From Candidatus Obscuribacterales bacterium (GTDB taxonomy: Bacteria; Cyanobacteriota; Vampirovibrionia; Obscuribacterales; Obscuribacteraceae): a stretch of 64,000 nucleotides of DNA. The first letter of the stretch is position 1. The number at the start of each line of letters is the position of its first letter. A program made the translations under genes and the position numbers. Where the stretch lies: assembly GCA_019750335.1 (NCBI GenBank), contig JAIEOQ010000005.1:434001-498000 (forward strand), written 5' to 3'. Shown one piece after another: positions 1 through 64,000 of this stretch. Below the pieces are notes generated by a model. That model saw only the letters and a list, made by a program, of their open reading frames with translations, did no database searches and had not been told where the DNA came from.

Positions 1-576
1 GTGTTTGAGTAAGAGCTGATTGACGTCATTTGTCACTAAATAAAGTACTGACTTATGCTCTCTCAATCTTTGTCTAATCATGGAGCTGGACACTGGTAGC
101 TGAGGGAAATCTATCAGTTCAAAATCAGCGTCAGCAGGCAGATGTTCGGCAAGGGTTAGTCGGTTCGCTGACGATTGTCTCGGGGCGACAAGGATGCGGC
201 AGAGCTTAAAGAGAGTGCTTGCTTCATGCCAATCTTTCAGTGAAGGCAAATTGTCTTGTCCGACAAGTAAATTCAAGCGAATCTCTTTACCGAATTCTTG
301 CTTGAAATGGCGTAAAGTGTCGACTGTATATGAAGGTCCGGAGCGGGTCAGCTCGACTTGTGATGGTTCAAAATGAGGATTGTTCGTACAGGCGGCGATT
401 ACTAATTCGTGCCGTTTGTCGGCGTCTAAAAGATCCGTATGTCGATGGGGAGGCATCGGGCTGGTGACAAAAATTACTTTGTCCAAATTGAACTGAGAAC
501 GAGCAAATTCAGCAAGCAATAAATGACCCCAGTGGATCGGATTAAAAGTGCCGCAGAAAATGCCGAGCTCTTTCAA
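1..576 (-). CDS. nadD: Nicotinate-nucleotide adenylyltransferase (NadD), 3' truncated by window edge
   Basis: Reverse-strand reading frame open from a TTG at 576 (AAGGAG upstream, TTGA overlap with the alr stop) to base 1: LKELGIFCGTFNPIHWGHLLLAEFARSQF...; GTFNPIHxGH nucleotidyltransferase motif. Absent from the ORF track because it has a TTG start and runs off the edge. Confidence 0.88.
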   Translation of the reverse strand, partial: MKELGIFCGTFNPIHWGHLLLAEFARSQFNLDKVIFVTSPMPPHRHTDLLDADKRHELVIAACTNNPHFEPSQVELTRSGPSYTVDTLRHFKQEFGKEIRLNLLVGQDNLPSLKDWHEASTLFKLCRILVAPRQSSANRLTLAEHLPADADFELIDFPQLPVSSSMIRQRLREHKSVLYLVTNDVNQLLLKH

Positions 577-1763
577 CTCTTTCTCTCCTTGGCGTCAGAT
601 TTTATGTAATTACGCGTATATACGCGTGGCATGCGCATTCGCATGCGACAAACAAGCTCGTAAGTAATCGTGTCGAGCAAATTGGCCCAGGTGGATAAAT
701 GAAGCTGTTCTGTTGTCTCTCCAGGCGTAGTGTCCGGGTCGCAGCCGATTAAAGTGATGATGTCGCCTTCTTGGGCTTCAAGTAAATCGGTAATATCGAA
801 GATCATTTGGTCCATGCTAATAAGCCCGATCTGTTTTACTTTTTTGCCTGCCAGCAAGCCGTAAATCTGATTGGATAAACGTCTGTCTATGCCGTCGGCA
901 TAGCCGATTGGAATTGAAGCGATGCGTGAGGGACGGCTTGCGGTCCAGGTTAAGTTGTAGCCCACTGATTGGCCGGCTTCAATCTCCTGTATATGATTTA
1001 TGCGTCCGCGCACTGATAAAGCTGGGACAAGAGTAGTTGAAACTGTTTTTGCTTCCAGTCCATATATAGGTAAGCCAACGCGAACCATGCCAAAGTGACT
1101 TTGTGAAAAACGGCGGGCGGCTTCACCGGAGGCCAGGTGGATTAATGGCTTGTTGCTGTTCTCAATTTTTAGTTTTTGTAATGTTTTTTGGAAAAGCTCT
1201 ATCTGTTTTGAGGTAAAACATTCTTCATCGGCTTGTGCAAAATGGCTAAAGATACCGGCTAAGCGAATATTTTTTTGCCCGGCAAGCAGATCCAAAATTG
1301 CTTCAATTTTATTTGGAGCGATACCTAATCGGTGCATGCCGGTGTCGATTTTTAAATGAATATTGGCTGTACGATTTTGTCTTCCGCAAGTCAAAGCGAT
1401 GTCGGCAATTTGATTTTCGTTGGTGACCGTTAATGTAAGTTCGGCGTCAAGAGCAGCGCTCAATGCCCAGTTTGGGCAAGGTCCGAGTAAAAGTATATTT
1501 TGTCGTACACCGGCTGCGCGCAATTGGCAGCCCTCATCTACGGAAGCGACCCCAAGCCAGTCAGCCCCGCAAGCTGATAAAACATCGGCTACACCAAGAG
1601 CCCCATGTCCGTAGGCGTCGCTCTTAACAACAGCCATCAGCTTAACGCGATCGCCAAGCCAGGAGCGAACAATAGCGACATTATGTTCAATAGCGTTAAG
1701 GTCGACTTCTACCCAAGCTTCTCGTCGGATCGAGGCAATAATTGGTTGGCGCTGCGCAAGCAT
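573..1763 (-). CDS. alr: Alanine racemase
   Basis: VEVDLNAIEHNV, AVVKSDAYGHGA PLP-lysine motif, IGYADGIDRRLSN, SMDQMIFDIT. Confidence 0.95.
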   Translation of the reverse strand: MLAQRQPIIASIRREAWVEVDLNAIEHNVAIVRSWLGDRVKLMAVVKSDAYGHGALGVADVLSACGADWLGVASVDEGCQLRAAGVRQNILLLGPCPNWALSAALDAELTLTVTNENQIADIALTCGRQNRTANIHLKIDTGMHRLGIAPNKIEAILDLLAGQKNIRLAGIFSHFAQADEECFTSKQIELFQKTLQKLKIENSNKPLIHLASGEAARRFSQSHFGMVRVGLPIYGLEAKTVSTTLVPALSVRGRINHIQEIEAGQSVGYNLTWTASRPSRIASIPIGYADGIDRRLSNQIYGLLAGKKVKQIGLISMDQMIFDITDLLEAQEGDIITLIGCDPDTTPGETTEQLHLSTWANLLDTITYELVCRMRMRMPRVYTRNYIKSDAKERKS

Positions 1764-1991
1764 TAGTAACTTCTTGGGTTGAAAAGCTTTTCTATATTGA
1801 AGTTTATGCTAGCATAAGCTGTCCTTAAGTCACAGGGAAGGCATTTCGACCTTTTTACCTGATTGACGAACGGCTGATCGCCAGAAGATCGCGTGCCTCG
1901 TGCATACTGAGTGGATGACGATAGCTGCCGGTTTGTCGCTTTTGCGGCAAGGTGTCCCGTTTGCAGTTTGGTAATCGTGAGGTTTAGCGCT

Positions 1992-2273
1992 TTGAATAAA
2001 GCTGATTTAGTTGATGTAGTTGCAAAAGAAGCCGGCACAACAAAAAAAGATGCCGAGCAAGTAATAAACTTAATGATGGAAACGATCATTAAGCATGTGT
2101 CCACAGGTGAAAAGGTTACTCTTGTAGGCTTTGGCACATTTGAGGCTCGCCAGCGCAAAGCACGCACCGGTCGTAACCCCAAAACCAATGCCCCGATTCA
2201 AATTCCAGCCAAGCGAGTAGCTGGTTTTAGAGTTGGTAAAGAGTTCAGCGAAGCGGTCAATAAGAAGCGCTAA
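1992..2273 (+). CDS. HU family DNA-binding protein
   Basis: Internal TTG start gives MNKADLVDVVAKEAGTTKKDAEQVIN...VGFGTFEARQRKARTGRNPKT, the canonical HU sequence. The track's ATG start at 1911 is probably too far upstream. Confidence 0.93.
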   Translation: MNKADLVDVVAKEAGTTKKDAEQVINLMMETIIKHVSTGEKVTLVGFGTFEARQRKARTGRNPKTNAPIQIPAKRVAGFRVGKEFSEAVNKKR

Positions 2274-2316
2274 GCACTTTTGTAATTAGGTATCCCTAAC
2301 GATTAAGGAAATAACT

Positions 2317-3303
2317 TTGGATTCTCCATGCGTAGCTGTAATTGGCACCGGAAATTGGGGCAAGAATCTAGTTAGAAACTTTGCCAACCTTGGTGCGCTT
2401 GCAATGGCTTGCGACCTTTCTGAAGAGAGGTTGGACCTTATTCGTAAAGAACATCCGGAAGTACGGACAACAAATAGTATTGAGTCGGTACTTGCCGACC
2501 AACAGGTTAAGGCTGTCGTTGTGGCAACACCAAGCGACAGCCACTTTCCTGTGGCTAAACAAGCTTTGCTTGCCGGCAAGCATGTTTATGTGGAAAAGCC
2601 TTTGGCTCGCGATGTAAATCATGCCAAAGAGCTTGATCGATTGGCGACCGAACGCAATCTTGTGCTAATGGTCGGACATCTTTTGCTTTATCATCCTGCC
2701 GTCAATACACTTAAGGAGTTGATTGCTTCCGGTGAGTTGGGTGAGTTGCGCTTTGTTCGTTCGGATCGAATGAATCTCAACAATAATCGTCGGGACTGGA
2801 GCGTCCTCTGGGACTTGGCTCCTCATGATATTTCAATGATGAGTTATCTGCTCGATTGCGACTGTGTTGAAGCAGATCGCGTCGGTGGTTGGGATGCGCA
2901 AGGGGATGGTTTGGTTGACGTGGCTTATCTGGATTTGGTCTTCCCGATTAAGGGTAGACGAATTCCCGGACAAGTCCGCAACAGTTGGATTGACCCGCAA
3001 AAATTAGTCAGGCTGACAGTGAACGGCAGTTTGAAAACAGCCGTACTGAACGATCATCAGGCTGACAATAAATTAGCTTTGCATAGTCTGGGGCATTCCG
3101 GACGGATGGTAGTCGAATATCCGGAATATCCGGATGCCGAACCGTTGCATCTGGAGTGCGAGCATTTCTTGAAATGCATAAGCACCGGACAGCGCCCAAG
3201 AACAGACGCTAATAACGCCTATCAGGTGTTAAGAGTGCTGTCGGATGTTGAGGAGAGGCTGTCGCGCAGACCAGCTTTAAAAGCGGCAGCTGCACGCACA
3301 TAA
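2317..3303 (+). CDS. Gfo/Idh/MocA family NAD(P)-dependent oxidoreductase
   Basis: VAVIGTGNWGKNLVRNFANLG Rossmann motif; GKHVYVEKPLA motif; TTG start. Confidence 0.88.
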   Translation: MDSPCVAVIGTGNWGKNLVRNFANLGALAMACDLSEERLDLIRKEHPEVRTTNSIESVLADQQVKAVVVATPSDSHFPVAKQALLAGKHVYVEKPLARDVNHAKELDRLATERNLVLMVGHLLLYHPAVNTLKELIASGELGELRFVRSDRMNLNNNRRDWSVLWDLAPHDISMMSYLLDCDCVEADRVGGWDAQGDGLVDVAYLDLVFPIKGRRIPGQVRNSWIDPQKLVRLTVNGSLKTAVLNDHQADNKLALHSLGHSGRMVVEYPEYPDAEPLHLECEHFLKCISTGQRPRTDANNAYQVLRVLSDVEERLSRRPALKAAAART

Positions 3304-3328
3304 TAAGAGACTTCTTGTTAACGTGCTA

Positions 3329-3358
3329 TTGATTGCTGCCTGGGACCTCAACTATAAT
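3329..3358 (+). promoter_or_regulatory. Putative sigma70-type promoter for tRNA-Gly
   Basis: TTGATT - 18 bp - TATAAT, ending about 14 bp before the tRNA 5' end. Confidence 0.6.
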
Positions 3359-3372
3359 GTGAAACCTGAATT

Positions 3373-3447
3373 GCGGGAGTAATTCAGTGGTAGAATGCCT
3401 CCTTGCCAAGGAGGATGTCGCGAGTTCGAGCCTCGTCTCCCGCTCCA
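3373..3447 (+). tRNA. tRNA-Gly (GCC), CCA encoded
   Basis: gcgggag...ctcccgc acceptor stem, cctccttGCCaaggagg anticodon arm, cgagttcgagcctcg T arm, terminal CCA. Confidence 0.95.
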
Positions 3448-3583
3448 TTATTATTTCAAGTCAATTTTGCCGGGCCTGCAGTGCTGCTTGGCAGCCTTGT
3501 CTTATCTCTTAGTTTGCCGGATTTAAACTAAGGGTATTAATATTGACGACGGCTCATGTGAGAGACGTTGGTTGGGAGAAAGT

Positions 3584-4045
3584 ATGAGCGAGCAAGAAGA
3601 CCCGCAGGCTGAAACAGTAAAGATTGCCGGACACAGCGTAATCAATCGTCGTTCACGCTGGGTGAGCAGTTTGGCCGCTCTTCGTTATGTAAACTCAATT
3701 CAAAAAAACAATATTGTCAAAGTCCGGGATACGGATAAAGTAACGACCATTTCATTGGTTCTTTGCTGTGTGGCGACTCTAGTGTGCCTTATTGTTCCGC
3801 AGCTGGAGCGGCATCGGGTTAGTTTCGTTTTGGCTGCCGATATTTTTGTCGGTATATCGCTTCTTACTTATGTGGCAAATCGTTTCGGCATTTTGACTAC
3901 CTTCCAGCCGCGTCAAGCCTTGCTTACTTGGCAGTTGATGCTTGGCACGAGCCTTTTAGGCATATTTTTCACCATAAATCTGGCATTACTAATCTCCTGG
4001 ATGATTTCACAAAATCAAATCATCATCTTGCCTTTAGGGCAGTAA
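3584..4045 (+). CDS. Hypothetical membrane protein
   Basis: ATG at 3584 preceded by GGGAGAAAG; three predicted hydrophobic segments (ISLVLCCVATLVCLIV, FVLAADIFVGISLLTYVA, LLGIFFTINLALLISWMI). Confidence 0.65.
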   Translation: MSEQEDPQAETVKIAGHSVINRRSRWVSSLAALRYVNSIQKNNIVKVRDTDKVTTISLVLCCVATLVCLIVPQLERHRVSFVLAADIFVGISLLTYVANRFGILTTFQPRQALLTWQLMLGTSLLGIFFTINLALLISWMISQNQIIILPLGQ

Positions 4046-4210
4046 GCAAAACTAAACAAATAAGCATGGCAGCCGGTTTTGGCTTGCTGTTCATGCTAAA
4101 ATCGCCAAATGCTACTCAGCATGAGCTTTGTACTTGAACAAACGTTCAGGAAAGCTGTGCTGAAAGGCAAATATACGCTTCACACGCCATATTAATGAAA
4201 AGGGAGAGCC

Positions 4211-5530
4211 ATGAAGGTCAGCATCGAAAAAGAAGGCACTAACATCGTTAAGGTGGGTGTTGAGGTTGAGTCTGACAAAGCGATGAAGGCTTATGAAGTA
4301 GCCTGTCGTCAGGTTAGTCACCGCCTGAATATTCCTGGTTTCCGCCGCGGAAAAGCACCGCGCAATATGGTTGAACGTGCTGTCGGTGTTGATTATTTGA
4401 AGCGTGAAGCCCTGGGTAACCTGGTTCCGGAAGTGCTTGGACGCGTAATTCAAGATGAACAGTTGGATATTATCAACGAGCCGCAAGTTGATTCCTATGA
4501 GTTTGAGCTGGGCGAACCGCTGAAGCTGAAAGCAAGCCTGGAAGTCCGTCCGGAAGTGGAGCTGGGCAATTATCGCGGTTTGAAAGTAACCGTCGAAGAA
4601 GCCAAATTACCGACTGATTCAATGGACAAGGCTTTGCAAAGCATCGCGGAAACCCGTTCCACTCTTGAGGCTGTCGATCCGCGCCCGGTGAAAATGGGTG
4701 ATACGGCTCTTGTTGATTTTGAGTGTTTCGTCGATGACAAGCTTGTTGATGGCGGTAAAGCTGCCGGCTTGCATTTAGAGATGAAAGAAGGCAATTTCTT
4801 GCCTGGTTTCTGTGAACAGGTAGTCGGTAAGGAGCCGGGCAACTCTTTCGAGATTAAAGCCACCTTCCCCGAAGAATACAGAAATACGGCTTTAGCCGGT
4901 AAAGATGCCGTATTTAAGGTTGATCTAAAAGAGATTCGTAATCGTGTAATGCCCGAAATGAATGATGAGTTGGCTAAATCAATCGGGCAAGAATCGCTGG
5001 ATTCTTTGAAAGATGCTTTACAAAAGCGCTTGGAAGAAGAAGTGAAAAATGAGAATGACGGGCGTGTACAAAAAGCCGTAGTTGACGCCGTAGTTGCTAA
5101 CGCTAAAGTCGACATTCCGGACAGCATGATTGAGCGTGAAACCAACCTGCTTCTTGCCCATTTGAAGCGTTTTGTTGAAGGGCAAGGACGGAGCTGGGAA
5201 GAGTTCGTCAATGCTCCTGAATACCCTGAAATGTACAAAGAGAAGAAGGAAGAAGCTCGGACCCGGGTTTTAACCTCTCTTGTTTTAGGCGGCGTAGTCC
5301 GGGCTGAGCAGATTCAAGTTTCGGAAGAAGAAGCCGGTCCTTACCTGGCCGAGCTGATCTCCCGTTATAATGTTCCTATAGAGCGTATTCGCCAAGATGA
5401 GGAAGTGAGAAGAGCTTACGAGACATTAAATCGCCAAGCGATGGAAGAAGCTTTGACCCGTAAAGTTGTTGATTTGCTTGTTGGTCAATCCGAAATTAAC
5501 TTTGTTCCGGAGAAAGAGGAGAAAAAATAG
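4211..5530 (+). CDS. tig: Trigger factor
   Basis: MKVSIEKEG..., NIPGFRRGKAPRNMVERAVG ribosome-binding signature; PPIase-like and C-terminal regions; upstream of clpP. Confidence 0.95.
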   Translation: MKVSIEKEGTNIVKVGVEVESDKAMKAYEVACRQVSHRLNIPGFRRGKAPRNMVERAVGVDYLKREALGNLVPEVLGRVIQDEQLDIINEPQVDSYEFELGEPLKLKASLEVRPEVELGNYRGLKVTVEEAKLPTDSMDKALQSIAETRSTLEAVDPRPVKMGDTALVDFECFVDDKLVDGGKAAGLHLEMKEGNFLPGFCEQVVGKEPGNSFEIKATFPEEYRNTALAGKDAVFKVDLKEIRNRVMPEMNDELAKSIGQESLDSLKDALQKRLEEEVKNENDGRVQKAVVDAVVANAKVDIPDSMIERETNLLLAHLKRFVEGQGRSWEEFVNAPEYPEMYKEKKEEARTRVLTSLVLGGVVRAEQIQVSEEEAGPYLAELISRYNVPIERIRQDEEVRRAYETLNRQAMEEALTRKVVDLLVGQSEINFVPEKEEKK

Positions 5531-5616
5531 TCTGAAGAGCTAGCCAGTTCTTTCAGCTACCTGTTGCCAACAAGAGTGTGCTTAAGAAGTAGACGTAAAC
5601 TAAAGCCTTCTATTCC

Positions 5617-5644
5617 TTGACACATTTTCATAAGACGGTATCTT
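5617..5644 (+). promoter_or_regulatory. Possible promoter upstream of clpP
   Basis: TTGACA - 16 bp - TATCTT in the tig-clpP intergenic region. Confidence 0.4.
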
Positions 5645-5702
5645 TCGATATATGATATTGAAATTGATTTTAGGTAAGTCACAGAGTTAAAAAGAGAAGG
5701 AC

Positions 5703-6377
5703 ATGAGCAACTTAGATCCAAGACTAATTCAAAGAGACCTTCATGACATCTGGAGCATCGCTCCAGGGATGTACTATCCGCCTACGGTTATTGAAACCAC
5801 CGCACGTGGCGAGCGTGCTTTTGACATCTTTTCTCGTTTGTTGCGGGAACGGATTGTTTTTCTCGGCACGCCAATTGACGATACCGTAGCCAACATGATC
5901 GTTGCTCAACTTCTGCTTTTGGAAGGTGAAGATCCGGAAAAAGATATTCGCTTGTATATCAATTCACCAGGCGGTTCGGTAACTGCCGGTATGGCTATCT
6001 TCGACACGATGCAACATATCCGTTCTGAAGTAGTAACTATTTGTCTTGGACAAGCTGCCAGTATGGGTGCATTCCTTTTGTCCGCCGGACAAAAGGGCAA
6101 ACGCCTCTGCTTGCCCCATGCCCGGGTGTTGATTCACCAACCTTTAGGTGGCGCACAAGGACAAGCTACCGATATCGAAATCGCTGCTCGTGAAATCCTT
6201 CGTATCAAGCGGGAACTAAACGAGTTACTTGCCGCTCATACCGGTCAGTCGGTCAAACAGATTGAAAAAGATACTGATCGCGACAATATCATGACTGCTC
6301 AAGAAGCCAAAGAATACGGGCTTGTTGATGAGGTCATCGTTAGGCTCGATCAACAACCCAATTTGTCAGCAGTATAG
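5703..6377 (+). CDS. clpP: ATP-dependent Clp protease proteolytic subunit
   Basis: [33 protein letters not shown] catalytic Ser, [17 protein letters not shown] catalytic His. Confidence 0.97.
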
Positions 6378-6391
6378 AAGTAGGTAAACAG

Positions 6392-7690
6392 ATGCCCAAG
6401 CAATCCGATAACAGACTGAAATGTTCCTTTTGCGGAAAGAGTCAGGACCAGGTTAAAAAATTGATTGCCGGGCCCGGTGTTTATATCTGCGACGAATGTG
6501 TTGATCTTTGCAATGAGATCCTCGATGAGGAACTTTTTGAAGGTACTCCACAGGCGGCTGCACCTCCGGAGCCGGGCTTACCCAAGCTCATGGAGGTGCC
6601 GAAGCCTAGTGAGATCAAGAACTTCCTTGACCAGCACATCATTGGTCAGGCTTCAGCGAAGAAAGTTCTTTCTGTTGCCGTTTACAACCATTACAAACGT
6701 ATAAATCATAATCAAGAGTCACCGGATTCTATCGAAATTCAAAAGTCGAACATCATGCTGATCGGACCAACCGGGTCCGGCAAGACTCTTTTAGCGCAAA
6801 CTCTCGCTAAATTCCTCGATGTTCCTTTTGCTGTTGCCGATGCTACGACACTGACCGAAGCCGGCTACGTCGGAGAGGATGTCGAAAATATTCTATTGCG
6901 CTTGTATCAAGCAGCTGATTACGACATCAAAAAAGCTGAGCGCGGCATTATCTATATTGATGAAATCGATAAAATTTCACGCAAGTCTGAGAATACGAGC
7001 ATTACCCGTGACGTAAGCGGTGAAGGTGTTCAACAAGCTTTGCTTAAGATGATCGAAGGCACTTTAGCCAATGTACCTCCGCAAGGTGGACGTAAACATC
7101 CTCATCAAGAGTTCATTCAAATAAATACGCAGAATATTCTATTTATTTGCGGCGGTGCTTTTGTCGGACTGGAAAAAATTGTTGAAACAAGAGTCTCTTC
7201 GGATCGCAGTATCGGTTTTGGCTCCTCAGTTCCATTGACTGCTTGGGAAAGAGAACAAAGAGCGAGCAAGATTTTGAAAGATGTGATTCCGGACGATTTG
7301 ATGCGTTTCGGTATGATTCCGGAATTCATTGGTCGTGTGCCGGTATTGGCTGTATTGGACGCTCTCGATGTGGAAGCTCTGGTACGTATTCTTGTCGAGC
7401 CGAAAAACGCTGTGCTTAAGCAATACGAACAATTGCTCTCTTTGGATGGCGTGCAGCTCAAGTTCGATCAGGAGGCCATCGGTGCCATTGCCGAAGAAGC
7501 TCTAAAACGGAAGACCGGCGCTCGGGCCTTGCGCTCAATTGTTGAAGAGATCATGCTCGATATCATGTATGAAGTGCCTTCGCGTACTGACATCAATACG
7601 TGTCATATCACCAAAGATCTCGTGCAAAAGCGATCTTCGGCTGAACTGCTTCAGTTGCCGACCGGAAAGCTGAAAGGCGAGATAGCCTAA
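6392..7690 (+). CDS. clpX: ATP-dependent Clp protease ATP-binding subunit ClpX
   Basis: N-terminal [30 protein letters not shown] zinc domain; [15 protein letters not shown] Walker A. Confidence 0.97.
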
Positions 7691-7715
7691 AGCTCTGCTT
7701 TAAGAGCGTATAGCC

Positions 7716-10115
7716 ATGCCAGATCTTACAGACAAAATTTTGCCTTTGATTCCTTTGCGGGACGTAGTTGTTTTTCCGCAAATGGTGACGCCGCTTTTTG
7801 TCAGCCGTCCAAAATCAATTACGGCGATGGAGCAGGCTCTACTGCGTGACGATCGTCTTGTGGTACTTAGTGCGCAAAAAGATCCGGAATGCGAAGAGCC
7901 GGCTTTTGACGATATCTATTCAATCGGCACTGTCGCTGAAGTGATGCAGATGCTTAAGTTGCCTGACGGTACAGTAAAAGTATTGGTGGAAGGTTCTTGC
8001 CGAGTCAGCATTGATTCTTTTGATGAAGAAGCCAATCATTTTGTTGCTGCTGTTACTGAGCTTCCGGAAGTAATTCATGAAGATGAGCAGTCAAAAGCTT
8101 TAATGAGAGTTACCGGCGAAAAATTCGAGCAGTTTGTCAAATCTACTAAAAAGATCAATCCGGAAAGTTTGCTTGCTGTTTCGGGAATCGGTCAGGCCGG
8201 ACGTTTGGCTGACATCATTGCCACTTATCTCGGCTTAGAAGTATCGGAAAGACAGAAATGTTTGGAGATACTGGATAGCGCCGAACGTTTGGAATATATC
8301 GGTCAGCTTCTGTCCCGCGAGCTGGAATTGGCTTTTCTCGAGCAGCAAATTCATGATCGTGTGCGCTTTAATCTGGAAAAAACACAGCGTGAATATTATT
8401 TACGCGAAAAGATGCGCATCATTCAAGACGAGCTGAATTCGGAAGGCGAACAGGTCGGTGAAATAGCCGAGTATAAGCAAAAAATTGAGAAGTCTAAAAT
8501 AACCGGATTAGCTCTGGAACGTGCCCAGAAAGAGTTGCAACGTCTGGAAAAAATGATGCCGCAAGCGGCGGAAGCTTCGGTTATTCGTACTTATTTGGAT
8601 ACTCTTGTCTCTTTGCCCTGGGGTAAACGTTCTCGTGATGTAATCGATCTTATTCGTTCGGAAGATATTTTAGACGAAGAGCATTATGGTCTGGAGAAAG
8701 TAAAAGAGCGAATCATCGAATATCTTGCCGTGCGCAAGTTAAGTAAGCAACCGCAGAGCACCATTTTGTGTTTAGTCGGACCACCGGGGGTTGGTAAAAC
8801 AAGCCTGGTTAAATCCATTGCTCGAGCGATGAATCGTAAATTCGCGCGGATATCTTTAGGTGGAGTTAGCGACGAAGCGGAAATTCGTGGGCATAGACGG
8901 ACTTATATCGGCGCCATGCCTGGACGGATAATTCAAGCGCTGAAGCAAGCAAATACAAAAAATCCGGTTATCTTGCTTGATGAAATTGAAAAGATGACTC
9001 GAAGCTATCAAGGCGATCCGACAGCGGCCATGCTGGAAGTGCTCGATCCGGATCAAAACGATAATTTTACCGATCATTATGTTGACGCACCGTTCAGTTT
9101 AAGCGAAGTGTTCTTCGTTGCCACAGCTAACAGCTTGGACTATGTGCCCAGACCGCTTTATGACCGTTTGGAAGTAATCCATATTTCGGGCTATACCGAA
9201 GAAGAAAAAATTGCTATTGCCGAGCAACATATAATTCCGAAAACTCTGCAAAAACACGGTATCAGTGCCAGGCAACTAAAATTCGCTTCGGCTGTCATTC
9301 GTAAAGTTATTCAAGAATATACGCGCGAAGCCGGAGTGCGTAATCTTGAGCGTGCTTTAGCAGCGATTTGTCGCAAAGTGGCTACGCAAATTGTTCGTGA
9401 TCCGAAGACTGTAATCAAACTTCTACCGCAACAAGTGACTAAATATTTGGGACCACCACGGGTAATGCGTGAAAACGAAAGTCCCGGTGCTCAGGTCGGT
9501 ATTGTTACCGGTCTTGCTTGGACTGAAACCGGCGGTGAAACTCTTTCTGTAGAAGTAAACACTATGCCAGGTAAAGGAAAATTGCAGCTTACCGGACAAC
9601 TGGGCGATGTGATGAAAGAATCAGCCCAGGCTGCTTTTAGCTATATTCGCAGCCATGCGGAGCAGCTTGGTATACAGCAAAATTTTGGTGACACGGTTGA
9701 CGTTCATATTCATATACCGGAAGGAGCGACACCAAAAGACGGTCCTTCGGCCGGGGTTGCTTTGACCTTAGCGCTTTATTCCGCTCTTTCTAAGCGTCCG
9801 GTAAAACCGAGCATTGCCATGACCGGTGAAATTACTTTGCGTGGAAGAGTGTTGGCTATAGGCGGACTAAAAGAAAAAGTTTTGGCTGCGTTGCGCGCCG
9901 GAATTAAGACAGTCCTGTTCCCGCGAGCCAATGAAAAAGATCTGCAAGAGATTCCTGATTATGTCACCAGTAAAGTTAATCTGATTCCGGTTGCTCATCT
10001 GGACGAAGTATTTGCTCTGGCTTTCAAAGAAAAAAACAAGACGAGCAAGCCGGCCAAAGGACGCACGGGTGTAAGAGTCGGAGCTAAGCGCTCGGCCCTG
10101 GGGCGGATTAAATAA
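7716..10115 (+). CDS. lon: ATP-dependent protease Lon
   Basis: GPPGVGKTSLVKSIARAMNRKF Walker A; EGATPKDGPSAGVALTLAL catalytic Ser motif. Confidence 0.97.
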   Translation: MPDLTDKILPLIPLRDVVVFPQMVTPLFVSRPKSITAMEQALLRDDRLVVLSAQKDPECEEPAFDDIYSIGTVAEVMQMLKLPDGTVKVLVEGSCRVSIDSFDEEANHFVAAVTELPEVIHEDEQSKALMRVTGEKFEQFVKSTKKINPESLLAVSGIGQAGRLADIIATYLGLEVSERQKCLEILDSAERLEYIGQLLSRELELAFLEQQIHDRVRFNLEKTQREYYLREKMRIIQDELNSEGEQVGEIAEYKQKIEKSKITGLALERAQKELQRLEKMMPQAAEASVIRTYLDTLVSLPWGKRSRDVIDLIRSEDILDEEHYGLEKVKERIIEYLAVRKLSKQPQSTILCLVGPPGVGKTSLVKSIARAMNRKFARISLGGVSDEAEIRGHRRTYIGAMPGRIIQALKQANTKNPVILLDEIEKMTRSYQGDPTAAMLEVLDPDQNDNFTDHYVDAPFSLSEVFFVATANSLDYVPRPLYDRLEVIHISGYTEEEKIAIAEQHIIPKTLQKHGISARQLKFASAVIRKVIQEYTREAGVRNLERALAAICRKVATQIVRDPKTVIKLLPQQVTKYLGPPRVMRENESPGAQVGIVTGLAWTETGGETLSVEVNTMPGKGKLQLTGQLGDVMKESAQAAFSYIRSHAEQLGIQQNFGDTVDVHIHIPEGATPKDGPSAGVALTLALYSALSKRPVKPSIAMTGEITLRGRVLAIGGLKEKVLAALRAGIKTVLFPRANEKDLQEIPDYVTSKVNLIPVAHLDEVFALAFKEKNKTSKPAKGRTGVRVGAKRSALGRIK

Positions 10116-10216
10116 CCAGACCGCCGGCAATTTATCAGCCGTTTATATGGCGGTGATATTTGGTTAAAGGGTGGCATAACTGACTTAGTCACGTGTCGGT
10201 TCATGCTGAGGTATTT

Positions 10217-11623
10217 ATGGCAGGTTCAATGCCCGCAGATGAGGAAAACCTTGATTCTGCGGCAAAATTGATGCAAGAAGTACTGAAAAAAGCTTCTTCT
10301 GAATTGGAAAGAAAAGTTTCCATTCTGACCGGTAAGCTTGTTGCTTTTAATAAAGGCATGGACAGGCTTTTTCAAGATGAAGCAAAGGCGGCTTATATGC
10401 GCCTGGAAGTATGTCTGAGACAGAATTCGGATGCTTTATCTCAAGATAAAGAAGAGCTGAAAAAGTTGCTCAACCAATATCAAGAGACTGAAATAACCAA
10501 GTTGTTGCAAGCCAGCCGTCAAGGACGCCAAGAGCTTGCCGGGCAAGTCAGCCATGCCTTATCAAAGCTTGGGCAAGTTGCCGAAAGAACAAAGTCTACT
10601 TTAGAAGAGATGGTTTTAGCTCCGGAAGCGAATATTGAAAGTCGGCTCTTTCGTTTGCGTGATTCTTTGGAGCGGGCGGTTCAAGAGAGCCAGACGACTC
10701 TGTCTACAATTGAACAACGAGAAAGCGAGCGAATTAAGACTGCTGGCAACGATCTGGCTGATAAATTAGAGAACGAGCTTGGCGCTTTCAAGCATTATTT
10801 TGAAGACAATCGTCAACAGTTTGAAGCAAAAGTCAAAGAAAAATCAGATTCAACAATTTTTTCTGTGCAGGCTGAAAAAGAAAAACAAGAAACGAATCTA
10901 AAGCGCGCTTTAGATTCGTGTTTGCAGTCAATTCAAGAAAAAGAAGCAGCAGCTCGGGCAAAGATGCAATCTTTGCTGAATTCTCAAACCGAAGATGCGT
11001 CACGTTTTCTTACTGCTTTTGAAAACAAAGGTAAGTCCGATGGACAGATGGTTTTAGAAGTTTTGCAAGCTGAGCTGACCAATTTTACGGCGGCGTCGCG
11101 CAGTCAGGTGTTAACCGAATCCTGGCAATCGCAACAAAGACTCTCTTTGATTAAAGCTGAACTGGCTGTCAAATTGCGCGAATCTTACCGAGAATGCGCT
11201 GAAGGAATTGAAACGCTGTACAACAAGCTGGAAGCTGAAATTGATAAAGAATGCAAATCTGACTGGGATGAAGGATTCTCACGCAAGTTGAAGGAAGAAA
11301 GAAGCAAAGATCATTTGCAGGGACTTTTTCGGCGCAACGGGAGCAAAGTTCTGGAAAATGTTGCTGCGGCTGCGGCTCAGATTGAAGCTGATTTTCAAAG
11401 ATATGCAGAAGCTTGCGAACATAAAGTGGAAACGATTAAATCTCATGCTTGTGAATCTCTGGAGCGAGAAACAAAATTGATGAAAAAAGAGCTGGAAAGG
11501 AATGAGCTTGATTTTGAAAAGCAAGTCGTCGACCTGGAGATGCAAATTTCACGAATTGAAAAAGTAGGGTTGGATGCGGCTCATATAGTAAAAACAATCA
11601 AAAAAGCAAATCTCAAATTCTAA
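10217..11623 (+). CDS. Hypothetical long coiled-coil protein (first of three)
   Basis: ATG at 10217 with GAGG upstream; near-continuous heptad-like Glu/Lys/Leu-rich helical sequence; no recognisable enzymatic motif. Confidence 0.75.
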   Translation: MAGSMPADEENLDSAAKLMQEVLKKASSELERKVSILTGKLVAFNKGMDRLFQDEAKAAYMRLEVCLRQNSDALSQDKEELKKLLNQYQETEITKLLQASRQGRQELAGQVSHALSKLGQVAERTKSTLEEMVLAPEANIESRLFRLRDSLERAVQESQTTLSTIEQRESERIKTAGNDLADKLENELGAFKHYFEDNRQQFEAKVKEKSDSTIFSVQAEKEKQETNLKRALDSCLQSIQEKEAAARAKMQSLLNSQTEDASRFLTAFENKGKSDGQMVLEVLQAELTNFTAASRSQVLTESWQSQQRLSLIKAELAVKLRESYRECAEGIETLYNKLEAEIDKECKSDWDEGFSRKLKEERSKDHLQGLFRRNGSKVLENVAAAAAQIEADFQRYAEACEHKVETIKSHACESLERETKLMKKELERNELDFEKQVVDLEMQISRIEKVGLDAAHIVKTIKKANLKF

Positions 11624-11641
11624 ATGTATAGGAAAGTGTAA

Positions 11642-13039
11642 ATGGCTGCCCAAGGAAAAACTCTACAAACTGTCTACGATGAAAGCGTACATACGCTTGA
11701 CGTATTGGCGCAGAAACAAAAAGGGAGTATGGATAGCGTTCGCGAAGCCGCTTCCGATGCCGGAGACAGGCATGAAGAACAAGTAGCCGAGTCTTTGAAG
11801 CTAACGGCAGAAAAATTTGATCAAGACATTGTCGCTTTTGTTGACGGAGCGATACGACACATAAAACATATCATTGAGCTAGAAAAAAATGAGAATGAAA
11901 GATTGCAAGCCGGGCTGGAAGCTGAGCTTAAGCTTTTAGCTCGTTCTTTCGAGCAAGAGATAAAAGGTCTGACTGAATTCATTAGTGAAAGATTGAGCCG
12001 CAAAAATACTACGGTGATGCAGCAATCAGATATGGTAGCCGGAGGGGCTGCTGCTGCTTTGGACGATTTGACTTTCAATCAAATTAAACGCTTGAAAGCC
12101 TTGTCGCAAGAGAAAAGACATAGTTTTGCCGACCATGCTGTACCAAAAGTGGATTCGATCTGCGATATGGTTGGCAGTGTGCCGGCCGAGTCGGATGAGC
12201 GATGGTCTCGCCAAGCTGAAGCCACGGAAGCTCGCTTACAGACAGCTCAAGAGGAGCTTTGGCGATTGGGTGAAGAGAGCAAAACAAAAATCGAGTTTCA
12301 AGTTGCTGAACTTGAACAAGGTTTAGCGGAGAATATAGAACGCTTAGCTGCTGAGACTGGTTTGAAGAAGCAGCAGGCCGAAGATGAAGCTCGCGAGCAA
12401 GCTAAACGTATATTGGCGACCCTGGCAAAGCAGCAGGAAGAATTTAACGAGCGTACTTTCAATGATTTACAGAATGAATTGCGAGCGAATCAAGAAGATT
12501 TATTCGCTAAGCTAAACGAAGTTCATCGTGATACGGCTGAGCTTTCTTCGCAACTTAGAGGAAATATAACCTCTCTTTCCGCTTCTTTGCGAAAAAACGG
12601 TGAAGACAAATTTAAATCTTACATGCTTGATGTTGCTCAGAAAGTGGCGGCAGCACGTAGCCATGAACAAACTATTGATGAAGAATGGCGGCACCTGATT
12701 GCGCAACTTAAAGCTGAAATTGACACTATTGAGCTGAGCTTCGAATCGCATTTGCAAACCATTGCCCATGAGTATAGTGAAAAACTATTTGCTGCATGTG
12801 CGGAGGGAGAAGCAGCTATCGTGCGCAGTCACGATCTTTGCTCTCAAGAATATAAAGAGCTGATTGAGAATCAAAAAAGAAATATGGAAGCAAAAACCGC
12901 TTCTTTATTGGCGCGCATAAACTCTCTCACCGAGAAAGCGGTTGCCGGGATTAGATCCGCGTCTCAAGAAGAATCTTCAGGAAGGGGCAGCCGAAAAAGA
13001 TCGAAAACATCCGATTCTAACGGAGAGTCAAGTATATGA
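11642..13039 (+). CDS. Hypothetical long coiled-coil protein (second of three)
   Basis: 18-bp gap from upstream gene; E/K/A/L-rich helical protein (KQQAEDEAREQAKRILATLAKQQEEFNERTFNDLQNEL); basic tail RGSRKRSKTSD. Confidence 0.75.
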   Translation: MAAQGKTLQTVYDESVHTLDVLAQKQKGSMDSVREAASDAGDRHEEQVAESLKLTAEKFDQDIVAFVDGAIRHIKHIIELEKNENERLQAGLEAELKLLARSFEQEIKGLTEFISERLSRKNTTVMQQSDMVAGGAAAALDDLTFNQIKRLKALSQEKRHSFADHAVPKVDSICDMVGSVPAESDERWSRQAEATEARLQTAQEELWRLGEESKTKIEFQVAELEQGLAENIERLAAETGLKKQQAEDEAREQAKRILATLAKQQEEFNERTFNDLQNELRANQEDLFAKLNEVHRDTAELSSQLRGNITSLSASLRKNGEDKFKSYMLDVAQKVAAARSHEQTIDEEWRHLIAQLKAEIDTIELSFESHLQTIAHEYSEKLFAACAEGEAAIVRSHDLCSQEYKELIENQKRNMEAKTASLLARINSLTEKAVAGIRSASQEESSGRGSRKRSKTSDSNGESSI

Positions 13040-15870
13040 GTTTCTCGCTGTTTCAAGCAAAAATTCCTTATGAAGATGCGCGTCCTTATCTTCGTTATTT
13101 CACTCCCTATGACGCTCAATTTCCGGAAGCTTGGGTCAATACGGCAGTAAATAATTTAGCGGTCGGCGATCTAATCTTTGTTTTGGATCCGATTTTATCC
13201 GCTGCTTCGCAAACCCATGTTTTAGGAGTAGCTGAAACCGATAAATTTAGAGTTGGATTACTGCTCTTAGTCTTTGCCATTGAGTCCGGGGCACATCAAT
13301 GTTTGGTCGTTGGTTCCGAGGATTATGAAGCGCTAAGCGTAGAAGAACTTTTTAGTGCTCGTGCCGAAGCGGCGCAGAAAAAAGGTGCCGGATTTTATTA
13401 TTTACTCGCTCGTCCGCTGGAAAGCTTGTCTGTAGCCCAACAAGATGATCTGGCAGAAATGCAAAAATGGACAAGTAGCGGCAAGCGTAATCAGTTTCAT
13501 CGCGGTGTAGCCGAGCCGGTATTTGCTTTTCTGAGTAAGCTGGATGTGAGCATCGATGTGATTTTTGCTCAACAACCGGTTGATATCAAAAGTCTTGGCT
13601 ATTTTCTTTTTACAAAAAATCAACCGAGCGCTTCTTCTCGTATTCCTGACCTGAGTAAGAAGTTCTATCCTGTAAAAGCGGGAGAGGAAATCGGTACTGT
13701 TCCGACTAGTCCTGCTGCCGAAGCGAGAATTGAAGAGCCGGCTTTCGATGTCGATTTGCAGTCTTTGTCTCCTCCGCCCCCAGGTTGGATGCCACCGCCG
13801 CCGTCCAAGAAAAATTCGTTCTTTGAGAGCCCGATGGATGGCACTTCTGATATATCTACTCTTGGTCTGGCTAAAGAGATTGCTTCTATTGTTGACAATT
13901 TGAAAGATGCTGTTCACAGTCCGGAGCAAGAACAAAATAATTTTGATTTGAATAGTGCTTTTGGCCCGCCAATAGTTGAAGAGCCAGCTGTTGAAGAGCC
14001 TGTGGTCGAAGAGCTCCAAATGTCTTTTTTCAGCGATCCACCGCTGCCGGAAGCTGTGCCGCCAAGAGAAGAAGACATCGTACAGGCGCCGTCTCAACCT
14101 TTTCAAATATCGCCCCAGTCCTTTTTTGAAACTCAAGATCAAGGGATTTTTGCTGGAGATGATTCGCCGGAAACAATTTCGCTTTTATCCGGGCTATCAG
14201 ATGCGATCCAATCTTGGGCAAGTGATAGTGAAAGTGAGATTGAGCCAATCGTAAATAAAGCTACTGTGCCGCCGGAAGCGATGCCTGAAATAAGTATCGC
14301 CAAGAGTTATGAACCGCCGAAAGAAATTTTTGAGGAAGTACTTTTAAAACCGGATGAGAGCTTTATTGAGCCGGTTAGTATGGGATTTGAACCAGCGATA
14401 CTTCCTGCCGAAACAGCGCTAGAAACCAAAGTTGACACTTTCATAATTGAAGAAAGACCGTCTCAAACTTATGGCGACAGTGAAACTCTGATTGCCGTGG
14501 CTCGCCAAGGTTATGGTTCGGGCGTGGCGATTCTAATTGATAAACTCGAGCAACAAGCTTTGCTGGCTACGATAAAACTTGAAGAGAAGCTTACTGAGGT
14601 CGAGCTCGATCTTAAAGCGTATCTGAATACTCATTGTGACGAATTGCATGCTAAAAGTGCTGCGAGCATGCAAAATGTAGTGGCACTTAAACAAACTCTT
14701 TACAGCAGTTTGTTTGATGCGCTGGACTCTTTAAAAAGTCGTTTGGCTGAGGCGATCAAAAGTGGTGATAGCGTTGCTGCCACTTTCTTGCGTGATGCCG
14801 AGCAAGCCTTGGTGCAGCAAGCTGAGCAGTCCGAAGCGCTGATTACTAGACAAATGGATGAAATGAAGTTCGAGTTAGCCACTCATTCTTCGTCGATCCT
14901 GGATAAATTGACGGCACGACATGAGCTTGCTATGCGAGATTTGAACGATATTCTTCGTGGCGTTGAAGAACGTGCAAAAAAAATCTCCGAACATAATCTC
15001 GTACTTTTGGAAAATGACTTTAATAAGATTGTCACCAGTCTGGAAAAGCTGAAAGAAACGGGAAGCCAGAATTTAGCTGCGGCCTTCGCTCATTTTGAAG
15101 CTATGCTTTCAGCTAGTCAGGAAAAAAATCTGAACACTCTAGAGAATCTTGCTGATAGTCTGGTCGACGAATATGAGTTGAAGTCCGGGATTGGACAAAA
15201 GATTCTTTATCGAGTGGCAGCCACTTTGGAAGCTGAAACTGTAACACCGGTACTTGAGGCCGGAAAACATACTTTTGACACCGTTTCTCGCGAATTGAAA
15301 GAGAATATTGCCCGGCAAATCGTTCAAGAAAGCGATAAATTTAGGAATAGCTTGACAGGAGTCAGTACTAGCTTTCTTGATGAAATTAAGAAAGGTCTGT
15401 ACACCATCGATGAAATCAGGCTTGGCGTAACAAATATACGCGAAGACGAACTGAACAAACTGGTCGATTCGATGTGGCTTTTTATTGAAGAAAAGCGCAA
15501 TGATGTGAAAAAGCAAGCTGAGTATATTCGTAATGAAGTGGCTCAAATCGATAAAAATATTGATCAACTGAATCATACAAGTGAGACTTCATGTAGCAAA
15601 GATTTAGCCGAAATGGAGATTACTTCCTTAGGCAAGCTGCGTAGCTTGGGACTTTTAATTCAGTCTGAAACCACATCTGCAATTGAAATGCGTTTGTTGA
15701 AGATTGAGAAAGAAAAAGGGCAGGCTTTGCAAGAAGCACTCATTTCAAGCATGGAAGAGCAATCTTTTGCCGCCAAAAAATCAGCGCAAAGCGATTTGGA
15801 AAAAGTGAAAGCAGCGGTCAAAAAAGCCTTTGCTGAAATTCAGTCGGCCCAAGACGCTTGCTCCCAATAA
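13036..15870 (+). CDS. Hypothetical protein: N-terminal globular domain, Pro/Glu-rich linker, C-terminal coiled coil (third of three)
   Basis: ATGA overlap with preceding ORF; about 190-aa globular N-term, SPPPPGWMPPPPSKK and EEPAVEEPVVEE linker, then long helical region. Confidence 0.78.
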   Translation: MSFSLFQAKIPYEDARPYLRYFTPYDAQFPEAWVNTAVNNLAVGDLIFVLDPILSAASQTHVLGVAETDKFRVGLLLLVFAIESGAHQCLVVGSEDYEALSVEELFSARAEAAQKKGAGFYYLLARPLESLSVAQQDDLAEMQKWTSSGKRNQFHRGVAEPVFAFLSKLDVSIDVIFAQQPVDIKSLGYFLFTKNQPSASSRIPDLSKKFYPVKAGEEIGTVPTSPAAEARIEEPAFDVDLQSLSPPPPGWMPPPPSKKNSFFESPMDGTSDISTLGLAKEIASIVDNLKDAVHSPEQEQNNFDLNSAFGPPIVEEPAVEEPVVEELQMSFFSDPPLPEAVPPREEDIVQAPSQPFQISPQSFFETQDQGIFAGDDSPETISLLSGLSDAIQSWASDSESEIEPIVNKATVPPEAMPEISIAKSYEPPKEIFEEVLLKPDESFIEPVSMGFEPAILPAETALETKVDTFIIEERPSQTYGDSETLIAVARQGYGSGVAILIDKLEQQALLATIKLEEKLTEVELDLKAYLNTHCDELHAKSAASMQNVVALKQTLYSSLFDALDSLKSRLAEAIKSGDSVAATFLRDAEQALVQQAEQSEALITRQMDEMKFELATHSSSILDKLTARHELAMRDLNDILRGVEERAKKISEHNLVLLENDFNKIVTSLEKLKETGSQNLAAAFAHFEAMLSASQEKNLNTLENLADSLVDEYELKSGIGQKILYRVAATLEAETVTPVLEAGKHTFDTVSRELKENIARQIVQESDKFRNSLTGVSTSFLDEIKKGLYTIDEIRLGVTNIREDELNKLVDSMWLFIEEKRNDVKKQAEYIRNEVAQIDKNIDQLNHTSETSCSKDLAEMEITSLGKLRSLGLLIQSETTSAIEMRLLKIEKEKGQALQEALISSMEEQSFAAKKSAQSDLEKVKAAVKKAFAEIQSAQDACSQ

Positions 15871-15916
15871 AAGAGCTGTTTGCTTAAGAGTCCTTAATAT
15901 ATCCGTGCCGGAGCGG

Positions 15917-15957
15917 AAGAGATCCTTATATATCTCTTTGCCCTCCTTTTTCTCGGC
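15917..15957 (+). terminator. Possible Rho-independent terminator after coiled-coil operon
   Basis: AAGAGAT (15917-15923) / ATCTCTT (15932-15938) stem, followed after several bases by a T-rich tract. Confidence 0.35.
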
Positions 15958-16053
15958 TAAAATTTGATCCTTCTGGGCTGGAATAGTGCTTGTTTAGAGC
16001 ATTTTCATTCTTGTCAGTAGCGTTCGGATTGGAGAGCCATAAAGGGGGTTGTC

Positions 16054-17361
16054 ATGATGACTGTAAAAACGACAGATAAGAATCAGGAGTATTTAAAGCT
16101 CGATGATCTACATGTCAATCCGGTGCTTAGTCGTTGTGCGCGCATAGTAGTTGAGCGTGCTAAAGGCTCATTTGTTTACGATATGAACGGTGATGCCTAT
16201 CTTGATTTCACCACTGGAATTGCAGTCAACAATGTTGGACATTGCCATCCTAAAGTTGTCGAAGCAGTGCAAAAGCAGGCGGGACAACTGATGCATACTT
16301 CGGTTACCACTCACCATAAGCCTTATATTGATCTTTGCAAAAAAATTGCTGAAATCGCCCCCGGGCGGCTTGACTCTTGCTTCTTAGCCAATAGTGGCGC
16401 TGAAGCGGTAGAAGGTGCCGTCAAAATGGCGCGTTATATTACCGGGCGCCCAGCTATCGTAAATTTCCGTGGGTCGTTCCATGGACGTACGATGATGACC
16501 ACGGCTCTGACCACATCAAAGCTTGTTTATCGTGAAAAGTATGAGCCGTTCCCCGGTTCGATTTACACCATGCCTTTTCCTTATGTTTATCGTTCGTCAT
16601 TCCGTAACAATGTTGAAGCTTGCGTGGAGCATTGCTTACATGAAATTGAAATGATGTTCAAGCAGCTGGTTCATCCTGAGCAAGTCGCTGCCTTTTTGGT
16701 TGAACCGGTGCAAGGTGAAGGCGGTTACGTGCCGGCTCCGGCTAGCTTCTTGAAAGGATTGCGCGAAATCGCGGATAAGCATGGCATTTTGTTGATTATT
16801 GACGAAGTGCAAACTGGTTTTGGTCGTACCGGAAAAATGTTCGCCATCGAACATTACGGAGTTGAGCCGGACATTATGCTGATGGCTAAGGGTATTGCTG
16901 GTGGCATGCCAATTTCCGGATTCATTTCACGTCGCGAGCTTACACAAAAATGGCAACCAGGACGTCACGGTTCAACCTTTGGCGGCAACCCGGTCTCTTG
17001 TGCCGCGGCGCTTGCCACCATCGATGTGTTGCAGAGCGAAAAGCTGGCTGAACGTTCGGCCAAGCTTGGCAAAGAGATGATGGACAGGCTGAGCAAGCTC
17101 GTCGGCAAGAATCCTCATGTCGGTGAAGTGCGCGGTTTGGGCATGATGATTGGTGTCGAACTTAACGAAAAAGACGGCAGCCCAAGCCATGATCTGGCTG
17201 AAGCTGTTGCTGCTAAATGTTTTGAAAATAAGTTACTCGTTCTTACATGCGGCAGTCACGGTCACGTGCTCCGCTTAATCCCGCCGCTGAATATCAGCGA
17301 CGAAGAAGCCAAACAAGGCTTGGATATTCTGGAAAATGCAATCAACCAAGTGTGCAAATAA
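16054..17361 (+). CDS. Class III aminotransferase (4-aminobutyrate / acetylornithine type)
   Basis: LIIDEVQTGFGRTGKMFAIEHYGVEPDIMLMAKGIAGGMPISG PLP-lysine region; HPKVVEAVQKQAGQLMHTS. Confidence 0.9.
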   Translation: MMTVKTTDKNQEYLKLDDLHVNPVLSRCARIVVERAKGSFVYDMNGDAYLDFTTGIAVNNVGHCHPKVVEAVQKQAGQLMHTSVTTHHKPYIDLCKKIAEIAPGRLDSCFLANSGAEAVEGAVKMARYITGRPAIVNFRGSFHGRTMMTTALTTSKLVYREKYEPFPGSIYTMPFPYVYRSSFRNNVEACVEHCLHEIEMMFKQLVHPEQVAAFLVEPVQGEGGYVPAPASFLKGLREIADKHGILLIIDEVQTGFGRTGKMFAIEHYGVEPDIMLMAKGIAGGMPISGFISRRELTQKWQPGRHGSTFGGNPVSCAAALATIDVLQSEKLAERSAKLGKEMMDRLSKLVGKNPHVGEVRGLGMMIGVELNEKDGSPSHDLAEAVAAKCFENKLLVLTCGSHGHVLRLIPPLNISDEEAKQGLDILENAINQVCK

Positions 17362-17375
17362 GCGGGGGAATTAAA

Positions 17376-18932
17376 ATGAGTACGCAAACAGAAACTCGTG
17401 AAAAAATGCAAGGAAAGCCCGGAATGGTTCAAACCTACCAAAACTACATAAACGGTAAATGGCAAAAGGCAAAAAGCGGTGAAACATTTGCTAGCTTGAA
17501 TCCGGCTAACCAAGAAGAAGTAATCGGGCATTTCGCTCTTTCCGGACCGGAAGATGTTAAAGAAGCTGTTGATGCCGCTGAGCGTGCTTTGACTGCTTGG
17601 AGACGCACTCCAGCTCCGACCCGTGCTGAAATGCTTTATAAAGCGGCGCATTTACTTGAAGCTCGCAAAGAAGAGCTTGCTCAAGTGATGACTCGTGAAA
17701 TGGGCAAAGTGATTAAAGAAGCTCGTGGTGATGTGCAAGAAGCGATCGATATGGCCAAATATATGGCTGGTGAAGGTCGCCGTCTTTTCGGTGCCACAGT
17801 GCCGTCTGAGTTGGCCAATAAATTTGCCATGTCGGTTCGTCAACCGATTGGTGTCGTTGGTATCATCACTCCTTGGAACTTTCCGGTGGCAATTCCGAGC
17901 TGGAAAATGTTTCCGGCACTTGTTGCTGGTAATACTGTTGTTTTCAAGCCGGCAACCGATACTCCACTTTGCGGTTTGATGTTTATTGAAATCATGAATG
18001 AAGCTGGATTCCCGCCAGGTGTAATCAATTTGATCACCGGTGGTGGTGGCAGAGCCGGTATGGCTCTTGTTGAAGATCCGCGGGTTCGTGCGATCTCTAT
18101 CACTGGTTCTACCGCCGTCGGCCGTCAAGTCGCCGGTAAATGCGGAGAGCTGATGAAGCGTATTTCGTGTGAACTCGGTGGCAAGAACGCTATATGCGTT
18201 ATGGATGATGCCGATATGGATCTGGCTCTGGAAGGTGCTCTCTGGGGAGCTTTCGGAACGGCAGGTCAACGCTGCACAGCAACCAGCCGCGTAATCATTC
18301 ACACTAAAAAATACAAAGAGTTCTGCGATCGTTTCGTGGAAAAAGCCAAAGCTCTGAAGATGGGCAATGGTCTCAATCCGGAAGTTGAAGTTGGACCGGT
18401 ATGCAATAAGTCTCAACTCGAGACAGTGCATAGCTATGTTGAGATCGGCAAAAAAGAAGGCGCTAAGCTTCTTTGCGGTGGCAACATTATGACTGAAGGC
18501 GAATTCGCCAAAGGTTGTTTCCATGAACCGACTGTATTTGCCGATGTCAAACCGGACATGCGCATCGCTCAAGAAGAGATCTTCGGACCGGTGGTTGCTT
18601 TGATTGAAGTTAAGAGCTTCGAAGAAGCGCTTAAAGTAGCCAATGGTACTGAATACGGTTTATCGCTCTCTATGTACACTCAAGACGTCAACCGAGCTTT
18701 TACAGCCATTCAAGAGCTCGAGTCAGGCATCGTTTATATCAATGCTCCGACTATCGGTGCTGAGATACAACTGCCTTTCGGTGGCGTCAAACAAACCGGC
18801 AACGGTCACCGGGAAGCCGGTACTGCTGCCATCGATCAGTTCACCGAATGGAAATCCGTTTATATCGATTTCTCGGGACGCTTGCAAAAGGCCCAAATCG
18901 ATGCCTACGAATCTAATTCAGATAAGGAGTAA
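17376..18932 (+). CDS. NAD(P)-dependent aldehyde dehydrogenase (succinate-semialdehyde dehydrogenase-like)
   Basis: ATG at 17376 after GGGGG; PWNFPVAIPSWKMFPALVAGNTVVFKPA, ELGGKNAICVMDDADMD, FGTAGQRCTATSR catalytic Cys. Confidence 0.92.
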   Translation: MSTQTETREKMQGKPGMVQTYQNYINGKWQKAKSGETFASLNPANQEEVIGHFALSGPEDVKEAVDAAERALTAWRRTPAPTRAEMLYKAAHLLEARKEELAQVMTREMGKVIKEARGDVQEAIDMAKYMAGEGRRLFGATVPSELANKFAMSVRQPIGVVGIITPWNFPVAIPSWKMFPALVAGNTVVFKPATDTPLCGLMFIEIMNEAGFPPGVINLITGGGGRAGMALVEDPRVRAISITGSTAVGRQVAGKCGELMKRISCELGGKNAICVMDDADMDLALEGALWGAFGTAGQRCTATSRVIIHTKKYKEFCDRFVEKAKALKMGNGLNPEVEVGPVCNKSQLETVHSYVEIGKKEGAKLLCGGNIMTEGEFAKGCFHEPTVFADVKPDMRIAQEEIFGPVVALIEVKSFEEALKVANGTEYGLSLSMYTQDVNRAFTAIQELESGIVYINAPTIGAEIQLPFGGVKQTGNGHREAGTAAIDQFTEWKSVYIDFSGRLQKAQIDAYESNSDKE

Positions 18933-18940
18933 TAAAAGCC

Positions 18941-20134
18941 ATGGATTTTGACTTCACACCTGAGCAAGCCGCGATGCGCAAACACATGCGTGAATTCGCC
19001 GATCGTGAAATTGCTCCGAAGGCGCAAATGAACGATCGCGAGTGCAAATTCGATTGGGATATCGCCAAAAAGATCTTTGCTGAAGGTTTTCTCGGCTGCC
19101 CGGTTCCGGAAAAGTACGGCGGTTTGGGCATGGATTACATCGCCTACGGTTTGATGACCGAAGAAGTGAATCGTGTTTGCTCCTCAACAAGAACTTTGTT
19201 CTCTGTGCAAACATCTTTGGTTGCATTGACCATCCTTAAATGGGGAACCGAAGAACAGAAGAAACATCTTCTGCCGAACCTTTGCAATGGCAAGTTCATC
19301 GGCTGTTTCGGTTTGACCGAACCGGAAGCAGGAAGCGATGCCGCTAACCAACAAACCAAAGCGATTAAAGACGGTAACGATTACATCATCACCGGACAAA
19401 AAACTTGGATCTCCTGCGGATCAATCGCTACACATGCTTTGATCTTCGCTACGGTTGATTCTGGAAAAGGTCATGAAGGTATCACTTGTTTTGTTGTTGA
19501 TACAAAATCCAAGGGCTTCTCGGCTCAATCAATCAAAGGTAAGCTAGGCTTGCGTGCTTCCGATACTTCATCACTATTCCTTGATGAAGTAAGAGTGCCA
19601 GCTGAAAATATGCTTGGTAAAGTTGGTGAAGGCTTCAAGATCGCCATGTCTGCTTTGGATAATGGTCGTTTCTCTGTTGCTGCCGGTGCTGTCGGTCTGG
19701 TGCAAGGTTGTATCGATCATTGCACCACTTATGCAATGCAACGCATCACTTTTGGTGTGCCGATTGGACAACATCAACAAGTACAAGCGATGATTGGCGA
19801 CATGGTTGCTGATTGCGAAGCCGGACGCTTGCTTTATTTGCGTGCTGCGCACTTGAAGAACAAAGGCGTGCGCAACACGCTTGAAACTTCAATCGCTAAG
19901 CTCTTCTGCGGTGAAGCCGCTAACAGAGCCGGACATAACGCGGTACAAATCTTCGGTGGCTACGGCTTCTCCGATGAATATCCGGTTGAACGTTATTTCC
20001 GTGATGCCAAAGTACTGAATATTTACGAAGGTACTCGCGAAATCCAGCGCATTATTATTGCTCAAGATGCGCTCGGTATTCGTCCGGCTAACGGCAGCAA
20101 AGCTGGAACAGCACTAGCTGGCGCCGGCGCTTAA
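18941..20134 (+). CDS. Acyl-CoA dehydrogenase
   Basis: FGLTEPEAGSDAANQQTKA, QIFGGYGFSDEYPVERYFRDAKVLNIYEGTREIQRIIIA signatures. Confidence 0.93.
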   Translation: MDFDFTPEQAAMRKHMREFADREIAPKAQMNDRECKFDWDIAKKIFAEGFLGCPVPEKYGGLGMDYIAYGLMTEEVNRVCSSTRTLFSVQTSLVALTILKWGTEEQKKHLLPNLCNGKFIGCFGLTEPEAGSDAANQQTKAIKDGNDYIITGQKTWISCGSIATHALIFATVDSGKGHEGITCFVVDTKSKGFSAQSIKGKLGLRASDTSSLFLDEVRVPAENMLGKVGEGFKIAMSALDNGRFSVAAGAVGLVQGCIDHCTTYAMQRITFGVPIGQHQQVQAMIGDMVADCEAGRLLYLRAAHLKNKGVRNTLETSIAKLFCGEAANRAGHNAVQIFGGYGFSDEYPVERYFRDAKVLNIYEGTREIQRIIIAQDALGIRPANGSKAGTALAGAGA

Positions 20135-20157
20135 TCGCAGCTGTAAACGATTCAATG

Positions 20158-20184
20158 AAGGAGAGCGGAAACGCTCTCCTTTTT
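20158..20184 (+). terminator. Rho-independent terminator of the aminotransferase/ALDH/acyl-CoA dehydrogenase operon
   Basis: Perfect 10-bp stem AAGGAGAGCG-GAAA-CGCTCTCCTT followed by TTT; GNRA-type GAAA loop. Confidence 0.85.
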
Positions 20185-20300
20185 GTTTGCGGAAACGCGT
20201 CTCTCTTTGTTTGCGGAAACGCGTCTCTCTTTGTTCGCGGAAACGCGTCTCTCTTTGTTCGCGGAAACGCGTCTCTCTTTGTTCGCGGAAACGTGCTTTC
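20165..20300. repeat. 24-bp tandem repeat (5 units plus a partial), unit GCGGAAACGCGTCTCTCTTTGTTY
   Basis: Units at 20165, 20189, 20213, 20237, 20261 and partial at 20285; the first unit is the 3' half of the terminator, later units form (C)GCG-GAAA-CGC(G) mini-hairpins. Confidence 0.9.
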
Positions 20301-20451
20301 AACCAGTGAAAAACGGCATTCCTCTTGGCATGCAAGGCGAGATTCATCTTTAACCTGTGCTAATACAACTATAATTACAGTTGCAGATAACAGATCAATC
20401 TTCGGTGGTATAGAGAAGATCTAGTATCTGAAAGCGAGAGGCTTCTTGACA

Positions 20452-21651
20452 ATGCGCAAGCTAATTCTATCTACTCTTCTGCTGGGCAGCTTCGTGCTTT
20501 CAAGCCCTGGCTCTTTTGCTTTGCAGGAGAATGGAGAAATTGAAGTAGATGTAAATACGGCCGATCAACATTGGCGTGATGACAATCAACCGATTCCCGG
20601 CGGCGTTACTCATGGTACTGAATCGGTCATCGTCACAGAAATTGACAAACTTCTTGGCGCTGCTCTTGACAAAGATCCGGCTACCCAAACTTATGACAAA
20701 GCGGTCACGCACTATCGTAAAAAATCGCAAAGAGCAAAGGCTGCAGCGGCCGATTCTGTGAATGCGATTGTCCCTTATACGGGATTTTCCCATTCAAGTG
20801 AAGCTGGCGACATCATTCTTGGTGAAAAGCTCAAATTGCAAAGTCGTGCTGCTGCTGAATATGCGAAGCAGAAAAATGTCGATGAAAAGCATCATAAATT
20901 GAATAATGCTGTCATGCATATTGCCACCGGGCTTGGTGGCACAGATCCAAAACAAGTGGCAGATGTCACTGCTGCTGGAATCAAACGCTTGCAAGAATTG
21001 GTTGGTGAGGTACCGGCTAACGAAATGTTTGAGACTCTTAAAAAGTGGAGTCAAGAATTTCATGTAAGTGACGCTGTGTTTGCTCAGAAAGTCTGGACGC
21101 CGGATGAGCAGGAAGAGAAATTGCAGATTGTTGTCTCTAAGGCTGTCGAGACTGACAAGGTAATTAATTCTATTGATAAACAAGTTCATAAGTACAATCA
21201 TATGAGCAAAGGTAAGCGTGTTGCCGGTAAGGTAGTTAGAAGTACTCTCGGTGCGGCTTGCTTAACGCCGACTGTGATCGGTCCAGCTGCGCAGATTGGT
21301 TTGACTGCTTTTGAACTGTGTACCGGCGGTCCGGAAGAATCTAAACTTTTGAAAGAGCTTTATTTGATGAAACGACGTGAAAGTCGCACCAAAGTATTAT
21401 CCGAGCAAGCACATTTGGCGTTGAGTAATTATCAGTTGGCTGTGTTGACTAAAAATCCGATACAGTTGGCTTTGAGTGAGTTGATGATCGCCGACTTGGC
21501 CGGCTCAGAATTGGCAGCACAAATTATCACTACGCCCGTCCTTGATAGTACAAAAAATTTCATAACACCTACTGCTGCTCTTTCAGCGATGCCCAAAGTG
21601 AATCTCCTGCCTAACGCTGAAAATAACTCAACCCGTGTTGTAAACCAATAA
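20452..21651 (+). CDS. Hypothetical exported protein
   Basis: Signal peptide MRKLILSTLLLGSFVLSSPGSFA; no recognised domain; ATG start preferred to the TTG at 20446. Confidence 0.7.
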   Translation: MRKLILSTLLLGSFVLSSPGSFALQENGEIEVDVNTADQHWRDDNQPIPGGVTHGTESVIVTEIDKLLGAALDKDPATQTYDKAVTHYRKKSQRAKAAAADSVNAIVPYTGFSHSSEAGDIILGEKLKLQSRAAAEYAKQKNVDEKHHKLNNAVMHIATGLGGTDPKQVADVTAAGIKRLQELVGEVPANEMFETLKKWSQEFHVSDAVFAQKVWTPDEQEEKLQIVVSKAVETDKVINSIDKQVHKYNHMSKGKRVAGKVVRSTLGAACLTPTVIGPAAQIGLTAFELCTGGPEESKLLKELYLMKRRESRTKVLSEQAHLALSNYQLAVLTKNPIQLALSELMIADLAGSELAAQIITTPVLDSTKNFITPTAALSAMPKVNLLPNAENNSTRVVNQ

Positions 21652-21661
21652 AGGAGAAAAA

Positions 21662-21865
21662 ATGTCTGTATATAAAGTCACAGAAGTAGTTGGTACATCA
21701 CCATCAAGCATTGCTGATGCTGTGAAAGTTGCCGTAAAACGTGCCGGCAAAAGTGTTCGCAACATGCATTGGTTTGAAGTTGTGGAAACACGCGGGGCAA
21801 TCAAAGATGGCGAAGTAAGCGAGTTTCAAGTTGTAGTGAAAATCGGCTTTAAGCTAGAAGATTAG
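21662..21865 (+). CDS. Dodecin family flavin-binding protein
   Basis: Small 67-aa protein MSVYKVTEVVGTSPSSIADAVKVAVKRAGKSVRNMHWFEVVETRGAIKDGEVSEFQVVVKIGFKLE matches the dodecin pattern. Confidence 0.9.
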   Translation: MSVYKVTEVVGTSPSSIADAVKVAVKRAGKSVRNMHWFEVVETRGAIKDGEVSEFQVVVKIGFKLED

Positions 21866-21868
21866 TAG

Positions 21869-22975
21869 TTAGCAAGCTAAAGTCGGTATGCTAACTTGCA
21901 GGGGCGATATATAAGTAAGCGTTTGTGCATAGCTGAGTGGTCCAAATTGCCAACACCACTCTAGCAATGAGCCGCACGACCACTGGGCTTTGGTAAGTTC
22001 CAGCCAATATGCTGCAAGATAATTTTGCAGACACTTTCTGCTTATTCCATGAAATTTATTGCGAATGAAAGAAACAATAGCATCTATTGTTTCTGCAATT
22101 TCAGCTGTGGGAGCAGGATGAAATCGCGCAGTATGAGAAGTCCGTAGAGCTTTTGCTTCGGACGACTCCGCGGTGGATCGTACATAGCGATCGCCGGTCA
22201 AGCGAATGGCTGCTCCGGCTAATTCCAGCATAGTAAGAGCTGCAGATATTTCATTTATCGGCATTCTTGTCTTGTGATGAATAGCGTCCACATGAATTGG
22301 TTCTGTGGATAATATGTCATACAGAGTTTTTTCATTCCCGAAAAACTCTATGGCGTTTTTGTCTAAAGTTCCTTTCGCTAGGTGGGTTTCGCCATCTTTG
22401 CTGAAAGTGTCACTATGCGGTGCTTGAGTGATGAGTCGTTTTTCCATTTCTTCCTGTTCGGAAAGAGGGTGTTGTCTAGCCTGCGTCTCTCGGCTGCGCT
22501 TGCAGAACACCGGTGTGAAATAAGTCGATTCTGTCGTTACCTTTGTTTCCAGCATATGACTGTGCGCAACCGTTGTAATCTTCTTAAAAATATGGAGAGC
22601 CGATGATTGGGCAATGCCGACAAGCTTATGAAATCTAGATGAGCTGATGATTACTCCTTGTTCCATTAGCCAAATGGCTGCCAACCAGGGTCTCGCTGCT
22701 CTAATATGGCTAAAAAATGTACCACCGGTAAACCAAGTTATTTGTTTGCATTGCCGGCAGCTGCCGGTTCTATCGCCGTATTTCTTGTTCAGCTCTGGAC
22801 TCTTACAATAGCGACAGCGAAAAACGTGTTCGGGAACAGCTTTGCTATAGAGTTCTTCCAAGCAATCTTCTTCCTTGGGAAACTGAGTGTTAAAGCGCAG
22901 CATAAGAGCGTTGAGCATCTCATCTGTAATGCCTGAGCCGGACTGTGGGCCCGGTTCATTGGGATTGTCTGACAT
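21869..22975 (-). CDS. IS1595-like transposase-derived protein with DprA-like winged-helix segment
   Basis: N-term CRYCKSPELNKKYGDRTGSCRQCKQITWFTGGTFFSHIRAARPWLAAIWLMEQG resembles IS1595 Zn-ribbon/HTH; middle LYDILSTEPIHVDAIHHKTRMPINEISAALTMLELAGAAIRLTGDRYVRS resembles DprA C-terminal winged helix; C-term FHGISRKCLQNYLAAYW resembles the end of IS1595 transposases; no VDETYIGG-type DDE segment seen. Confidence 0.65.
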   Translation of the reverse strand: MSDNPNEPGPQSGSGITDEMLNALMLRFNTQFPKEEDCLEELYSKAVPEHVFRCRYCKSPELNKKYGDRTGSCRQCKQITWFTGGTFFSHIRAARPWLAAIWLMEQGVIISSSRFHKLVGIAQSSALHIFKKITTVAHSHMLETKVTTESTYFTPVFCKRSRETQARQHPLSEQEEMEKRLITQAPHSDTFSKDGETHLAKGTLDKNAIEFFGNEKTLYDILSTEPIHVDAIHHKTRMPINEISAALTMLELAGAAIRLTGDRYVRSTAESSEAKALRTSHTARFHPAPTAEIAETIDAIVSFIRNKFHGISRKCLQNYLAAYWLELTKAQWSCGSLLEWCWQFGPLSYAQTLTYISPLQVSIPTLAC

Positions 22976-23040
22976 AAATCATCCTCAGTCATTTACTTAT
23001 TTGTACGAATGAGGCTGGAAAAAGTTCAGATCAACAGGAG

Positions 23041-23080
23041 CAGTGAAGAGCTAAACCGATATCGGTTTGACTCTTTACTG
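23041..23080. repeat. 40-bp near-perfect inverted repeat
   Basis: CAGTGAAGAGCTAAACCGAT|ATCGGTTTGACTCTTTACTG; arms match except at three positions; between upp and the transposase-like CDS. Confidence 0.85.
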
Positions 23081-23202
23081 TGATGGGTTTGCGTGAAGTT
23101 AGGCGCGGCAATCAATTCTGACCAGCGCCAGCTAATTCCAAGTCAATGTAACCAATCCCAATTCGAGATTGTTGGTAGGTCATTCTCAGGAAAATAAACG
23201 GA

Positions 23203-23847
23203 CTATGTGCCAAAAATACGATCGCCGGCATCACCTAAGCCAGGAACGATGAAACCGTGTTCGTTAAGATGGCTGTCAATAGATGCTGTGGTTATTTTCA
23301 CTTGGGGAAATTTGTCATGAACAGTTTTGATTCCTTCCGGCGCTGCCAAGAAGGATACTAAATGAATATGTTTGACGTCCAAATTGATGAATAGCTGGAT
23401 GGCAGCAACGGCTGAGCCGCCTGTAGCAAGCATTGGATCGAGCACGTAAACTTTGCTTTCGGCCGGTAACCTTTCGGGCAATTTGGCGTAATAAGAGATG
23501 GCTTGTAGCGTCGCTTCGTCTCTTTTTAGTCCGACGTGATAAACACGAGCATTCGGTGGAACCAGTTCTTGTGCGGCTTCGGCAATCACAAGACCAGCTC
23601 TTAAAACCGGAGCAAGAACGACATAATCGTTTAGAACTACGCCTTGTGCTGGTCCCAGCGGCGTTTCAACGCCGGCTTCGCGGGCGTGCAGATCGCGAAA
23701 GGCTTCATAAGCCAAAGCTTTGCTTAATTGGATTGCCGTGCGACGAAACTCGTTGGAAGGTGTTTGATAGTCGCGCAAACGAGTCAGGTAATGTTTAACC
23801 AGAGGGTGATCGCATACTTGAACGTTTGCTTTGGTTGAAATTGTCAT
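23203..23847 (-). CDS. upp: Uracil phosphoribosyltransferase
   Basis: VLDPMLATGGSAVAAI PRPP motif; VPGLGDAGDRIFGT C-terminus. Confidence 0.96.
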   Translation of the reverse strand: MTISTKANVQVCDHPLVKHYLTRLRDYQTPSNEFRRTAIQLSKALAYEAFRDLHAREAGVETPLGPAQGVVLNDYVVLAPVLRAGLVIAEAAQELVPPNARVYHVGLKRDEATLQAISYYAKLPERLPAESKVYVLDPMLATGGSAVAAIQLFINLDVKHIHLVSFLAAPEGIKTVHDKFPQVKITTASIDSHLNEHGFIVPGLGDAGDRIFGT

Positions 23848-25016
23848 CTGACTTTTGCCCCGATTAACTCATTAGAAATGGATCGAGCCCAGCGATCCGC
23901 TTCCAGTATATCGTCAAGTGATGGTCTGGCAACCTTTTGATGAAGATCAAGCACTTTTTCGATATATCTGGCAATATCGACAAAGCGAATCTGTCTTTCC
24001 AGAAAGCAGCTGACAGCTACTTCATTTGCTGCATTTAAGACTGCTGCTGCTGTTCCTGTATCGTCAGCTACTTCTTTGGCTAGACGTAAACAAGGAAATT
24101 TTTCATAATCTGGTGCTTCAAAAGTGAGTGAGCCAATCTTAATCAAATCAAGCAAGGGCACAGAAAGCGAGGTGCGGCGTTCCGGAAAATAAAGGGCGTA
24201 ATGAATCGGTAAATGCATATCCGGAACCCCTAGTTGTCCGACTACTGAATTGTCGATGAACTCAACTGCCGAATGTAAAATGGATTGAGGATGAACTAAT
24301 ACATCAATGCGTGCTGCTTCGATGGCAAATAGCCAGCGCGCCTCGATAATTTCAAGTCCTTTATTCATCAAGGTTGCCGAGTCGATAGTAATCTTTTGAC
24401 CCATCGACCAATTGGGATGTTTTAGCGCATCATCCATGGTGGCACTTTCAATTTGTTCTTTGTTCCAAGTGCGGAAAGGACCGCCAGAGGCTGTAAGCAA
24501 AATACGTTTCACATCTTTGTTTGAATAACCGTTCAAACTTTGATGAATAGCCGAATGTTCGCTGTCAACCGGTACAATTTTTGCACCGTACTTCTGGAGC
24601 ATAGGCATAATAATTGAGCCGGCGGCGACAAGCGTCTCTTTGTTCGCTAAAGCCACTGTTTTTCCGGCGCGAATTGCAGCTGCTGTAGGCAAAATACCAA
24701 GGGCGCCAACAACACCGGAAACGACTGTATCTGCTTGCGAGTGGCTGGCAACTAGATCGAGAGCGCCTAGACCGTAATCTATTTCCAATGCGGAATTTTT
24801 GGTGCCAAGTAACTCTTGGAGTTTCTTGGCTTCTTTGGCTCCGGGTACCGACACTAGGCTGGGTTTGAAAAACTCAATTTGTTCTTTGAGCAAAGACAAA
24901 TTATTGCTGCCGGCAGCCAGAGCTACGACTTGGAAATCGTCTTGATGCGCTTTTACTATATCCAGGGTCTGCTTGCCGATTGAACCGGTAGAGCCAAGAA
25001 TTGAAATCGATTTCAA
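23844..25016 (-). CDS. dxr: 1-deoxy-D-xylulose 5-phosphate reductoisomerase
   Basis: ISILGSTGSIGKQTLDIV, LANKETLVAAG, PVDSEHSAIHQSL, LTASGGPFR, SATLMNKGLEIIEA. Confidence 0.97.
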   Translation of the reverse strand: MKSISILGSTGSIGKQTLDIVKAHQDDFQVVALAAGSNNLSLLKEQIEFFKPSLVSVPGAKEAKKLQELLGTKNSALEIDYGLGALDLVASHSQADTVVSGVVGALGILPTAAAIRAGKTVALANKETLVAAGSIIMPMLQKYGAKIVPVDSEHSAIHQSLNGYSNKDVKRILLTASGGPFRTWNKEQIESATMDDALKHPNWSMGQKITIDSATLMNKGLEIIEARWLFAIEAARIDVLVHPQSILHSAVEFIDNSVVGQLGVPDMHLPIHYALYFPERRTSLSVPLLDLIKIGSLTFEAPDYEKFPCLRLAKEVADDTGTAAAVLNAANEVAVSCFLERQIRFVDIARYIEKVLDLHQKVARPSLDDILEADRWARSISNELIGAKVR

Positions 25017-25056
25017 TATAATTACCTAAAGCAAGAGCTTAGATCTTATCGCTAGA

Positions 25057-26328
25057 TTAGCGTGGCCGCAAATTAGGCGGTAGCTCCACATTTTGCAAGA
25101 ACAACTTAAGCGCACCAGTTGTAATAGCTTTTTCCAAAATGGCATATTGAGCCTGAGCTAAAAATGCTTGATCTGCCGCTCCCATCCAGTAAGCTGCCGG
25201 ATTACCGCGGGCTAAACCGTAAGGGTTTAACGGTGAGTTCATATAAAGACTAGGTATTCGAATATCGCCATATTGGCGCGTGCATTCTGTTGCTTTGTCA
25301 GCTTCTGCTTTTGCTGCTTTTATTTTTGCCAAAGTTTGTGGATTGTCTAACTCTTTAGCGGCTCCTCTGATGATCTGTTCCAAAGCGTTTGATTCACCGC
25401 TGTCAAGCTCCCCGTTTTTAGCCATGGTTAAGGCCTCGGCAAAAGTAGGTAGGGGCGGTAATTTATCAAGAATCGGCTTTAAAGATTGTCCGAGATAAAT
25501 ATCTGCCAGTTGCAAACGTAGATAAGGATTACGTGGATTAGCGTCAGCCGCTTCTTTTACTATGTGCTCCAGAGTGTCGAGAGATTGCATTCCTGCAGCC
25601 AGGCTAGCTGCTCGGTGGAAAGTATTGATTGGATCAGAGCTTTGTTTTGCGCTGCGAAATCCCGTATTTTGTTCCGCCCATCTTAAAGCGCTCTCTTTCT
25701 CCGCTTTTTCTTCTGGAGTACCTTCCGGCATTTTCTCGATATTGGCTTTAATCGTTTTGACTAGATAATTTTCATTTGCTGAAACCCGCATATCAACGAC
25801 GCTGCGTACATAAGGCTTTTCTTGGCGCCCATGAGTGTCGACGGTGGCATGAATTTCAATTTGTTCTAAATTTTTCGGCATATAATGCTTTGCTTTATTG
25901 TCGCTGCCGTTTTCAATCCAGAATAAATAACCTTTATCGTCTACCCACTCTTTTAGTCTGACTACTTTTTGCCCGTTTTCATCTTCTTTAGCCGGCCAGT
26001 TGTTGATTCTTAGTGTTTTATAGTCAGTGCGAGCCAGATGAAGATCAAAGTTAGGATCGTTATAGTCGACTTCCAGCCTGCCGTTAACTACCGGTAATAC
26101 TTCAGCCTGAGTTAACGCTCTGTCGTATCCGGCTGGTGCTTGGGCTAAAACATCCTGGACTGGCGCTTGTGCTAGAGCATCACTGCCCTGCACTTGTGCT
26201 AGAGCATCAGTCTTGGTTCCTTGCGGGGCGATTGATTCCAATAAATTGCGGCTGGATTCAGCAGCATCTTGCCGGTCGTTCTTTTTAGATCCGCCGGATA
26301 AATCTTCAAATTGACCTTCTACCGCCAT
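25057..26328 (-). CDS. Hypothetical protein
   Basis: Long ORF; DALAQ(A/V)P repeats near N-term; no recognised family. Confidence 0.65.
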   Translation of the reverse strand: MAVEGQFEDLSGGSKKNDRQDAAESSRNLLESIAPQGTKTDALAQVQGSDALAQAPVQDVLAQAPAGYDRALTQAEVLPVVNGRLEVDYNDPNFDLHLARTDYKTLRINNWPAKEDENGQKVVRLKEWVDDKGYLFWIENGSDNKAKHYMPKNLEQIEIHATVDTHGRQEKPYVRSVVDMRVSANENYLVKTIKANIEKMPEGTPEEKAEKESALRWAEQNTGFRSAKQSSDPINTFHRAASLAAGMQSLDTLEHIVKEAADANPRNPYLRLQLADIYLGQSLKPILDKLPPLPTFAEALTMAKNGELDSGESNALEQIIRGAAKELDNPQTLAKIKAAKAEADKATECTRQYGDIRIPSLYMNSPLNPYGLARGNPAAYWMGAADQAFLAQAQYAILEKAITTGALKLFLQNVELPPNLRPR

Positions 26329-26410
26329 AACACTCCAAGTCTATTTCTATATAGACCTAAGGTAGCTAAGGCGGCAGCTGGCCGTCAATGTGAGTTTTAC
26401 GTAGTCCGGC

Positions 26411-28366
26411 TTAAGCCTTTTCGGCTATTTCTTTCTCGATTTGTAAGAGAAATGCCTCAAGGTTAAGTGGGGCCATGTTTCCGGAGCGGCGATGGCGCGG
26501 TGCTACAGTTTTGTTTTCCAGCTCTTTGTCGCCGAGAACAAGCATGTAAGGAATCTGCTCCATTTGGCATTCGCGAATGCGATAGTTAATCGTCTCGGCT
26601 CGATCGTCAAGCCTGGCCCTCAGACCGACTTTACGTAGAGCCTCAAAGATCTCTTTCGCGTATGCGTGATGCCTGTCCGAAATAGGCAGAACTGCCACCT
26701 GTATCGGCGCCAGCCAGGTAGGGAATGCGCCGGCATAATGCTCGATTAAGCCGCCGCAAAACCGTTCCATGGAGCCCAAAACAGCTCTGTGGACCATGAT
26801 TGCCTTATGTCGGTTACCGTCTTCACCAATGTATGTAACATCGAAACGATCGGGCAGGTTAAGGTCGACTTGTATAGTCGGACCCTGCCATTCACGTCCG
26901 ATGGCATCAAACAGCTTGAAGTCAATCTTCGGTGCATAAAAAGCACCGCCGCCATGATCGACCTCATAATCCATGTTTTTAGCTTTTAAGGCATTCTCTA
27001 AAGCATTTGTGGCAAAATCCCAATCGTCTTTCGAGCCTAAGGATTTTTCCGGACGTGTAGCCAAATAAGCTTTGAAGGTATAACCGAAAGTTTTCATCAA
27101 GTGGTCGATTAAATCGACAATCCCGATTACTTCTGATTCGAGCTGATCCGGACGGCAGAAAATGTGTGAATCATCTTGAGTGAATCCGCGTACACGGAGC
27201 ATGCCATGTAGCACCCCGGAACGCTCATATCGATAAACTGTTCCCAGCTCGGCAAAACGCAAAGGCAGATCTCTGTAACTGCGCAGGCGCGATTTATAAA
27301 TCATAATATGACCAGGGCAGTTCATCGGCTTAACCCGATACGGCTCCTCGTCAATCTCCATGGAAGCGTACATATTTTCGGAGTAATTCTCCAAATGTCC
27401 GCTTATTTCATACAGCTTTTCATGAGCGATATGGGGTGTGAAAACAAATTGATAATCACGCTTGCGATGTTCGTCACGCCAAAAGTCTTCAATCACCGAG
27501 CGAACGGTAGCCAGATTTGGATGCCAGAAAACCAAGCCAGGACCAACTTCATCATGCATAGTGAAAAGGTCGAGCTGCTTGGAGAGCCGTCTGTGATCGC
27601 GACGCTCGGCTTCTTCAAGCCGGTGCAAATAGTCGGCTAAATCTTTTTCTTTCCACCAGCAAGTAGCATAAATACGTTGCAATTGTTCGCGTTTTTCGTC
27701 GCCGCGCCAGTAGGAACCGGAGACTTTCATTAGTTTGAAAGCTTTGATTAAACCGGTTGATGGCAAATGCGGTCCACGACAAAGATCATTCCAAACTGTT
27801 TTGCCTTCTTTATCTTGCATCAAATATAAAGTCGGATTGTCATTGCGATGTTCGTCCAAAAGCTCGGCTTTGAACTTTTCGCCTTGGGATTTAAATTCAG
27901 CAAGCTGCTGGTCTACATCCGGAATGCAATAACGGACAAGCCTTTGATCTTCGCCGGCAATACGTTTCATCTCGGCTTCAATTTTTTCCAGATCTTCTGT
28001 AGTTAAAGGATGATCCGGAATTTCAAAATCATAATAAAAGCCATCTTGAATAGTTGGACCGATGGCAATTTTGGCTTTGGGAAAAATTCTTTGCACTGCC
28101 TGGGCCATAACGTGGGCAGTGGAATGCCGCAGCAATTCATAAGATTCGACATCGTCGGCAGTGAGTATTTTGACAGTGTCTTCGTTTTGCAGTGGACTTG
28201 CCAAATCTCGTATTTCGCCATTAATCAATAAGCCAACGGCCTTACGAAACAGCCCTTGTGCGATTGATTTGGCAAGATCGCCGCCGGTGCTGCCGGAAGG
28301 TAGGCTTCTTTGGCTACCGTCAGGCAAAACAACGTTAATCATGGTTTCTACTTGTGACATATTCAA
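26411..28366 (-). CDS. thrS: Threonyl-tRNA synthetase
   Basis: TGS domain, HSTAHVMAQAVQRIFPKAKIAIGP, MNCPGHIMIYKS, RVRGFTQDDSHIFCRPDQ. Confidence 0.97.
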   Translation of the reverse strand: MNMSQVETMINVVLPDGSQRSLPSGSTGGDLAKSIAQGLFRKAVGLLINGEIRDLASPLQNEDTVKILTADDVESYELLRHSTAHVMAQAVQRIFPKAKIAIGPTIQDGFYYDFEIPDHPLTTEDLEKIEAEMKRIAGEDQRLVRYCIPDVDQQLAEFKSQGEKFKAELLDEHRNDNPTLYLMQDKEGKTVWNDLCRGPHLPSTGLIKAFKLMKVSGSYWRGDEKREQLQRIYATCWWKEKDLADYLHRLEEAERRDHRRLSKQLDLFTMHDEVGPGLVFWHPNLATVRSVIEDFWRDEHRKRDYQFVFTPHIAHEKLYEISGHLENYSENMYASMEIDEEPYRVKPMNCPGHIMIYKSRLRSYRDLPLRFAELGTVYRYERSGVLHGMLRVRGFTQDDSHIFCRPDQLESEVIGIVDLIDHLMKTFGYTFKAYLATRPEKSLGSKDDWDFATNALENALKAKNMDYEVDHGGGAFYAPKIDFKLFDAIGREWQGPTIQVDLNLPDRFDVTYIGEDGNRHKAIMVHRAVLGSMERFCGGLIEHYAGAFPTWLAPIQVAVLPISDRHHAYAKEIFEALRKVGLRARLDDRAETINYRIRECQMEQIPYMLVLGDKELENKTVAPRHRRSGNMAPLNLEAFLLQIEKEIAEKA

Positions 28367-28477
28367 CTCCTTTAAGCGGCATCTACAAACTGCCGCACCG
28401 AAGCGATCTTATCAAACGAACCGAAGCAGGGACTCTCCAGACCCTTGCTAAGATGCAATTCATTACTTTGGTAGAAC

Positions 28478-28927
28478 TTAATCCTGGAATTCGGCTTCCA
28501 ATTGACTGATGAAAGCAGACAACAAAGGACCGGTTGTGAAGAAGCGTATGCCGGCTGCATCCCAAGTATAGAATCCGCTACGCGAATTGCCGTTATCAAT
28601 CCAAGCTTCTACTTTGATGCCTTGATGATGAGATTGGCTGAAATTAAGTTCAAAAGAAGGCTCATTAGGCTCCCAGCTGAGCTCTTGTGACTCCCCTTGC
28701 AAAAGATTTTTCAGAGCTTGGACGAGTTTTTCAATCTCATCTGAAGGCTTGCGGCATAAGCTGCAATTCTCGTTTGCCGCAGTGGAAAATACCTGGTCAT
28801 TGCTTCTCAGGGTTATCTTTACATTCTGCCAGCTTTCATTGGCAGTTCGTTCCGGATTTTGCCTATCTCCAGCTTGAATCTCTAAACTGCTTGGACAATC
28901 TTTTTCTTCGGATTTAAGTACAGCCAT
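28478..28927 (-). CDS. Hypothetical protein
   Basis: ATG overlaps the mnmE stop (TAATG); contains FELNFSQSHHQGIKVEAWIDNG and LLSAFISQLEAEF. Confidence 0.6.
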   Translation of the reverse strand: MAVLKSEEKDCPSSLEIQAGDRQNPERTANESWQNVKITLRSNDQVFSTAANENCSLCRKPSDEIEKLVQALKNLLQGESQELSWEPNEPSFELNFSQSHHQGIKVEAWIDNGNSRSGFYTWDAAGIRFFTTGPLLSAFISQLEAEFQD

Positions 28928-30321
28928 TATTTTCCAATACAGAATGTAGCGAATACTTGAGTGATAATCTCTTCGCTGACAGCTGTCCCTGATATTTCAG
29001 ATAAGCTGTCCAGGGCAATTTTTAAGTCACTAGCCAGACAATCTTGAGGCATTCCTTTATGAAGAGTATCCTCTACTTGCAAAAGCGAATTATAAGCTCG
29101 TAAGCATAGCTCAGATTGACGTAGGTTGAGGGATGGCTCGTCTTTGATCTCTCCGTCTTTGTATACCCATGACTCGAGTGCGGACTCTAGAGCGGATAGA
29201 TTTTCGCCGGTTTTTGCCGAAAGCTGGACAGTGCCGATACAGTTTGATGGCAAGTGATCTGTGTCAGACGGAGAACAAAGGTCGATTTTATTGCCGACTA
29301 AAATAAAATCAGCACCGCGAATGGAATCTACTATTTGGTCCTCACTTTCGGACCAACCTTTTGTCAGGTCGAGAATGAGCACGACCAAATCGGCCTCGGC
29401 GATTGCTTTTTGACTGCGCTCAATACCAATTTTTTCTACCAGGTCGTCTGTCTGGCGTATTCCAGCCGTATCGATTAAAGTCACCGGAATTCCTTTTATA
29501 TCGAGCAATTCTTCAAGAGAATCACGTGTGGTTCCTGGAATTTCAGTGACAATGGCTCGATCATATTTTAGTAACTGATTGAGCAAGCTGGATTTACCGG
29601 CATTGGGCCTGCCGACTAAAGCCAGCTTAAGACCTTCGCGTAAAAACTTTCCGGCGCGGGCTGTTTTTGTCAGTGTTAATAAAGCCGCGAGGCTTTTCTT
29701 GACTACTGCCTCGACCTCCGGTTCCGGTGCGTCGCCTATCTCTTCGGGAAAATCCAAGCCGGCGACAATTCTTGTAAGTAGTTCAATCAAATCTTTGCGC
29801 ACGTTATCTATTTGTTTGCCGAGGCGTCCGGAGAGGGCGCTTAAAGCAATTCGTCTTTGCTTGGATGTTTTTGCCTGGATCAAATCTTGCACCGATTCGG
29901 CTTGGGTAAGATCCATCCTGCCGTTAAGAAAGGCTTGTTGCGTAAATTCGCCGCGGCGGGCAAGCCGAGCTCCGGAATTAAGGAGCAAAGTCAAAAGTTC
30001 GTGAGTGATTAAGGGACTGCCATGGCAGGAGATTTCAGCCAGATCTTCACCGGTATAACTGTTCGGTCCTTTGAAAAAGGTAAGCACAACCTCGTCCACT
30101 ATTTCCAAAGATGATTGATCGTATATATATCCGTGCCTGGCCGAATGGCTTTTGAACTCTACCGGTTCGGATGAGAGTTGATTTTTTTTGTCCTTAAAAA
30201 GATGCGCCGAAAAAATTTTTTTGCAGATTTTTTCTGTTTCCGGACCGGATAAACGTACGACAGAAATGGCGCCAGTGCCCGGTGCTGTTGAGATTGCGGC
30301 GATCGTGTCAGTGAATTTCAT
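28927..30321 (-). CDS. mnmE: tRNA modification GTPase MnmE (TrmE)
   Basis: [42 protein letters not shown]-terminal CxGK motif. Confidence 0.97.
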
Positions 30322-30453
30322 ATGCCTTCCGTTTCGACAATCATATTATTTCCTGTGTGATCCTACTTGAACAGTGCTTCTTACGGTGTTAGTATTCGTT
30401 GCGTTTCGATCGGAAACATTTTTACATTAGGTGATTGGTGAGGGGGTACCTCG

Positions 30454-30861
30454 ATGAATAGAGCAGAACTGGTAGATGCAGTAGCATCAATTACCGGACA
30501 AACAAAACAACAAACGCATGATGCAGTTAATGCTATCTTGCATTCAATTACCGGCGCTTTGTCAAAAGGCGATCGCGTAATGTTGGTTGGCTTCGGAACA
30601 TTCGAGCGCAGAAATCGCAAAGCTCGTTCCGGCGTTAATCCGCAAAACCCCAGACAAAAGCTAACCATTGCTGCGGCAAAGGTTCCTGCTTTCCGCGCTG
30701 GACAAGAACTGAAGAACATTGTTGACGGACGCGCCAAAATGCCGGCAGCTCCTAAAGCTGAAAGCAAACCAGCCAAAAAGGCTGCTGCTAAACCAGCTAA
30801 AAAAGCCGCCGCTAAGCCAGTTAAAAAGGCTGCCAAGAAACCGGCTAAAAAGCGCAGATAG
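30454..30861 (+). CDS. HU family DNA-binding protein with Lys/Ala/Pro-rich histone H1-like C-terminal tail
   Basis: HU fold (MNRAELVDAVASITGQTKQQTHDAVN...GFGTFERRNRKARSGVNPQNP) then KPAKKAAAKPAKKAAAKPVKKAAKKPAKKRR. Confidence 0.93.
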   Translation: MNRAELVDAVASITGQTKQQTHDAVNAILHSITGALSKGDRVMLVGFGTFERRNRKARSGVNPQNPRQKLTIAAAKVPAFRAGQELKNIVDGRAKMPAAPKAESKPAKKAAAKPAKKAAAKPVKKAAKKPAKKRR

Positions 30862-30894
30862 GATCACAGCTTAGGCTGTAACTAACCTAATCTC

Positions 30895-30928
30895 AAAGAG
30901 GCAGGTGTCGTTAAGACCCTGCCTCTTT
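30895..30928. terminator. Bidirectional Rho-independent terminator between convergent genes
   Basis: AAAGAGGCAGG / CCTGCCTCTTT 11-bp perfect stem with A and T flanks, between the HU gene (+) and cysNC (-). Confidence 0.85.
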
Positions 30929-30931
30929 CCT

Positions 30932-32854
30932 TTAGCGCGAAGACTTGTTTTTATTTCCGGCTTTAGTTGCGGAAGTCAAGGAATTAGGCTTTTCGATAAT
31001 GCCGCCGGCAAGCAAAAGTTCTAAGACTGCTTGCACTTCTTCCTCGATACTCATAACCGTACTGTCAAGTTTTAATGCCGGCAAACGTGGCGGTTGGTAG
31101 GACGAGGTGACACCGGTCATCGACTTTAATTTCCCGCTGTTGGCTTGTTGATACAGTCCTTTTGGATCCCGTTTTTGGCAAGCTTCAATCGGGCAATAAA
31201 CAAAAATTTCTTTGAAATCATCGGCACCGACTATATTGCGTACCGCTTCGCGATCGGCGCTGAAAGGTGAGATGCAGGCTACGATTACAATTGAGCCTGT
31301 ATCTAAAAAGAGTTTTGCTACTTGACCGATACGACGAATATTTTCGGAGCGATCTTTAGCCGAAAAACCTAAATCCGATGATATGCCGGCTCGAAGATTA
31401 TCGGCATCCAGGGCTACGACATGATAATCGTTGGCAAAAAGGTGGTGTTCCAGCGCTTTAGCCAGGCTGCTTTTTCCGGCTCCGGGCAAACCGGTGAGCC
31501 AGAGGACGGTGCCACGATGACCATTTTTGGTTTCGTATTTCTGACGTTCGGTATAACCTTTTTCGGCTGTGATATTACGATTACGTGCTGATTTTTGAAT
31601 GCGGGCGCGAGCATGGATGTCGATGGAACCGGCAGCCAGGGTGCTGGTTTCGGAACAGATTACAAAGCAGCGAGTTTCCGCTGGTCCGATGCTGCGATCG
31701 AAAGCTAAAGGCACTGAAGAACGAATTAAAACATCGACAAAAGAACCGTTAGTGATTGGTTCTTTAATTGGTTCTTCGGCTAGATCCTCGGCTGTATCAA
31801 TTAAATGAACGGTGGCCGGAGCCTCCATGGTGCCAATCTTAACCGTATAAGTGGCGCCCGGAATAAAGGGCTCTTGCGAAAGCCAGATGGCTCGACCGAG
31901 TATCTCTTTGTCTACTTCCGGCGCATCGTCGGGAAAAGAAATGATTTCACCACGTTCGACATATACTTGTTCGTCAAGCTGTAAAGCTATTGATTCACCG
32001 CTTGAAGCCACATTTACTTGATTGGGATATTTCTCAATTGAAGTTACGGTGGAGATTTTTCCCGATGGTGAAAATAAAATGGCAGATCCTGGTTTTATTT
32101 GACCGGAGACTACTCGCCCGGCGAAGTGGCGCTTATTTTCAAAACGATAAACATCCTGCAGGATCATGCGAAAAGGATCATTCTCATCATCCCGTTCTTC
32201 TTGTTTGTCGCAAACGGCAGCTAAAGTTTCTAAAAGAGGTAATCCTTTATACCAAGGCAGCTTAGCGCTTGGTTGATCAATATTTTCGTTGAGATAAGCC
32301 GATACCGGGACTACTGCTTGACAGTGCAGATTCTCGGCTGAAATCAGCGTTTTAATCGAGGTTGATATCTTGTCGAAAGCTTCTTGAGAATAAGCGACTT
32401 CATCCATTTTATTGATGACGACGATTATTTCACTCAAGCCGAGAATCTCAAGTACTTTAAGATGTCTCAGTGTTTGCGATCTGATTCCTTGCTGGCAATC
32501 AACCAATAGAAGGGCGGTTTCTGTGCCGGATGCTCCGGTAGTCATATTTTTCAAGAATTCAAGATGCCCTGGTGCGTCAACCAGTAAATAACCGTTCCCT
32601 TTGAATTCAAATTTGGCTTGGGTGGTTTCGATGCTTACACCCTGCTCCTGTTCTTCATGAAAAGCATCGAGCAGAAAAGCCGGCTCAAAAGAAGAGCCTT
32701 TGCTTTGACAGTAATCTTGAACGCGCTGAATCTTATCTTCGGGAATGCATTCGAGCTGCAGCATGATACGGGCAAGCAGCGTGGATTTGCCGTGGTCCAC
32801 ATGACCAACGACAACAATTCTGCGTAAGTCTTTTGACTTCCTCACCCAATCCAC
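30932..32854 (-). CDS. cysNC: Bifunctional sulfate adenylyltransferase subunit 1 / adenylylsulfate kinase
   Basis: VVGHVDHGKSTLLARIM GTPase P-loop; ETTQAKFEF; second P-loop LWLTGLPGAGKSSLAKALEHHL with APS kinase features. Confidence 0.95.
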   Translation of the reverse strand: MDWVRKSKDLRRIVVVGHVDHGKSTLLARIMLQLECIPEDKIQRVQDYCQSKGSSFEPAFLLDAFHEEQEQGVSIETTQAKFEFKGNGYLLVDAPGHLEFLKNMTTGASGTETALLLVDCQQGIRSQTLRHLKVLEILGLSEIIVVINKMDEVAYSQEAFDKISTSIKTLISAENLHCQAVVPVSAYLNENIDQPSAKLPWYKGLPLLETLAAVCDKQEERDDENDPFRMILQDVYRFENKRHFAGRVVSGQIKPGSAILFSPSGKISTVTSIEKYPNQVNVASSGESIALQLDEQVYVERGEIISFPDDAPEVDKEILGRAIWLSQEPFIPGATYTVKIGTMEAPATVHLIDTAEDLAEEPIKEPITNGSFVDVLIRSSVPLAFDRSIGPAETRCFVICSETSTLAAGSIDIHARARIQKSARNRNITAEKGYTERQKYETKNGHRGTVLWLTGLPGAGKSSLAKALEHHLFANDYHVVALDADNLRAGISSDLGFSAKDRSENIRRIGQVAKLFLDTGSIVIVACISPFSADREAVRNIVGADDFKEIFVYCPIEACQKRDPKGLYQQANSGKLKSMTGVTSSYQPPRLPALKLDSTVMSIEEEVQAVLELLLAGGIIEKPNSLTSATKAGNKNKSSR

Positions 32855-32863
32855 CTTTGGCGT

Positions 32864-33676
32864 TTACATGTAACCATCTTTTCTCAGTTTTTGCATGGCA
32901 TGAGAGTCGGCTTGATCTTGGGCGCGACCGGCTCGTTCTCCGACTCGGGTGATTTTTAATTCGGAGATGATGTCATCTATATTTTGAGCTTCTGATTCAA
33001 TGGTGCCGGTGCACGGCCAGCAGCCTAAACTTCGGTAGCGCTTTCCGTCTTTAGCAAAATAAAGAGGCATAACTTGAAGATTCTCTCGGCGAATATATTC
33101 CCAAACATTTAGTTCGGTCCAATGTAAAAGTGGATGGATGCGCAAATGAATGTTGGTCGGCACGTGCAAATTGTAGTAGTGCCAGACTTCTGCCGGTTGC
33201 TCTTTGTATGTCCAGGTGGAACTAGCCGAGCGCGGTGAAACTACACGTTCTTTGGCACGGGAGCCTTCTTCGTCACGACGAATACCGACAAGCAATCCTT
33301 GGATTTCTTGTTCGCTTGTTACATTAAGTAGAGCTTGCGTTTTTAACGCGCCGCAGCAGGTTAAACGTCCCTGGGCAGGCCCCATGCCGTTAGCTAAAGC
33401 TTCTTTATTCATCCCGACAATCAGACGCAGGTTGTGCTTCTTGACAAAACTGTCGCGCCATTCAATCATTTCTGGAATCTTGTAGCTTGTATCGATATGC
33501 ACAAGCGGAATCGGCACGTTGCCTAAAAAGGCTTTCTTTACCAGATGCAAAAGCACGGTTGAGTCTTTGCCCATGGACCACAGCAAAGCTAAATTTTTGA
33601 TCTTCTTATAGGCTTCACGGATGATGAAGATACTTTCGTCTTCAATTTGGTCTAGGTAATCAGCCATGGGCTCCAC
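32864..33676 (-). CDS. cysD: Sulfate adenylyltransferase subunit 2
   Basis: LLWSMGKDSTVLLHLVKKAF, HIDTSYKIPEMIEWRD; adjacent to cysNC. Confidence 0.94.
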   Translation of the reverse strand: MEPMADYLDQIEDESIFIIREAYKKIKNLALLWSMGKDSTVLLHLVKKAFLGNVPIPLVHIDTSYKIPEMIEWRDSFVKKHNLRLIVGMNKEALANGMGPAQGRLTCCGALKTQALLNVTSEQEIQGLLVGIRRDEEGSRAKERVVSPRSASSTWTYKEQPAEVWHYYNLHVPTNIHLRIHPLLHWTELNVWEYIRRENLQVMPLYFAKDGKRYRSLGCWPCTGTIESEAQNIDDIISELKITRVGERAGRAQDQADSHAMQKLRKDGYM

Positions 33677-33729
33677 CGCTTGATACTACAGATATTGTAC
33701 CCAGAGGTTAGCCGAGAAGCTACTCAATT

Positions 33730-34302
33730 CTAAGATTCAGGCTTCACCTGATAACGCAGCAACAAGAGTGAAATTGCGTTGTGAAGGATATGGGCAATAA
33801 TTGGTGTCCAGAGATTGCCTGTTTTCATATAAGCCATGCCAAGCACCAGACCGGCAATCATTGCTGATAAGACATAAGTCTTTTGTTGCAAGCTTGGATC
33901 GTGAAAGATACCGAATGCGATGCTAGCGGTAAATAAGTTTGTTTCCTTTTGCATGATGCCGCGGAAAAGAATCTCTTCGCAAAAGCCGGAAACTAGAGAC
34001 ATAATGATGATGTCTTGCCAGCTCAGCGTTAAAACGAGCGGAGCAAGAAAGTTTTTGCTGAACTTTCGCAGCCCGGAAAATAGACGTAGATATTTGCCTA
34101 GGAAATAGCAAAACCAAGAAACAGCGGCAATGCCTAATCCAACCAGCACGCCTATTATCACTGCTTCACGGCTCAAGGCTAAAGATGGTGCCAGTTGAAT
34201 GTTGCCGAAAAAGCGCCAAGCCGTAGCTGTAAGCAAAAGCAATGCTTCAATTGTAATAGTTAAGCTTAATAAGGTCTGCCGGCTTATTTCCGAATTATTC
34301 AT
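33730..34302 (-). CDS. CPBP family intramembrane metalloprotease
   Basis: SGFCEEILFRGIM (EExxxR), FGIFHDPSLQQKTY, PIIAHILHNAISLLL. Confidence 0.88.
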   Translation of the reverse strand: MNNSEISRQTLLSLTITIEALLLLTATAWRFFGNIQLAPSLALSREAVIIGVLVGLGIAAVSWFCYFLGKYLRLFSGLRKFSKNFLAPLVLTLSWQDIIIMSLVSGFCEEILFRGIMQKETNLFTASIAFGIFHDPSLQQKTYVLSAMIAGLVLGMAYMKTGNLWTPIIAHILHNAISLLLLRYQVKPES

Positions 34303-35182
34303 CGTTCAAAACGACCTTTGGTGCGATTTCGATTAATTCGTTGTTGCGGCCTTTTACGGCACATACTGCTACTAGACTATTCTGCCACGTCGCCATGACA
34401 TATTCTTGCCACGCTGGATTGTCTGCAAGAAAAATCTTTTGTCCTAAACGTAGTGTGCGAGCTTGGTCTGCGTCAATCTCGGCTGTCGGCAAAGGTAAGA
34501 CTTGTTGCGGCGAGATCAACAAAGAAGCAGCTTGATTCGCTTGAGCGCAAGCTTCTATTTCAGCCAGTGTTTTTGCTTGTGCAAGATGAAGCTTTCCGGC
34601 TTGTTCACGCAAAAGCGACTGCAGACATCCGCCGCACTCCAGGATCTTACCCAGGTCGCGAGCGATAGACCGAATATAAGTTCCGGAAGAGCAGTGAACA
34701 CGTAAAGTTAAATAAGGCGCTTCATAAGCAATGAATTCATTGCTGTAAATGGTCACTGTTCTTTCCGGTAAAGCCGCGGGAGCTTTTCCTTCACGTGCCA
34801 GCTCGTATAAACGTTTGCCATCAACATGAATGGCGCTGTAGAGAGGGGCAAGTTGAGTGATTGTGCCTTGAAAGGAAAGAAGAGATTCTCTGACGCTTTC
34901 TTCTTTTGGCAAATCTCCGTTTGTGGCGATCACTTCCCCTTCGATATCATCGGTGGTGGTAGTTTGACCGAACAATATTTTTGCCAGATAAGTTTTGTCG
35001 TGATCGAGAAAGCGCAGCAAGCGGCAAGCGCTACCGATTGCTACCGGCAACACGCCTTCGGCTAATGGATCTAAGGTACCGCCATGGCCGATATGTCTTA
35101 GCTTAAGCGCTTTGCGTAAACGATTGATTACGGCATGAGAAGTCATGCCTGACGGTTTGGCTACATTCAAAAATCCGAACAT
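34295..35182 (-). CDS. truB: tRNA pseudouridine(55) synthase
   Basis: GFLNVAKPSGMTSHAVINRLRK, HGGTLDPLAEGVLPVAIG. Confidence 0.96.
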   Translation of the reverse strand: MFGFLNVAKPSGMTSHAVINRLRKALKLRHIGHGGTLDPLAEGVLPVAIGSACRLLRFLDHDKTYLAKILFGQTTTTDDIEGEVIATNGDLPKEESVRESLLSFQGTITQLAPLYSAIHVDGKRLYELAREGKAPAALPERTVTIYSNEFIAYEAPYLTLRVHCSSGTYIRSIARDLGKILECGGCLQSLLREQAGKLHLAQAKTLAEIEACAQANQAASLLISPQQVLPLPTAEIDADQARTLRLGQKIFLADNPAWQEYVMATWQNSLVAVCAVKGRNNELIEIAPKVVLNDE

Positions 35183-35189
35183 TTAAGAG

Positions 35190-35543
35190 TTAGAGTTCGC
35201 CGCGAGAAATTTTGTTGATCAACTCCGAAACTTGAGCTCCACGCTCTAAAGAGTTGTCCAATTTGAAACTAATATCGGGAGCAAAACGTAATTGCAATCT
35301 GCGTCCTAATTCACCGCGAATCTCACCGGCGTGATCGGTGAGAGCCTCCAGGGTTCCTGTTTGTTGTGTTTCCTCGCCGAAGACCGAAATGAAAATTCGG
35401 GCACGTCTACAGTCGGGCGAACATTCAACATCGGTCACTGAAATAAGACCGCCCATACGCGGGTCTCTCAGTCCGCGCAAAATAATGTCGGACATCTCCC
35501 GCTTAATTGACTGCGCGACTCTTAAATGGCGTGGTGTAGACAT
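35190..35543 (-). CDS. rbfA: 30S ribosome-binding factor A
   Basis: RHLRVAQSIKREMSDIILRGLRDPRM; infB-rbfA-truB synteny. Confidence 0.94.
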   Translation of the reverse strand: MSTPRHLRVAQSIKREMSDIILRGLRDPRMGGLISVTDVECSPDCRRARIFISVFGEETQQTGTLEALTDHAGEIRGELGRRLQLRFAPDISFKLDNSLERGAQVSELINKISRGEL

Positions 35544-35545
35544 TA

Positions 35546-38110
35546 CTAGCGGACAAGCTCTCGCTTGACTTCCTGTATTATGTGGGCGTTGATGATGTCG
35601 CCTTCGATTAGATCGTTGAACTTTTCAAAGCTCATGCCGCATTCGAAGCCTTGAGCCACTTCTTTAACGTCGTCTTTGAAGCGTCGTAAGGTGTCGATCT
35701 TGCCTTCATATATTTGCGTGTTGCCGCGTGAAATTCTGACGAAGCAGTTGCGTTGGATTTTGCCGCTATTAACATAACAGCCCGCAATAACGTTGTGTTT
35801 GCCCAACTTGAACACTTGTCGTACTTCGGCGGTACCGAGGTGCACTTCTTGTTTGATTGGCTGGAGAAGCCCTTGAATCGCCAATTCTAAGTTGTCGACA
35901 ATTTCGTAAATGATGTTATAAGTGCGAATGTCGACACCGACTGCTTCACCGGCCCGGGTCGCGTTAGCGTCAGGCTGAACGTTGAAGCCGATCACGATGG
36001 CATTGGATGAGGCGGCTAAATTGACGTCATTCTCCGAAATATCTCCGGAAGCTGTACGCAATACGCGGACATTTACTTCTTTAGTAGACAGTTTTCTGAT
36101 TTGATCACCAATCGCTTCCGCTGTTCCTTGAACATCGGCTTTGACGATAATATTGAAGTCTTTTACTTCGCCTTGTTCAACTAGATCGTGGAGCGATTCT
36201 AGAGTGACACGATGACTGCGTTTTTCTTGTTCGGCAATCTTACGTTGTTCGGCAAGTTGTTTGGCGTATTGCAGAGTATCGCAAACTTCAAATTTGTCAC
36301 CGGCCAGAGGTACTTCGGGCAAGCCGAGTACTTCAACAGGCATGGACGGTCCGGCCGCTCTTACTTGCTGTCCGCGGTCGTCGAGCAAAGCACGAACACG
36401 ACCAAAAACACTGCCGGCAACAATGATGTCGCCCATACGCAGAGTGCCGTTTTGCACAAGCGCTGTTGCTACTGCGCCTTTACCGCGATGAAGTTCAGCT
36501 TCAACGATGGTGCCGCTTGCTGCTTTTTCCGGATTAGCTTTTAAATCCTGCATGTCGGCAACGAGAAGAATCATTTCTAATAGATCGTCCAACCCGGTGC
36601 GTTTCTTAGCTGAAACGTTGACTGTAACTGTCTCACCGCCGAAGCGATCAGGAAGAATGCCGTGCTCCATCAGTTGTGTGAGCACACGGTCCGGATCGGC
36701 ACCGGCTTTGTCGACTTTATTTACGGCGACGATTATTGGTACGCCGGCAGCTTTAGCGTGATCGATCGCTTCAATTGTTTGAGGCATGACACCGTCGTCG
36801 GCCGCTACAACAAGAATGGCGATGTCGGTGCATTTAGCGCCTCGAGCGCGCATGGCAGTAAATGCTTCGTGACCGGGAGTATCGAGAAAAACAATCTGTC
36901 TGGCTTGTCCGTCTTCGCCCGGCACTTCAACATGATAAGCACCGATGTGCTGAGTGATGCCACCATGTTCGGCGTCGGTAAGCAAGAATTTTGTTTGTCT
37001 GATGGCATCAAGAAGGCTTGTTTTACCGTGGTCGACGTGACCCATGATTGTAACGACCGGTGGTCTAGGCACCAAAGCGGCAATTTCATCTTCGGTCAAT
37101 TCAATCGGTCTGTTGGCTTCCTCTTCTTGGACCATTTCTTCCATTTGAATGTCTTCAAGAGTTTTCAGCTCATAGCCCATTTCTATTGCTAGATCGCGAG
37201 CTAGCTCCAGTTCAACCATTTGGTTGACGGTGCGCATGAAGCCCTTCATAAAGAGGCGTTTGATAATTTCAGTTTCGGAAACAGCCATTTTTTCGGCTAA
37301 TTCAAGCACGGTTAAATCGGTAGAAAGAGCCAAGATGGTTGGCACTTCTAGAGTTGCTGCCGACGGTTTTGCTTTTTCTTCGCGTTTTTGTCCGTGTCTG
37401 TCTGACGGCGTTGAGCGATGCGCTTTTGGTGCTCGCGGCGGTGTGGCGCGGAAAGATGGTGCGGCAACCCGCGTTGGCACCGAAGGAGTCATCGGGCGTA
37501 CTGTGTTTCGCTCTTCAGGCTCTTCTACCGGTGCTTTTGTTGGTGCAGCTGGGGGCTCGGCTTCAACTTTAGGCTCGCTTAGTTCAGGCGGAGCAGCTTC
37601 GGCTACAGGTTCTTTCTTGGCAACCGGAACTTCTGGCTCTTCAGCTGGTGTATCTTGCTTAACTTTTTCTATCGCTGGCTGGGTTACCGGTTCGACCGGT
37701 TCAGCGACTATTGTTTTATTCTCGAGAACTGGCTGCGGTTCGACTATTGGAGCGGCCGGTACTGATTCAATTTGGGCTGCGACTGGTTCTGTCGCTGTTT
37801 CTTCACTGGCAGCCGGAGTCGGGCGCCAACGATTTAGAACACGTGGCTTGACTGCCGGTGCCGCCGGTGCTGCAGCAGCTTTGCTTGCTGTAGCTTTAGT
37901 TGTTTTAGTAGTCGTAGTTTTAGTTGGAGCCTGTTGTTGCTGTTGTTTTTTCTTGCCGAGATGGGCAATGAAAAGTCCGACAGCGGCGCTGTCAACCGTG
38001 CTCGAATGGCTCTTTATATCATAGCCAAGTTCGCGGAAGGTATTGATTACGTCGGCGTTTGGTAGATTCATCCGCCGTGCTAATTCATAAACCCGAACAC
38101 GATCATCCAT
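35546..38110 (-). CDS. infB: Translation initiation factor IF-2
   Basis: VTIMGHVDHGKTSLLDAIRQTKF; N-terminal IF2N; internal ATG at 38110 with GGAGGGAG SD chosen over the ORF-track start at 38164. Confidence 0.96.
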   Translation of the reverse strand: MDDRVRVYELARRMNLPNADVINTFRELGYDIKSHSSTVDSAAVGLFIAHLGKKKQQQQQAPTKTTTTKTTKATASKAAAAPAAPAVKPRVLNRWRPTPAASEETATEPVAAQIESVPAAPIVEPQPVLENKTIVAEPVEPVTQPAIEKVKQDTPAEEPEVPVAKKEPVAEAAPPELSEPKVEAEPPAAPTKAPVEEPEERNTVRPMTPSVPTRVAAPSFRATPPRAPKAHRSTPSDRHGQKREEKAKPSAATLEVPTILALSTDLTVLELAEKMAVSETEIIKRLFMKGFMRTVNQMVELELARDLAIEMGYELKTLEDIQMEEMVQEEEANRPIELTEDEIAALVPRPPVVTIMGHVDHGKTSLLDAIRQTKFLLTDAEHGGITQHIGAYHVEVPGEDGQARQIVFLDTPGHEAFTAMRARGAKCTDIAILVVAADDGVMPQTIEAIDHAKAAGVPIIVAVNKVDKAGADPDRVLTQLMEHGILPDRFGGETVTVNVSAKKRTGLDDLLEMILLVADMQDLKANPEKAASGTIVEAELHRGKGAVATALVQNGTLRMGDIIVAGSVFGRVRALLDDRGQQVRAAGPSMPVEVLGLPEVPLAGDKFEVCDTLQYAKQLAEQRKIAEQEKRSHRVTLESLHDLVEQGEVKDFNIIVKADVQGTAEAIGDQIRKLSTKEVNVRVLRTASGDISENDVNLAASSNAIVIGFNVQPDANATRAGEAVGVDIRTYNIIYEIVDNLELAIQGLLQPIKQEVHLGTAEVRQVFKLGKHNVIAGCYVNSGKIQRNCFVRISRGNTQIYEGKIDTLRRFKDDVKEVAQGFECGMSFEKFNDLIEGDIINAHIIQEVKRELVR

Positions 38111-38481
38111 CAGACTCCCTCCTTTCTTTGGTATTTTGGCATGTTTCCAACCATTTCTGTGCACTTTGATCGCAGACTGTGGATAAGTTGTGACTCAAGC
38201 GGCCAAGCAATGAGCCTTTTCGGAGCGCTTTGTTTCGGCCTTCGCCCTTCCAGTGCATATTTCAGGCGGGTGCCTTTCAAGGCGGACTCAAGGCAGGCAA
38301 GAGATGAGCATATGTATGCCGATCTCCCGGAAACAGCTGCGGTACCTTGATTCGCCGTGTTAAGAAAAACTGCGTTGGATTTGAAATCAACTGTCAACCG
38401 GAGCATTTGCCGACGGTCTGTCGACTGGCGACAGACCAGGCAAAGTCTGAGTCTTAGCTTTGATTCATCTGAACTGACCAG
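38110..38481 (-). CDS. ylxR: YlxR family (DUF448) RNA-binding protein, probable CTG start
   Basis: Between nusA and infB; reverse frame reads LVSSDESKLRLRLCLVCRQSTDRRQMLRLTVDFKSN...GRSAYICSSLACLESALKGTRLKYAL. CxxCR and GRxAYIC match YlxR. No ATG/GTG/TTG in frame upstream of CLVCR; CTG at 38481 lies 8 nt after AAGGAG. Confidence 0.8.
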   Translation of the reverse strand: MVSSDESKLRLRLCLVCRQSTDRRQMLRLTVDFKSNAVFLNTANQGTAAVSGRSAYICSSLACLESALKGTRLKYALEGRRPKQSAPKRLIAWPLESQLIHSLRSKCTEMVGNMPKYQRKEGV

Positions 38482-38497
38482 TAGGTTGGCTCCTTAA

Positions 38498-39634
38498 TTA
38501 ACCTGTCGCTTCAGCGTTGACAGGTTTATAACTGCCGCCGGCTTGGCTTTCTGATTTGATGTCGATCTTCCAGCCGGTCAGCTTGGCGGCTAAGCGTACG
38601 TTTTGGCCGCCGCGACCGATAGCCAAGCTCAGTTGATCGTCCGGCACTATCACTTCAGCGCGACGTCCACCGGCAGTCGGTGCTGCTTCGGTTGAGTCAT
38701 CATACAAAGCCACCGTAGTGATGCGAGCTGGGCTGAGAGCGTTGGAAATATAGTCGACCGGGTCGTTGGAGAAACGGATGACATCGATCTTTTCGTTACG
38801 TAGTTCGGCGACAACGTTCTGAATGCGAACGCCGCGGGTGCCGATACAAGCGCCGACCGGATCGACATCGGCATCTTCGGAGTGCACTGCAATCTTAGTT
38901 CTGTAACCAGCTTCACGAGCGATAGATTTGATCTCGACTGTACCGTCTTCGATTTCTGGTACATACAATTCAAACAGTTCGCGTACAAGTTCAGGATGTG
39001 CTTGTGAAACGATGATTTGCGGTACTCGTCCCGATTCGCGCAGCTCAAGAACATAAACGCGTACACGATTGCCGACTCGCGGGCTGTCGCCGGGAAGCTG
39101 CTCTTTGCTTGGCATGCAGCCTTCAACGCGACCGAGATTGATGATTACGTTGGTGCGGTTATTGCCGACAACTTCAATTCGTTCGATTTGTCCTGTTGTG
39201 CAAGTGCCTTTACGCGCTTCAAACTCTTTCTTAATCAGCTCTTTCTCTGCTTCACGCAAGCGCTGAGTAATCAGTTGTTTTGCTGTTTGAGCAGCGATTC
39301 GTCCGAATTCGGAAAAGTCAGCCGGAGTTACTTCAATCTCCAGAACTTCGCCTTCGGTAACGTCCGGAATCAAATCTTTTGCTTCAGCAAGACCGATTTC
39401 GTGATATTCGTTTGAAACTTCGGCAACTACTTCTTTTGGTGCAAAAATGCCGATTTCACCGGTTTCGGTATCGAATATGGCGCGTACCCCTTCAACATCA
39501 TGATCGGGGACTTTTTTCTTGTATGCAGCGACTATGGCGTCACATACATAGGAGATAAATTCCTCCTGGGGTATGTTGCGCTCTCTTTCTAGCTCTTCTG
39601 CGGCTTCTAAAAGTTTGTCGCCTATTTTAATCAT
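38498..39634 (-). CDS. nusA: Transcription termination/antitermination factor NusA
   Basis: S1 and KH regions: VGACIGTRGVRIQNVVAELRNEKIDVIRFS, LAIGRGGQNVRLAAKLTGWKIDIKS. Confidence 0.96.
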   Translation of the reverse strand: MIKIGDKLLEAAEELERERNIPQEEFISYVCDAIVAAYKKKVPDHDVEGVRAIFDTETGEIGIFAPKEVVAEVSNEYHEIGLAEAKDLIPDVTEGEVLEIEVTPADFSEFGRIAAQTAKQLITQRLREAEKELIKKEFEARKGTCTTGQIERIEVVGNNRTNVIINLGRVEGCMPSKEQLPGDSPRVGNRVRVYVLELRESGRVPQIIVSQAHPELVRELFELYVPEIEDGTVEIKSIAREAGYRTKIAVHSEDADVDPVGACIGTRGVRIQNVVAELRNEKIDVIRFSNDPVDYISNALSPARITTVALYDDSTEAAPTAGGRRAEVIVPDDQLSLAIGRGGQNVRLAAKLTGWKIDIKSESQAGGSYKPVNAEATG

Positions 39635-39650
39635 GTTATATCCTCCATAT

Positions 39651-40220
39651 TCAATTGTCAGTTTCAGTTGGCTGCGCAGGCTTTATTGCTTGCCGCCGGA
39701 TTTGCAAAATCTTTGTCAATTCCAGGCTAATTAATTGGGGAATGCCTGTATCTGTCTCTTTCTTTATTGTTTTCTTTTGTTTGCTAGAACTTTGTTGTTT
39801 AATCACTTCCGGGTTGGAAATTTGAATCTCGCCTTCTTTATGTCCGGAAAGAAGACCGGAGAATTCATAGCCGAGACCTTCAATCAACTCTTTTGTTTTG
39901 ACGGCAACCGGTTCTCCGACAAAAGCAGCAAAATCACGTTCGGTTTTCAGCACTCTTTCCAGCCCCGGACTTTGCACTTCAAGTAAGTAAGAACCGTTAA
40001 ACATTGCCGATTCGGAGCTTTCTAAAAGTGGTTCAAGTACACGGCTGAAGCTTTCGCAATCGTCAAGACCAATTTGTCCGCCTGGTCTGTGGATAGTTAT
40101 TTCCAAGCTTCGGTGTTTCCCTTGTTGGGTAATTCGAGCGTCCACTACGCTTAGGTCCGAAGCTAATGAAGCGGCGGCATTTTCGGCTAATTCAAATATT
40201 TCTTCTAACTTTGACTGCAT
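39651..40220 (-). CDS. rimP: Ribosome maturation factor RimP
   Basis: GQIGLDDCESFSRVLEPLL, YLLEVQSPGLERVLKTERDF; upstream of nusA. Confidence 0.94.
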   Translation of the reverse strand: MQSKLEEIFELAENAAASLASDLSVVDARITQQGKHRSLEITIHRPGGQIGLDDCESFSRVLEPLLESSESAMFNGSYLLEVQSPGLERVLKTERDFAAFVGEPVAVKTKELIEGLGYEFSGLLSGHKEGEIQISNPEVIKQQSSSKQKKTIKKETDTGIPQLISLELTKILQIRRQAIKPAQPTETDN

Positions 40221-40337
40221 GATTTTTTCATTCTTCGCCAGGAAGAACGACGACTCGCCGTAGACTAAGAAAGTCTACGACATAAACCGAATAACTCAAG
40301 CTCATATGGTAACATGTCAAGCTTTCGGGAACAATGA

Positions 40338-40850
40338 ATGACAGCAAAAGTTATCTTATTGAACAAGCAGAGGCGGCACCGGCTTGATACCAAGTGGCTG
40401 GAGTCCAATACTGACAAGCTCTTTGGGCAAGTGTTAGATAACTTAAAGAAATATCCCAGTCCTCTGGTCAAAAAAAAGTTGATTGCTGAATTGAAAGAAC
40501 GAGGCACTCTTTCATTAGCTCTGGTTTCCAACGCCCAGATCAAAAAACTGAATAAGCAATGGATGAGTAAGGATTACGCCACCGACGTACTCTCTTTTCC
40601 CTTGTCTTTGGAAGCACCACCGGAACCGCTCCCCTGGGAAATTGGTGAGCTTGTGATTTCAGTGGAGAAAGCTTGGTCTCAAGCGCAAGAATTCGGGCAT
40701 TCTTTCGAGCGAGAATTTGCCTTTCTTTTCGTGCACGGCTTTTTGCATATTCTCGGCTTCGATCATATGGAGCCCGAGGAGGAAAAAGAAATGTTCGGAC
40801 GGCAAAAACAGATATTGCTTGCCGCTGGATTTCCGCGAACTAAATGTTAG
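40338..40850 (+). CDS. ybeY: Endoribonuclease YbeY
   Basis: ATDVLSFPL and HGFLHILGFDHMEPEEEKEM metal-binding motif. Confidence 0.95.
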   Translation: MTAKVILLNKQRRHRLDTKWLESNTDKLFGQVLDNLKKYPSPLVKKKLIAELKERGTLSLALVSNAQIKKLNKQWMSKDYATDVLSFPLSLEAPPEPLPWEIGELVISVEKAWSQAQEFGHSFEREFAFLFVHGFLHILGFDHMEPEEEKEMFGRQKQILLAAGFPRTKC

Positions 40851-40963
40851 GCTCGGGTAAAATTTGACCAAGATTGCTTCATTGATCTTCGGGAACCATA
40901 TCGGCATATTCTGCCTCATGATATCTTTGGTTTAGGTGTGATGATTGCGCTTGGTGATGGTAG

Positions 40964-41401
40964 ATGAAAGCGGACAAAGACTCGAAAACGCTTGACGAAA
41001 ATCTTTCTTCAGTTTGGCGGCGGCGTGTCCAGCGCAGCAGAAACCTGTTTGAATCGTTTTCTCATGCTCTAAACGGTTTGGAACAAGCCTTTGTTGCCGA
41101 ACGTAACCTGAAAATTCATCTGATTATCGGTTCTTTGGCTATCCTTGCTGCGTTGCTTTTATCTTTTGATTCATTCAGTTGGGCTGTGCTTTTTATGGCT
41201 ATTGGGCTGGTGATTACTGCCGAGCTCTTGAACACAGCCGTTGAGCGTGTAGTTGATCTGGTCAGCGGCGGGCAATTTCATATCTTAGCCAAAGAAGCAA
41301 AAGATATTGCCGCTGCTGCGGTTTTTGTTGCCTCGTTAACGGCAGTCTGCATCGGTGTTGCTTTGTTTGTGCCCAAGCTTTTGTTGCTGGTTGGACCTTA
41401 A
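40964..41401 (+). CDS. dgkA: Diacylglycerol kinase family protein
   Basis: AFVAERNLKIHL, ITAELLNTAVERVVDL; downstream of ybeY. Confidence 0.92.
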   Translation: MKADKDSKTLDENLSSVWRRRVQRSRNLFESFSHALNGLEQAFVAERNLKIHLIIGSLAILAALLLSFDSFSWAVLFMAIGLVITAELLNTAVERVVDLVSGGQFHILAKEAKDIAAAAVFVASLTAVCIGVALFVPKLLLLVGP

Positions 41402-42207
41402 TCGGGACTGACTCGACTGGGTAAATAGCTGGTCAACCCGTTTTGTTTATCTTCAAATATTTGCACTTCGACTTGATAAACCTTGCGCAAAACTGCTGCT
41501 GTTAAGGCTTGAGAGACATTTCCGCAAACGGCAATTTCGCTTGGTCCGTTAACGCCGCTTTTTAATAGAACAATCTCGTCGGCCAAACGCGACATTAGAT
41601 TGAGATCGTGCAGAACAAGCAAAATGCCTAAGCTATGGTCTTTCAATTCACGAATAAGTTGAACCAACTCCAATTGATGGCGGAAATCCAGATGGGCAGT
41701 TGGTTCATCTAGAAGTAAGAAGCGCGGTTCTTGAGCTAATGCCGTGGCAATAAGCACTCTCTGTCTTTCGCCGCCGGAAAGACCGTCCATCATCTTATGG
41801 CGCAATTCCCAGCTGCCTGTTTTGTGTAATACGCTCTCAATCACATTCTTGTCTGTGTCGTTAGTGGACCAAGACCACCAGCTCTGATAAGGATTGCGTC
41901 CCAGTGATACCCATTCATACACTGACAGATGGCGCAGCTGATCCAGTGTTTGTGGAACATAGCCAACTGCTTGGGCAAACTCTTTGTTGCTTAACTGATC
42001 TATGTCCCGCTCTCCAAGCCGTATGGAACCGGACAAAGGATGCATTTGCCGAGCCAGACATTTCAATACAGTTGATTTTCCTGCTCCGTTTGGACCGGCA
42101 AGAACGACAATCTGTCCTGAATTAAGCCTTAGCTCTTTGATCTGTGCTACAGCTTTATTCTGCCAACCGACAGATAAGTTTTCTGCATTCAGAGTCATTT
42201 GTGTCAT
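41398..42207 (-). CDS. FecE/BtuD-type ABC transporter ATP-binding protein
   Basis: LAGPNGAGKSTVLKCLA, LSGGERQRVLIATALAQEPRFLLLDEPTAHLD. Confidence 0.93.
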   Translation of the reverse strand: MTQMTLNAENLSVGWQNKAVAQIKELRLNSGQIVVLAGPNGAGKSTVLKCLARQMHPLSGSIRLGERDIDQLSNKEFAQAVGYVPQTLDQLRHLSVYEWVSLGRNPYQSWWSWSTNDTDKNVIESVLHKTGSWELRHKMMDGLSGGERQRVLIATALAQEPRFLLLDEPTAHLDFRHQLELVQLIRELKDHSLGILLVLHDLNLMSRLADEIVLLKSGVNGPSEIAVCGNVSQALTAAVLRKVYQVEVQIFEDKQNGLTSYLPSRVSPD

Positions 42208-43199
42208 GTTCTTTCCGCTTCCTGTTTAAGAATTAGAAAGAGAAAGAAAGGACCACCAAGCAGACTCAACAATGTACCTAAAGGTAAGTCTTGCCCGGGA
42301 AGCAGGAGACGAGAAGCTAAATCGCTGATCAATACAAGCAGCGCTCCTAATCCGGCCGCGGCAAAAATATGCGCACGTTCGTCGCGACCAAAAAGCTGGC
42401 GAGCAAAATAAGGAGCAATCAAGCCGACAAAACCAAGTAAACCGCTTAAAGATACGGCTGAAGCGCAAAGTAAAACTGCTGCGGCAAGAATGGCGCTTTG
42501 CGCTTTACTGACGGACAAGCCAAGGGAGGCGGCTTGAGTGGCGCCTAAAGATAAAAGGCGCAAGGGCTTGCTTAAGAGCAGCGCCGCCAAGCAACCGCAG
42601 AGGATATATAAACTGACTGGGCACAATTCTTGCCAACTACGCCCGCTTACACTTCCGGCTAACCAATAAAATATGCCTTGAGCCGGAGCGCTTGTTGGTG
42701 CCGCGTATAGAAGCAGGGTGATTAAACTCGAGCAAACCGCCGAAACTGCTACTCCTGATAACAATAATCGGCTTATGGAGAAACCGCGCGAACTGCGAGC
42801 CATGGATGCCACTAGAATGCTCGCTAAAAAACCACCGGCAAGGGCAATTAGCGGAATAAATGAAAAATCGATTCCGCTGACCATAGCCAAAGCGACAGCT
42901 AATCCGGCACCGCTTGAAACTCCGGTTAAATAGGGATCGGCAAGTGAGTTGTTTGATAATGATTGAAGCAGATAGCCGGAAACGGCAAGTCCGGCTCCAA
43001 CCAAGCAAGCGGCAAGCAGCCGAGGCAAGCGAATTTGCCAGAGTACATTTTGCAGTCCAGGATCGATTTGCGAAGCGTCAGCGGCGGGAAATAAAATTTG
43101 CCAAACCGTATCGGGCCTGAGATGGATCTCTCCCAAGCAGAGATTAAGCGCAATGCCTGCGGAAAGAGCTAAAGTCAAGAGTAAGAATTTGACTGGCAA
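42204..43199 (-). CDS. FecCD family ABC transporter permease
   Basis: IRLPRLLAACLVGAGLAVSGYLLQSLSNNSLADPYLTGVSSGAGL, GLIAPYFARQLFGRDERA. Confidence 0.93.
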   Translation of the reverse strand: MPVKFLLLTLALSAGIALNLCLGEIHLRPDTVWQILFPAADASQIDPGLQNVLWQIRLPRLLAACLVGAGLAVSGYLLQSLSNNSLADPYLTGVSSGAGLAVALAMVSGIDFSFIPLIALAGGFLASILVASMARSSRGFSISRLLLSGVAVSAVCSSLITLLLYAAPTSAPAQGIFYWLAGSVSGRSWQELCPVSLYILCGCLAALLLSKPLRLLSLGATQAASLGLSVSKAQSAILAAAVLLCASAVSLSGLLGFVGLIAPYFARQLFGRDERAHIFAAAGLGALLVLISDLASRLLLPGQDLPLGTLLSLLGGPFFLFLILKQEAERT

Positions 43200-43326
43200 G
43201 ATTCGATGATTATTTCCAAATTAGTTTGCCGATTGTCGCAGACCCACTCCTTATCGTGCAAGCAACGCGTGCTAACATGCTAGATATGATCTTTTCAGTC
43301 GCTGACATGGCTCTTTAAGGTGATAA

Positions 43327-44502
43327 ATGAACCGCTCCATTTACCTTGATAACAGCGCTACAACACAAGTGAGGCAAGAAGTTAGGGAAGCAATGCAACC
43401 CTACCTAGATGAAAAGTGGGGAAATCCTTCCTCAGTACATTATTATGGGCGGCAAGCGCGCCAGGCTGTTGACGAAGCCAGGCAATCAATTGCGGCTTTG
43501 CTTTCTTGCGAAGAAGACGAGATTTATTTCACACCATGCGCTACCTATAGCAATAACACGGCGCTTTTGGGACGGGCGCGTTTCGTTCTGGCAAACGATC
43601 GTTCTAAAAGACTGGTGACAAGCCAAATCGAGCATCCTTCCTGTATCGGGCCGGCGCGTCATCTTGAATCGGCAGGGTGGCAGGTGGAGTATTTGTCTGT
43701 TGACCGTGAAGGTTTCTTTTGTGCTCAAGCTTTGAAAAAAGCCTTGAATAATCAAGCCGGTATGGTCTCTTTGATGTGGGCCAATAATGAGATTGGTTGT
43801 GTGCAGGATATGTCAGCTCTTGTTGAGGCGGCTAAAGAGTCAGGCGCTTTTTTTCATACTGATGCAGTACAAATTGCCGGTAAGCTACCGATAAATCTCC
43901 AAAAATTACCGGTGGACACGCTTTCGCTTTCGGGACATAAGTTTTACGGACCAAAAGGAATTGGCGTTTTGTTTGTCCGTCGGGGTTCAAATTTGATGCC
44001 GATCATGTTTGGTGGCGGTCAAGAAAAAGGATTGCTGCCTGGGACTGAATCTTTACCTAACATTGTCGGTTTAGGTGTTGCAGCTAAGCATGCTCTTGCT
44101 GACTTGGAGCTGACCAAACAAAATTTACGTCGTTTGCAAAATATATTGAAAGAAAAATTGTCGGCGATTGAAGGTTTAAGACCAACGGGACCGCAAGACG
44201 ATGAACGACGCTTACCCGGACATTTTAGTTTTATCGTTCCCGGTGTTGAGGGCGAGTCGATTGTATTGCAAGCCGACTTACGCGGTCTTTGTGTATCGAG
44301 CGCTTCGGCTTGTCATAAAGGAATTGTTCAACCGTCTCATGTCGTATCGGCTTTAGGCTTTACTGAACAAGAAGCTAAAGGTTCGGTGCGAATTTCGGCT
44401 GGTTGTTTTAATACTGAAGCCGATTGTGAAAATGCGTGCAATATTTTGAGCACGATCATTACTTCGTTAAGCAGGCAGGCGACTAATGCTTCGCTACGTT
44501 AA
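43327..44502 (+). CDS. Cysteine desulfurase (NifS/IscS type)
   Basis: IYLDNSATTQV, SLSGHKFYGPKGIGVLFVRRG PLP-Lys, SSASACHKG catalytic Cys. Confidence 0.94.
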   Translation: MNRSIYLDNSATTQVRQEVREAMQPYLDEKWGNPSSVHYYGRQARQAVDEARQSIAALLSCEEDEIYFTPCATYSNNTALLGRARFVLANDRSKRLVTSQIEHPSCIGPARHLESAGWQVEYLSVDREGFFCAQALKKALNNQAGMVSLMWANNEIGCVQDMSALVEAAKESGAFFHTDAVQIAGKLPINLQKLPVDTLSLSGHKFYGPKGIGVLFVRRGSNLMPIMFGGGQEKGLLPGTESLPNIVGLGVAAKHALADLELTKQNLRRLQNILKEKLSAIEGLRPTGPQDDERRLPGHFSFIVPGVEGESIVLQADLRGLCVSSASACHKGIVQPSHVVSALGFTEQEAKGSVRISAGCFNTEADCENACNILSTIITSLSRQATNASLR

Positions 44503-45559
44503 AATTTCTGCTCTGGTCTGGTTGGCTAGCTTGGTATTGCCAGCGGTGGCTTCTGCCGGCAATGATTTATATAAACGCGGGCTGGAATCTTATAATCAAG
44601 GCAAATATGGCGACGCGGCAAGCTATATGTCGACCATTCTTTCAAGCAGCCCGGACGATGCCCAAGCACACGCGCTTTTAGGCAAGATCTATCACAAACA
44701 AAAAAAACTCGATTTAGCTGTAGGCGAATATAGCAAATCTTTGAACGCAGATCCTAACTCAAGTGAGGTCAAATACAACTTAGGTATTGCCTATTTTGAT
44801 TTGAGCAAATACAAAGACGCGGAGAAGCTCTTGGAAGAAGCAGTTGGTGAAGAGCCGAAAAATTTCGAGTATCAATACAATCTGGCCTTAGTTCAGGAAA
44901 GATTGGAAAAAAGCGATCAAGCTCTGGAAGGTTTTACTCGAGCCGTTCAATTAAATCCGGAGAGCGCTTTGGCTCGTTATTGTTATGGACGCATTCTACA
45001 AAAGGCCGGAGCAACTGAAAAAGCAATTGAACAATACAAAAAAGCTCTGGAGATCAATCCGAAATATGTTGAAGCCTATAACAATTTAGGGGTTGCTTAT
45101 CAAAATATCGGTATGTTTCCTGAGTCGATAACGTCCTTTCAAGCAGCTTTGAAAATCAATCCGCGTAATCAAGAAGCGCAAAGAAATCTAGGTTACACCC
45201 AAGCTCATGTCAGCTTGGGCATTACCTATTTCAATCAAGGCAATTTAGGCAAAGCCTTTGAAGAGTACAAAAAGGCTCTGCAAATTGACCCGTCTTATGC
45301 CGACGCTCATTACAATTTAGCTTTGTTATATCAAAAACAAGGACAGTTGCAGCAAGCGGTCGGGCATTATCAGGCGGCAATCAAGTTTGAGCCGAGCAAT
45401 CCGAAAGCGCATAATAACTTGGGTGTAGCTTACAGCAAGCTAGGCAAGATTGATCTGGCTGAAGCTGAGTACAAGCAAGCACTTAAGCTCAAGCCTGATT
45501 ATGCCGAAGCAAGACAGAATTTGCAGTTCTTGCAAAAAGCTACTGGACGGCAAAAATAA
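44486..45559 (+). CDS. TPR-repeat exported protein
   Basis: Signal peptide, then multiple 34-aa TPRs (YVEAYNNLGVAYQNIGMFPESITSFQAALKINPRN etc.). Confidence 0.92.
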   Translation: MLRYVKISALVWLASLVLPAVASAGNDLYKRGLESYNQGKYGDAASYMSTILSSSPDDAQAHALLGKIYHKQKKLDLAVGEYSKSLNADPNSSEVKYNLGIAYFDLSKYKDAEKLLEEAVGEEPKNFEYQYNLALVQERLEKSDQALEGFTRAVQLNPESALARYCYGRILQKAGATEKAIEQYKKALEINPKYVEAYNNLGVAYQNIGMFPESITSFQAALKINPRNQEAQRNLGYTQAHVSLGITYFNQGNLGKAFEEYKKALQIDPSYADAHYNLALLYQKQGQLQQAVGHYQAAIKFEPSNPKAHNNLGVAYSKLGKIDLAEAEYKQALKLKPDYAEARQNLQFLQKATGRQK

Positions 45560-46038
45560 TGAGAAGAAAAGCTCTTTTCGCCGGCTTATGCTGCACAGTG
45601 CTTTTAACCGCTTGCAGTAAAACACTCAAAGATAAACTGGCAGGTGCTGATACTAAATATGCAGCTGGCGCCTATGTCGACGTTAACTCTAGCGATCCAG
45701 GTAAAGAGATTGACGTAAAAAAATCAATCGCCTACGGAAAGTACACGATAATCGATTTTACAAGCGAATACTGTTCGGCTTGCGAAGCGATTCATCCATA
45801 CTTGGAAGAACTTTGCAAAATGCGTTCAGACATAGTCGTGCGTTCATTTGATGTGAACAGACCAGGCGTGGAAGGTATTGATTGGGAATCGCCTCTTGTT
45901 GCGCAATATCATTTGCACCAACTTCCTACTTTTCGTATCTATGATGCAAGCGGGCACTTAATGGCTGAAGGCGATGGGGCCAAGAATCAAATCATGGAAG
46001 CAATCAACAATGATGTGGTCCATGCTGATCGTAAATAA
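45559..46038 (+). CDS. Thioredoxin-like lipoprotein
   Basis: LLTAC lipobox, DFTSEYCSACEAIHPYLEEL CxxC motif; TAATG overlap with upstream TPR gene. Confidence 0.87.
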   Translation: MRRKALFAGLCCTVLLTACSKTLKDKLAGADTKYAAGAYVDVNSSDPGKEIDVKKSIAYGKYTIIDFTSEYCSACEAIHPYLEELCKMRSDIVVRSFDVNRPGVEGIDWESPLVAQYHLHQLPTFRIYDASGHLMAEGDGAKNQIMEAINNDVVHADRK

Positions 46039-46051
46039 GAAATAGCAGTAC

Positions 46052-47917
46052 TTAAGGCAGGCGTATTGGTGCTGTTACCAATTTTTTAAAGCCGCCGTCT
46101 TCGTCTCTCACTCTTAAAGCGACGGCGAACCAAAGCGGAGTATTTTTGCTGCTGGCGAGCTCCTCTGCCTTTATTCGGTAGCGGCCGCTTGGATCAAGCT
46201 TAAGCTTATAGCGAGCTATGCGCGGATTTTTTAAGGGAACGGTACCGAAGCCCGGTAGAAATTCGACTCCTTCTTCGCCTGTAATAATGCTGAACTCGGT
46301 GCCGGGCACTGGGTAGCTAAGCAAATATGAACTCGCTTCTTTATCGGCAACAATAAGCCCGCTGCGAACGCTTACAAGCCTATTGGGCAAAGCTGGCGAT
46401 ACTTTTTTGACGGTGTTTAGATAGTCTTGAAAAATTTGCGAAGTTTTTTTATCGGTACAAATAACTTCCCGGGCATTCTTAAAGTCGTAACCTTCACCGC
46501 CGTCGAAGCTGAAGTTATTCAAAGCGATTCGATAAAGCCCGTTCTCTTTCACTTTTGTCCAGTTTCCTTTGCCGTCCTGGATCAAAATAAATACAACACG
46601 TTGTCCCGGTGCTTTGGCTGGGTCGTAAGCCATTTTCATGCCACCGACATCAAGAAAGCGAGCGCCTAGTATTCCGGAAACGCTGTTTTCCATGGCATTT
46701 AACAAGCAAGCACCGTCTACGGTGGCCACTTTCATAACGTTGTTGAAAGGCAAAACTTCGTGAATCTTTTCGGCAGTAATCGGTCCTTTGTCGATCCAGG
46801 CTCTGATGCCGCCACGATTTTGCATGGCTGCTTGTACGCCATATTCTTTGCCGGCAAACAACAACGAATCACAGATCAAGTCGCCGATTGGCGAATCGCA
46901 AGCATAGCTGCGAAACTGGTTGCTGAATTTGCCGGCGGCAAAACCAGCCAGACAGGTATGCATCGCGGCAAAAGGTTTTCCTTTATCCTGAACAAAAGCT
47001 TTTACTGCCGGATCTTCTGGAATTTTGTCGTCAAGATCAATCAGTCTATATTTTGTTTGAGGTAGATCAACTTTTCCTGCTTGGTCAAACGCCAGCTCCA
47101 GCTTGCCTAATGCCCGCCCGTAGCAGCCGGTTTGAACAAGGAGACAAACGCTGCCGTCGTTGCGTTTTACCAGGATCGGATGTTCAAGGCGTGTATGGCT
47201 ATGCCCGCCAATTACAGCATCGATCTCTGGTACAGCTTCGGCTAGATCTTTTTCCAATTCAATGCCGCAATGAGATACAACAATAATTTTGTTGATCCCC
47301 TGGCTCTTGAGTTTTTCTACTTCGTTTTTTAGCGGTGCAAGCCAGTCGCCGTCGGGTGCTTTAATTTTTACGCTCTGTAGTTTTGGTGCTACATCGCGGA
47401 GCTTAGGTGTGATCATGCCGATAAAAGCAATCTTTTGCCCGCCGATAGTCTTGATTGTGTAAGGCTTGACCAAAGCTGCCAGATTAGGCTCTGTTGTTGT
47501 ATCCAAATTGGCTGAAACGATCTCAAATTTGGCCAGCTTTAAGGCTTCAACTAGATTTTCGGTGCCGTTGTCGAATTCATGATTACCGATGGTGAAAATA
47601 TCGTAGCCGGCTTTGTTCAAACATTCGACATCGCTTTGACCGTGATACTCTTCAAAATATGGCGTGCCTTGAAAAATATCGCCGGCATCAATCGCTAAAA
47701 CGTTATTGCTCTTTGCTTTGGCTTCCTTAATTAGGTGGGCGATGCGAGCCATCCCGCCGATAGTTTTGCCGTTCTGGCAATAAGAATCTTCGTGTGAATG
47801 TAGGTCGTTGCTGTGTAAGATAGTGATTGAAAAAGCATCTGTTTTGGCGGTTGCCGGCAGGAGGAGACTGAAGACCAGCATGAATGTAGCAAGCAAAGGC
47901 AAGTATACGGTTGTCAT
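46052..47917 (-). CDS. Bifunctional metallophosphatase / 5'-nucleotidase (UshA-like), exported
   Basis: Signal peptide; ILHSNDLHSHED, IDAGDIFQGTPYF, TIGNHEFDNG, VVSHCGIELEKDLA, IGGHSHT; C-term 5'-nucleotidase. Confidence 0.94.
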   Translation of the reverse strand: MTTVYLPLLATFMLVFSLLLPATAKTDAFSITILHSNDLHSHEDSYCQNGKTIGGMARIAHLIKEAKAKSNNVLAIDAGDIFQGTPYFEEYHGQSDVECLNKAGYDIFTIGNHEFDNGTENLVEALKLAKFEIVSANLDTTTEPNLAALVKPYTIKTIGGQKIAFIGMITPKLRDVAPKLQSVKIKAPDGDWLAPLKNEVEKLKSQGINKIIVVSHCGIELEKDLAEAVPEIDAVIGGHSHTRLEHPILVKRNDGSVCLLVQTGCYGRALGKLELAFDQAGKVDLPQTKYRLIDLDDKIPEDPAVKAFVQDKGKPFAAMHTCLAGFAAGKFSNQFRSYACDSPIGDLICDSLLFAGKEYGVQAAMQNRGGIRAWIDKGPITAEKIHEVLPFNNVMKVATVDGACLLNAMENSVSGILGARFLDVGGMKMAYDPAKAPGQRVVFILIQDGKGNWTKVKENGLYRIALNNFSFDGGEGYDFKNAREVICTDKKTSQIFQDYLNTVKKVSPALPNRLVSVRSGLIVADKEASSYLLSYPVPGTEFSIITGEEGVEFLPGFGTVPLKNPRIARYKLKLDPSGRYRIKAEELASSKNTPLWFAVALRVRDEDGGFKKLVTAPIRLP

Positions 47918-48380
47918 GGCTGGATTCTCTCTCTTTCTAAGCCTGTGGCTTTGTTTGTCCGCTAAAGCTCAATCACCTGAGCTAATCGATGTGCCTAATC
48001 AGTGTATATCGGAAGCCGGCTGCCCGATTTCTTTCGACTCGGTAAAAACCCAGATGGAGGTCGACACTTTTGGCACACCGGTTGCTTGCCGAGTTTATAT
48101 AGATTATCGCAATGGGGCCCCAGCACCAATAAATGCTGTTAGATTTCGTATCGGATATATAGATTCAGAAGGACATGTTTGCGGGCTGTTTCATGGACCC
48201 GACAGTAAACTCTTAGAACCTGGTGCACAAACCTCAAGCAAATGGCGTGGTGAAAAAGTAAGCCCGAACACCAAGCAAGTTAAGCTGCGGGTTTTAATGG
48301 TTCGTTTTGCTGACGGTGTTGTTTGGGAAAGCGAAAAAATGCAGGCTCAACCGCAGCCCGAGCCTGACTCCGTAATTTAA
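47880..48380 (+). CDS. Hypothetical exported protein
   Basis: Signal-peptide-like MAGFSLFLSLWLCLSAKAQ; possible starts at 47880 (AGGAGGAG upstream) or 47916. Confidence 0.65.
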   Translation: MNVASKGKYTVVMAGFSLFLSLWLCLSAKAQSPELIDVPNQCISEAGCPISFDSVKTQMEVDTFGTPVACRVYIDYRNGAPAPINAVRFRIGYIDSEGHVCGLFHGPDSKLLEPGAQTSSKWRGEKVSPNTKQVKLRVLMVRFADGVVWESEKMQAQPQPEPDSVI

Positions 48381-48484
48381 TCCAATTTTCAAAGAATTTT
48401 CGCTTTTCAAGAGGCCGCTATATTCAATTGCGTTGTATTGTATATCCACTGTCCTCATCTTGAATAAAAGTTAGGAGCTTGACG

Positions 48485-48766
48485 ATGAGTTCCCAATTCC
48501 GCACCGCGTTTGCAGGGTTCGGAGTGCTAGCCGTATGCTTAGCTATGGCTTCGCTCAAATGGCAATTTTTACTGGTTGGTCTGGCTTTTGCCGGGATCTT
48601 CTGTGGCTATATGAATTGGCGCCAATTGGTTGGCAGACCGGAGCCGAAAGAAGATCTTTTCGCCGATCTGGATCGCTATGAAAGACGTTCGCGTCGTCGC
48701 CGTCGCGAGAACGTGCTTGCTTTTCCGGAAGGCAGCTGGAGTGTTTCGGACGCCAGCGGCATCTAA
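48485..48766 (+). CDS. Small hypothetical membrane protein
   Basis: ATG with upstream GGAG; two hydrophobic helices then RRSRRRRRENV basic stretch. Confidence 0.6.
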   Translation: MSSQFRTAFAGFGVLAVCLAMASLKWQFLLVGLAFAGIFCGYMNWRQLVGRPEPKEDLFADLDRYERRSRRRRRENVLAFPEGSWSVSDASGI

Positions 48767-48811
48767 GTTCTTTCAATTGAACTTTTTCTTTCTGAATACG
48801 TAAATGTATTG

Positions 48812-48862
48812 TGTGTGCTATTTCGCACACAAGCTGGCGTATGTCGCTATACGCCAGTCTAC
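48812..48862. terminator. Tandem hairpins between convergent genes, probable terminator region
   Basis: TGTGTGC/GCACACA hairpin followed by CTGGCGTAT/ATACGCCAG hairpin with a T-rich tail on the + strand. Confidence 0.6.
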
Positions 48863-49842
48863 TTTTTGCTGTAATTTTCCAGCTTGCCGATAAGCCAGCC
48901 GGCGGTGGCAAATATAGCTTTGGATTTACCGCTACGTCCTAGGGCAAATCCGGCACCGGCAAGGCCGGAACCTAAAGCGCTGGGTTCAAAAGTTTTGGCT
49001 AGAGTTGAATCGGCGCCGAATTGGGAGCTTGCCAAATTGGCTAGCTGGCTGTCGGCAAAATAGGTGCCGCCGCCGACAGCGGCGCCGCCTGCAATGCCGC
49101 GTATGAATGATTTGGCGTAGCTGGGTTGCCGTGCCTCAAGCTTTAACTGTTTAATTATGTCTGAATGGTCGGTAGCCTCATGCATGAAAGCGCTGAGTTC
49201 ATCCAAATGTTTTGCGGATTTCGAAGCTTTATCGGCCTGGGCTAATTGTTTCGCCTGAGCCAGAGATGAATTTGTTACTTCGGTAAGCGGGCTGAATTTG
49301 TGTGCTTGTCTAGCCCAGGTTGGTGCGTCGTCAGCCAAAGATATTAATGCGGTTCTAGAATTTTGCACCATATAACCGTTGTTCAGAGCGATACGGTCTA
49401 AAGTCAGTTGACCGGTGCGAACCGCGCCGGCACTGATGCCGCCTGCAGCTATATAGTCGGCTTGGTCGCTGTTTTTGATCACTTCGGAGCCGGCGATAGC
49501 ATTATAAACTTTGCTGGCGCCATACCCAACAGTGTAACCAACCAGACCATACTTCGCAGCGCTTTTGAGTCTTCCCAGCCCTTGTCCTGTATTGAGCCCA
49601 AGAAAGACACTAGTGCCGGCAATATGGCCTGGAGTGCATAGAACCTCAGGTGGAGTAATAGGCGAACTTTCCGCTTTCTGGTCTGCAATTAGAGTTAAAG
49701 GCTGGAGACATTCCGGCTGAACCTTTGTACTCTCCACTTTTTTAGCAGACAATACATTTAATTGCGGAACTGCTTTTGTCCAGTCCGGATTAAAGGCTGG
49801 TGTTTCTGTTTCTTTTGCTGGTTGAGCTTGATCAATTTCCAT
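48859..49842 (-). CDS. Hypothetical protein with glycine/alanine-rich hydrophobic segments
   Basis: Long ORF; FIRGIAGGAAVGGGTYFAD, GSGLAGAGFALGRSGKSKAIFATAGWLIG. Confidence 0.65.
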   Translation of the reverse strand: MEIDQAQPAKETETPAFNPDWTKAVPQLNVLSAKKVESTKVQPECLQPLTLIADQKAESSPITPPEVLCTPGHIAGTSVFLGLNTGQGLGRLKSAAKYGLVGYTVGYGASKVYNAIAGSEVIKNSDQADYIAAGGISAGAVRTGQLTLDRIALNNGYMVQNSRTALISLADDAPTWARQAHKFSPLTEVTNSSLAQAKQLAQADKASKSAKHLDELSAFMHEATDHSDIIKQLKLEARQPSYAKSFIRGIAGGAAVGGGTYFADSQLANLASSQFGADSTLAKTFEPSALGSGLAGAGFALGRSGKSKAIFATAGWLIGKLENYSKK

Positions 49843-49939
49843 AAAATATCAACTCTAAATGGCTCAATGGATTTTGCTGCAAAATAGAGAGTCAGTCAGT
49901 GGTGAAATTACGCAGGCGAGATTATTTTTGGGCGGATTT

Positions 49940-51898
49940 TTAGTGCAAGAGCGATTCCACATAATGAATCTGTCTTTGTAGAGCAATGAGCTCCGGGTTA
50001 TCTTTCGGAAAAAAACTTTGGCGGATTTTTTCGTCTTCGCGATAATATTTGAGCGCTTCTTTATAGTTGTGCTGTCGGACACAAAGTTCTGCGCTCATTG
50101 CTAAAGCCAAAAGAAGTGAAGTTATTTGTTTGGGATCCTTTTTTGTTTCTTCTGATATTTTTTTTGCTTCGGGTAATAGTTGATTGAGAGTGTGCCTGTC
50201 GTCAATCTGTTTTGCTAAATCAGCAATTTGGCTGAGAAAGGACATTTCTGTGAAAAAATCAGTCTGATAATCAGCAGTTTTGGCGCTTGCTAAAGCGGAC
50301 TGTAAATGACGGGCAACTTCTTTTTTGCTTTTTCCGCTATGCAACGACCATTTAGCTTTGTCGTATAGTAAGTCGGCCTTTTTCGGGTCGGCTTCTTGTT
50401 TATGTTCGTGCAGAAAAGCGTCCAAATAATCCAATTCGGATTTTGCTTTTTTTAGATCGTAAGTCAGATAAGTATTAAAAAGACCTCTGCGATTGTTGAA
50501 TACGGCATTGGGTTCTTGTTGGCTTTCGGCCTCAACAATGCCAATCTTATGCAGTAATACTCGTTCTTGGTTTAAGCCGTTAGCCGCGTATCTGGCGTCT
50601 AAAATGTGTCTGTGATTACGTCCAGGGAAACGAAAAGCAAAAGATTGAGGTTGATACATCGTTACGGCAGCATGAATGCGGGTTAAAATAGCCCGCTCTT
50701 TTGTTTGTTCAGCTTGGTTTAGTTTAGCTGCTAGATCGATTGTTCCTAAGAGCTCCAGTGTTTTGATAGTTTGTATAACAGCTCTGGTCATTTGATTTTG
50801 ATGAGCAAATTGTATTGCTTCCAGGCTTGTTTTTTCTGCGTCATTTAAAATGCGTTCAGTCGGCGTGATTGCTGTTTTTAACGAGAGAGCCGGTTTTGTT
50901 TCTTGCCACGATTTTAACCAGAAAAATAAAACCAAAAATAAACTGACTATTGCAACAGCGATAAAAGGAGTGTTGTTTTGTTTTTTGATTGGATCTGTGC
51001 TGCTGCTGCTCCAGGGAAGCAGGTTTTGGTAGTCGTTCTGATTGAGAGGCGTTCCTAGCTGTATTTTGTTTAACGCCTCGCTGAACTCATTTGCTGATTG
51101 AAAACGCAACGCCGGATCCTTTTGCAGCGCTTTTTGCAAAACAAGATTCAGGTCGTTTGATACTGGCAGTGGCTGCGGCATTTCATTTGCATGTTTATGG
51201 ATTAAACCGATTGGGTTATCGACTTCAAAAACCGGTACACCGGCAATACATTCATAGACTATGCAAGCTAAAGAATACAAATCGGATTGTTTGTCGGCAT
51301 GTTTACCCTGGCACTGTTCCGGACTTAAATATTGCGCGGTGCCGATAAGTAAGCCGGTTTGAGTAAGTTTTTGGCTGAGCTTTCCCGACTCAGGCAACAA
51401 TTTCATCAGTCCGAAATCAACGAGCTTGACGAAGTCGATCTCAGGCTCGTTCAAAAGCATGATATTCCCGGGTTTGATGTCGCGATGGATAACACCATGG
51501 GAATGGGCATATTCAAGAGCCTGACAGAGCTGAATCGCTATGTGCAAAGTACGCTCGACTGAAAGTTTGCTTTCTTCATCCATGACTTGGCGCAAAGTCT
51601 TTCCGGATAAATATTCCATTGATAAATATGGAATATGATCGTTCCAGAATCCAAGCCGATAAATGGCCATAATATGGCGATGCTGTAATGAAGATAGAAC
51701 CTTGCCTTCTCTTTCAAAACGGGCTCGGCTGTCGGCATCATTAAGATGATAGGTGTTCATCACTTTAAGGGCGACATCACGCTCCAAGCCACTTTCGCGT
51801 GCTTTGTAGACAGAGCCCATACCGCCGCGACCAATTTCGGCAAGAATAGTATATTTGCCGTCGATAATGCTGCCGATCAATGATGATTCACTGAACAT
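49940..51898 (-). CDS. Serine/threonine protein kinase with TM helix and extracytoplasmic helical region
   Basis: GRGGMGSVYKARESGLERDVALKVM, HGVIHRDIKPGNIML, DFGLMKLL; TM segment FIAVAIVSLFLVLFFWLKSW; no PASTA repeats seen. Confidence 0.95.
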   Translation of the reverse strand: MFSESSLIGSIIDGKYTILAEIGRGGMGSVYKARESGLERDVALKVMNTYHLNDADSRARFEREGKVLSSLQHRHIMAIYRLGFWNDHIPYLSMEYLSGKTLRQVMDEESKLSVERTLHIAIQLCQALEYAHSHGVIHRDIKPGNIMLLNEPEIDFVKLVDFGLMKLLPESGKLSQKLTQTGLLIGTAQYLSPEQCQGKHADKQSDLYSLACIVYECIAGVPVFEVDNPIGLIHKHANEMPQPLPVSNDLNLVLQKALQKDPALRFQSANEFSEALNKIQLGTPLNQNDYQNLLPWSSSSTDPIKKQNNTPFIAVAIVSLFLVLFFWLKSWQETKPALSLKTAITPTERILNDAEKTSLEAIQFAHQNQMTRAVIQTIKTLELLGTIDLAAKLNQAEQTKERAILTRIHAAVTMYQPQSFAFRFPGRNHRHILDARYAANGLNQERVLLHKIGIVEAESQQEPNAVFNNRRGLFNTYLTYDLKKAKSELDYLDAFLHEHKQEADPKKADLLYDKAKWSLHSGKSKKEVARHLQSALASAKTADYQTDFFTEMSFLSQIADLAKQIDDRHTLNQLLPEAKKISEETKKDPKQITSLLLALAMSAELCVRQHNYKEALKYYREDEKIRQSFFPKDNPELIALQRQIHYVESLLH

Positions 51899-51900
51899 GA

Positions 51901-53562
51901 TTAATCGCCTTCTTTGGCAACCAAATTACGTAAGAAAGGTAAGCGTTGAGCGACAGACAAAGGTTCATTTAGCTTAGCGGCCAAACAAACAATCAGATAG
52001 ATTAGAAGCCCGGCAGCCGAGGCTCCGCCTACGCTGAAAAGCAGTCGGAGGAACTGCGCCAACGGCAAAGATTGTAAGTAATAAGTTAAAGCGGAATAAG
52101 CGCCAAAGCAAGCGATACCGCTGGCAGTGGCAGCCACAAGCATGATTGAAACCGGGCGCAAAAGCTGATTGAATCCTAGCAAGCCCAGTTTCTGTTTAAG
52201 AAAGAACATGAGCAACGTCAAATTCATAATCGTAATTAAAGTCGTTGCTAAAGAGATACCGCTTACGCCCATATGTAGCTGGCAAACAAGTAGATAGTCC
52301 AAGCCGGCTTTGACGATGATCGCGATAACAGCTACACGATAAGGCGTGTTGGAATCTTGATAAGCGTAAAAGACTCGGGTGATCAGATCGCGTGCGACAT
52401 AGAAAAAAATTGAAGGGATGAGAAATACCAGAGCGGCAGTGACAAGCTCGGTGGATTCGGCATTGAAGTTGCCGCGCTGAAAAAGTAAGCGAATTATCGG
52501 CGCTGGAATCGCAGCTAATATGGCTGTAAGCGGCAGAGCGAGAAACCAGAGAAAGCGCAGAGCGCGACGCAACTCTTCTTTCAAATCATCGAAACGGCGT
52601 GCGCTGACCTGTTCGGTAAAACGCGGTAGCATCGGCACTAGCATTGCTGTAAGCAAAACGCCTAATGGAAGTTGAATTAAACGATTAGCGTTGATGATCG
52701 CTGTCCAGCCACCTTGTCCGGCAGCCGAATTAGTAAAAAAGGCATCGACATAAACGGTCAACTGTCCGATTGAAGTGCTAAATATGGCTGGCCAAAGCAT
52801 GGAGCGATATTCTTTAATACCGGGTTGCGGCTGGAATGAAACCGCGTATTTTAATCCGGTTTTTAAAGTGCCTGGCACTTGAGCTAAAAGCTGGCCGATA
52901 GCGCCAGCAAGAGTGCCGACAGCTAAAGGTAATCCGGTCAACAAAGCTGTTTCAGGATTAGTCCAGCCGAGCACAGCAATGATAATTGCCAGGCTGGCTA
53001 TAGCTGGAGATAAGGATGGCCAGAGCACTTTGTTGTATACATTGAGAATGCCGTATGAAACGCCAACCAAGCCGGATATAACAATGAGTGGCAGCATTAT
53101 GTTGAACTGTTCTTGCAGCTGCTGCTTATAAAAATTGCGCAAAAAATTCAGATCGTGCCCTTTAAGTAGATCGGGCAAGCGAGTCGTATCTATTTTGTAT
53201 GTTTGCGCTTGCCAGTCGATCAGATATGGCGCGGCAAAATAAGCGATGATTGAGATTACGCTCAAGCTGCAAAAGGTGAAAAGCAATACTTGGGCCATTA
53301 ATTTGCCGGCAGTTTCTTCTTGTTTGCGATTACCAAGAATGGCTACTGTGGCTGAATGAAACGGTCCACCTAAACCGCCGAATAAAACCAAGACGTTACC
53401 GGTAACCAGATAAGCATAATTGTACGCGTCAGCGACAATGCCGGTTCCGTATGCTTGAGCGACAATGATGTCTCGAGCCAGTCCGGCAATTTTTGAAAGA
53501 ATGGTAAGTAAAGCTACAATACCGAAAGTCTTGCCGACGTTGGCTTTCTTTTCGGTGCTCAA
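51901..53562 (-). CDS. murJ: Lipid II flippase MurJ (MviN)
   Basis: Multi-TM MATE/MVF protein; KTFGIVALLTILSKIAGLARDIIVAQAYGTG N-term. Confidence 0.93.
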   Translation of the reverse strand: MSTEKKANVGKTFGIVALLTILSKIAGLARDIIVAQAYGTGIVADAYNYAYLVTGNVLVLFGGLGGPFHSATVAILGNRKQEETAGKLMAQVLLFTFCSLSVISIIAYFAAPYLIDWQAQTYKIDTTRLPDLLKGHDLNFLRNFYKQQLQEQFNIMLPLIVISGLVGVSYGILNVYNKVLWPSLSPAIASLAIIIAVLGWTNPETALLTGLPLAVGTLAGAIGQLLAQVPGTLKTGLKYAVSFQPQPGIKEYRSMLWPAIFSTSIGQLTVYVDAFFTNSAAGQGGWTAIINANRLIQLPLGVLLTAMLVPMLPRFTEQVSARRFDDLKEELRRALRFLWFLALPLTAILAAIPAPIIRLLFQRGNFNAESTELVTAALVFLIPSIFFYVARDLITRVFYAYQDSNTPYRVAVIAIIVKAGLDYLLVCQLHMGVSGISLATTLITIMNLTLLMFFLKQKLGLLGFNQLLRPVSIMLVAATASGIACFGAYSALTYYLQSLPLAQFLRLLFSVGGASAAGLLIYLIVCLAAKLNEPLSVAQRLPFLRNLVAKEGD

Positions 53563-55406
53563 TGGACTTTACCTTGAATCTCGGCGGCGTATTTTACAGA
53601 TGGTGGCACAAAAGAATTGGCGCCGGCTTTTTTACTATTGAGTTCGATTTTCTCTGATGGCGGTATGCCTAAATAACGAGCTGCTTCTACACAAATGGCG
53701 TTAAAGACCGGACCGGCAATTGTATTACCCCAGCGTCCGTCGGTCTGGGGACTGTCGACAACGACGAGGCAAAGAAGTTGTGGATTGTCTGCCGGTAAGA
53801 AGCCGACGAAAGAAGCAATTGTAGCGCCGGCAATATAACCGCGGCCGTTGGCAGTAACTTTTTGCGCTGTTCCTGTTTTGCCACCAACACGGTAGCCTGG
53901 AACTTTGCCTGCCAGCTGTGTGCCGATGAAAACATTGTCTCCGAGCAGCTTGGCGATAAGCTTAGCTGTTTCCGGTTTGAGTACTTGAGTTTTGCTTGGC
54001 TCGGTCCATTTTTCAGTTACGCCTGTGCGCGGATCATAAATGCGTCTAATCAAATGTGGTTGTACTTTGGTGCCGTTATTTGCTACAGCCGATACTGCCG
54101 CTGCCAGCTGCAGCGGTGTCATGGCGATTGCACCTTGACCAAATCCGGTTGTTGCCTGGTCTATGGGCTTCCAATATTTATGATTGAGCAATAGTCCGGC
54201 TGACTCTCCGGGGAGTTCAATACCGGTTGTATGTCCTAGCCCGAATTCGCTCAGTTTGCTATGAAACTGCAAAGGCGTCATCATTAAGCCAATTTGGGCG
54301 GAAGCAACGTTGCTTGAATGAATGAATAAGTGAAGTATGTCGAGAGAACCAAGACCGCCGGGCTCGTGGTTATGCAATGTTCTGTTGCCGATAGTGATAC
54401 TGCCGTTGTCAATGAAACGAGTGTTGGGTTTGATCACGCCTAAGTCTAAAGCTGATGCTACGGTAAGAATCTTAAAGGTCGAGCCCGGTTGGTAGACGTC
54501 GACCATGGCCCAGTTTTTGGTTATTTCGTATTGATATTTGTGGTACTCATTTGGATCGTAATTTGGATAATTTGCCCAGGCTAAAATTTCACCGTTAGTC
54601 GGATCGAGAACAATAGCGCAACCGCGCTGTGCCATTGAGTGTATACAAATTGCCGACAACTCTTTCTCGGCTAAGTGTTGCAGATAGTTATCGATGGTCA
54701 GCTCGACATGGCGCCCCATGGGCGGTGTTATATCCAGGACTGGAGTAGTGTTGCCAACGATGATTGGCCGTCCTCGTCCGTCCAACTGTGGACGTTTTAG
54801 ATTGCCAGTATTTTGCAATAAAGATTCTTCGGCTTGTTCGACACCGCCCTGCCCGTGCGTATCCATGTTTACATAGCCGAGCATGTGCGAAGCTAAATTG
54901 CCCTCCGGATAATGGCGGAATGAGCGTGGCACAATATCAATGCCTGTCCAATTCAAACTTTGCAGTTCATCGATCTCTTCGCGACCCATGTGCCGAGCCA
55001 CGGTTACAACAGGGTAGCCGGCATTAAGTAAGCGCGAAATTTTTTTGTAATCGAGATGACAAATGCGGGCAAAAGCTTGAGCGGCTTCTTCCGTGCCTAC
55101 TTTTAAAAGCGACGGATGGACGTAAACATCGTATCTTGTAGTATCAATGGCTAAAGGCAGTCCGTGTCTGTCTGTGATGGCGCCGCGATGAATGAGCAAA
55201 TTGCTTTGTTGTCTTTGTACAGCTGCCTGCTGTGTAAGCTGTGGTCCTTTGATTACTTGCAGATAGTAGAGTCTACCGGCGATTAATACCAAGCCGCTAA
55301 TAATCAACATTTGCCAGAAGCGTAGCCGCCAAACCGGCGACATCGGTTTGCGGCGTTCGCCGGCAAATCTGTTTCGCGATACCTCGGGGGCGGGTGATAC
55401 AGGCAT
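53559..55406 (-). CDS. ftsI: Peptidoglycan D,D-transpeptidase FtsI / class B PBP
   Basis: DVYQPGSTFKILTVASAL (SxxK), HSSNVASAQIG (SxN), GKTGTAQKV (KTG). Confidence 0.95.
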   Translation of the reverse strand: MPVSPAPEVSRNRFAGERRKPMSPVWRLRFWQMLIISGLVLIAGRLYYLQVIKGPQLTQQAAVQRQQSNLLIHRGAITDRHGLPLAIDTTRYDVYVHPSLLKVGTEEAAQAFARICHLDYKKISRLLNAGYPVVTVARHMGREEIDELQSLNWTGIDIVPRSFRHYPEGNLASHMLGYVNMDTHGQGGVEQAEESLLQNTGNLKRPQLDGRGRPIIVGNTTPVLDITPPMGRHVELTIDNYLQHLAEKELSAICIHSMAQRGCAIVLDPTNGEILAWANYPNYDPNEYHKYQYEITKNWAMVDVYQPGSTFKILTVASALDLGVIKPNTRFIDNGSITIGNRTLHNHEPGGLGSLDILHLFIHSSNVASAQIGLMMTPLQFHSKLSEFGLGHTTGIELPGESAGLLLNHKYWKPIDQATTGFGQGAIAMTPLQLAAAVSAVANNGTKVQPHLIRRIYDPRTGVTEKWTEPSKTQVLKPETAKLIAKLLGDNVFIGTQLAGKVPGYRVGGKTGTAQKVTANGRGYIAGATIASFVGFLPADNPQLLCLVVVDSPQTDGRWGNTIAGPVFNAICVEAARYLGIPPSEKIELNSKKAGANSFVPPSVKYAAEIQGKVH

Positions 55407-55412
55407 CTTTGC

Positions 55413-55892
55413 TTAATAACCGGACATGATCGGCAGGAAATGCTTACGTGCTTTGTAGGGCTTTGTTGCTGCCGGCTTGATCTCTTTGACGATTAAAACT
55501 CTTTCCGGAACACGGAGCCCGGCACGCCCTACGACATTAGCTTGAATACCCTGGAAAGAGATTGATTTTAAAAGTTGTGCTGAAAGCTCGGTATTTTGCT
55601 CACTCAGTCTTCTTGCTTGTTCTTGCAGTTTGCTGATATCAGCTGAAGATGCAACATCAAGACCGTAGCCGAGAATGGCTAATCCGCAGCAACCGATTAA
55701 AAGCGCTCGCAAGATGCGATTCGTTTTTACTAGAATCGGTGCTTGTCTGTGACTGATTCGCGGGGTCCAATCAGGCAAAGAGTCGATGGAGATACGCGAA
55801 GAATTATTCTTTGCCACCACGGATGGTAGAGAATCCGAAGCGGATCGTGTTTCCCACGGCTCAGCATTGATCACGTTTGGCACTGCCGACAT
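55413..55892 (-). CDS. FtsL-like bitopic septum protein
   Basis: Cytoplasmic N-term, single TM (ILRALLIGCCGLAILGYGLDVA), short coiled coil (ISKLQEQARRLSEQNTELSAQLL); lies between rsmH and ftsI. Confidence 0.65.
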   Translation of the reverse strand: MSAVPNVINAEPWETRSASDSLPSVVAKNNSSRISIDSLPDWTPRISHRQAPILVKTNRILRALLIGCCGLAILGYGLDVASSADISKLQEQARRLSEQNTELSAQLLKSISFQGIQANVVGRAGLRVPERVLIVKEIKPAATKPYKARKHFLPIMSGY

Positions 55893-55900
55893 CTGTTGCT

Positions 55901-56872
55901 CTAGCCCACTCTTTCCCCAGCCCGTAGTTTAGCACTACGGCTCCGGGGATTGGCAAGTGTTTCTATATCGGAGGGTTGTAAAGGTTTGTTTGTGAGTATT
56001 TTCAATTCTTGTTTTTTGTCGCAAGTGCAAATCGGGTACCGAGGCGGGCAAATGCAGCTTATACTGTGGCTCTTGAGAATTTGCTTAACTAGCCGATCCT
56101 CAAGGCTATGAAAGCTAATGACAACTATGCGTGCTTCAGCTTTCAATTTCTTTATGGCATCGTGCATGAATTTTTCTAAGACCCCGAGCTCATCGTTTAC
56201 GGCGATGCGTAATGCCTGAAAAGTACGTGTGGCTGGATGAATTCTTTCGTAATCGCCTCGTCCGCCTCGGGCTCTGCCGACAGCCGACATGACAATTGAG
56301 GCTAATTCAGAAGTTTGTTTAAGCGGGCGTGCGTCAACGATTCTTTTAGCGATTTTGCGGCTGAATTTTTCTTCGCCGAAACGATAAATCAGGTTGGCCA
56401 GCTCAATCTCCGGCAGTGTGTTAACCAAAGTCTCAGCCGTTAGAGTTTGGTCTCGATTCATACGCATGTCTAAAGGCGCCGTAGTTTGAAAACTAAAGCC
56501 TCGCTCGCTGTTGTCAAGTTGAAATGATGAAACGCCAATGTCAGCCAAAATGCCGCCTGTTATAGCCTCGATCCCTAGCTCATCCAAGATCGGCTCAATA
56601 TTTGAAAAATTGCCTTGAACTAAATGCAAATTTGGACAAAGGTCTAATAGACCGTCTTTTTTCAGGCGTTCTTTGGCTAAATCAAGAGCTTCTTGGTCTT
56701 GATCGATGCCGATAACAGTACTGTCAGGACCGGCTTTTTTTATTATTTCGCTTAAATGACCGCCCAAGCCCACTGTAGCGTCTACCCAGACTAAACCCGG
56801 TCTGGGGTTGAGCCAGTGCATGGATTCCGCCAAAAGCACAGGCGTATGAGAAAAGGAGTTGTTTTCGGCCAT
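55901..56872 (-). CDS. rsmH: 16S rRNA m4C1402 methyltransferase
   Basis: HTPVLLAESMHWLNP, VDATVGLGGHLSEI, GILADIGVSSFQLDNSERGFSF, RRTFQALRIAVNDEL-like motif. Confidence 0.96.
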   Translation of the reverse strand: MAENNSFSHTPVLLAESMHWLNPRPGLVWVDATVGLGGHLSEIIKKAGPDSTVIGIDQDQEALDLAKERLKKDGLLDLCPNLHLVQGNFSNIEPILDELGIEAITGGILADIGVSSFQLDNSERGFSFQTTAPLDMRMNRDQTLTAETLVNTLPEIELANLIYRFGEEKFSRKIAKRIVDARPLKQTSELASIVMSAVGRARGGRGDYERIHPATRTFQALRIAVNDELGVLEKFMHDAIKKLKAEARIVVISFHSLEDRLVKQILKSHSISCICPPRYPICTCDKKQELKILTNKPLQPSDIETLANPRSRSAKLRAGERVG

Positions 56873-57418
56873 TTATTGCTTGTCGCGTTTCTTCGAACAA
56901 AATTCAAAGTCCCAGCAGCAAAAATAAATCAGCTGCATGGTGATCAAGCCGATTATCGGGCCAACTAGAGTCGGAGGGCAAGAGTGGGGCATATTATTTT
57001 CCCACCAAGAAGCTTCTAGGCTGGCTCCAGTTAAGAGAGCAATGACCGGTAGCAAGCTTAAAAGAACGATAACGCCTAATTGTTTGTTAGTGGCTGTTGT
57101 GCCGCCCCAATGCCAGCGCATACCGTCCCACCAAAATGTCGGTGCAATTCGCCAGCCTAAAGTGTTGGCTGGAAATAAAAGACGGCCTCCGCGTAAAGGC
57201 ACGAAGCCACGGTCGCAGCTATTGCAAGCAAGGGTTTCGGTGTGACCGAATGGTTCAAGAATGCCCGACGAGCACCGCGGACAAGGATAACTCTGGCTGA
57301 GAGCAATTACTTGTTGTTTCAATGGCGCCGGAGACGGCGGTTGAAACATTTGTCCTTCATCCATCGGCTGACTAGGTATCGACATAGAGACCATCCCACG
57401 GCTTGAGCCATAGCGCAT
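56873..57418 (-). CDS. Hypothetical zinc-ribbon membrane protein
   Basis: SYPCPRCSSGILEPFGHTETLACNSCDRGFVPL four-Cys ribbon, two TM segments; start probably an internal ATG; end abuts rsmH start. Confidence 0.65.
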   Translation of the reverse strand: MRYGSSRGMVSMSIPSQPMDEGQMFQPPSPAPLKQQVIALSQSYPCPRCSSGILEPFGHTETLACNSCDRGFVPLRGGRLLFPANTLGWRIAPTFWWDGMRWHWGGTTATNKQLGVIVLLSLLPVIALLTGASLEASWWENNMPHSCPPTLVGPIIGLITMQLIYFCCWDFEFCSKKRDKQ

Positions 57419-57494
57419 AAATTGCTTAACAGTTTCTAAATACCCGGAGATTCGTCTGAATCTTCAGCTCTTGGGGAAATTTGACAAAATTTAA

Positions 57495-58358
57495 TCAGAA
57501 GTGAGGATCTTTTCGGCTGGCGCCAATTGCTCCAGCGGCCAGAAATAAACGAAAGAGCACACTATAGTCTTCATCAGTAATTTCAATTTGGCGGTCGTCG
57601 CAGCGCTTAACGCCGGGAAGAAGCTCCGCACCGTCAGCCATGGCTGGATCGAAGAAAGTTATCTGCAAAGTAGACGGTTTGGGTGGGAAATAAACATTCC
57701 AATAATCGCGTTTATTCATCGCTTCAACAGCGCTGTGACGTAAGCTTTCCAGGGACTCTTGAGCGGGCATGAAAGCAGCTGAATAACGTGAAATCGCTTT
57801 TTTTACTGCAACAGTCGGTAATGGACCGAGCAATTCAATCGCCTCTTGGCAGGCGGCGTCATCGCCGGTTACAAGACCGATTGGTACACCAAAAAAACCA
57901 GCTAAGGCGGCATTTAATCCGATTTCGCCTACGCTTTTACCATTAAGTTTTACATCTAAAAATACTTGAGCGCGGTAAGTATGGCTGAGTACACCGCAAG
58001 CAACGCCGGCGCGAGCATGATAACCGACGAAAAACGCCCCGTCGAAAGGTTTGTCGCAAAGCTCTTTTGCCGCGGCTTTTCCTGAAATTCCGGCAACCAT
58101 CGAATAAGGTCTTTGCCAGCCGGATAAGAGTGTCACTCCTTCGGGAAGCAATTCGTGCCTGAGGTTCCGCCCGTCCCAGTGTGCGTCGGCAACATAAATG
58201 TCTGTTGCGCCGGCCGAACGTGCACCTTTAATAACGGCTGCCAGCTCTTGATGCATGAGGGCGACCGCTCTTTCATAACCAGGCTCTCCCGGTTGAGTCT
58301 GGCTTGAGTGGACAATTCCGTTAACGCCTTCCAGATCTGCCGAGATATATATTCTCAT
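57495..58358 (-). CDS. M55 family D-aminopeptidase (DppA-like)
   Basis: MRIYISADLEGVNGIVHSSQ; FFVGYHARAG; GLVTGDDAACQEA. Confidence 0.92.
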   Translation of the reverse strand: MRIYISADLEGVNGIVHSSQTQPGEPGYERAVALMHQELAAVIKGARSAGATDIYVADAHWDGRNLRHELLPEGVTLLSGWQRPYSMVAGISGKAAAKELCDKPFDGAFFVGYHARAGVACGVLSHTYRAQVFLDVKLNGKSVGEIGLNAALAGFFGVPIGLVTGDDAACQEAIELLGPLPTVAVKKAISRYSAAFMPAQESLESLRHSAVEAMNKRDYWNVYFPPKPSTLQITFFDPAMADGAELLPGVKRCDDRQIEITDEDYSVLFRLFLAAGAIGASRKDPHF

Positions 58359-58503
58359 TGCCAGTGATTCTCCTGATAATTGCCGACCATTCTATCTCAG
58401 TCATTGACCATAGAATTAGGTGAAAAGTTGTCAAGGTTTGTCTGGGAAGAGATAGCTTTCGCTATAATTTGTGAGGGCGCCAGCTTTGGAAAAGGACGAG
58501 TTC

Positions 58504-59454
58504 ATGCAAATGCTAAAACCGAATATTTCGGGAGAGCATAGCTCGAGCAATGCCAAAGCCAACCTCTCTTTTACTAAAATGCAAGCCCTGGGCAATGATT
58601 TCGTGCTTTTAGACGAAGCTGAGCTTGTTTCCGTTTTTACTACTCTAAACGTGAAGTCCGAGGCGGCAACTTTATCGAAGTTAGCTGTTAAATTATGCGA
58701 CCGTCATTTTGGTGTTGGTGCTGACGGCTTGATTATTGTTGGTCAATCAAAGAATGATTGTGATCTGTCTTGGACCTATATCAATAGTGATGGTTCGACT
58801 TCAGCAATGTGCGGAAACGGCATTCGCTGCTTAGCGTTTTGGGCGGTGGAAAAACAGATCGTAAAGAAGAATGAGTTCAACGTATCGACGGCAAAAGGTG
58901 CGGTCGGAATTCTTTATGAAAGTGCGCTTTCAATTCAAAGCGATCTGGGCTTACCCTTGTTAAATCCGGCGATGATACCGGTTGCGGAAGCGAATGCTGA
59001 ACCTGTGGTGCGTAAAGAATTCTCTACCAGTTGCGGCAAAATTTTTATTACGTGTGTTGGTATGGGTAATCCGCATTGTGTCATTTTTAATCCTGCTTTT
59101 TCAGCTGATAGCTATGGGCAAGTTGCTTCCGAGTTGCAAAAAGACGCTTATTTTCCGCAAGGAGTCAATGTCGAGTTTGTTCGCTTGCGTGACTCTCGTT
59201 TTGCCGAAGTCATTGTTTATGAAAGAGGTTGCGGTCTGACTTTGGCTTGTGCCAGCGGTGCTGCCGCAGTGCTGGTGGCTGGTGTGTTGGAAGGCTGTTT
59301 GGAGCGGGAAGCTACGGTTCGCTTGCCGGGAGGCGACTTGCAAATCTCCTGGTCGGGAGAGGACCATCATGTCCGTATTTGCGGACCGGCAAACATTAGC
59401 TTTACAGGCACTGTTGATTTATCGCCGTTTAAGCGAGAATTGTGCCAGCCATGA
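58504..59454 (+). CDS. dapF: Diaminopimelate epimerase
   Basis: TKMQALGNDFVLLDE, NSDGSTSAMCGNGIRC catalytic Cys, ERGCGLTLACASGAAA second Cys. Confidence 0.96.
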   Translation: MQMLKPNISGEHSSSNAKANLSFTKMQALGNDFVLLDEAELVSVFTTLNVKSEAATLSKLAVKLCDRHFGVGADGLIIVGQSKNDCDLSWTYINSDGSTSAMCGNGIRCLAFWAVEKQIVKKNEFNVSTAKGAVGILYESALSIQSDLGLPLLNPAMIPVAEANAEPVVRKEFSTSCGKIFITCVGMGNPHCVIFNPAFSADSYGQVASELQKDAYFPQGVNVEFVRLRDSRFAEVIVYERGCGLTLACASGAAAVLVAGVLEGCLEREATVRLPGGDLQISWSGEDHHVRICGPANISFTGTVDLSPFKRELCQP

Positions 59455-60323
59455 AAGAATATTTGCAAGAACGTGAAACTAGAATCAGAGGACGGCGCCA
59501 AAAGCGCAAGTTGGCACGTGTAGCTCGTGTGCGGCGTCAAATTTTTCGTTATATATTTTTGTCCGCTCTGCTTTTCTTGGGTATTTGCGGTTTTACCAGA
59601 ATTAAATGGTTTCTCAATGATCCGGAAACCGATATTGTGGTTCAAGGCAATCAAGTCGTTCAGGTGGAGCAGGTGCGTGCCGTGCTTCGTCCCTATTTGA
59701 ATCGGCCGTTATATCTTCTTGATCCCAAAGAGATGGAAAATAAGGTCAAGCAGTTGGCTGATGTTCGCTATGCGTTTGTGCGACGTTACTTGGCGCCCCA
59801 CCCGCATTTAGTCGTTAACTTGATGGAAGAGTTTCCCTGGGCTACTTTTGCCAACGACCCGGATACTTTGCCTAGCGCTGTCATATCAGAAACCGGACGA
59901 CTAATTCCTCTTGAGCAATTTCCAGCTGTGCCGCAACCGGGCTTGAAAATATTTGGCAGTTCAGCCACGAAAATGAAACCGGCTGACATTGAAGCCTGGT
60001 CTAATTGGACTAATTATATTACTGCTCAAGTTGGCTCCCAAGTTGACTCTGTTGATTTGCGCAAGCCGGCAGATGTAATTGTGAAAGCCGGAGATTTTTG
60101 TTTGCATATCGGTGCGGCTGATGCATCTCTGACTAAACGTCTCGGGCGCTTAGCTTCAGTTGTGCCGACTGTGACTTCTTTGTCGGATAACATTGAATAT
60201 ATTGATTTGAGTTTGGAAAGCAACGTACCGCTAAAAGTTTCGAAACTACCGCGTAAACCGCGAGTTGAGGACGCCTCCGCGAGCAGTTTACCGATGGCTG
60301 TCGCTAATAAGCAAAGCCTATAA
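59451..60323 (+). CDS. ftsQ: FtsQ/DivIB-like cell division protein (POTRA domain)
   Basis: ATGA overlap with dapF; basic N-term, single TM, VVQGNQVVQVEQVRAVLRPYLNRPLYLLDPKEMENKVKQLADVRYAFVRRYLAPHPHLVVNLMEEFPWA POTRA/FtsQ pattern. Confidence 0.85.
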   Translation: MKEYLQERETRIRGRRQKRKLARVARVRRQIFRYIFLSALLFLGICGFTRIKWFLNDPETDIVVQGNQVVQVEQVRAVLRPYLNRPLYLLDPKEMENKVKQLADVRYAFVRRYLAPHPHLVVNLMEEFPWATFANDPDTLPSAVISETGRLIPLEQFPAVPQPGLKIFGSSATKMKPADIEAWSNWTNYITAQVGSQVDSVDLRKPADVIVKAGDFCLHIGAADASLTKRLGRLASVVPTVTSLSDNIEYIDLSLESNVPLKVSKLPRKPRVEDASASSLPMAVANKQSL

Positions 60324-61115
60324 ATCTTTTTGTGTTTTTATTTTGGCTTGATTCCAAAGTTCGGCAAGCTCATTCTTGCTCAACTCGTTTAAGGGCGCAG
60401 CCGAAATTTCTTCCATGGTTCGATAACGTAATTTGAATTTGTCGACAGCGCGTAGAAGTGATTCTTCAGGGTTCAGGCTGTTCCAGCGCGCTACGTTGAC
60501 TAAGGTAAAAAGTAGATCCCCTAGCTCCATCTCCACTTCGCTTTGACGTTGATCGCTTTCTGGTAGAGCTAAAGCCTCTTTTAATTCAGCTAACTCGCTT
60601 AGTACTTTATCCCAGAGCTCGTCAAAATTTTGCCATTCGAACCCTTGTCCGACAGCCTTTTCTGAAATTTTCAGAGACTTTAAAAGTGCCGGTAAAGTAG
60701 TAGTGATGCCATCCAAGGCGGAGCCGTTCTTCTGTCCTTTCGCTTCCGCTTCTTTGGCTTTGATTGCCTCCCATTGGCTAACAACTTCGCTTGCGGAAGA
60801 GACTTGCGCATCACCAAATACATGAGGGTGGCGTGTAATCATTTTTGCGTTAATTACAGCCGCGATATCGTCAAAGTTATATTGGTTGCTTTCGGAGGCA
60901 ATTTGCGCGTGAAGAGCAATTTGCAATAAAAGATCGCCGAGCTCCTCTTTTAGCTTGTCCGGATCATTTTGATGTATCGCTTCCAATACTTCATAGCTTT
61001 CTTCCAGCAAATAGCGAGCCAGACTCTTGTGATCTTGTTCGCGATCCCAAGGGCAGCCATCCGGTGCGCGTAAGCGCGCTATAGTTTTTATAAAGTCGTC
61101 AACAGGAATTCCCAT
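60318..61115 (-). CDS. mazG: Nucleoside triphosphate pyrophosphohydrolase MazG
   Basis: RLRAPDGCPWDREQDHKSLARYLLEESYEVLEAI, EELGDLLLQIALHAQIA. Confidence 0.96.
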   Translation of the reverse strand: MGIPVDDFIKTIARLRAPDGCPWDREQDHKSLARYLLEESYEVLEAIHQNDPDKLKEELGDLLLQIALHAQIASESNQYNFDDIAAVINAKMITRHPHVFGDAQVSSASEVVSQWEAIKAKEAEAKGQKNGSALDGITTTLPALLKSLKISEKAVGQGFEWQNFDELWDKVLSELAELKEALALPESDQRQSEVEMELGDLLFTLVNVARWNSLNPEESLLRAVDKFKLRYRTMEEISAAPLNELSKNELAELWNQAKIKTQKDL

Positions 61116-61207
61116 TAAGAGAGGCTAACACAAGATTCAGCAATCTGACATTTAGGGCGACTTATTGTTATATTGAGTGTCCCTCATCCTATAGAGAAGG
61201 CCTTTAA

Positions 61208-62599
61208 GTGGATATTTGCGTAATTGGAGCAGGCTATGTCGGGTTGGTAACCAGCTGCAGTCTGGCTCATCTCGGTCATCATGTGATTTTAGTAGAGGCT
61301 GACAAGAACAAGTTGTCTATGTTGGAAAAAGGTAAAACACCTTTTTTCGAACCGGGCGTGGACGAACTTTTACAGAAATATGCCAATGGATCCAATTTGA
61401 TCTTTTCGGGCAGTATCGCCGAAGGCGTGAAGAGGTCCGAAATCATATTTATTGCTGTAGGAACGCCGCCGATGCCGTCCGGCGAACCGGATATGTCTTA
61501 TGTAGTCAAAGTCGCCAAAGAGATTGGTGGCGCTTTGGATACCACACGTAAGCGTATTGTCGTAAATAAATCTACAGTTCCGGTTGGTTCCGGTAACTGG
61601 GTTGAGATGCTTGTAAAACAAGGGCAGCAGTCGGTACAAACTGTCCCGGTGCGTAGCTCAAAAGTTGAATCCCCGTTGGTAACCGTAGCCAGCAATCCGG
61701 AATTCTTGCGCGAAGGCAGTGCTGTTTATGACACTTTTTATCCCGATCGTATTGTAGTCGGAACGGCTGATCCGATGGCGGTCGAAATGATGCGCGAACT
61801 GTATCGTCCGGTAATCGAGCAAACTTTTGAGCCGCCTGCTGGTACGCCGCGACCGAACGGGTTTAGTAACGTGCCTTTCGTTGTCACCGACATAGCCTCG
61901 GCCGAAATGATCAAATATTCCGCCAATGCCTTTTTAGCGATGAAAATAAGCTTTGCCAATGAAATAGCCGGTATTTGCGAAAAAGTTGGAGCTGATGTTT
62001 CTCAAGTGGCGCTAGGGATAGGCTTAGACAAGCGCATTGGCACTCATTTCTTACGAGCGGGCGTTGGTTGGGGCGGCAGTTGTTTCGGCAAAGACGTCAA
62101 TGCTCTGATTGAGGTGGCAAGAGAATATAGTTGTCCGACCCATCTTTTAGAAGCAACTATAAATGTCAATAAAAACCAGCGCCTATGTGCAATCAAAAAG
62201 CTGCAAGAAGAATTGAAGATCATCAAAGGTCGGACCATCGGTTTGCTCGGTCTCTCTTTCAAGCCGGACACCGATGATTTGCGCGATGCTCCAAGCCTTA
62301 CAATTGCTTATCAGTTGCAGAAAATGGGGGCTCAGGTGCGAGCCTACGATCCTGTGAGTATGGATTCTTGCAAGCGTCTTCATCCTGAATTGAACATTCA
62401 TTATTGCCAGAATCTTGAAGAGCTAGCTAGCGGGGCTGATGCTTTAGTTTTAGTCACTGAATGGAATGAGTTTGCTGAAGCAAATTGGAATAGCCTGGCT
62501 CACCAAATGCAATGGCCTCTAATTATTGATGGACGCAATTTCCTTGTTGAATCCGAATTGAGCGAAGCGGGCTTTACTTACCGAGGTATTGGTCAATGA
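61208..62599 (+). CDS. UDP-glucose 6-dehydrogenase
   Basis: [60 protein letters not shown]. Confidence 0.95.
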
Positions 62600-63546
62600 G
62601 AATTTTGATTACCGGTGGTGCGGGTTTTATCGGTTCACACCTCACTGACAGGCTCTTATCTCAAGGACATTACGTGTCCGTGATGGATAATTTGATTACG
62701 GGCAATTACAACAATATTGCTCAGCACAAATCAAATGAGCGTTTCGAATTCATTCATCATAATGTCAGCAATCATATTCATTTGATAAACGATCTTGATT
62801 GGGTCATACATTTTGCCAGCCCGGCAAGCCCAATAGATTATTTGCAGCTACCGATTGAAACTCTTAAAGTAAATTCGCTCGGCACGCACAATACGCTTGG
62901 CTTGGCTGTCGCTAAAAAAGCCAAATATTTTTTAGCGAGCACTTCGGAAGTTTACGGAGATCCGCTTGCTCACCCACAATCGGAAGTTTACTGGGGTAAT
63001 GTGAATCCGATCGGACCGCGAGGAGTTTATGACGAATCGAAGCGGTTCGCTGAAGCAATTACAATGGCGTATCACAAAAAACACGGTTTGGATACACGCA
63101 TAATCCGCATTTTTAATTGCTACGGACCGCGCTTGAGACCTGATGACGGACGCGTTGTTTCATCATTCATTAAGCAAGCGTTGAATAATGAGCCGCTAAC
63201 AATTTTTGGTAAAGGTGAGCAAACAAGAAGCTTTCAATATGTGTCGGATCTGGTAGACGGCATCTGCGGCTTGATGGATGTGAGCTTTCACGAGCCGGTA
63301 AATTTAGGCAATCCTCAAGAAAAAACAGTGCTTGAACTTGCCAAAATAATCAAAGAGCTGACGAATTCAAAATCGGAGATCGTTTATAAGCCGTTGCCGG
63401 TAGACGATCCGCAGCGACGGTTGCCTGATATCAGCCGAGCGCAGCAATTATTTGGCTGGACACCAAAAACAGATTTAAAAACAGGTCTTTTAAAAACGAT
63501 TGAATGGTACCGCAACGAATTACCGAGGCTAGCTGTAACTGGTTGA
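62596..63546 (+). CDS. NAD-dependent epimerase, UDP-glucuronate decarboxylase-like
   Basis: [62 protein letters not shown] overlap with upstream ugd-like gene. Confidence 0.92.
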
Positions 63547-64000
63547 AGAATATTTTGCTTGCAGCTTCGTTTGTGTGTGTGCAGCTTTTGCCTGCATATT
63601 CGCAGCCGGTTGAAACTTCGTCTTCGCAGCGCAAATTAATGCCGGCAACGCCGCACTATGATAAGTCTGTTCCGACTGTAAATGCGCCGGTTGTTCCTTC
63701 CGAGCCTATTTTTGCTCTTGCCGCTCCGGGCTGGCAGGATGCCTATACAGTAACCGTATTTGCTGCCGCTCCTGGCGAAGCAATATTGACCGCTGACGGT
63801 AAAGAGGTCGAGGAAGTCGGGGATGAACCAGCGGACATCCTTAGAGAATACGGCTGCATAAAAGCGATTTGTCGAGTGTTTCGTAAAGGGCGAAGCATCT
63901 GTTCGGTGAATGAATATATTTTTGCTTCGCCCCAAGGTGCTTACGGTGCTTATTCTGTAATGCGCCAAGGTGCGTCTACTGTTGTAATTCGCGGTGATGC
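63543..64000 (+). CDS. Hypothetical exported protein, 3' truncated by window edge
   Basis: TTG start overlapping the previous stop (TTGA); [24 protein letters not shown] signal peptide; [26 protein letters not shown]...[18 protein letters not shown] is reminiscent of DUF6599-type proteins. Confidence 0.6.

Follow-up and report, generated by a model that had tools for sequence, protein, structure and literature searches.

Three adjacent genes of a Candidatus Obscuribacterales bacterium, here called P1, P2 and P3, encode long helical rods that are always inherited together and in the same order within the Obscuribacterales, the non-photosynthetic relatives of cyanobacteria, and that are absent elsewhere among the genomes searched; the three products therefore probably form one shared internal scaffold or coat, probably of a kind previously undescribed. 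The reading favoured here, to which a probability of about 0.5 may be given, is that P1, P2 and P3 co-assemble into a cytoplasmic hendecad scaffold that shows the N-terminal domain of P3 on a brush. The genes lie in the window, that is, the whole stretch of 64,000 nucleotides that was analysed, with the following features.

10217 to 11623, forward strand: P1, open reading frame of 468 aa from the ATG at 10217, a hendecad rod protein.
P1 aa 8-134, 136-348 and 356-465, forward strand: helices of the AlphaFold model, with a kink at the invariant Pro136.
10622 to 10624, forward strand: Pro136 codon of P1, break between rods 1 and 2, invariant in 21 sequences and a helix break in the model.
11642 to 13039, forward strand: P2, open reading frame of a 465-aa hendecad rod protein, period 3.66-3.68.
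13036 to 15870, forward strand: P3, open reading frame of 944 aa with globular domain, acidic disordered linker and hendecad rod.
13036 to 13635, forward strand: P3 N-terminal domain (aa 1-200), of alpha/beta type and conserved in a 29-sequence alignment, without family match.
13636 to 14505, forward strand: P3 linker (about aa 201-490), Pro/Glu-rich, of very variable length in relatives.
14506 to 15867, forward strand: P3 C-terminal hendecad rod (about aa 491-944), period 3.68.

The arrangement described in the earlier note, three consecutive open reading frames of which the first two are separated by 18 bp and the last two overlap by 4 bp (ATGA), is present at 10217-15870. The P1 frame also offers an alternative GTG at 10193, and the alignment of its relatives begins at ATG 10217, 101 bp beyond the lon stop codon at 10115. 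P1, P2 and P3 are real genes, since homologues of the triplet are present in dozens of genomes and dN/dS is low. Among near relatives dN/dS amounts to 0.010-0.027 for P1, P2 and the P3 N-terminal domain, values that point to strong purifying selection and that are equally low in the neighbouring lipoamide dehydrogenase; for the whole of P3 dN/dS is higher than for its N-terminal domain.

The co-occurrence across related genomes on which the earlier note had made its proposal depend is strict: the triplet is found in 43 of 53 Obscuribacterales genomes and the other 10 are without all three genes. Counted gene by gene, the P3 N-terminal domain is found in 42, P1 in 42 and P2 in 41 of the 53 genomes, and these differences are explained by contig ends in G031 and G038 and, in G003, by a divergent P2, an open reading frame of P2 size being present at the P2 position. 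P3 alone as query of the genome contigs gave no matches, and matches were obtained with the alignment of its N-terminal domain as query. No relatives of the triplet were detected in 385 other genomes of the phylum and none of the P3 N-terminal domain in plasmids or phages. The order P1-P2-P3 on a single strand is kept in all 36 triplets examined, 10 of which have the 4-bp ATGA overlap, and eight further copies, divergent ones belonging to G001, G002, G003 and G013, are triplets too. By this record of presence and absence the three genes are an obligate unit in Obscuribacterales that is lost and duplicated together.

Does the neighbourhood of the genes reveal their role? The position downstream of lon, given in the earlier note, is correct, yet a meaning of it is not supported, since the lon neighbourhood is restricted to the window's clade; gene order across the relatives indicates that it is a local relocation. 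Most relatives have the triplet at its usual place, following the pyruvate/2-oxoacid dehydrogenase (E1-E2-E3) operon, and in most of the family and the sister family P1 begins shortly after the lipoamide dehydrogenase gene on the same strand. It could be imagined that the triplet acts as accessory factor of the dehydrogenase complex, for instance as a scaffold that clusters this very large complex. However, in the window's clade, where the triplet follows lon, the dehydrogenase operon resides on another contig without a triplet. Moreover, the dehydrogenase locus was seen without triplet in three of the 10 triplet-free genomes, and the operon is kept in G010, G021, G024 and G073, which have no triplet, making such a role very improbable. 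A gene of about 225 aa behind the dehydrogenase operon was considered as a fourth subunit and rejected, as it stays in genomes without the triplet. A role in organising a two-component or chemosensory array, as accessory scaffold of signalling, is suggested by a divergent triplet of G002 (locus L131) that directly follows CheB-CheW-CheW-CheA-Hpt genes on the same strand. This arrangement is a single case, however; six other chemosensory loci examined, one of them in this genome, contain MCP genes and no triplet, the main triplet copies adjoin dehydrogenase or protease genes, and the triplet has neither the MCP signalling motif nor a transmembrane segment, so that a signalling function appears very improbable.

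The proposal of an operon-like unit of three very helical proteins holds, with the helices of the P1 model covering residues 8-465 and proline contributing less than 1%. The AlphaFold model of P1, whose 30 homologues are 462-497 aa long, consists of three helices (mean pLDDT 68, pTM 0.20) and found no matches in Foldseek. In each of the three proteins about 450 residues are helical, almost without proline, and follow an 11/3 repeat. The hydrophobic period of the rods peaks at 3.66-3.68 (11/3, hendecad), the same as in ApoA-I/A-IV, whereas chemoreceptors of the same order, which served as internal control, peak at 3.50; the relative power at 3.50 is 0.4-0.8 for the rods as compared to 4.6 for the MCP controls. 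The designation as coiled-coil proteins in the heptad sense was thus not borne out, and ordinary heptad coiled coils are not supported, given the dominant period of 3.66 with nothing at 3.50. Descent of P1, P2 and the P3 rod from one ancestor was tried as well and not established, the profile similarities among them being little or no better than those of reversed-sequence controls.

Spacing within the rods is fixed. In P1, Ser14 and Pro136 are 122 residues and Gly375 and Gly451 76 residues apart in 21 of 21 sequences, which share about 20% identity with the window protein. Pairwise gap rates per 1000 residues are 0.96 for the P3 rod, the lowest of all parts, 2.6 for P2, 4.7 for P1 and 14.7 for the P3 globular domain. 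This fixed spacing favours a protein scaffold. The centre of the hydrophobic face is rich in Leu, Ile and Val, with Ala at 6-8% and no higher than elsewhere; as hendecad dimers such as FilP and Scy have Ala-rich cores instead (PMC9858780), the rods are unlikely to form a simple dimer, and a bundle of higher order must be assumed. Also counted in favour of the scaffold are the obligate unit with its constant gene order, the 11/3 period of all three proteins, the strong purifying selection, and matches of P1 and P2 to ZorA models in their tail region (2e-6, 3e-6). Counted against it are the pTM of 0.20 of the P1 model, which means no defined packing, the composition of the hydrophobic face, the weak profile similarity among the rods, and amphipathicity measures by which the rods are no farther from ApoA-I/A-IV than from any coiled coil.

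Because of the 11/3 period, the apolipoprotein-like coat brought up in the earlier note fares better than it looked at first. The helices would cover a surface of lipid or of a granule, lying flat against it, and P3 would display its N-terminal domain from there; the surface could be the inner membrane, a lipid body or a polyphosphate granule. This is consistent with several observations: 1) ApoA-IV and ApoA-I come first when the P1 and P2 profiles are compared with all PDB sequences (3e-11, 2e-9); 2) in period, mean hydrophobicity, hydrophobic moment and share of aromatic residues the rods are nearer to ApoA-I/A-IV than to chemoreceptor coils; 3) bacterial precedents exist in Agrobacterium GPR with its apoA-IV-like domains (PMC8262873) and in the lipid-droplet protein MLDS (PMC5504291); 4) Obscuribacter has a polyphosphate metabolism (PMC4040986). 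On the other hand, the proline punctuation of apolipoproteins is missing from the rods (0.2-0.4% proline in the window as compared to 3.4-3.7% in ApoA-I/A-IV), and the fixed register of P1 is unexpected for lipid-facing helices. The PF01442 bit scores of 26.3 for P1, 19.9 for P3 and 11.5 for P2 stay far from the curated cut-off of 90, and one half of the unrelated genomes used as controls give weak PF01442 matches as well. PHA synthase (PhaC_N) is absent from 52 of 53 genomes including this one, which is 91.9% complete, while the control was positive in Caulobacter, and a PHA-granule phasin is accordingly disfavoured. WS/DGAT was in none of the genomes searched, and as the control was silent too, this speaks only weakly against a coat of triacylglycerol or wax droplets. 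Taken together, the lipid-surface reading is rather unlikely, albeit well ahead of the signalling and dehydrogenase roles.

P3 differs from its partners by a distinct N-terminal globular domain and a disordered linker, as had been proposed, with the domain at about residues 1-200, the linker at about 201-490 and the rod at about 491-944. The whole protein has 877-1862 aa in complete relatives; the linker contains 13% proline and carries a net charge of -38. In the 29-sequence alignment of the N-terminal domain M1, W33, G44, G149 and R151 are invariant and P161 nearly so. AlphaFold modelled the domain with pLDDT 77.6 and pTM 0.78, and it has no Foldseek match at E<0.001; nor was a relative of it detected in Pfam, NCBIfam, PHROGs or PDB. 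A papain-like fold is hinted at by a GDLIF strand and by Foldseek matches to such folds that are weak and in no case significant; the profile of PF05708 (permuted papain-like, YiiX-like) aligns over about 37 columns around this strand with a probability of 21% versus 0.1% for reversed controls and did not establish it. No Cys or His is invariant among the 29 sequences. In agreement with the earlier note no catalytic motif is visible in the triplet, nor is any family recognisable.

Known systems resemble the triplet in part. GPR, the growth pole ring protein of Agrobacterium, has 2115 aa and two N-terminal transmembrane domains and occurs mostly in Rhizobiales (PMC8262873). Compared by description, it is likewise very large and nearly all alpha-helical, with apolipoprotein A-IV-like stretches and a scaffold-type role, but it is one transmembrane chain, whereas the Obscuribacterales have three soluble proteins with globular domain and linker. 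Scy and FilP of Streptomyces are long hendecad rods in cytoskeletal scaffolds with Ala-rich dimer cores and a DivIVA-like N-terminal motif (PMC9858780). They share the long hendecad rods with the triplet, which in contrast has a Leu/Ile/Val-rich face and no DivIVA-like Pfam match at E<=1 in P1, P2 or P3. To ZorA of Zorya, with its long helical tail, P1 and P2 are weakly similar in the tail region only (8vvn E=0.01); the triplet has no MotA/ExbB membrane domain and housekeeping genes, not Zorya genes, as neighbours, and shared periodicity most simply explains the match. Membership in a phage or defence system was rejected, as PHROGs gave no match and PADLOC essentially ZorA tails only. ApoA-I/A-IV have 11/3 amphipathic helices of similar hydrophobic moment and composition, while the rods are long uninterrupted helices without proline punctuation, below the Pfam cut-off. 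Phasins (PF05597), helical granule-coat proteins, match P1 weakly (0.0047) and below cut-off, and PHA synthase was not found in this genome.

How might such a scaffold be built? In the favoured co-assembling scaffold P1, P2 and P3 would be three subunits of one cytoplasmic structure. Their rods would line up side by side in fixed register and so give a bundle or filament of several strands that is nearly straight. P3 would be the outward-facing subunit, its acidic disordered brush keeping the N-terminal domain of about 200 aa off the filament and thereby free to bind clients or a surface. Candidate clients are the cell pole, the envelope, the nucleoid, a signalling array or an enzyme complex. 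Since P1, P2 and P3 of the window have no transmembrane segment, direct membrane anchoring is unsupported. Filament scaffold, envelope tether and apolipoprotein-like coat all remain candidates. A more specific version, a three-component filament or surface coat of apolipoprotein-type hendecad rods bearing the N-terminal domain on an acidic brush, invented within the Obscuribacterales and duplicated into specialised versions, one of them on a chemosensory operon, is put forward only tentatively.

If the rods co-assemble, a cyanobacterial lineage that does not photosynthesise would possess a cytoskeletal or coat system of several subunits, and nature would offer an example of 11/3 helices that assemble as heteromers. 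The triplet would then also bear on the question whether apolipoprotein-like sequences in bacteria stand for lipid binding, the proposal made for GPR, or for mere hendecad protein packing. This question could be tested here on soluble proteins, because their register is fixed, their partners are obligate and the prolines are missing.

Three consecutive genes on the forward strand of the window, called P1, P2 and P3 and together the triplet, are spaced by 18 bp between P1 and P2 and joined by an ATGA overlap between P2 and P3, just as the earlier note had described them:

10217-11623, + strand: P1, ORF of 468 aa counted from the ATG at 10217
11642-13039, + strand: P2, ORF of 465 aa
13036-15870, + strand: P3, ORF of 944 aa

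A GTG at 10193 is a possible alternative start of P1; the alignment of the homologues begins at the ATG. In this 4.2-Mb genome the triplet is preceded by clpP, clpX and lon, as identified from their sequences, and followed by genes for a class-III aminotransferase, an aldehyde dehydrogenase and an acyl-CoA dehydrogenase, and promoter-like and terminator-like sites are no more frequent than in shuffled sequences. The window also encodes a 401-aa protein without Pfam match at E<=1e-5 (20446-21651, +), a 357-aa protein consisting nearly throughout of TPR repeats (44486-45559, +) and a 652-aa Ser/Thr protein kinase (49940-51898, -), of which 42% homologues lie near the triplet in loci L047 and L056.

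Among the Obscuribacterales in which a genome search found the same genes is Candidatus Obscuribacter phosphatis EBPR_351, and kinship of the searched genomes suggests assignment of the window to this order of non-photosynthetic cyanobacterial relatives. Profile searches matched the P3 N-terminal domain and P1 in 42 of 53 Obscuribacterales genomes each and P2 in 41, the counts differing because of contig ends (P3 lies right at a contig start in G031, and a contig of G038 ends with P1 and part of P2) and because the P2-sized ORF in the expected place in G003 is too divergent for the P2 profile. All three genes are missing from 10 of the 53, including four genomes of 93–98% estimated completeness (G010, G021, G024, G035). 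No match was found in 385 sampled genomes of the phylum outside the order nor, with the P3 N-terminal domain, in plasmids or phages. The operon claimed earlier stays together across related genomes: the order P1-P2-P3 on one strand holds for 36/36 triplets with coordinates listed, with a 4-bp P2/P3 overlap in 10, and divergent extra copies in G001, G002, G003 and G013 (L038, L057-L061, L131, L132) are each again triplets. P1, P2 and P3 are one inherited unit.

The usual site of the triplet, in most of the family and also in the sister family, is immediately behind a pyruvate/2-oxoacid dehydrogenase operon (E1 alpha, E1 beta, E2, E3), and its place is after lon in the window and in G001, G002, G013, G017 and G018; in the window genome the dehydrogenase operon is located elsewhere, without the triplet. 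Three triplet-less genomes, G010, G024 and G073, still have the dehydrogenase operon, and they also retain the ~225-aa gene usually found beyond the triplet, operon and gene adjoining each other in G024 and G073. Since the sister family shares the arrangement, the dehydrogenase-linked site looks ancestral, and relocation and losses would have come later. Behind the dehydrogenase operon a conserved 200-240 aa protein without Pfam family is encoded (L044:5463-6140, -; homologues in L037-L051, L063-L086, L093, L095 and L096), which is retained in triplet-less genomes; its motif YHGTNCYRRWEI presumably recalls ADP-ribosyltransferase-like folds.

What kind of rods do these proteins form? In spectra of hydrophobicity along the chain, P1, P2 and the P3 rod each have their maximum at 3.66-3.68 residues, the 11/3 period of hendecads, without excess power at 3.50. 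The same script gives a peak at 3.50 for Pfam-confirmed MCP signalling regions of the same order, so the method separates heptads from 11/3 repeats, and the coiled coils of the earlier note are not coiled coils in the heptad sense. In the examined loci 58/60 P1/P2 proteins passed, and among the other ORFs of at least 250 aa a comparable peak occurred in only five, apparently of one gene family, the remaining 15 flagged ORFs being triplet members. This sole other strongly periodic family seen (period 3.72; 430-560 aa) lies near the dehydrogenase operon, at 1354-2967 of L089 (G000:C11) and as ORFs of similar length in L091-L094.

AlphaFold predicts three long helices for P1 (8-134, 136-348, 356-465), which are interrupted by Pro136, an invariant residue, and by a short loop, and no packing between them (pTM 0.20). 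The spacings Ser14-Pro136 (122 residues) and Gly375-Gly451 (76 residues) are constant in 21/21 aligned sequences, the others being 16-22% identical to P1 of the window. Pairwise gaps per 1000 residues amount to 0.96 in the P3 rod, 2.6 in P2, 4.7 in P1 and 14.7 in the P3 globular domain, and dN/dS among near relatives (0.010-0.027 for P1, P2 and the P3 N-terminal domain) is similar to lipoamide dehydrogenase. As the register is fixed despite low identity, the rods may well pack against partners in register.

The distinct N-terminal domain and linker attributed to P3 were recovered as a conserved domain of ~200 aa (invariant M1, W33, G44, G149 and R151 in a 29-sequence alignment) and an acidic Pro/Glu-rich linker (about 201-490; Pro 13%, Glu 13%, net charge -38), which seems to account for most of the P3 length variation. 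The domain's AlphaFold model is fair (pLDDT 77.6, pTM 0.78) and has no significant structural match in PDB or BFVD, nor was a family match found in Pfam, NCBIfam or PHROGs. Weak structural matches tend toward papain-like folds, and the alignment with the PF05708 profile is confined to ~37 columns that surround a GDLIF strand, at a probability of 21% (0.1% for reversed controls). A papain-like fold is a lead from these comparisons; an active peptidase is unlikely, the alignment containing no invariant Cys or His.

At a probability of roughly one half, we propose a cytoplasmic scaffold. The triplet proteins have no transmembrane segment; their rods would associate and co-assemble into a straight multi-stranded bundle that may polymerise, from which P3 would project its N-terminal domain outward on the acidic brush, perhaps toward a client. 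The main rival, in which the proteins would coat a membrane or granule in the manner of apolipoproteins, is distinctly less probable: hydrophobic moment, hydrophobicity and aromatic content of the rods are near those of ApoA-I and ApoA-IV and the centre of their hydrophobic face is rich in Leu/Ile/Val rather than Ala, but the rods are almost without proline, their register is fixed and no PHA synthase was found in the window's genome. A PDB profile search placed ApoA-IV and ApoA-I first for P1 and P2 (3e-11 and 2e-9), and in PADLOC both profiles match the ZorA tail (2e-6 and 3e-6). PF01442 scores of the triplet proteins are far under the family cut-off, and PF01442 gives weak matches in 7/14 unrelated control genomes; we read the Apo and ZorA matches as shared periodicity rather than descent. 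One divergent triplet, which in G002 lies directly 3' of CheB-CheW-CheW-CheA-Hpt genes, hints at a chemosensory role, whereas the remaining chemosensory loci examined carry MCPs without the triplet. This copy (L131, G002:C646, 1502-12352) lies between the operon, whose CheA is a hybrid, and a comM-like gene, with a protoglobin-MCP upstream on the opposite strand.

Long hendecad or apolipoprotein-like scaffolds are already known in bacteria, namely GPR (PMC8262873) and Scy and FilP (PMC9858780). The triplet lacks defining features of each of these and of the other families compared, and an obligate three-gene cassette with this domain architecture was absent from the libraries used and the literature searched. 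Because bacterial scaffolds precede it, yet the cassette is unmatched and defining family features fail, we regard the triplet as a new form of a known kind, and its function in the Obscuribacterales may be that of a scaffold.
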